A stretch of DNA of 25,199 nt from a virus. Made by a program: the position numbers and the translations under genes. The notes under the pieces are model-generated. The model saw only the letters and a program-made list of their open reading frames with translations. It had not been told where the DNA came from and did no database searches. The stretch spans positions 1-25,199 of IMG/VR virus record IMGVR_UViG_3300046733_000555, one strand, 5' to 3'. Shown here piece after piece: positions 1 through 25,199 of the stretch (position 1 is the stretch's first letter; every line of letters starts with the position of its first letter).

Positions 1-1123
1 TCTCTAAGATATTTCTATTTGCTACTTGACTTTGCATTGTAATTTCAGTAGGTATAGTTGCTGTAGGACCATTCATGTCAATCCTACTTGCTGTCTCTTT
101 GTGATGGTTACTTGTGATGTTTGATGTAAGTCCTTTTACTGACCATATATCTTTGGCTGTTTGGTGTATGCCGCCAACACTTGCTTCCATTTTTATACCT
201 TCTGCACCTGTGCTTTTGATATTAACTCCTTGGTCTGCTTGCATGTTAATATTTTGTTTTGAGTGGAAGTTTATATCTTCTTCTGCATGTACACTTACAT
301 TTTTAGCACTATACATGTCAATATTTCCTTCACTGTCAATTTCAATATATGCACTGCCTGTGCTATTGGAAACAAAAATAAAATCATTAGTATCATCCAT
401 TAGTATCTGAGCTCCGCTCATAGTCTTGATTCTAATATTTTGACTTCCGCTACCATCAGCGGCGCCATCATCCATTGTTAATACATGTCCGCCTGCTGTA
501 GTCATACCAAAAACTTTACTTGGAGATTCTCTCCTAGCTGTACTTTGACTGTGTCCACGTACAAGATCTCCTGCAAGTCCTTGTTGCTTTAACTTTGCAT
601 CATTAAAGCTATTCATAGGTCTAGTAGTTGAGTCCTGTCCGTCATTTGGGTTTTTTTCTAGTGTTGGACCAAAACTTGATTCTCCAGTATCTGGATCATA
701 TGCTTCAGTACTTGCATGTCCGCCCATCATGCTATTTCTGTCTTTGCTCATAAACGAGCCTAAATAAAAGCCTTCCTCTCGGCTACTACTAAATCCTACT
801 AATACTTCTGTACCAACTGCTGGAGGTTGTGGCCACATACCGTAACTACTAGCGGTACCTGAATCAGTTTTATAATCATCTTCAACATTTGGTAAATTAT
901 TAATACCAGCCATTGGAGAAACTAATGATATCATACGTGTTGCTTTTGATGTTGGGTTTCCAAATTCTGGTATACGAACTTCAATTCTACCCATCATCGT
1001 ACTATCATTATTTTTTACAACAACTGCTGGATACACTCCAGCAATGGTATTCACACCATCTCTACCGCCCTGCTGTACTCTGCCTGGCATGTTGTTTATG
1101 TTAGTGTTTCTATAACCGCTCAT
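1..1123 (-). CDS. gp5: Baseplate central spike protein, gp5-like (partial, C-terminus outside window)
   Basis: The frame is open from the ATG at 1123 to the window edge (about 374 residues). The N-terminal part, roughly residues 25-130, looks like the OB-fold of phage/T6SS spikes, with segments such as MMGRIEVRIPEFG, PQPPAVGTEVLVGFSSSREEGFYLGSF. From about residue 205 it runs through KVFGMTTAGGHVLTMDDG and QNIRIKTMSGAQILMDD into short repeats of the type NIDMYSAKNVSVHAEEDINF, the pattern of the trimeric beta-helix needle of T4 gp5 and VgrG. In T4 gp5 a lysozyme domain sits between OB-fold and helix. Only a linker of about 70 residues lies there in this protein, so the lysozyme is missing; a wall-hydrolase-like domain is instead found in the upstream hub gene. 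The start codon overlaps the stop of that gene (ATGA), so the two are translationally coupled. It would act at the tip of the tail tube. Confidence 0.8.
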   Translation of the reverse strand, partial: MSGYRNTNINNMPGRVQQGGRDGVNTIAGVYPAVVVKNNDSTMMGRIEVRIPEFGNPTSKATRMISLVSPMAGINNLPNVEDDYKTDSGTASSYGMWPQPPAVGTEVLVGFSSSREEGFYLGSFMSKDRNSMMGGHASTEAYDPDTGESSFGPTLEKNPNDGQDSTTRPMNSFNDAKLKQQGLAGDLVRGHSQSTARRESPSKVFGMTTAGGHVLTMDDGAADGSGSQNIRIKTMSGAQILMDDTNDFIFVSNSTGSAYIEIDSEGNIDMYSAKNVSVHAEEDINFHSKQNINMQADQGVNIKSTGAEGIKMEASVGGIHQTAKDIWSVKGLTSNITSNHHKETASRIDMNGPTATIPTEITMQSQVANRNILE

Positions 1124-3930
1124 CCAATATTCTCCAGTTTGTTTTTAACAATACTTGGTGTTGTTCTTGTATCTTTATATCCTTTTAGGATTTGTGTAAA
1201 TTGTCCTTGACTAAATTTACTTTCAATATCTGTAATTCTATATACTCCGCTACTAACAAGATCCATATCTGCTTTGCCTGAATATCCAGCTTCATACATT
1301 TCTTCTTTACCTAGGTAATTAATGAAAACAATCATTGTATCTGCATCTGCATATTCAATTAGCAAGTCTTGATCTCCTGCTATAACTGCACCCGGCGCAC
1401 CCATCCAAAATGGATCGCCAACTATTTCAAAACTAGCAGTCATAAAATCCATGTCTCTGCCAACAAGTGCCGCATCACGAACCGCATCCACTGTATCAAC
1501 ATTTCCATTTTTAATGTCTGACACTTGTTGTGCTGCACTACCTAAAGCAGCAAAGCCATAACTTGGTATTTGTATCGCCATGTCATCTTGATCAACTTTA
1601 ATGTCGCTTAAAAATCTACCAACTCTAACTTGTCCGATAGGTCCACTATTAACAATATCTCTTGGTGCTGATGTATTATTACTTACTACTCCTGCACCAG
1701 GGTGAACAACTCCAGATGGTTCTGCATATGTATTAGCTAGTCCTGGATCTCTAACATTAAAGAAATATGTATCAAATGTCAAGTCAAAATTAACTAGCTG
1801 TGTGTTCTCTCCGCTGTACAGGTATCTATACACTTTGCTAATTGGCAAGTCATCAAATCTTCCATTTTGGAATGTTGGATTTGTGGCTTGTTGTCTGGCA
1901 ATTTCCGGATCATTATTAATATTAGTATAAGTCCATTTAATCTCAACAATTAATTGTTCTGTTGCTTGTCTATTATTTGTTGCTGGGTCTACACCATCAC
2001 CAACTACTGTGTTTGTGTCAACATGTATATATGGAACTCTGTATCCTTGTTCACGATGCTCTGCTGCAAAACGTGCAAACTCAGGAACGTTAGCTGTTAT
2101 TAATCTTTCCAAAAATACTTTCATATTTGTATTATTACCAACAGTACCATCTCTTAGATTTGGATCTTCATTACTTGCACTGAGCATTGCAGCCATAGCT
2201 TGATCTTCAGTACTACTGAATGCGGCTTTGGGTAAATTAAACTCTTGTCCTGTTGCACTTGGCGCAAATATAATTTCCCATTGCTTAATAGGTTGAGCAG
2301 TGGCATTTGGTGGGATATCTGCAGGATCTCTACCACCATTCCTAATATCGTTTTCATGTTCATTTAATGCTGTCTGTAATGAGGATGCTAAACTCTCTAC
2401 ATTACCAACATCTGTATACTTAATATCAGTTACAACTGTAACATTAGCTTCTGCACTTTGTTTTGTATTGAAAGCCACAATATTATATCTACTACCGCTA
2501 GCATCAACATTGCCTTTCATTTCTCGTATTGTACAAGGATAGAAAAAACTCTTTCCTGGCCATTTTACTTCTACACCAGTGTCAGGATCTCTTCCTAAAA
2601 ATTCCAATTTAAGAACAAATAATGCACTTTGCAATCCCATTTGTCCATAAAAATTTGGTTGTAGTTTTACTAACCGATCCATAAATGTAAATCCATATGG
2701 CTCATACAAGTCAAATTGGAATGTTCCAACTGCACCTGTACCACCAACAAGTTTACTCAGCATTAACATATTTTCAATAGCAAAGGCAGTCTCAACACCG
2801 CTTTCAGCTATTACAACTGCATCACCTTGTCTAGTTACACTGTCGTCATTTTCTAATACTGTTGGTTGATTCCAAATATTTGACTTAACAAGATAAAATG
2901 TCCATTTGTATGTTGTTAGATCATTTTGAGTCATCCAATTTTCAACTACTACATCTGAATATGAACGCTCAACAGGATCAGGTCCTTCCACGATTGCGTC
3001 TTCGGCACCTGCATTAAATTGATCGGTAAATTCGTCTGCTAAATCAGGATCCTCTGCTCCAATGGTTTCTTCAACCTCATCGTCTGCATCTCCTGCACCA
3101 GCATTTTGTTCATCCCATGCCGCTTGCTCTGCGGCAAGTCTGTCTTGTATTTGTTTCTTTTCTGCTTCTAATATTGCTACTGATGATGCTGCACCTTGAA
3201 AGTTATAAGGATCGCCTTCTTCGTCTCCAGTTGGTCTACCAAAGTCTAAATCATCTACTCCTGCAACTTTAGCAGTGCCATCTGGATTATGTGTTGCTCC
3301 GAACTCTTCATCAAAAGCTGCTTGGTCTGCTGCTAATTCTCTTTGTGCATTTTGATAAATCAAATTGTTTTCTATTGCTTCATCAATTTGTGCTATTCTT
3401 TCTCTGTCACCATCTGACATTTCTGGTCTAGGAGAAGTTGGTACTCGTTGTGCGTTTGCTTGTGCAATCGCTTCTGCTGACGTAACTGTTCCGTTTTGCA
3501 TCCCAATACCAACAGCGTGGCTATCTTCAAAATAACTTTGCGCTCTAGCCCCACCTTCTTTTTGAGTCATATAGTCCATCATTTTAGCTTGTAATTCTGG
3601 ATTTCTAGATAAGTCAACTGGTTGATTAACACCAACGCCCATCGCATCTGCTACTTCTTGTGCATAACGCCCTGTGTCATTTTCGTTAGGAGGTGCCCAG
3701 CGATGAATAATTTTATTAACTGTGTTTGCATCAGTACCATCGCCTTGGTAATTTTGTAATAACCTAGCCATAGCTCTTGAGCCGTTTTCTGGTGTATCAA
3801 AGACAGCAAAGCCGCCAGAGTCTACGCCAGTTTGTCCTTGCCATGTAAAGTTAGGATTATTTCTGATGTTTCCTGGATTATTATTTCTTACGCTCCTTGG
3901 AGCCTGTCGTCGTCTGTCGCCTTGTGCCAT
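1120..3930 (-). CDS. Large baseplate hub protein with N-terminal murein-hydrolase-like domain
   Basis: A 936-residue protein in three parts. Residues about 14-150 carry RNNNPGNIRNN, FAVFDTPENGSRAMARLL and TVNKIIHRWAPPNENDTGRYA, the signature of the lysozyme/transglycosylase-like domain seen in phage virion proteins with an NNPGNIR motif. Residues about 165-325 are a low-complexity acidic, Ala/Glu-rich linker. The remainder, about 330-936, is a beta-rich structural region ending in DPFWMGAPGAVIAGDQDLLI and SGVYRITDIESKFSQGQFTQ, which resembles hub proteins of the gp27/gpD type. The location directly upstream of the gp5-like spike is where T4 keeps gp27 relative to gp5. I infer that this protein is the hub holding the spike and that it also carries the wall-cutting activity missing from the spike. 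The hub assignment rests on position and C-terminal style and is less sure than the hydrolase-like domain. The start is ATG; one base separates it from the upstream stop. Confidence 0.65.
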   Translation of the reverse strand: MAQGDRRRQAPRSVRNNNPGNIRNNPNFTWQGQTGVDSGGFAVFDTPENGSRAMARLLQNYQGDGTDANTVNKIIHRWAPPNENDTGRYAQEVADAMGVGVNQPVDLSRNPELQAKMMDYMTQKEGGARAQSYFEDSHAVGIGMQNGTVTSAEAIAQANAQRVPTSPRPEMSDGDRERIAQIDEAIENNLIYQNAQRELAADQAAFDEEFGATHNPDGTAKVAGVDDLDFGRPTGDEEGDPYNFQGAASSVAILEAEKKQIQDRLAAEQAAWDEQNAGAGDADDEVEETIGAEDPDLADEFTDQFNAGAEDAIVEGPDPVERSYSDVVVENWMTQNDLTTYKWTFYLVKSNIWNQPTVLENDDSVTRQGDAVVIAESGVETAFAIENMLMLSKLVGGTGAVGTFQFDLYEPYGFTFMDRLVKLQPNFYGQMGLQSALFVLKLEFLGRDPDTGVEVKWPGKSFFYPCTIREMKGNVDASGSRYNIVAFNTKQSAEANVTVVTDIKYTDVGNVESLASSLQTALNEHENDIRNGGRDPADIPPNATAQPIKQWEIIFAPSATGQEFNLPKAAFSSTEDQAMAAMLSASNEDPNLRDGTVGNNTNMKVFLERLITANVPEFARFAAEHREQGYRVPYIHVDTNTVVGDGVDPATNNRQATEQLIVEIKWTYTNINNDPEIARQQATNPTFQNGRFDDLPISKVYRYLYSGENTQLVNFDLTFDTYFFNVRDPGLANTYAEPSGVVHPGAGVVSNNTSAPRDIVNSGPIGQVRVGRFLSDIKVDQDDMAIQIPSYGFAALGSAAQQVSDIKNGNVDTVDAVRDAALVGRDMDFMTASFEIVGDPFWMGAPGAVIAGDQDLLIEYADADTMIVFINYLGKEEMYEAGYSGKADMDLVSSGVYRITDIESKFSQGQFTQILKGYKDTRTTPSIVKNKLENIG

Positions 3931-3931
3931 T

Positions 3932-4213
3932 TTATGAGAACCTTGTTGGTACTATGATAGTTTTTCCGGCAGTAAAATCTACAATAGGATCGTTCAGAGA
4001 ATCTGGATTGAACTCTGCAAATACCCACCATAGTTTGGCGTTTCCATAAAGTTCATGTGCTAATATATCTGGGCGCCTATCTTGTTTAGCTGTAATTTTT
4101 AATGAGCGAGTTGGAAAAGATGCAACATTATCAATAATTGGATCCATGATATCCAAATATTTACTGTTAACAACCTTTGTATTCCTATACATGCTATCTG
4201 ATCTAAATTTCAT
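3932..4213 (-). CDS. Small LysM-like baseplate protein (gp53/gpX type)
   Basis: A 93-residue protein. Residues about 37-92 contain SLKITAKQDRRPDILAHELYGNAKLWWVFAEFNPDSLNDPI and a final TAGKTIIVPTRF. The order 'D-x-RPD-(I/L)-LA...YG-...-LWW-(V/I)-AEFN ... G-x-x-(I/L)-x-VP' is that of the LysM-like module in phage tail proteins such as P2 gpX and the baseplate wedge protein gp53 of T4-like phages. It is much shorter than T4 gp53 (196 residues), so I do not give it the gene number. Its start codon shares one base with the stop of the upstream tail gene (TAATG), and the hub gene follows after one base; the tight packing supports a role in the same baseplate. LysM-like modules in baseplates bind neighbouring structural proteins, not necessarily peptidoglycan. 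Confidence 0.65.
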   Translation of the reverse strand: MKFRSDSMYRNTKVVNSKYLDIMDPIIDNVASFPTRSLKITAKQDRRPDILAHELYGNAKLWWVFAEFNPDSLNDPIVDFTAGKTIIVPTRFS

Positions 4214-4818
4214 TACATAAATCCTCCAGCTCTGCCACTTCTATAATCTTGTATGTTGAAGTTTTTTCTAACTTTTGTCGGTGCGTATTGTGGAATTAAA
4301 CTAATTGCAACCATCATTTGTGTTGGTATAGTTTGTGGTCCTGCGGCAGTCTCAACAGTAACATAATCAAAATCATCTGGCAATGTATAGTTAAATGAAC
4401 GCAAAACAACAGGAACGTTTTGCGCTGTTGCACTACCATATGTGCTAAAGAGAAGTACTGGAGGCGGTGTGCCTGCTGTAGTGGCTCTGGATGCTTCTCC
4501 AAAATCACCTTTTGTTACCGCTTTAAAAAAATGTAAGCATGCTACTGTGTGTTCTGCTTCTGTTATATCCTGAGCAGTAAATGTACATGTCATATCTATC
4601 TGTGGGTTAGGAGTATTTACATAAAAATTTGGCTGGTAAATTCCGTGTGTGATATCATATTGTCCAAAGTTTGCCGAGTGTCCAATGTTAATCACAGGTG
4701 TATAAGGGAACACAACTCCTCGATCTAAATTGAGAGGAGATAATATTCCATCATAGTTGAAACTTGAACCTTTTGTTCTTAACGTGGTTCTTTGGCTTGT
4801 GTTAATACCACCGCTCAT
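4213..4818 (-). CDS. Baseplate / tail-tube junction protein, gp48/gp54-like
   Basis: A 201-residue protein. The clearest signal is the C-terminal third: the stretch IPTQMMVAISLIPQYAPTKV followed by RKNFNIQDYRSGRAGGFM matches the form 'P-t-x-M-x-(V/I)-x-(V/I)-x-L-x-PQY-x-P-x-(K/Q)-V-R-x-x-F-(N/D)-(I/L)' at the end of the T4-like tail-tube initiator proteins gp48 and gp54. The middle, QIDMTCTFTAQDITEAEHTVACLHFFKAVTK, fits the tube-protein-like fold of that group, in which a helix packs against a beta-barrel. These proteins cap the baseplate hub and start polymerisation of the tail tube. I cannot decide between gp48 and gp54 from sequence alone. It sits between the nucleotidyltransferase gene, which ends directly before its start, and the LysM-like gene. 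Confidence 0.6.
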   Translation of the reverse strand: MSGGINTSQRTTLRTKGSSFNYDGILSPLNLDRGVVFPYTPVINIGHSANFGQYDITHGIYQPNFYVNTPNPQIDMTCTFTAQDITEAEHTVACLHFFKAVTKGDFGEASRATTAGTPPPVLLFSTYGSATAQNVPVVLRSFNYTLPDDFDYVTVETAAGPQTIPTQMMVAISLIPQYAPTKVRKNFNIQDYRSGRAGGFM

Positions 4819-5442
4819 TTATTCCTGTCCCCCATTGCCTAGTGCTTGATCCAATAGCTGTACTGCTTTTGGTGCACCATTGCCGTACATTAATTGTGCA
4901 GCTTTTAATTTTTCTTCTTCACCCATGTTAGGCCATGCGGCTCTTAGTTCACTTGCGCTTTTTATACTCATGCCACCAAAGTTAAAGTTGATAGTTGGAC
5001 CGTATGCCATATAACCCATCTCGTCTGATGTTCGTGTATTTTTTCCTGTGTAAGTGCGTAAGTAGCCTGGCTCACCATTCTTTTTAGTTTGGTCTGGCAT
5101 AGGCGCTTCGCCCTTGTCTTTCACACTGCGTACAAATACTAGTGCAGTATTACTATCTAAAATATCTGCATAAGAACGCATGTTGAATGGTGATTTGACT
5201 TGTATAAATCTTTCAGCTGGAACGCCTGCCATTGATGCTAATTGCTTTTTAATATCAAAAGGGAATGGTCTCGTACTAACGTCTGATGTTGCCGCAACAT
5301 ATACGTTGCTTTGCCCAAACGTTTTAGACGCCCAATCATATAGACTCTTATGCCCAGGATGAAACGGATGAAATCCACCTGGCATAATTGCTATAACTCG
5401 ATTTGCTTTTGCTTCTGTTAATATTACTTCATCAATACGCAT
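4819..5442 (-). CDS. Cytidylyltransferase/NMNAT-like nucleotidyltransferase with a capsid-targeting-like N-terminus
   Basis: A 207-residue protein. Residues 22-31 are GGFHPFHPGH, the HxGH nucleotide-binding motif of the adenylyl/cytidylyltransferase superfamily. IKSASELR at 160-167 matches the second signature (ISSTxIR-like) of NMNAT- and PPAT-type enzymes. The family transfers a nucleotide from CTP or ATP to a phosphorylated acceptor; the substrate is not readable here. NAD metabolism is one possibility because phages often carry NMNAT-like enzymes. The first ten residues, MRIDEVILTE, are followed by Ala, giving L-T-E|A at position 10|11. This copies the layout of the T4 capsid-targeting peptide, which is cut by the prohead protease after Glu10. 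It is the first gene of the minus-strand baseplate operon, with an AGGAGA ribosome site at 5449-5454, six bases before the ATG. Confidence 0.75.
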   Translation of the reverse strand: MRIDEVILTEAKANRVIAIMPGGFHPFHPGHKSLYDWASKTFGQSNVYVAATSDVSTRPFPFDIKKQLASMAGVPAERFIQVKSPFNMRSYADILDSNTALVFVRSVKDKGEAPMPDQTKKNGEPGYLRTYTGKNTRTSDEMGYMAYGPTINFNFGGMSIKSASELRAAWPNMGEEEKLKAAQLMYGNGAPKAVQLLDQALGNGGQE

Positions 5443-5459
5443 GACTTTTCTCCTATAGG

Positions 5460-5467
5460 TATTTAGC
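5460..5467 (-). promoter_or_regulatory. Late-promoter-like box for the minus-strand baseplate operon
   Basis: Read on the minus strand this is GCTAAATA followed by C. It matches six of eight bases of the T4 late box TATAAATA and is identical to the box before the portal gene. It lies 17 bases before the ATG, so the leader would be very short yet still include the AGGAGA ribosome site. It is called from its similarity to the other boxes in the window. Confidence 0.45.
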
Positions 5468-5482
5468 CTGGAAAAATACCGG

Positions 5483-5511
5483 TTGACACGTTAACAAAAT
5501 AGTGTTAGATT
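5483..5511 (+). promoter_or_regulatory. Sigma70-like promoter for the gp55-gp47-gp46 operon
   Basis: A perfect -35 box TTGACA (5483-5488), a 17-base spacer and a -10 box TAGATT (5506-5511, four of six matches). It points toward gp55, whose AGAGGA ribosome site begins at 5522. A host-sigma promoter is what one expects for early or middle genes such as gp55 and gp46/47, in contrast to the TAAATA boxes before the structural genes. Confidence 0.7.
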
Positions 5512-5534
5512 AAGTTTAATCAGAGGACTAATCT

Positions 5535-6398
5535 ATGGCAAGAAATCACTATCTATCTAATAAAGAGTTATTAAAAGAGATACACAACAGCAAAATGAGC
5601 TATTGTTATGTAATGGACGACAAATATCACTACTTCGACCTAATTTTGGAAGAGGATCAGGAGATAACTGACGAGCATATTGCAGAGGCAAAGCAAAATC
5701 GTGCATCTAGAATGCAAAAATTAGCACATGAAGAACAGGTTAAAAAATGGGAACGTGGAGAACTTGAGCGTAAAACCAAACCTAGAGGTGCTGATTTTGT
5801 TGTTGATCCCGCAACAATACTTGATGAAGAAATTGTAATTAGGATTATGACATTTGATCATGTTCCAGAAGAGCAAAGAAAAACTAATCCAAAGACAGAA
5901 GCAGACAGACATGCTAAGTGCAACTTTCCTCCCTTTAAGCATATTGCTAAAGTAAAGGACGAATGGAAAGAAGTAGCACGTAGTCATTGGGAAGGTGGAC
6001 TTGGTAACGGACATTTTAGTGTATCACATGGTACTACAAATGATCGTTTGGCAAGAATGTATATGATGTTATGCCATAGGTATAGCATGAAAAGTAACTG
6101 GCGAGGTTACACATATGTAGATGAAATGCGTGGACAAGCATTGTTACAATTAACACAAATTGGTTTACAATTTAACGAAGTTAAGTCGCAAAATCCATTT
6201 GCATATTATACTGCCGCTATAAACAACAGCTTTACTAGAGTTCTCAATCTAGAAAAAAGAGGACAGAACATTAGAGATGATTTGTTGGAAGAAGGCGGAT
6301 TAAACCCTAGCTTTACCCGTACATTTAATGCTGAATGGGAAGAGCGTTTAAAATCTGAAAAACCCCCTGAAACTGAAGAAGATACCAAGGACACATAG
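5535..6398 (+). CDS. gp55: Late-transcription sigma factor gp55, enlarged
   Basis: A 287-residue protein. HYLSNKELLKEI at the N-terminus matches the YVNNKELL start of T4 gp55. Residues about 168-245 (RLARMYMMLCHRYS, GYTYVDEMRGQALLQL, NPFAYYTAAINNSFTRVL) form the sigma-region-2-like core. gp55 joins host RNA polymerase core and, with the sliding clamp, directs it to TATAAATA late promoters, several of which occur in this window. T4 gp55 has 185 residues. The extra length here lies mainly between residues 30 and 165: a charged, probably helical stretch (40-85), then a segment with RIMTFDHVPEEQ and HAKCNFPPFKHI that I do not recognise. The promoter at 5483 and the AGAGGA ribosome site seven bases before the ATG support this start. 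gp47 follows after seven bases. Confidence 0.85.
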   Translation: MARNHYLSNKELLKEIHNSKMSYCYVMDDKYHYFDLILEEDQEITDEHIAEAKQNRASRMQKLAHEEQVKKWERGELERKTKPRGADFVVDPATILDEEIVIRIMTFDHVPEEQRKTNPKTEADRHAKCNFPPFKHIAKVKDEWKEVARSHWEGGLGNGHFSVSHGTTNDRLARMYMMLCHRYSMKSNWRGYTYVDEMRGQALLQLTQIGLQFNEVKSQNPFAYYTAAINNSFTRVLNLEKRGQNIRDDLLEEGGLNPSFTRTFNAEWEERLKSEKPPETEEDTKDT

Positions 6399-6405
6399 TT
6401 AAAAC

Positions 6406-7428
6406 ATGTTATTTGATGAAGCAGTAATCTTTACCGATATTCATTTCGGTATGAAAAATAACTCACGAATTCACAACATTGATTGTGAAGAATTTATCAT
6501 TTGGATGATAGAAGAAGCAAAGAAAAGAAACATTAAAAAATGTCTCTTTTTAGGTGATTGGCATCATAACCGTGCCAGCATCAATGTTAGTACACTAAAT
6601 TATACAACCAGTAATTTACAACGATTAAATGACTCATTTGATGAAGTTATTATGATTACAGGAAACCATGATTTGTATTATCGAGAAAAGCGAGAAATAC
6701 ACAGTGTTCCAATGGTTGACAAATATCCTAACATTAGAATGATTAATGATGGAATGTTAGTTGAAGATGATTGTGCATTTGTTCCATGGCTTGTAGAAGA
6801 TGAACATAAAAAATTAAAAGAACTCAATGTCAAATATATATTTGGACATTTTGAGCTACCACACTTCTTTATGAATGCGATGGTACAAATGCCAGATCAT
6901 GGACATGGATTAAAGCCAGACGATTTGCGTAAAGCTGAAAAAGTTTTTAGTGGACACTTTCATAAAAGACAAACTCGCGGAAATATCATTTATCCAGGAA
7001 ATTGTTTTCCACACAACTATGCTGATGCATGGGATGACGATCGTGGTATTACATTTTTGAAATGGGGACAAGAGCCTGAGTTTGTAAATTGGCCAGATGC
7101 TCCAAAGTATAGAACACTAAATTTATCTAAATTGATTGACAATCCTGAAGAAGTATTGTCGAATAAAACACACTGTAGGATTACCCTTGATGTAGGTATT
7201 ACTTACGAAGAGGCAAATTTTATCAAGGAAACTTTCTTAAAGCAATATGATTTGAGAGAGATAAGTTTGTTGCCTAGTAAAAAAGAAGAACACGCACAAG
7301 ACTGGAGTAAGGGTGCAGAGATAGAAGTAGAAAATGTAGATCAAATTGTACTTAATCAACTTACTACTATTGACAGCGAGGTTGTCAAAAATGAAGTTCT
7401 TATCTCCATCTATAATGGTTTAAATTAA
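6406..7428 (+). CDS. gp47: Recombination endonuclease subunit gp47 (Mre11/SbcD-like)
   Basis: A 340-residue calcineurin-type metallophosphoesterase. The metal-binding motifs are all present and in order: D11-x-H13 (FTDIHFG), G50-D51-x-H53 (LGDWHH), G86-N87-H88-D89, GHFE at 147-150 and G182-H-F-H (SGHFHKR, 182-188). The length equals that of T4 gp47 (339). With gp46 it forms the Mre11-Rad50-type nuclease that resects DNA ends for recombination-dependent replication and helps degrade host DNA. It stands between gp55 and gp46, as in T4. No clear ribosome site is visible before the ATG, so its translation probably depends on coupling to gp55, whose stop lies seven bases upstream. Confidence 0.95.
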   Translation: MLFDEAVIFTDIHFGMKNNSRIHNIDCEEFIIWMIEEAKKRNIKKCLFLGDWHHNRASINVSTLNYTTSNLQRLNDSFDEVIMITGNHDLYYREKREIHSVPMVDKYPNIRMINDGMLVEDDCAFVPWLVEDEHKKLKELNVKYIFGHFELPHFFMNAMVQMPDHGHGLKPDDLRKAEKVFSGHFHKRQTRGNIIYPGNCFPHNYADAWDDDRGITFLKWGQEPEFVNWPDAPKYRTLNLSKLIDNPEEVLSNKTHCRITLDVGITYEEANFIKETFLKQYDLREISLLPSKKEEHAQDWSKGAEIEVENVDQIVLNQLTTIDSEVVKNEVLISIYNGLN

Positions 7429-7429
7429 T

Positions 7430-9205
7430 ATGCTGAAAATAAAAAATATATCTGTTAAAAACTTTATGAGTGTTGGCAATGTAACACAGGCTGTACACTT
7501 TGATAATCATGGGCTCACACTTGTGTTGGGTAACAATATTGATTTGGGTGGCGATGGTTCACGTAATGGTACAGGTAAAACTACTATTGTTAATGCACTG
7601 AGCTTTGCATTGTTTGGTAATGCATTATATAACATTAAAAAAGATAATCTAATCAATAAAACTAACAATAAACAGATGTTAGTTACTGTTGAGTTTGAAA
7701 AAGATGGTATGGAGTATCGTATTGAGCGAGGACGCAAACCAAATGTTTTCAAATACATGGTTAATAATATTGACAGTTCTGATGATATTACTGACGAAAT
7801 GCAGGGAGAAGGTAAACTTAGCCAACATGCTATCGAAAAAGTATTAGGGATGAGCCACACAATGTTTAAGCATGTTGTGGCACTGAACACTTATACTGAA
7901 CCTTTCTTGAGCATGCGAGCAAATGATCAGCGTGAAATGATTGAACAATTACTAGGTATTACACAACTTAGTGAAAAAGCTGATATTTTAAAAGAGCTTG
8001 TAAAGTATAGTAAAGATAGTATTCAAGAAGAAACATATCGTATTAAAGGTATTGAAGAAGCAAATCAACGTATTGAAAAAAGTATTTCTGACTTGGAGCG
8101 GCGTGAGCGTACTTGGCAGGAAAAACTACAATCAGATATTGAATATTTAGAACGTGAAAATGTAAACTTAAATTCAGTTGACATTGAAAAAGAACTTAAA
8201 GCACATGCTGAGTTTGAAGAATTTAACAATAAGCGTACACAAATAGATGTGTTAAACAGCGAGATTGCTAAACTTACTACTGGCATCGAGCGTGAACAAA
8301 AGCGTTTAGATAAAGCACAAAAAGACTTAGATACTACGCTACAACACAAATGTTATGCATGTGGACAAGAGCTACATGATGATCAACACGAAAAGATTGT
8401 AGCACAAAAGACAGAATTAGTAGAAGAGTCAGTAAGACACATTACTTCTGACACTGATCAGATAAATGAATATAGAGAAGCATTAAACGAATTAGGGGGA
8501 CTTGGGGCGGCTCCTTCTTTGCATTATAATACAATCAAAGAAGCATATGAGCATCAAAGTAAAATAGATTCAAACAACACTACTTTAGAGTCTAAAAAAG
8601 TAGAAGAGAATCCATATGTTGATCAAATTAAAACACTCAAAGAAACTGGACTACAAGAAGTACAGTGGGAAGAAGTTAACAGACTTACAGAGTTAAAAGA
8701 TCATCAGGAATTTTTGCTAAAACTATTAACAAACAAAGATAGTTTTATTCGCAAAAAGATTATTGAACAGAACCTACAATTCCTTAACAATCGTTTAGAG
8801 TATTACATTACTAAACTTGGGTTGCCACACGAAGTGCAATTCCAAAGTGACTTAACAGTTAGTATTGTCCAACTTGGACAAGACTTAGACTTTGATAACT
8901 TATCACGTGGTGAGCGCAACAGACTTATACTAGGACTTAGTTGGGCATTTCGTGATGTATTTGAAAGTATGAATCATCCTATTAACTTGGTTTGTATTGA
9001 CGAACTTGTTGATAGCGGCATGGATACTATCGGAGTTGAAAGTGCGTTAGGTGTACTTAAAAAAATGGAGAGAGAGCGTGATAAAAATATCCTGCTTATC
9101 TCGCATCGCGACGAACTTGTTGGACGGGTAAACAGTGTATTACAGGTTGTAAAGGAAAACGGATTTACAACTTATAATACTGAGGTGGAGATAGTTGACG
9201 CTTAA
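7430..9205 (+). CDS. gp46: Recombination endonuclease subunit gp46 (Rad50/SbcC-like ATPase)
   Basis: A 591-residue SMC/Rad50-type ATPase. The P-loop is at residues 41-52 (GDGSRNGTGKTT). Two coiled-coil arms, about 185-305 and 320-450, flank a zinc hook C308-Y-A-C311. The ABC signature LSRGERNR is at 491-498, Walker B LVCIDE at 520-525, and the H-loop histidine at 559 in LLISHRDE. The length is close to T4 gp46 (560). It powers and tethers the gp47 nuclease at DNA ends. The start lies one base after the gp47 stop; the end overlaps the next small gene by 11 bases. Confidence 0.95.
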   Translation: MLKIKNISVKNFMSVGNVTQAVHFDNHGLTLVLGNNIDLGGDGSRNGTGKTTIVNALSFALFGNALYNIKKDNLINKTNNKQMLVTVEFEKDGMEYRIERGRKPNVFKYMVNNIDSSDDITDEMQGEGKLSQHAIEKVLGMSHTMFKHVVALNTYTEPFLSMRANDQREMIEQLLGITQLSEKADILKELVKYSKDSIQEETYRIKGIEEANQRIEKSISDLERRERTWQEKLQSDIEYLERENVNLNSVDIEKELKAHAEFEEFNNKRTQIDVLNSEIAKLTTGIEREQKRLDKAQKDLDTTLQHKCYACGQELHDDQHEKIVAQKTELVEESVRHITSDTDQINEYREALNELGGLGAAPSLHYNTIKEAYEHQSKIDSNNTTLESKKVEENPYVDQIKTLKETGLQEVQWEEVNRLTELKDHQEFLLKLLTNKDSFIRKKIIEQNLQFLNNRLEYYITKLGLPHEVQFQSDLTVSIVQLGQDLDFDNLSRGERNRLILGLSWAFRDVFESMNHPINLVCIDELVDSGMDTIGVESALGVLKKMERERDKNILLISHRDELVGRVNSVLQVVKENGFTTYNTEVEIVDA

Positions 9206-9386
9206 TAATAAGCAAGATTATATTTACGAAAGAGTTGGCGAAAAAATATACAAGCGCCGGCAAGGAGACCCACCAGGTATGAGACAGCTTGTACCAACAC
9301 CAGTTGACACCACAGGTAAAAAATTAAGTGTTGACATTGCGATAAAAATCAATAAACTATTAGATGACGACTCCATGGACTTATGA
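9195..9386 (+). CDS. Small conserved-looking protein of unknown function
   Basis: A 63-residue protein with TTG start at 9195. It is accepted because AGGTGGAG (9183-9190) sits four bases before the TTG, the frame overlaps gp46 by 11 bases in the compact style of this operon, and it overlaps the next gene by 23 bases. The sequence YIYERVGEKIYKRRQGDPPGMRQLV is a patterned, basic stretch that looks like a DNA- or protein-binding peptide; the C-terminal half (VDIAIKINKLLDDDSMDL) suggests one amphipathic helix. I do not recognise a family and assign no function. The operon suggests an accessory role in DNA metabolism. Confidence 0.6.
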   Translation: MTLNNKQDYIYERVGEKIYKRRQGDPPGMRQLVPTPVDTTGKKLSVDIAIKINKLLDDDSMDL

Positions 9387-9801
9387 AGGCAAAGAAGTAC
9401 AGCAACTTCCGGAAGGTTGTATAGGATTCGTCTATCTAATCACAAATACTATTAATGGCAAAAAATACATTGGCAAAAAGCTCGGGCAATTCAAAAAAAC
9501 AAAACCACCGCTAAAAGGCAAAAAACGTAAACGCAGATCCACTGTTGAAAGTGATTGGCGCGATTACTGGGGCTCATCGGAACACTTACTAGAAGATATA
9601 AAAAACTTAGGCGAACAAAAATTCACAAAACAAATATTATATTATTGTACCACCAGAGGCCAATTATCATACTTAGAAGCAAAAGAACAGTTTGATAGAG
9701 AAGTATTACTAACAGATGACTATTACAATGGCATTATAAACGTCCGTGTAGGCGGATCAAAAGCTCTAAAAGAATCTTTCCAACACAATTCTCAAAAATA
9801 A
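9364..9801 (+). CDS. GIY-YIG nuclease-like protein
   Basis: A 145-residue protein. GFVYLI at 21-26 and KYIGK at 34-38 form the two strands of a GIY-YIG nuclease with the usual ten-residue spacing. A Lys/Arg-rich stretch (41-58) follows, then DWRDYWGSSEHL, E105 in LSYLEAKEQF as the candidate metal-binding acid, and N122 in YYNGIINVR near the expected conserved Asn position. It is a single-domain protein without an obvious DNA-targeting module, unlike T4 Seg homing endonucleases, so it may be a resident phage enzyme and not a mobile one. It lies last in the gp55-gp46 operon, next to the putative RNA region. The ATG at 9364 lies inside the preceding gene. Nuclease activity is inferred from motifs only. 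Confidence 0.7.
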   Translation: MTTPWTYEGKEVQQLPEGCIGFVYLITNTINGKKYIGKKLGQFKKTKPPLKGKKRKRRSTVESDWRDYWGSSEHLLEDIKNLGEQKFTKQILYYCTTRGQLSYLEAKEQFDREVLLTDDYYNGIINVRVGGSKALKESFQHNSQK

Positions 9802-9813
9802 ACCAGCATAAGG

Positions 9814-10202
9814 TTGACACGCCGGCTATAATTGTGTCGCTGAATCCGTTCTGATGTGTGACGGTAAGCAAGGGCTATTCTGGTGGCCTAATTCAATACA
9901 CTACCCTGTTAGTCGCAGGATGCTTAAACGTCTACCCTTTGTGTAAGAAACGTTTGTATTGTCTCAATAGTTGGTAATCTGGAAACAGTTTACAAAATGA
10001 TCAAGCTCTCCTGACACTTGGAACTTGATGGGTGATATGCTGTCGTCACAGTGGCTACATATCGATACCCGTGCTGAAAAAGCAACATGTAATAGAGGTA
10101 CAGCTCAACCGCCTCCCCTTTAAGGTTTGTTACTGTGATGTGGGTGATAATGACGGTTAAAGTCTATTTGTTTCTTCATGCTATGCCGTAACCAGGCATA
10201 GT
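9814..10202 (+). ncRNA. Candidate structured non-coding RNA, family not recognised
   Basis: No convincing gene fits here. By my count the G+C is 40-47% per 60 bases from 9841 to 10200, falling to about 22% in the next 60; the flanking genes are also AT-rich. Visible helices: GTAA/TTAC plus CTG/CAG closed by a GAAA tetraloop (9974-9993); ATCAAG/CTTGAT (10000-10005 with 10024-10029); a long nested hairpin GGGT-GATATG-CTGT / ACAG-CATATC-ACCC (10030-10070); TGCT/AGCA (10072-10084); GAGG/CCTC (10095-10115); AAACGT/ACGTTT around 9926-9956; and CTATGCC/GGCATAG (10181-10201) at the 3' side. TCACAGT (10046-10052) is complementary to ACTGTGA (10132-10138), a possible pseudoknot or alternative pairing. 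A TATAAT at 9827-9832 could place the 5' end near 9839. Strand is inferred from that box and the neighbouring genes. It shows no tRNA, tmRNA or RNase P signature. Confidence 0.65.
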
Positions 10203-10304
10203 GTGATTAAACTTCAGGTTAAAGTTAAAAATAATTTATTCCATTCATTATTATTAAACCATAAAAAAAATTCGATACTATTAATGTAAACAATTCAAAA
10301 CGAG

Positions 10305-10347
10305 TAAAGCGATAGCTTTAAGAAGTTTTAATGCTCGAAGAGCATTA
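10305..10347 (+). other. Two tandem perfect hairpins in an AT-rich leader
   Basis: The stretch 10203-10356 is very AT-rich and has no gene. It holds TAAAGC-GATA-GCTTTA (10305-10320) and, nine bases... further on, TAATGCTC-GAA-GAGCATTA (10329-10347, eight pairs). Neither is followed by a T-run, so they are not standard terminators. They lie immediately upstream of a late promoter and may end or protect the 3' side of the preceding RNA, or bind a protein. The fold is seen directly; the role is unknown. Confidence 0.5.
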
Positions 10348-10356
10348 TTAAGGACT

Positions 10357-10364
10357 TATAAATA
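10357..10364 (+). promoter_or_regulatory. T4-type late promoter, perfect TATAAATA
   Basis: The box matches all eight bases of the T4 late consensus read by gp55-polymerase. It would start transcription at about 10370 and serve the gene at 10411. Confidence 0.75.
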
Positions 10365-10372
10365 ACTATAAC

Positions 10373-10388
10373 ATCACCATTTGGTGAT
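10373..10388 (+). promoter_or_regulatory. Hairpin at the predicted 5' end of the late transcript
   Basis: ATCACC-ATTT-GGTGAT forms a six-pair stem (seven with a two-base loop) only a few bases after the expected late start site, so the mRNA would carry a hairpin at its very 5' end. Such hairpins can protect phage messages from decay. The gene's ATG lies 22 bases further on. Confidence 0.5.
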
Positions 10389-10410
10389 CCTTCTGAGTGA
10401 AAAAAATACC

Positions 10411-10848
10411 ATGACATTTGAACAATTCCAAGAACAGTTTATAGACTGGACTATTAACGTTATCGAAGCAAAAAGAGATAGCGGATTTCCTATTTGCCCA
10501 TTTGCCCGTAAGGCTAGGTTACAAGGCAAAATACAATTTATTGATGCCAGAGATTTATCTTTAGAAAAATTTCGAGAGTTTGATGACACCAAATACGAAA
10601 TAGGTATTGCGTGGATTGAAGGGAATGATGTAGATAGTATTCCAGATATGCTTGAAGTCATGCATAAAGAAAATCCAGAATTATTATATTTTATTAGTAC
10701 AAAAGATAGTGGACACTTTGCTAAAAATTTCCAGGATTGTGTGTTTATACAATTGCGTGGGGATCTTGAAGAAAAACGTGCTTACTTACACAGTACATCT
10801 TATTACGATAGTTGGCCAGAAGATTATTATAAATCAATCGTAGGCTAG
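10411..10848 (+). CDS. Unrecognised 145-residue protein with a CPFARKA motif
   Basis: The ATG at 10411 is preferred over an in-frame TTG at 10381, because the TTG lies within the leader hairpin and would add a non-conserved-looking tail. The protein starts MTFEQFQEQFIDWTINVIEA, a probable amphipathic helix, followed by GFPICPFARKARLQGKIQFID with a Cys in a CPFA motif. It then shows an alternating pattern of short strands and helices (YEIGIAWIEGND, ELLYFISTKDSG, DCVFIQLRGDLEEK), compatible with a small alpha/beta fold. No catalytic signature is evident and I do not assign a function. It has a perfect late promoter of its own, so it is probably made late in infection. Its stop codon overlaps that of the opposing gene within a CTAG. 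Confidence 0.75.
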   Translation: MTFEQFQEQFIDWTINVIEAKRDSGFPICPFARKARLQGKIQFIDARDLSLEKFREFDDTKYEIGIAWIEGNDVDSIPDMLEVMHKENPELLYFISTKDSGHFAKNFQDCVFIQLRGDLEEKRAYLHSTSYYDSWPEDYYKSIVG

Positions 10849-10856
10849 CGCCTACG
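10839..10856. terminator. Hairpin spanning two convergent stop codons
   Basis: CGTAGGC-TAGC-GCCTACG forms a seven-pair stem. The plus-strand stop (10846-10848) and the minus-strand stop (10845-10847) both lie within it, sharing CTAG. Neither side has a strong T-run, though the minus-strand side continues into an AT-rich stretch. It is plausible as a compact two-way terminator or 3' stabiliser; not proven. Confidence 0.5.
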
Positions 10857-11066
10857 GGATGATGCCTTCTGATCTTCTGCTCTTTTGTTAATAACTTCAA
10901 CAAAAAGCTGAATTGCAGGAACTGGCATATTCATTACATCTTCGTAACTTAAACTACCACCACTTGACAACATAACTTCAATATAGTTTTTTTCTCTATC
11001 ATCATGTTGCTTTTTGTAATTTTCAATAATTTGTACAATCTCTGACGGCTGATTAGTGGCAATCAA
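10845..11066 (-). CDS. Small protein coupled to gp26-like gene, possible tail-assembly factor
   Basis: A 73-residue protein with a TTG start overlapping the gp26 stop (TTGA). The C-terminal half, GGSLSYEDVMNMPVPAIQLFVEVINKRAEDQKASSRRR, has the 'slsyedv..mP...i..fve.i..R' look of small phage tail-assembly chaperones. That is a resemblance only. The N-terminal half is a charged helix (EIVQIIENYKKQHDDREKNYIEV). The start is uncertain: the only ribosome-like sequence (GCAGG) abuts the TTG, so translation most likely re-initiates after gp26. The next in-frame ATG would leave about 42 residues. Confidence 0.6.
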   Translation of the reverse strand: MIATNQPSEIVQIIENYKKQHDDREKNYIEVMLSSGGSLSYEDVMNMPVPAIQLFVEVINKRAEDQKASSRRR

Positions 11067-11908
11067 CCTGCGAAAAAATTTGACATATCAAGATCCACTT
11101 GTGCATCCCAACCATGTCCACATTCCTGACAACTTATTTTAAACATCTGATTGATACCGCTGTCGCTTAATTTCTCGACAGTTTCTTTGATCAGGTCATA
11201 ATCATTTGTAGTAATGTTTGCTAACCATTCTTTAATTGTATCGTGATCAAAAACTGGCTCTTCAAGGTCAGTATCATGATTAACTTCTTCAATACAGTTT
11301 GCAATTAGCTCAACAGTTAGGTTTGCTATTTCCACAAATGTTTTTCCAAATCTTTCAGTTTGTTCTTCTTCGGATAAGTCAGCAGAATCAGTTAATGCTT
11401 GAACCATCTTAGCTTGTTTAACTTGTTGTATCTGTAAAATAGTTCTATCTTTTAGACTGTATGGTTTAAGTGTAACCTTAAAGTCTCCTGATAGTGTTAC
11501 TACTCTGTCTACATCCTCAACAGATTTAGATTTAGCTAAAATTGTGTTTGCATCAAAAGCCATTTGGTTAATGTGCTTACATTGCGGACAATTAATATCA
11601 ACTTCTACCTTGTCACCATAACTTGCTTGGCGTATGCTTAATAAAATAGTAAGCAAATCGTTTACAGGAATTTGGTCTGGGTCTTGGATATCTGGTGCGC
11701 AACTTCTGATAAGAGTATTTGTCGCTTCTCCATTAAAAAGTGCATCGGGCGTCTTTGTAATAAGCTCGTCTCTTGCAGTCATAGGATAGATTGCAAGCTC
11801 GCCATCTACACTTAGTGTAGGCTTTGGATCGTAATATTGCCCTCCACTGGGTAAAGTTATATATAAAGCCGGTTTTCTATAGGCTTTAATGAGTGGATTG
11901 TTTGACAT
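11063..11908 (-). CDS. gp26: Baseplate hub protein, gp26-like (T4 baseplate family)
   Basis: A 281-residue protein. The N-terminal ITLPSGGQYYDPKP and the following ELAIYPMTARDELITKTPDALFNGEAT, LIRSCAPDI and ILLSIRQASYGD are typical of the T4 gp26 family in T4-like phages. Two Cys pairs, C107-x-x-C110 (INCPQCKH) and C260-x-x-C263 (ISCQECGHGW), far apart in sequence, probably make one zinc site. T4 gp26 is needed to build the baseplate hub. This protein is longer than T4 gp26 (208), with an extra helical, acidic middle (residues about 160-245). A GGAG ribosome site lies upstream of the ATG. It is divergent from the tape-measure operon and convergent with the 10411 gene. Confidence 0.8.
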   Translation of the reverse strand: MSNNPLIKAYRKPALYITLPSGGQYYDPKPTLSVDGELAIYPMTARDELITKTPDALFNGEATNTLIRSCAPDIQDPDQIPVNDLLTILLSIRQASYGDKVEVDINCPQCKHINQMAFDANTILAKSKSVEDVDRVVTLSGDFKVTLKPYSLKDRTILQIQQVKQAKMVQALTDSADLSEEEQTERFGKTFVEIANLTVELIANCIEEVNHDTDLEEPVFDHDTIKEWLANITTNDYDLIKETVEKLSDSGINQMFKISCQECGHGWDAQVDLDMSNFFAG

Positions 11909-11921
11909 AGTGTTTTCTCCA

Positions 11922-11929
11922 AATAAATA
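11922..11929 (+). promoter_or_regulatory. Late-promoter-like box for the tape-measure operon
   Basis: AATAAATA followed by C, seven of eight bases of the late consensus, 52 bases before the TTG start at 11982. It faces away from the opposing box at 11956-11963, so the two transcripts would overlap by a short stretch. Confidence 0.45.
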
Positions 11930-11955
11930 CTACTAATAGACTCTAGGTCTAACTT

Positions 11956-11963
11956 TATTTATC
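11956..11963 (-). promoter_or_regulatory. Late-promoter-like box for gp26
   Basis: Read on the minus strand it is GATAAATA, seven of eight bases of TATAAATA. The predicted start near 11950 gives a leader of about 40 bases before the gp26 ATG, with a GGAG ribosome site. Confidence 0.5.
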
Positions 11964-11981
11964 TATTAAGTGAGTAGTTAA

Positions 11982-14717
11982 TTGGACGAACAAGTAGTAA
12001 ACTTTATACATAGTCAATATCCGTGGGCTAGCGAGCAAACGGCACGTGATCTTGTAGCTATAACAGGTAGCGTAAACTATAACAATGCTATAAATCATTT
12101 AAGAAGTCTAGGTGTTAAATTAGAAAATACAGAAGATATTACAAAAAACCTATCTAAAAATGCTTCAAAGACTGTTAAAACTGTAGTTAGAACTAGCACA
12201 AAAATAAAAGATGCTATTAGAAATCAACAACGTGATATAGATCCGTTAGAAGCTACCACTGAGCTAATGAAGTCGGGTGCAGAAATAGGTGGCGAAGCTA
12301 GCGGTGCTTTATTAGGCATTGCTAGAAAGGTACCTGGGCTTGGAAAAGGAATGCAGTTATTTGGCTCAGCAACTGGTGCAACTGTTACAACAGCAACCGC
12401 AGTATTGGGAATGTATGGTAGTTTGATATCAGAACAAGAAAAAACAATGAGAGCCATGATTGACTTTGGTTTAGCTACTGCTGATTTACAAAACTATAAC
12501 ACTATGAGAACACAAGCAGCATTGACTGGTCAAAGTTTAATGGAGCAAGCACAGCATATCAGAGAAGCAAGTGGTATGTTAATTAATATAGAAAAGGATT
12601 ATTTCAGAGGCGCATATAATATGAGTAATATGCTAGCGGCTGTTGAGGCAGATTCTGCTCTATTAGGCGACTTTGGTTACAATGTTGAAGAACTAAGTGC
12701 TAGGTTTGTTGAAGAAGCAAACATTATGTATCGCAAAGGCGAACTACGAACTCTCGATTATCAAACACAAAGAAGAATATATGAAGGATTTATAGACAGT
12801 AGTGAAATGGCTATAGCATTAGCCAGTATTACTGGACAAGAAAGAAGTTCAATTCTTGAGAAGAGAAGAGAGCAACTTGAAGATGTTAATTTCCGTCTAG
12901 CACAACGCCAGAATGATCAATTTGTAGCTGAAAAATATGGTCAGGCGGCATTGCAGAACATCGAAGATGTGCAAGCATATCTTTTAACTACTGCATCAGA
13001 AGTTAGTCCAACACTTGCTCCGTTACTGCAAGATGCATTTGCTCGTGGTTTTTCAAATATACAATATAGTGATAATGCAGTTAATGCGGCTGGTGATGAA
13101 CTAGCATCTGTAATTAGTTTATTGCCTGCAGAGTCTCAACGAGTAGTATTTGATATAATAAAAAATAGTTTTACTGGACAAATTAGTTCAAATGAAATAC
13201 CAGACGCAATAGCTAGGATTGCACAAGAGTTTGAGAAGGCTCCTATATACAAAACAACTGATGCTATTACAACAAACTTTACTCAAATACAAGCTGAATC
13301 AGCAACAAGCGTGATGAGTGTTGAAAATGCAAGAACAGCTTCTTTTTCAAAGATAGTTCAACAATCTGCACCAGCCGCAGAAAGTGCTGACAACATTATT
13401 GACGGAATGGACGATATGAGAATAGCTATGAGAACAACTCTTGATACTATTACTCCTGGTTATTCCGCAGGTGCAACCGCAGTTAGTTTATTCAATGATG
13501 GTATATCAGTAGTGGGCGGATTATTTTCTGAATTATTTCCAAATCTGGAAAGTTTTGAAGACCAAGTAAAAAGAAGAGAAGAAGCTAAACGTAAACGTGA
13601 GGAAATGAAAGGCAGAAACAATCCTAGAAGAAGAAATCGAACAGGTCCTTCAGGTACTGGTGGCAATGATACTCAAACTGAAATTCCTGGATTAAATGAT
13701 TCATCGTCTACTATACCTATGAGTTTCCCTAATAATAGGCCTCCACTTCCTCCAATTAATGGTAATAGACCACCTAACCAAGCTGAACAGAATATGTTAA
13801 CTAAAGCTCAACTTGAAGCCAAGGAAAGAATGGGGACTATTACTGATGAGGAAGCAGCTCTACTTAAAGACCTTAGAGATAGAGAAGCTGAAGCATTACG
13901 CAATAGATTTAATATACCCAGTGATGATGTAGATTCTTCTACACCAGCTGATTCAGAACCAGAAACTGTATTGAACGGAAATGCAAGCCAAGCAGAATTT
14001 GTTGATCAACAACAATCTTCGTTAGCAAGAGTTAGAAATAGACCAATAAGTCCTGAACTTGGACAAGTGCTTGCAAACGCCGCCGCATCATTAAATATTC
14101 CTGGATTGCAGGTTGTAACTACTAGCGGTGGACAAATGTCAATGGCAGATTTCCAAGCCGCCACAGGAAATAAAAGACGTACAAGAGGGCGCAGTCCAAC
14201 TTATTATCTTAATAACCAAGCAGTTAGAAAAGGATCAACTAGACATGATGATGGTTTAGCGGCTGATTTAGAATTGCATCAAGATGGACAAAAACTATCA
14301 ATCAATCATCCTCATTTTATTAGATTTTTCGAAGCCGCATTTGCTTTGGGTGCCAAGGGTGGTAGTGCAGGGTATATGGGTAACTACAGAGCGCACATTG
14401 ATGTAATTGGTACCGATCATGGTGGTACACAAACATGGAGCAATCCAACGTCTGGCTTTACACAAGCACAACAAGCAGGCTTAAACATGGCATCTGGTGC
14501 TAGTGAAAATGAATATCAACAAAGATTAGAACAATTATATCCAGATCAACAAGCAAGTGTATTACCACAAGATAGTTCTTCTCCTGCGATAAGTACTAGT
14601 ACTGAAGATAATACTGCAACAGAAATAGCTGCACTAGAAGCTGAGGCTGCCGCTACTGCAAGTAGAATTGCAAGTAAAATTGAAAGTGAAAACCTAGGAG
14701 AAACTGCAATTGGCTGA
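11982..14717 (+). CDS. Tape-measure-like tail protein 1 with M15-type peptidase domain
   Basis: A 911-residue protein starting at TTG (no ATG fits; AAGTGAG upstream is a weak ribosome site). The N-terminal 550 residues are mostly helical, with a hydrophobic Gly/Ala/Thr segment near 105-146, as in tape-measure proteins that span the tube and can enter the host membrane. LLGDFG (227-232) and ITGQERSSIL (283-292) align with the next gene at a constant offset. Residues about 560-690 are low-complexity, rich in Pro, Asn, Arg and Ser. About 695-815 form a peptidase domain: GSTRHDDGLAADL with H755 and D762 at the H-x6-D spacing of M15 D,D-carboxypeptidases, and AHIDV with H805/D807 as the remaining metal or catalytic site. 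The rest is an Ala/Glu-rich helical tail. It probably sets tail length and cuts peptidoglycan during injection. Confidence 0.75.
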   Translation: MDEQVVNFIHSQYPWASEQTARDLVAITGSVNYNNAINHLRSLGVKLENTEDITKNLSKNASKTVKTVVRTSTKIKDAIRNQQRDIDPLEATTELMKSGAEIGGEASGALLGIARKVPGLGKGMQLFGSATGATVTTATAVLGMYGSLISEQEKTMRAMIDFGLATADLQNYNTMRTQAALTGQSLMEQAQHIREASGMLINIEKDYFRGAYNMSNMLAAVEADSALLGDFGYNVEELSARFVEEANIMYRKGELRTLDYQTQRRIYEGFIDSSEMAIALASITGQERSSILEKRREQLEDVNFRLAQRQNDQFVAEKYGQAALQNIEDVQAYLLTTASEVSPTLAPLLQDAFARGFSNIQYSDNAVNAAGDELASVISLLPAESQRVVFDIIKNSFTGQISSNEIPDAIARIAQEFEKAPIYKTTDAITTNFTQIQAESATSVMSVENARTASFSKIVQQSAPAAESADNIIDGMDDMRIAMRTTLDTITPGYSAGATAVSLFNDGISVVGGLFSELFPNLESFEDQVKRREEAKRKREEMKGRNNPRRRNRTGPSGTGGNDTQTEIPGLNDSSSTIPMSFPNNRPPLPPINGNRPPNQAEQNMLTKAQLEAKERMGTITDEEAALLKDLRDREAEALRNRFNIPSDDVDSSTPADSEPETVLNGNASQAEFVDQQQSSLARVRNRPISPELGQVLANAAASLNIPGLQVVTTSGGQMSMADFQAATGNKRRTRGRSPTYYLNNQAVRKGSTRHDDGLAADLELHQDGQKLSINHPHFIRFFEAAFALGAKGGSAGYMGNYRAHIDVIGTDHGGTQTWSNPTSGFTQAQQAGLNMASGASENEYQQRLEQLYPDQQASVLPQDSSSPAISTSTEDNTATEIAALEAEAAATASRIASKIESENLGETAIG

Positions 14718-17124
14718 TCAACATAACATACGATTACCTGATGGAACTCAAATTGCTGTTCCAGCGTGGGCTGGTGAAGTAACACTGAATGCAGTTAAAA
14801 TAAACATTCAGCGCATGGTTAATAATGAAATTGCACTAGTAAAGCAACTTACTAACTTAAACTTTAATACCGAGGGTATGGAAGAAGGTTTAGGCGATGT
14901 AAACAAAGCACTGGGTAATTTAGAAGATGATTTAAAAGAAAGAAGTGATCACTTAGAAAAATTTTCGGATGGTGTTAAAGATTTTGTAGACAAACTTGGT
15001 GACAGTGATAGACCTTTAAGTAGTATGATGAGAATGTTAAGTTCAGTAGCAGGCGGTGCTGGAAACTTAACAGGTGCATTATTAGGTGGAACTGGTGTAT
15101 TCAAAGGTTTGTCTGAAAAAATGACAGGTTATATGCCTGGGTTAAAATCAGCCGGCGCCGCCGCTGGTGCTCTTATAGGTTGGAATGTTGCTAAACTAGA
15201 ACAATTTAATGATATACAAAAAACAATTATTGATACTGGTGCCATTATGTACGACACCGAAGATAAGTTTAATGAATTTTTTAAACGTTCGTCTGATGTA
15301 GGTATTGAGTACGGGCGTTTTGTCGAAACAATTAAGAGTCACGGAACTGCAATGATGGCATTTGGATCAAATGTATCAAACGGTGCAGATGCCTTCTTAA
15401 CTAACTTTACACAACTATCAAGAAATGCAGACTATCTGGGTGACTTTGGTATGAGTCATGATGAGATGTTGGGAGCATATGCTGATGAATTGGAAATTAT
15501 GCGTTTAACTGGATTTGTGTCACGTAACATGGCAGACGCTCAAGAAAAAGCTGAAACAGGATTTACGCAATTAATGATGGAACAGACTGCATTAGCTAAT
15601 CTTACAGGTAGAAGTAGAAGTGAATTATTAGCCGCACGTGGTAGTTTCTTAAGTGACCCACGTGTTGCTTTGACTTTAAGATTTTTAGAATCAGCTGGTG
15701 ATTTCGAAAGAAAAGATATTGTTGATGATTTTGGACAACAGTTTAAATTAATGCAACCATATTTTGATGAAGCAGGAAGTTCATTAAATTCTGATCTAGA
15801 AGCTGCATACATTCAAGCTATAACAGACCATCGTAATGATATGGAAAATTTCCAACTTACTCCTTATTTAGAAGCAGAAACATTGGCGGCGTTAAATCAA
15901 ATTGCACCTGGTATGGTTACTGAAATGGAAAATGCAATGCGTACAGGTGATATGGAAAACTCACACAATGCTCTAATTGCAGCTATGGATGGAAATTTAA
16001 ATAAAGTAATGTTATCTACATCTGCAACAGGTGAAATAGGTAATACTATACGAGCAGGCCAAGCCGCGGCTGTAGCTATGATGGATCAATTAGGAACATT
16101 TGCATTAATGGATAGATCAGCATTTAATACTGCTATTAATAATAGTGCAGACGCAATGGCAGAATCTGGTACATTAACAACTGCATTTAACGATATGAGT
16201 ATTGCTGTTAAAAATGTACAAGATTTATTTACTTTTAATTTAGAAACAGGCGCAGATGTATTAGGTGCATTTAGTGGTGTTTTAAAAGAAGGTGCGCAAG
16301 ATATTAATTCATTTTTTAGTCAGCTTGGTATTATGGATAGTATTGGTATTGAAAAAGTAGCAGAAAGATTAGAAAGCGGAGACTTTACTGAGGCTGACCA
16401 AGTTGAAATGATGTATTATTTAATGAATCAGAACAATGATGCCTTGATAAGAGATGGCGGAATGGGTGCCTTGTTGGGATATTTTATGAACGGTGTTAAT
16501 ACCGTTGCAAAGCCATTAGATTCGATTACTGGATTAAGCACAAGCGGTACTGATGAAGGTGGATTTTTAACTTATGGTAACCAAGAGCTACTTAGAGAAT
16601 ATAGGGAAATGCAAAATAGAGAAGTCGGCGGTAATGTTACTGCTGGACAATCATATATTGTTGGTGAGAGCGGCCCAGAAAGATTTACTCCTAACCAAAA
16701 CGGAAGTATTGATGCAAATGCAGATCACGGTGAAATAACTCCATTACCCGCATCAACCGCTGGATCATCATTAGCTGGATCAGAATTAGTACGTTTAATG
16801 AGGCAAATGGTATCATTAAAAGAAGAAGCATCTAATCTTGCATTAGGTCCAGCAGAGTCTGATTATCTTAACTTATTAAATGGCATAAGTATAATGGACA
16901 ACACCTCAACAGGTACACCAGAAACACAGATGCCTGATATATCACAACCAGTAAATGTTACTGCAAATATACAACAGGGTGCAGAAAAGTCAACAAATGA
17001 GCTAGAAAGTATTCGACAAATGAAAGTTTCTAGTTTAGAATCAATGAAACAGTTAGAACGAGCCGTGGATGGTCTGATTGCTCAACGTAGAAGAGAGCAT
17101 GCGAACTCGGCAGCAAACGGCTAA
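14710..17124 (+). CDS. Tape-measure-like tail protein 2, paralogue of the preceding gene
   Basis: An 804-residue protein with TTG start inside the end of the previous gene (8-base overlap) and AGGAG eight bases upstream. It is largely helical, with Gly/Ala-rich hydrophobic stretches near 110-150. YLGDFG (242-247) and LTGRSRSELL (298-307) correspond to segments of the preceding protein at the same +15 offset, which shows common ancestry. Near the C-terminus, GGNVTAGQSYIVGESGPE (640-657) is the motif found at the end of many phage tape-measure proteins. It then has a coiled-coil-like end (STNELESIRQMKVSSLESMKQLERAV). No peptidase motif is seen. The stop TAA is part of the box that may start portal transcription. 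Whether it or its neighbour is the actual ruler, or both together, cannot be told from sequence. Confidence 0.75.
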   Translation: MADQHNIRLPDGTQIAVPAWAGEVTLNAVKINIQRMVNNEIALVKQLTNLNFNTEGMEEGLGDVNKALGNLEDDLKERSDHLEKFSDGVKDFVDKLGDSDRPLSSMMRMLSSVAGGAGNLTGALLGGTGVFKGLSEKMTGYMPGLKSAGAAAGALIGWNVAKLEQFNDIQKTIIDTGAIMYDTEDKFNEFFKRSSDVGIEYGRFVETIKSHGTAMMAFGSNVSNGADAFLTNFTQLSRNADYLGDFGMSHDEMLGAYADELEIMRLTGFVSRNMADAQEKAETGFTQLMMEQTALANLTGRSRSELLAARGSFLSDPRVALTLRFLESAGDFERKDIVDDFGQQFKLMQPYFDEAGSSLNSDLEAAYIQAITDHRNDMENFQLTPYLEAETLAALNQIAPGMVTEMENAMRTGDMENSHNALIAAMDGNLNKVMLSTSATGEIGNTIRAGQAAAVAMMDQLGTFALMDRSAFNTAINNSADAMAESGTLTTAFNDMSIAVKNVQDLFTFNLETGADVLGAFSGVLKEGAQDINSFFSQLGIMDSIGIEKVAERLESGDFTEADQVEMMYYLMNQNNDALIRDGGMGALLGYFMNGVNTVAKPLDSITGLSTSGTDEGGFLTYGNQELLREYREMQNREVGGNVTAGQSYIVGESGPERFTPNQNGSIDANADHGEITPLPASTAGSSLAGSELVRLMRQMVSLKEEASNLALGPAESDYLNLLNGISIMDNTSTGTPETQMPDISQPVNVTANIQQGAEKSTNELESIRQMKVSSLESMKQLERAVDGLIAQRRREHANSAANG

Positions 17125-17127
17125 ATA
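17120..17127 (+). promoter_or_regulatory. Late-promoter-like box before the portal gene
   Basis: GCTAAATA followed by C, identical to the box at 5460-5467 and placed at nearly the same distance from its ATG (18 bases). It overlaps the stop codon of the preceding gene. Six of eight bases match T4 TATAAATA. Confidence 0.4.
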
Positions 17128-17145
17128 CACTAAAGGTAATTAATT

Positions 17146-18810
17146 ATGGCAGGTTGGAAGAAACATTTTACAAGAGTAGACGTACCTGGTAACACAGGAA
17201 ACGCAAGAACAAGCAGATGGCAAAGTTGGCTACCTGAGGTATACAGTGGTCAACCAAATCGTGTTGAGCGTTATACTCAGTATGATCAAATGGATCAGGA
17301 TAGCGAAATTAATGCCGCTCTTGATACTATCGCTGAATTTTGTACTCAAGAAGACGATGGTTCAAAAACTCCATTTGTTATCAAGTATAAAGAAGATCCA
17401 ACTGAAAGTGAATCAGGTGCATTAGACACTGCTCTAAATCAGTGGAATAATATTAATGATTTTGATAGACGTATTTTCGGTATTTTTAGATCAGCAATTA
17501 AATATGGAGATCAATTTTTTATTAGAGATCCAGAAACATATATCTTATATTGGGTAAATCCAGAAGATGTTATGAAAGCAATTGTTAACGAAAGTAATGG
17601 TAAAGAAATTGATCAATATATTCTTAAAAATGTGATGATTAATTTACAAGACAAAGTTGTAGTTGATACTAAAAATTTACAAGACACAAGTACAACAATG
17701 ACTACACCAAGTAATAAGTTCGGTAACAATGCTGGAAATATTACTGGCAATTTAGGCAATCAAGAATTTGCAGTTGATGCAAGTAACATTGTTCATGTAA
17801 GTTTAAGTGACGGATTAAACAATGCTTGGCCATTTGGACAAAGTATTCTTGATAGTGTATTTAAAGTATACAAACAAAAAGAATTATTAGAAGATAGTAT
17901 TATTATCTATCGTGTACAACGTGCACCAGAACGCAGAGTATTTTATATTGATGTTGGTAACATGCCAGCACACAAAGCAATGGCATTTATTGAACGTACA
18001 AAAAACGAAGTACACCAAACACGTATTCCAAATAAAAGTGGCGGTGGCACAAATGTAATGGATGCCGCATATAATCCACTATCAATTATGGAAGATTATT
18101 TCTTTGCACAAACTGCTGAAGGCAGAGGTAGTAAAGTTGAAGTTCTGCCTGGCGGTGATAATCTTGGAGAGATTGACGATTTAAGATATTTTAATAATAA
18201 GCTAATGCGTGGTTTGCGAGTACCTAGTAGCTATCTACCAACCGGTAGCGATGACGGAACAGCCACTTATCAAGACGGTAGGGTTGGTACTGCACTAATT
18301 CAAGAATATAGATTTGCAAAATATTGTGAGCGTTTACAAAATACAATGCAAACACATTTTGATAAAGAATTTAAAATGTTTTTAAAGCACAGAGGAATTA
18401 ATATTCCAAGTAACTTGTTTAGTATACAACTTACTGAATCACAAAACTTTGCAAGCTACAGAGAAATGGAACTTGACTCACAGCGAGTTACAATGTTTGG
18501 TGGAGTAGAAGGCGTACAATACTTGAGTAGACGCTTTATACTTAAAAAATATCTTGGTCTTACTGAAGACGAGATTGTAGAAAATGAAATTAATTGGAGA
18601 GAAGAGAATACAGATTCTTCTTTACAAAACAATGCTAAGAGAGATCTTGGTGGTGTAGGTATTAGAACTGGTGATATTGAAGGTTTTGAACCTACTGATG
18701 TAGATGCAGAAAATGATGCAGATACAGATATGGGAGGCACAGATGTGGACAGCCCAGTAGGTGGTCCGGCTTCAAGTGATGCTGGTGGAGGAGAAGGCAA
18801 TGAGATTTAA
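17146..18810 (+). CDS. gp20: Portal vertex protein gp20
   Basis: A 554-residue protein, close to T4 gp20 (524). The family is recognised from RVERYTQYDQMDQDSEINAALDTIAEFCTQ near the start, IHVSLSDGLNN-like wording around residue 215, and the long conserved middle RVQRAPERRVFYIDVGNMPA, HQTRIPN, DAAYNPLSIMEDYFF, GSKVEVLPGGDNLGEIDDL and GLRVPSSYLP. Twelve copies form the ring through which DNA is packaged and to which the neck and tail attach; it also starts prohead assembly. The C-terminal 55 residues are Asp/Gly/Ser-rich. It opens the head operon directly after the tape-measure genes. The next gene starts 11 bases before its stop. Confidence 0.95.
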   Translation: MAGWKKHFTRVDVPGNTGNARTSRWQSWLPEVYSGQPNRVERYTQYDQMDQDSEINAALDTIAEFCTQEDDGSKTPFVIKYKEDPTESESGALDTALNQWNNINDFDRRIFGIFRSAIKYGDQFFIRDPETYILYWVNPEDVMKAIVNESNGKEIDQYILKNVMINLQDKVVVDTKNLQDTSTTMTTPSNKFGNNAGNITGNLGNQEFAVDASNIVHVSLSDGLNNAWPFGQSILDSVFKVYKQKELLEDSIIIYRVQRAPERRVFYIDVGNMPAHKAMAFIERTKNEVHQTRIPNKSGGGTNVMDAAYNPLSIMEDYFFAQTAEGRGSKVEVLPGGDNLGEIDDLRYFNNKLMRGLRVPSSYLPTGSDDGTATYQDGRVGTALIQEYRFAKYCERLQNTMQTHFDKEFKMFLKHRGINIPSNLFSIQLTESQNFASYREMELDSQRVTMFGGVEGVQYLSRRFILKKYLGLTEDEIVENEINWREENTDSSLQNNAKRDLGGVGIRTGDIEGFEPTDVDAENDADTDMGGTDVDSPVGGPASSDAGGGEGNEI

Positions 18811-18994
18811 TGAAATTGCACAAGATGCTGAGGATGATGAATTCAATAAATGGGATGTAGATGATACTCGCAGACCTAAAATGACGTTAAGACATCTTAA
18901 TAAAATGAGAAAAAGACGTGAATCAGCCAAAGCCGAGCATGAAAGAATGACTCAAGGATACAAGGTAATGTATTCTGCTCCGGCTCCAGAGTAA
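18800..18994 (+). CDS. Small basic-helical protein between portal and prohead core genes
   Basis: A 64-residue protein. The ATG at 18800 is chosen over an upstream GTG because a strong GGAGGAGAAGG ribosome site (18787-18797 region) lies just before it. It overlaps the gp20 end by 11 bases. MRFNEIAQDAEDDEFNKWD is acidic; MTLRHLNKMRKRRESAKAEHERM is a basic helix. Small genes occupy this location between gp20 and the prohead core genes in T4-like phages (T4 gp67 sits here), so a role in prohead assembly is reasonable, but I do not recognise the family with certainty. It is followed by a terminator. Confidence 0.7.
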   Translation: MRFNEIAQDAEDDEFNKWDVDDTRRPKMTLRHLNKMRKRRESAKAEHERMTQGYKVMYSAPAPE

Positions 18995-19031
18995 CCTATA
19001 TATTATAAGTATATATACATAAACTATGCAT

Positions 19032-19063
19032 AAAACCGTGTTTAGAAAAAAAATCGCGGTTTT
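19032..19063 (+). terminator. Rho-independent-like terminator after the portal unit
   Basis: AAAACCGTG pairs with CGCGGTTTT (nine pairs including one G-U) around a 14-base A-rich loop, and the 3' arm ends in four Ts. It separates the portal unit from the highly expressed prohead genes, which have their own late box at 19097. Confidence 0.6.
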
Positions 19064-19096
19064 ATCTGTATTTAAGGCACTTTGGTAAAGAGTAAC

Positions 19097-19104
19097 CGTA
19101 AATA
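19097..19104 (+). promoter_or_regulatory. Late-promoter-like box for prohead/capsid genes
   Basis: CGTAAATA followed by C; the TAAATA core is shared with the other boxes. It lies 35 bases before the ATG at 19140, which has a strong AAGGAG ribosome site at 19127-19132. A TATAAC at 19112-19117 also lies in this gap without a matching -35. Confidence 0.4.
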
Positions 19105-19139
19105 CAATTGTTATAACCTATTCATGAAGGAGATTTATT

Positions 19140-20033
19140 ATGAGTGCTCAAGATCGTTATACACAGATTATTGAAAGCCTAGTAAATGGTGAGGAAGCTA
19201 AAGCATCTGAACTATTACATGAAGCTTTTGTGGAAAAAGCTCGTGAGATCTATTCAGATCTTGTAGAGCAAGATGATATCGTTGAAGACGATATCTCAGA
19301 AGAAGACTTAGAAGAAGCCATTCGTGATGAAGAGTCAGGCGACTTTATTGATGATATTGAAGAAATTCAATCAGATGAAGACGAAATCGAAGCTGAAGAA
19401 ATGTTCGGCGAAGATGATGACGAAGAAGACGACATGGAAGCAGAACTAGAACTTGCAGGCGACGAAGACGGCGAAGAAGAAGGTGGCGAAGAAGCAGACG
19501 GAGACATGGGCGGCGTTGAAGACGCAATGGTTGATGTTGAAGATGCACTAGCAGACCTAAAAGCTGAATTTGCGGCTATCATGGGCAAAGAAGATGACGC
19601 ACCAGAAATGGAAATGCCAGAAGAAGGTATGGAAATGGAATTTGCAGAATCAGAAGAGTCAGATGATGAAGAGCTAGAAGAAGCTGAAGAAACAGACTCA
19701 GATGAAGAAGAGCTAGAAGAAGCAGCTGACCTAACAAAGGTTGGTAAAGACGGTGCAATCCACCCAGTAGATATGCCAGCAGGTGACGATGGTAAACATT
19801 CGCCAGTAGCAGGTAAAAATGACATGGGCGGCGAGACTATCAAAACAGGCGCTAAAGGTTCTGAAGGTTCATCAAAAGGCTTGTCAGATGAACACGCAAA
19901 AGACATGGGCGTTACACACCCAGGCGATGGTGCTTCACTATCACCTGAAGGTCGCGGCCACGGTGCAGAGAAAAAAGGTGCAGCTCCAGCTAAACCATCA
20001 ACAGATTCTCTAATTAACAAGGCACCAAAGTAA
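19140..20033 (+). CDS. Acidic prohead core protein (gp67/gp68-like)
   Basis: A 297-residue protein. The N-terminal 30 residues (YTQIIESLVNGEEAKASELL then HEAFVEKAREIYSDL) resemble the helical start of T4 prohead core proteins. Residues about 45-200 are extremely rich in Glu and Asp with short repeats such as DEELEEAEE and DEEELEEAAD; the C-terminal 100 are Gly/Lys/Ser-rich. L-x-E|A sites, the cleavage motif of T4 prohead protease, occur at L26-H-E|A and in several LEE|A repeats, so it would be cut to peptides during head maturation. Its location directly before gp21, gp22 and gp23 is that of gp67/gp68 in T4, where the two are much shorter (80 and 141 residues). Core function is well supported; equivalence to one T4 gene is not. 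Confidence 0.7.
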   Translation: MSAQDRYTQIIESLVNGEEAKASELLHEAFVEKAREIYSDLVEQDDIVEDDISEEDLEEAIRDEESGDFIDDIEEIQSDEDEIEAEEMFGEDDDEEDDMEAELELAGDEDGEEEGGEEADGDMGGVEDAMVDVEDALADLKAEFAAIMGKEDDAPEMEMPEEGMEMEFAESEESDDEELEEAEETDSDEEELEEAADLTKVGKDGAIHPVDMPAGDDGKHSPVAGKNDMGGETIKTGAKGSEGSSKGLSDEHAKDMGVTHPGDGASLSPEGRGHGAEKKGAAPAKPSTDSLINKAPK

Positions 20034-20034
20034 C

Positions 20035-20664
20035 ATGCGTACACTAACTGAACATCTTACATGGAAACAGGCAAATATCGTTACCGAAGCTTCGGATGAC
20101 GGTAAAAGCCTGTACATGCAAGGTATTTTCATTCAGGGTAACAAGCCAAATCAAAATCAAAGAATATATCCTAGTCAAGAAATTAAGAAAGCTGTTGAAA
20201 GCATACAAAAAAGAATTGACGATGGATTTACAGTTCTAGGCGAAGCTGATCATCCAGATGACTTACAAGTTAATCTAGATCGTGTATCTCACATAATTGA
20301 AAAAATGTGGATGGACGGTGATGATGGCATTGGACGTTTAAAACTAGTACCTACTCCACTGGGAAATATATGTAAAACCCTATTAGAGAACGGTGCAAAA
20401 CTTGGCGTATCGTCAAGAGGTACTGGCAATGTTGCAGACGGCGGCAAAGTTAGCGGATTCGAAATTCAAACAGTTGATATCGTTGCTAACCCAAGCGCAC
20501 CTGATGCATATCCAGACCCACTTTATGAGCAAATAATGAATGGCAAGCGTGGTAACATCTTATTAGATGTTGCAGAAGCTACCAATCACGACGATACGGC
20601 TCAAAAGTATCTCCAGAGTGAGGTACTAAACTTTATTAATAACTTAGATATTGGGAGAAGATAA
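20035..20664 (+). CDS. gp21: Prohead protease gp21
   Basis: A 209-residue protein, against 212 in T4. GEADHP places the catalytic His at 73, and LGVSSRG supplies the nucleophile at Ser126 or Ser127; these are the two signatures of the T4 gp21 serine protease family. It is built into the prohead core, becomes active after assembly and cleaves scaffold and capsid proteins at L/I-x-E sites. Candidate sites are visible in gp22, gp23 and the acidic core protein. FEIQTVDIVANPSAPDAYPD is another conserved stretch. The ATG follows the preceding stop by one base, and its own stop shares one base with the start of gp22 (TAATG). Confidence 0.95.
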   Translation: MRTLTEHLTWKQANIVTEASDDGKSLYMQGIFIQGNKPNQNQRIYPSQEIKKAVESIQKRIDDGFTVLGEADHPDDLQVNLDRVSHIIEKMWMDGDDGIGRLKLVPTPLGNICKTLLENGAKLGVSSRGTGNVADGGKVSGFEIQTVDIVANPSAPDAYPDPLYEQIMNGKRGNILLDVAEATNHDDTAQKYLQSEVLNFINNLDIGRR

Positions 20665-21755
20665 TGGCTCATGCAATTGAACAACTCCTAAGTTCTGAAA
20701 TGCTATCAGAAGAAGTACGCACAACTCTTACAGAAGCGTGGGAAGCGAAGTTAGCTGAAACTCGTGAAGAGATCACTACTGAGCTACGTGAAGAGTTTGC
20801 TACTCGTTATGAAAATGACAAAGAGCATATGGTGGAAGCACTAGATGCAATGTTAAAAGATACAATCACTTCTGAACTTGAAGAATTTCAACAGGATAAA
20901 AAACTAGCTGTAGAAGCAAAAGTAGATTACCAAAAGAAAATTAAAGAGCATAGTGCTTTGTTAGATCGTTTTGTAATGGAAACACTACAAAAAGAAATTA
21001 ACGAACTACATGCAGATCGCAAACTTCAAGAAGCAAATTTCGTGAAGTTAGAAGACTTCGTAATGGAGCAACTAACTTCAGAACTTAATGAATTCCACCA
21101 GGACAAGAAAGACCTAATCGAACAGAAGGTAAAACTAGTTTCTGAGGGTAAAGAGATCATTGCCCAAGCTAAGAAAGAATTTGTAGCTAAAGCAAGCACA
21201 AAATTGGCAACTATTGTTGAAACAACAATTAAAGGCGAATTAAGCTCACTTAAAGAAGACATTCAGTCAGCAAAAGAAAACATGTTTGGTCGTAAGATCT
21301 TTGAAACATTTGCAGCTGAATTTACAAGTTCACACCTAGCAGAAGGCACTACTGTTTCAAAACTAACATCTGAAATGACAGAAGTTAAAGCGAAACTAGC
21401 TGAGGCACAATCAGCTATTGAAGCTAAAGAAGCAATTATTGCAGAAGCAGAGAAGAAAGCATTACGCATTAAAGAAGCAAATACAAGAAAAGCTACACTT
21501 GATGATTTACTTTCACCTCTAGCAGCAGAAAAACGTGAGTTGATGGGTAACTTACTTGAGAGCGTACAGACTGAAAAACTTTCAGCGGCGTTTAAAAAGT
21601 ACTTACCAACAGTTCTTAACGAATCAGCATCAACAACAAAATCACAATTAAATGAATCTCAGAAGACTGAGATCACAGGTAATAAGGCTAGCACACAGAC
21701 AACTGAAAGCGATGCCGAAATTATTAACCTTAAAAAATTAGCCGGTATCAACTAA
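20664..21755 (+). CDS. gp22: Major prohead scaffold protein gp22
   Basis: A 363-residue, almost wholly helical and charged protein placed between gp21 and gp23, as gp22 is in T4 (269 residues). Three related segments lie at 61-80, 101-120 and 130-149 (for example DAMLKDTITSELEEFQQDKK and EDFVMEQLTSELNEFHQDKK), so part of the extra length comes from internal duplication of a coiled-coil unit. L-x-E cleavage sites for gp21 are seen at L22-T-E|A, L30-A-E|T, L225-A-E|G and L245-A-E|A. The protein forms the internal core around which the capsid assembles and is then degraded. The C-terminal SDAEIINLKKLAGIN probably contacts the capsid protein, as the scaffold C-terminus does in other phages. The gp23 gene follows after 15 bases. 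Confidence 0.9.
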   Translation: MAHAIEQLLSSEMLSEEVRTTLTEAWEAKLAETREEITTELREEFATRYENDKEHMVEALDAMLKDTITSELEEFQQDKKLAVEAKVDYQKKIKEHSALLDRFVMETLQKEINELHADRKLQEANFVKLEDFVMEQLTSELNEFHQDKKDLIEQKVKLVSEGKEIIAQAKKEFVAKASTKLATIVETTIKGELSSLKEDIQSAKENMFGRKIFETFAAEFTSSHLAEGTTVSKLTSEMTEVKAKLAEAQSAIEAKEAIIAEAEKKALRIKEANTRKATLDDLLSPLAAEKRELMGNLLESVQTEKLSAAFKKYLPTVLNESASTTKSQLNESQKTEITGNKASTQTTESDAEIINLKKLAGIN

Positions 21756-21770
21756 TAGGAGAATACCAAA

Positions 21771-22934
21771 ATGACACAAAATCTATTTGAAAATTGGGAC
21801 GTAACTAAAGACGCCCTAACAGATGGTCTAGCAGGCAACAAGAAGGTAGTAATGGAATCAGTTCTTGAAAACACTAAAGGCTACCTAGCAGAAACAGCAG
21901 CCGCTGGTTCAACAATGGCAGGTAACATCGCAACAATGAACAAAGTTATCCTACCAGTTATTCGTCGTGTAATGCCAACTGTTATTGCAAACGAACTTGT
22001 TGGCGTACAGCCAATGACAGGCCCAGTAGGCCAAATCCACACACTACGTGTACGTTACTCAGAATCAGCAGGCGGCGTAAACGCAGGTGATGAAGCACTT
22101 TCACCATTTGCAATCGCTAAAGGCTATTCAGGTGATGCAGCAACAGGTGGTCCAACTTCAACAGCTTCAATGGAAGCAGAAGCAGGCCGCAAACTAAGCA
22201 TCCAAGTACTAAAGCAAACTGTAGAAGCTAAAACACGTAAGCTATCAGCACGTTGGACATTTGAAGCGGCGCAAGACGCTAACTCAATGCACGGTCTAGA
22301 CGTTGAAGCAGAAATCATGCAAGCACTTGCACAAGAGATTACTGCTGAGATTGACCAAGAAGTTCTAACTTCACTACGTACACTAGCAGGTACAGCTTCA
22401 GATACATACGACCAAGGTAACGTATCAGGTCAAGCAACATTCGTTGGTGACCAGCATGCGGCACTAGCAGTTCTAATCAACAGAGCGGCAAACCTAATCG
22501 CGGCAAGAACACGCCGTGGCGCAGGTAACTATGTTGTTGTATCACCAACAATCCTAACTGTACTACAGTCAGCGACAACATCAGCATTTGCACGTACAAC
22601 AGAAGGTCCTTTCGAGGCACCAACTAACACGAAATTTGTAGGTACACTAAACAACACAATGCGTGTGTTTGTAGACCAGTATGCAAATGACGCAACAGAA
22701 ATCCTAGTAGGCTATAAAGGCGAAGGTGAAATTGATGCGGCAGCGTTCTATTGCCCATACATCCCACTAATGTCATCAGGCACAGTACTAGATCCAGCAA
22801 CATTCGAGCCAACAGTATCATTCATGACACGTTATGGCTACGTTGAGCTAAACAACCAAGCTTCATCACTTGGTAACGCAGCAGACTATCTAGCGAAAAT
22901 CGGTGTTGATTCATCAGCACTATCATTCCAGTAA
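21771..22934 (+). CDS. gp23: Major capsid protein gp23
   Basis: A 387-residue HK97-fold capsid protein of the T4 type. Family marks: PVIRRVMPTVIANELVGVQPM, TLRVRYS, RKLSARWTFEAAQDANSMHG followed by LDVEAEIMQALAQEITAEID, then GNYVVVSPTILTVL, VGYKGEGEIDAAAFYCPYIP and MTRYGYVEL. Y39-x... the segment YLAE|TAAAG gives a protease site after E41, so the mature protein would have about 346 residues; T4 gp23 is 521 long and cut after residue 65. The gene uses CTA for most leucines and A-ending codons for Ala, Thr and Ser, unlike the tail genes upstream, in line with very high expression. AGGAGA is placed well before the ATG. The gene ends at a strong terminator. Confidence 0.97.
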   Translation: MTQNLFENWDVTKDALTDGLAGNKKVVMESVLENTKGYLAETAAAGSTMAGNIATMNKVILPVIRRVMPTVIANELVGVQPMTGPVGQIHTLRVRYSESAGGVNAGDEALSPFAIAKGYSGDAATGGPTSTASMEAEAGRKLSIQVLKQTVEAKTRKLSARWTFEAAQDANSMHGLDVEAEIMQALAQEITAEIDQEVLTSLRTLAGTASDTYDQGNVSGQATFVGDQHAALAVLINRAANLIAARTRRGAGNYVVVSPTILTVLQSATTSAFARTTEGPFEAPTNTKFVGTLNNTMRVFVDQYANDATEILVGYKGEGEIDAAAFYCPYIPLMSSGTVLDPATFEPTVSFMTRYGYVELNNQASSLGNAADYLAKIGVDSSALSFQ

Positions 22935-22957
22935 GTTTTACTGTTTACATTAATTAG

Positions 22958-22985
22958 AAAAGGCGTTCTTCGGAACGCCTTTTTT
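22958..22985 (+). terminator. Strong rho-independent terminator after gp23
   Basis: GGCGTTC-TTCG-GAACGCC (seven pairs, UUCG tetraloop) is flanked by AAAA before and six Ts after, so the stem can extend to 11 pairs. It closes the head operon and separates it from the accessory genes. Confidence 0.95.
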
Positions 22986-23010
22986 ATTGACTTCTAACAA
23001 TTTTCTGTGC

Positions 23011-23018
23011 TATAAATA
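23011..23018 (+). promoter_or_regulatory. T4-type late promoter, perfect TATAAATA
   Basis: All eight bases match the late consensus. It stands between the gp23 terminator and the phosphate permease gene, 63 bases before its ATG, so the permease would be made late in infection through gp55. Confidence 0.75.
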
Positions 23019-23047
23019 AAACGTATCATAAAGATATATTTGTGAGC

Positions 23048-23064
23048 GCCAGGGTAAAGCTGGC
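23048..23064 (+). promoter_or_regulatory. Leader hairpin of the permease gene
   Basis: GCCAG-GGTAAAG-CTGGC, a five-pair G+C-rich stem in an AT-rich leader, ends five bases before the AAGGAG ribosome site (23070-23075). It could affect message stability or translation; no function is shown. Confidence 0.4.
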
Positions 23065-23081
23065 AAGCAAAGGAGAAAATT

Positions 23082-24035
23082 ATGGAACTACTCACACTAT
23101 GGATGATAGTGGGCTTTTTATTCGCGGCCTATGCAGTCATCGCAAATGATTCAGTACAAACATTAGGTACTTGGATTGCATCAAACAACGAAAAATTTCA
23201 TTGGAGAACAATGTGGGCAGCCGCTTCGGCTGTTTTATTATATACACTCTGGTATGGATGGTATATGAACGGAGGCGATATTAGTTATGGTCGTCTAAAC
23301 AAAATCCCCTTTCAAGAAATACAATGGTATCATGCAATGGCACCAGGATTACTATTAATACTTACAAGGATAGGAGTACCAGTTAGTACTTCTTTTTTAG
23401 TATTAAGTGCATTCGCTAGTACATTTGTACTAGAAAAAATGCTTATGAAATCAATGATGGGATATGCAGTAGCCGCAGTAGCCGCTTATGCAATTTGGAT
23501 TGTAGTAAGCAAATTACTAGATGAAGCAAAACCAGTCAAAGAAGAACATAAAAATTATTGGCGCATCGGACAATGGATAACAACAGGCTTCCTGTGGTTT
23601 ACTTGGTTGTCACACGACATGGCAAATATTGCTGTATTTTTACCACGTGAAATTCCATGGGACTTAATGATTTTAGTTAGTCTAATATTTGTGGTTGGAT
23701 TATACTTTATGTTCCGTGAAGGCGGCGGCAAAATTCAAAATATTGTTATTGAAAAGCATAATACTCGTTATGTTCGTAGTGCTACGATTATTGATCTAGT
23801 ATACTTTTTGATTTTGTATTTCTTTAAAGAACTTAATGATATTCCAATGTCAACAACCTGGGTGTTTGTAGGACTACTATGTGGACGTGAACTTGCTATG
23901 GCAACAATGACAGGCAAGCACAAGTTTAAGACGGTGTTTCCATTAGTAACCAAAGACTTCTTTAAGATGATGATAGGCTTAGGCGCATCAGTTGGAGTAG
24001 TATTGATGATACATTACGTTATCAACCCAGCTTAA
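23082..24035 (+). CDS. PiT-type (PHO4 family) inorganic phosphate permease-like membrane protein
   Basis: A 317-residue membrane protein with about eight to ten hydrophobic segments. It shows both halves of the inverted-repeat signature of PiT phosphate transporters. In the first half ANDSVQTLGT (21-30) corresponds to the GANDxxNxxGT motif and GVPVSTS (98-104) to the PVSTTH motif; in the second half SHDMAN (177-182) corresponds to GANDVAN, and DIPMSTTW (253-260) to the second PxSTTH. PiT proteins carry phosphate into the cell together with Na+ or H+. At 317 residues it is shorter than PitA of E. coli (499), with a small central loop. AAKGGAG-like AAGGAG precedes the ATG; a perfect late promoter and a leader hairpin lie upstream. 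I infer a role in phosphate supply to the infected cell. Altered motif residues leave transport of another oxyanion possible. Confidence 0.85.
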   Translation: MELLTLWMIVGFLFAAYAVIANDSVQTLGTWIASNNEKFHWRTMWAAASAVLLYTLWYGWYMNGGDISYGRLNKIPFQEIQWYHAMAPGLLLILTRIGVPVSTSFLVLSAFASTFVLEKMLMKSMMGYAVAAVAAYAIWIVVSKLLDEAKPVKEEHKNYWRIGQWITTGFLWFTWLSHDMANIAVFLPREIPWDLMILVSLIFVVGLYFMFREGGGKIQNIVIEKHNTRYVRSATIIDLVYFLILYFFKELNDIPMSTTWVFVGLLCGRELAMATMTGKHKFKTVFPLVTKDFFKMMIGLGASVGVVLMIHYVINPA

Positions 24036-24041
24036 TAAATA
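24034..24041 (+). promoter_or_regulatory. Late-promoter-like box before the haloperoxidase-like gene
   Basis: AATAAATA, seven of eight bases of the late consensus, overlaps the stop codon of the permease gene. Transcription from it would give a leader of about 60 bases that contains the 24062 hairpin. Confidence 0.45.
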
Positions 24042-24061
24042 GACATTTTTGTTAAATAATG

Positions 24062-24083
24062 GTGTAGGACGACGGTCCTACAC
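24062..24083 (+). promoter_or_regulatory. Perfect nine-pair leader hairpin
   Basis: GTGTAGGAC-GACG-GTCCTACAC lies between the late box and the GAAGGAG ribosome site (24095-24101). It has no T-run after it, and TATAAT follows directly, so it is not a classic terminator; it could weaken read-through from the permease gene or protect the 5' end of the next message. Confidence 0.5.
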
Positions 24084-24107
24084 TATAATCTTTCGAAGGA
24101 GACAAAA

Positions 24108-25199
24108 ATGGCTAAAAGAGAAGAAGACTATTCTATTGACAAAGCCCGTCAAATGAGAACTAGTCGTACAGCAAACAATATGAATACGTTTGAGCGTGAT
24201 CAAAGTGTTAATACTGATGTATCTACAATGAACACGCCTGCCCTATTCAGCAAAACATTAGATCATGACAGTACTACTTTGTTACCATCAGAAGCAAATG
24301 TTGTAAAACTAGCACTGGCAATGGAACGTGGTACAAGAAATGATTTAGAAAATGTTCAATTATCACCAAACGCAACACGTAAGTTAGCAAACCCACTAGG
24401 TGCATTTATCTGTGAAGTAATGGGTTGTGACGCTTATGGATTTACTATGCCAGTACCACCAACATTAGATAGTGTTGCCGGCGCAGGTGAAATGGTTGAA
24501 GTTTACGAACAAAATATCCAACGTGATATTTCTTTTGACGAATTAAATTTTGGTGGCGCAAATACTGCGGCTGATCGTGCAGTAACAAATTTAAATGCAT
24601 TTGGTTCAGAATATAAAGGCCCAGTAAATTCAGTAAGCGGTGCATTAACACGTGCAGAATTATTTCGTGGTGTAGCACCTGGATGTCTTACTGGTCCATA
24701 TGTATCACAATTTTTACTACATGATTTTAAAATGGGCGCACACACAATTTCACAAAAATACGATGTACATACTGGTGTATACGGAAATACATCAACAAAC
24801 TTTAAAAGTATTGCTGATGGCGGAGTACCAGTAGCACAAGGTGCAAATGAAGCAACAGCTCAATATATTTGGAACGGTAAAGGATTAGGAACACTTGTTC
24901 ATGGTGATTTTATTTACCAACAATTCTATTATGCGGCAGCAATGCTAGCACATGGTGGTACAAGGCACACAGCATACTCTGATAATGATCCATCAAACAG
25001 CGGCGCATTCTTAACTAATGGTGGTCCAGCGTTTGTTGCTCCAGCAGTAGCGGCAGTATCATCACATGCACTATCAGCCTCATGGGTTCACAAATGGAGA
25101 CATCACTGTAAACTACGTCCAGAAACAATGGCGGCTCGAATTGTTACTGGTATATCTGGCGCAACCACACAGTATCATGATTCAGCACTAACAACAAAT
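24108..25199 (+). CDS. Vanadium-dependent haloperoxidase-like protein (partial, C-terminus outside window)
   Basis: 364 codons are open to the window edge. The wording is that of the algal/bacterial vanadium haloperoxidase family: ELFRGVAPGCLTGPYVSQFL (184-203), HTISQKYDV (212-220), a segment GTLVHGDFIYQQFYYAAAML (261-280), and WVHKWRHHCKLRPETMAARI (326-345). In the last, K329 and R337 are eight residues apart, the spacing of two vanadate-binding residues, Lys398 and Arg406, of Corallina bromoperoxidase. The RPSGH-type motif that would complete the site lies downstream of the window. The fold is shared with PAP2 acid phosphatases, so a phosphatase activity is possible. The first 95 residues are a polar lead without a signal peptide. 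Start: ATG at 24108 with GAAGGAG seven bases upstream. Family assignment is fairly sure, the reaction is not. Confidence 0.75.
   Translation, partial: MAKREEDYSIDKARQMRTSRTANNMNTFERDQSVNTDVSTMNTPALFSKTLDHDSTTLLPSEANVVKLALAMERGTRNDLENVQLSPNATRKLANPLGAFICEVMGCDAYGFTMPVPPTLDSVAGAGEMVEVYEQNIQRDISFDELNFGGANTAADRAVTNLNAFGSEYKGPVNSVSGALTRAELFRGVAPGCLTGPYVSQFLLHDFKMGAHTISQKYDVHTGVYGNTSTNFKSIADGGVPVAQGANEATAQYIWNGKGLGTLVHGDFIYQQFYYAAAMLAHGGTRHTAYSDNDPSNSGAFLTNGGPAFVAPAVAAVSSHALSASWVHKWRHHCKLRPETMAARIVTGISGATTQYHDSALTTN

What the first reader, a model, noticed from the sequence alone, without database searches (positions are those of the whole stretch)
11982..17124. Two overlapping paralogous tape-measure-like genes
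The 911- and 804-residue proteins share GDFG and TG-x-x-RS segments at the same +15 offset, both start with TTG and overlap by eight bases. They have diverged at the ends: one carries a peptidase, the other the VGESGPE motif of tape-measure C-termini. A duplicated ruler suggests a mixed or two-part tape measure, or one copy turned into an injected enzyme carrier.
Basis: partly seen in the sequence, partly recalled or inferred. Interest (0 to 1): 0.55.

Follow-up and report, generated by a model that had tools for sequence, protein, structure and literature searches.

The report
Tandem tape-measure genes in jumbo phages
A group of uncultured giant phages carries two, and sometimes three, side-by-side copies of the gene for the protein ruler that sets tail length; the copies stay matched in length and the longer ones carry different cell-wall-cutting enzymes, which suggests a mixed ruler built from different chains.

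Summary
P1 (11982-14717, 911 aa) and P2 (14710-17124, 804 aa) are true paralogs: 49.7 bits against at most 32.0 in 2,500 shuffled or reversed controls, and 485 colinear profile columns. They fill the gp26-to-portal slot of a T4-like phage, where PA5oct, Atu_ph07, Phosso and GAP32 carry one gene. Position, sequence and fold point to tape-measure proteins.

The duplication is fixed in a clade. In a gp26-based scan, 27 of 27 close loci with a complete slot have two (24) or three (3) copies; 41 of 41 more distant ones have one large gene there. An unrelated lineage tripled its own. Both copies are under purifying selection, keep cores of constant length and co-vary in total length (r 0.93; 0.80 on phylogenetic contrasts, driven by few large ones). 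In long members, peptidase and glycan-type enzymes sit on different copies.

Best reading (0.55): the paralogs lie side by side in one tail as a hetero-oligomeric ruler. An end-to-end ruler or a pure enzyme carrier fits worse. Co-assembly is inferred, not shown. My literature searches found no description of tandem tape-measure paralogs.

The parts
11063..11908 (-). gp26-like baseplate hub gene, divergent neighbour that marks the left end of the slot
   Evidence: Pfam T4_baseplate PF12322 E 3.1e-25; PHROG baseplate hub 2e-28
11982..14717 (+). P1, first tape-measure paralog, 911 aa, TTG start
   Evidence: paralog of P2; best BFVD structural match an 845-aa Atu_ph07 protein, E 2.3e-9, low TM-score 0.27
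12018..12047 (+). P1 N-terminal motif YPWASEQTAR, residues 13-22
   Evidence: related motif in P2 and in some single-copy genes such as PA5oct VPGWAREETL
11982..13472 (+). P1 conserved core, residues 1-497
   Evidence: core end 497-515 in 31 of 31 P1; all-helical in the model, confident from about residue 160
14049..14405 (+). P1 LAS (M15-type) peptidase-like domain, about residues 690-808
   Evidence: H-x-x-G-x-A-x-D at 755, H-x-D at 805; aligned with weak Pfam M15_3 members L091 and L127; the only PDB hit is the L-Ala-D-Glu peptidase 2vo9, E 0.73, not significant
14607..14711 (+). P1 C-terminal helix, residues 876-910
   Evidence: AlphaFold2 model
14696..14700 (+). AGGAG, ribosome-binding-like site for P2, inside P1
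   Evidence: sequence; in 37 distinct phages the junctions run from 26 bases of overlap to a 15-base gap, most within 11
14710..17124 (+). P2, second tape-measure paralog, 804 aa, TTG start, next to the portal as single-copy tape measures are
   Evidence: tree; best BFVD match an 845-aa Atu_ph07 protein, E 1.3e-8, low TM-score 0.32, several named tape measures below it
14761..14790 (+). P2 N-terminal motif PAWAGEVTLN, residues 18-27
   Evidence: 37 of 37 P2-type proteins have W[AVS]x[ED] in the first 60 residues
14710..16251 (+). P2 conserved core, residues 1-514
   Evidence: core end 514-524 in 31 of 31 P2; confident all-helical fold about 180-500
16660..16680 (+). VGESGPE motif, residues 651-657
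   Evidence: the stretch 637-676 scores in PHROG tape-measure family phrog_1538, E 0.00024
16957..17115 (+). P2 C-terminal long helix, residues 750-802
   Evidence: AlphaFold2 model, low confidence there
17146..18810 (+). portal protein gp20, right end of the slot
   Evidence: Pfam Portal_T4 7.1e-106

Best explanation
P1 and P2 are paralogous tape-measure proteins, most simply from a tandem duplication in the ancestor of a clade of T4-like jumbo-type phages. Shown: homology, position, one gene in the slot outside the clade, retention, purifying selection, constant cores, co-varying lengths, different enzyme cargo in long members. Inferred: both chains lie side by side in the lumen of the same tail tube, N-termini towards the collar and C-termini in the baseplate hub, as a hetero-oligomeric ruler in place of the homotrimer known from solved systems. 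P2 keeps the ancestral role and place next to the portal. P1 is the chain on the longer branch and more often carries a peptidoglycan-cutting domain, which would be delivered when the ruler leaves the tube. In some relatives P1 duplicated again, giving three chains: typically one with a peptidase, one with a glycan-type enzyme, one without.
For: Paralogy. Slot occupied by one gene in PA5oct (virion protein, ESI-MS/MS note in its record), Atu_ph07, Phosso, GAP32. Same top structural match for both models; core helices correspond at about +15 (compared by eye). gp26 scan, not selected on tape measures: 24 two-copy, 3 three-copy, 0 one-copy among 27 loci with gp26 >= 53% and a complete slot; 41 of 41 with gp26 <= 40% have one large gene there. 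P1-type one group (SH-aLRT 100), P2-type one group (99), largely mirrored subtrees; a single clade of all copies is not rejected (p-AU 0.546; lnL 2.4 higher than the free tree). Core ends 503 +/- 4 (P1) and 520 +/- 3 (P2), n = 31; total lengths r 0.93; contrasts r 0.80, 29 contrasts, 0 of 20,000 permutations as high; mean length difference 48 aa against 145 with partners shuffled. dN/dS 0.20-0.48 in 9 two-gene pairs and 0.15-0.24 in 2 three-gene pairs, every copy. N-terminal W motif in 40 of 43 P1-type and 37 of 37 P2-type; the other three keep PW with other flanks. Tape measures with solved structure are trimers: diffocin, section 8 read (PMC10996793); JBD30, passages (PMC11445458).
Against: No proof that both proteins are in the same virion or touch. 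The sign of the length contrasts is only 17 same, 9 opposite of 29, so a few large contrasts drive the correlation; r falls to 0.67 without the top three. The co-varying part is C-terminal and in long members includes enzyme domains, not only ruler. The constant core may be a folded domain rather than the measuring part. The C-terminal coil signal is weak: 12 of 37 first-gene and 18 of 37 last-gene C-termini pass p < 0.05, internal control 5 of 36. The free tree put P1 outside P2 plus 12 near single-copy genes (SH-aLRT 89), which leaves an older duplication with losses, or acquisition, open. On the portal tree five two-gene phages fall among the three-gene ones (92), so loss of a copy or portal exchange is possible. 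phmmer did not list P1 or P2 against the isolates' genes; only BLASTP did, on a nine-sequence set. The motif counts are biased because the patterns used that motif.
Confidence: 0.55

Rival explanations
1. P2 alone is the ruler; P1 has become a separate virion or ejection protein that carries a cell-wall enzyme, packed in the head or hub.
For: P1-type copies carry most enzyme domains: Pfam enzyme hits at E 0.001 in 10 of 43 P1-type against 2 of 37 P2-type. P1 is on the longer branch.
Against: 22 of 31 two-gene phages have two short copies without a Pfam enzyme hit, yet keep both. P1 keeps the N-terminal motif, a core of constant length and a near-equal rate within the clade (median distance ratio 1.06). 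P2 carries the VanY-like domain in L017 and L163.
Confidence: 0.2
2. Alternative rulers: each paralog forms its own homo-oligomer and the phage makes two kinds of tail.
For: Either copy looks able to work alone: both keep N-terminal motif, core and a predicted C-terminal helix.
Against: Lengths are nearly equal within a phage (ratio 0.92-1.25, median difference 37 aa, n = 31), so two tail classes would hardly differ; both copies are present in every complete locus of the clade that I saw.
Confidence: 0.1
3. Two-part ruler: P1 and P2 are stacked end to end and their lengths add.
Against: Neither copy has lost an end or part of its core; lengths correlate positively. Each alone is as long as single genes in the slot of relatives (607 to 1651 aa). 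PA5oct has one 798-aa protein and a 136 nm tail (abstract of PMC3936114 as listed).
Confidence: 0.05
4. P1 was acquired from another jumbo phage, or is an older duplicate lost elsewhere, rather than duplicated inside this clade.
For: The free tree places P1 outside P2 plus 12 near single-copy genes, SH-aLRT 89.
Against: A tree holding all copies together is 2.4 lnL better and not rejected; no single-copy lineage in the tree is nested with P1. It would not change the co-assembly question, so this rival is not exclusive of the best reading.
Confidence: 0.25

Closest known systems
Single-copy tape-measure-slot gene of jumbo T4-like phages (Pseudomonas phage PA5oct gp335, Agrobacterium phage Atu_ph07 gp197, Sinorhizobium phage Phosso, Cronobacter phage GAP32_244)
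   Same: Same slot between gp26-like hub and portal; weak BLASTP similarity; Atu_ph07 845-aa protein is the top structural match; PA5oct shares the N-terminal W-A-x-E-x-T-L motif
   Different: One gene per phage there; two here, three in some relatives; enzymes divided between copies in long members
Homotrimeric tape measures of diffocin and JBD30, and the trimeric C-termini of T5 and 80-alpha
   Same: Long helical protein, predicted globular helical stretch, C-terminal helix; functional analogue
   Different: One chain forming a homotrimer there; two or three different chains are predicted here
Tape measures fused to cell-wall hydrolases (TM4, T5 pb2, phage P1 Sit, phiCbK gp95)
   Same: Enzyme domain within or near the end of a tape measure (passages of PMC3556154 and PMC9024508)
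   Different: There one chain carries the enzyme; here peptidase and glycan-type domains sit on different paralogs

Membership tests
Tape-measure protein of tailed phages | Gene in the place of the tape-measure candidate of relatives | tested here: met
   gp26-P1-P2-portal; one large gene in the same slot in four named isolates; three Erwinia phage records name relatives of the GAP32 gene putative tape measure
Tape-measure protein of tailed phages | Homology to recognised tape measures | tested here: met
   P2 phrog_1538 E 0.00024 over a short stretch; Foldseek to proteins named tape measure, E <= 0.001 but low TM-scores; P1 has no tape-measure family hit itself and is tied in through P2 and Atu_ph07
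Tape-measure protein of tailed phages | Mostly alpha-helical, length in proportion to tail length | tested here: inconclusive
   Models are largely helical (mean pLDDT 61 and 65); no tail length of a phage in this clade was available to me
Tape-measure protein of tailed phages | Present in the tail lumen; length change alters tail length | not testable with these tools
   Needs virions; no match to P1 or P2 at E 1e-5 in 50,697 phage records
Homotrimeric tape measure | Three copies of one chain | not testable with these tools
   No multimer prediction or virion data
M15/LAS peptidase (P1 C-terminal domain) | H-x-x-G-x-[AS]-x-D and downstream H-x-D zinc motifs (motif recalled) | tested here: met
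   Invariant H76, G79, D83 and H126 in a six-sequence alignment that includes weak Pfam M15_3 members; one of the six, L093, lacks the last D
M15/LAS peptidase (P1 C-terminal domain) | Pfam hit | tested here: not met
   Window P1 has no hit at 0.001; so described as LAS-type by motif, not filed in a Pfam family

The most novel reading that the evidence does not exclude
The tape measure has become a defined heterotrimer. In two-gene phages it is two P1 chains plus one P2; when P1 duplicated again the trimer became one of each (a:b:c), with a peptidase on a, a glycan-type enzyme on b and none on c. A second, unrelated lineage reached three equal-length paralogs on its own, as expected if the number three comes from a trimeric ruler. 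The tail would then deliver a fixed set of complementary cell-wall cutters per virion.
Probability: 0.3. Interest if true: 0.82.

Novelty: new variant of a known kind. Interest (0 to 1): 0.63.

Why it matters
In the papers I saw, the tape measure is one gene and, where solved, a trimer of one chain; the diffocin authors state that no full-length structure had been reported before theirs of 2024 (PMC10996793, section 8 read). A natural series with one, two and three paralogs in the same slot gives a direct way to ask how many chains a ruler has, whether they are parallel, and how length is set, by counting proteins per tail and measuring tails. It also suggests how a phage can fit different cell-wall enzymes into one tube: put each on its own ruler strand.

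Tried and rejected
Isolate relatives of P1 and P2: no match in the phages collection at E 1e-5. Single-sequence scans of IMG/VR found only near copies of the window. A genome-contig scan for P2 relatives found none. Foldseek of the P1 model against PDB gave nothing at E 0.001; the P2 model was not run against PDB. phmmer of the P1 C-terminal part against PDB: nothing up to E 1. I first took core ends from all HMM stretches; some reached the C-terminus through a second match and spoiled the core correlation (r -0.12 core, 0.53 tail), so one search uses only stretches that reach the end of the model before residue 620. In one search four loci seemed to have no large gene; one search showed one each, overlapping gp26 by more than my 60-base margin. 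Assembly duplication artefact: rejected, because the window copies are about 23% identical and the pair recurs in many contigs. Decayed second copy: rejected by dN/dS (several dS above 1 are rough). Further copies elsewhere: none outside the tandem in 11 contigs of 50-222 kb searched with both profiles; these are not complete genomes, so more copies are not excluded. Chance similarity from helical composition: rejected by shuffles.

Limits: A1/A2 patterns used the W motif, so motif counts are biased; the gp26 and portal scans were not selected on tape measures. Most single genes in the distant slots are called tape measures by position: only a minority reach E 0.001 with my two profiles. Length statistics use the 31 two-gene phages, not five further two-gene loci seen later (L215 695/734, L216 779/834, L237 973/904, L241 1051/903, L245 1012/1016); contrasts use the 30 with a portal in the tree. 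Trees are quick searches without bootstrap. The PHROG scan of P1-type proteins showed 25 of 35 families and does not name members, so PHROG enzyme hits in short copies are not excluded. Identity of the BFVD Atu_ph07 entry with the syntenic gene rests on organism and length (845 aa), not on an accession check.
Full report
WHAT IS THERE. The window is a 25 kb virus record, a fragment of a T4-like myovirus. Its portal is about 53% identical to that of Pseudomonas phage PA5oct and its kin, the top isolate matches, and the ORF layout follows PA5oct: hub and baseplate genes on the minus strand, then by position the late sigma factor and SbcD- and SbcC-like genes, gp26-like hub on the minus strand, the two genes of the finding, portal, protease, major capsid protein. 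P1 and P2 overlap by 8 bases, start with TTG, and P2 has AGGAG nine bases upstream inside P1. In 37 distinct phages (31 with two and 6 with three genes) the junctions run from 26 bases of overlap to a 15-base gap.

ARE THEY PARALOGS. Yes. BLASTP E 5e-10 over 306 aa; 49.7 bits against at most 32.0 over 2,500 shuffled or reversed controls; hhalign of six P1 against six P2 sequences E 2.9e-24 over 485 columns, from the N-terminal motif to the end of the core. The two AlphaFold2 models are moderate (mean pLDDT 65 for P1 and 61 for P2) but confident in the core, where helices correspond at about +15, for example P1 169-181, 260-284, 288-299, 345-358 and P2 184-196, 274-299, 303-314, 359-373. This helix map was read from the two outputs by eye; no superposition was run.

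WHAT FAMILY. In PA5oct, Atu_ph07, Phosso and GAP32 the same slot holds one gene of 798, 845, 832 and 720 aa; it is annotated as structural in PA5oct (mass spectrometry noted in the record) and GAP32, hypothetical in the other two. Vibrio phage 2.275.O has a different layout there, with a GAP32-like gene on the minus strand. BLASTP on this small set links P1 with Atu_ph07 (E 8e-9) and Phosso (1e-4) and P2 with GAP32 (1e-4); phmmer listed none of these. The best viral structural match of both models is an 845-aa Atu_ph07 protein (E 2.3e-9 and 1.3e-8; TM-scores only 0.27 and 0.32), with proteins named tape measure further down both lists. Three Erwinia phage records name relatives of the GAP32 gene putative tape measure. 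PA5oct has a tail of 136 x 19 nm (abstract of PMC3936114 as listed); 798 aa at 1.5 A per residue give 120 nm, and at 1.70 A, from diffocin (1388 A; last residue named 817), 136 nm. This arithmetic is mine.

HOW WIDESPREAD. Among 80 loci found by portal, the five with portal above 65% and a complete slot all have two tape-measure genes; I count 40 complete slots at lower portal identity in the list, each with one large ORF, and one locus, L065, whose gp26 lay outside the fetched stretch, with three. A scan by gp26 gave 80 loci: 27 of 27 with gp26 at least 53% identical and a complete slot have two (24) or three (3), and 41 of 41 with gp26 at most 40% have one large ORF (37, four corrected). Twelve loci had no portal in view and were not counted. 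Many loci are near-identical contigs, and most of the distant single genes are tape-measure candidates by position only. Profiles of the first 12 proteins found 107 loci with gp26 and at least two complete copies, 37 after removing near copies (90% identity of the last copy): 31 with two, 6 with three.

HISTORY. On a tree of 102 cores the P1-type proteins form one group (SH-aLRT 100) and the P2-type another (99); within each, largely the same phages group together. P2 falls with 12 single genes of nearer phages. Holding all copies together gives a likelihood 2.4 higher and p-AU 0.546, so one duplication at the base of the clade is compatible and not proven. In the three-gene phages the first two genes form sister groups inside P1 (89; each 99): a second duplication of P1. 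The portal tree separates multi-copy from seven single-copy phages but puts five two-gene phages among the three-gene ones (92), so a later loss or an exchange of the portal cannot be excluded.

A SECOND ORIGIN. One lineage outside the clade (portal 54.5%, gp26 32-33%) has three tandem genes of 1228, 1179 and 1257 aa, or 1222, 1187 and 1251 aa in L299, in the same gp26-to-portal slot; copies two and three are about 50% identical over 967 aa and copy one about 47% to copy two. This is an independent triplication, seen in two distinct phages plus near copies.

CONSTRAINT. Cores end at residue 503 +/- 4 (P1) and 520 +/- 3 (P2) in 31 phages; what follows varies from 125 to 746 and from 140 to 634 residues and co-varies (total r 0.93; on 29 contrasts r 0.80, 0 of 20,000 permutations as high, but 17 same-sign against 9 opposite, and 0.67 without the three largest). 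Partners differ by a mean of 48 residues, shuffled partners by 145. P1 and P2 distances correlate at 0.93, and at 0.77 after removing the portal's, over 435 non-independent pairs, with a median ratio of 1.06; dN/dS lies between 0.15 and 0.48 in every copy of 11 close pairs, though several dS are above 1 and rough.

CARGO. Three-gene phages: gene a has a peptidase in five of six (VanY in L108, L109; M15_3 in L127 and L134 below the Pfam cut-off; LAS motif only in L093; none found in L131). Gene b has a glycan-type enzyme in six of six (SLT in L108, L109; GH19 in L127, L134; PHROG families, some named endolysin, in L093, L131). In gene c none was found. Two-gene phages with long copies, nine: P1 peptidase in window, L090, L011 by motif and L091 by a weak Pfam hit; P1 GH19 in L155 and L163; P1 phrog_30077 in L017, L152 and L158, a family of formally unknown function that I take as lysozyme-like because it co-occurs with endolysin families in L093 and L131; P2 VanY, below cut-off but with the motif, in L017 and L163; no enzyme found on the other P2. 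In none of these 15 phages did I find the same class on two copies. In the 22 two-gene phages with short copies no Pfam enzyme was found. In the window a lysozyme-like domain sits on the hub-region protein 1120-3930 (phrog_873, 7e-47), so peptidase and glycan enzyme are again on different proteins.

MECHANISM. The diffocin tape measure is a trimer with N-termini at the collar and C-termini on the spike; JBD30 is described as a trimer with C-termini in the baseplate core. A six-fold look is reported for A-1(L) and Pam3, so other copy numbers remain possible. Two chains that both keep the N-terminal motif, a core of fixed length and a predicted C-terminal helix, stay matched in total length, and are kept together in each complete locus of the clade that I saw, fit parallel chains of one ruler. 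That the copy which duplicated again was P1 would fit a 2:1 trimer turning into 1:1:1; this is my inference. Enzyme carriage alone cannot explain retention because most pairs have no enzyme that I could find.

NOVELTY. Searches of open-access papers for two, second, multiple, duplicated or paralogous tape measures found no description of tandem tape-measure paralogs. I opened passages of PMC3556154, PMC3271669, PMC9022992, PMC2147016, PMC11445458, PMC10457771, PMC10966104 and PMC9024508, passages and section 8 of PMC10996793, and judged the rest from the listings. Subscription papers and preprints outside the library were not searched. Enzyme-bearing tape measures and single-copy rulers are known; a clade-wide series of one, two and three rulers seems new.

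Noticed in passing
window 24108-25199 (+, runs off the window): Partial gene similar to vanadium-dependent bromoperoxidases (PDB 5aa6, E 2.1e-18). A 68% identical longer gene is in relative L017 at 17350-18948. No match in the phages collection at E 1e-5, and no paper held all of haloperoxidase, phage genome and vanadium.
   Followed up: partly
window 23082-24035 (+): Protein with a weak match to the PHO4 phosphate transporter family (E 0.0071, below cut-off), between the capsid gene and the haloperoxidase; a 94% identical stretch of 282 aa in L142.
   Followed up: partly
window 1120-3930 (-): 936-aa hub-region protein with an N-terminal lysozyme-like domain (phrog_873 endolysin 7.2e-47); the gene in that place in PA5oct is shorter (2025 bases).
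   Followed up: no
window 4819-5442 (-): 207-aa protein with a PGGFHPFHPGHK stretch that recalls nucleotidyltransferase (HxGH) motifs, in the place of a PA5oct virion structural protein; weak relatives in other loci. Motif assignment is from memory.
   Followed up: no
L297 2716-13774 and L299 1306-12352: Independent tandem triplication of tape-measure-slot genes in another lineage.
   Followed up: partly
L088 1504-6459: Very long single gene in the tape-measure slot, 1651 aa.
   Followed up: no
window 11900-11981: Divergent region between gp26 and P1 with an AATAAATA stretch and a TTAAGTGAGTAGTTAATT block just before P1; similar blocks lie upstream of P1 in several relatives. Could be a late promoter; not tested.
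   Followed up: no
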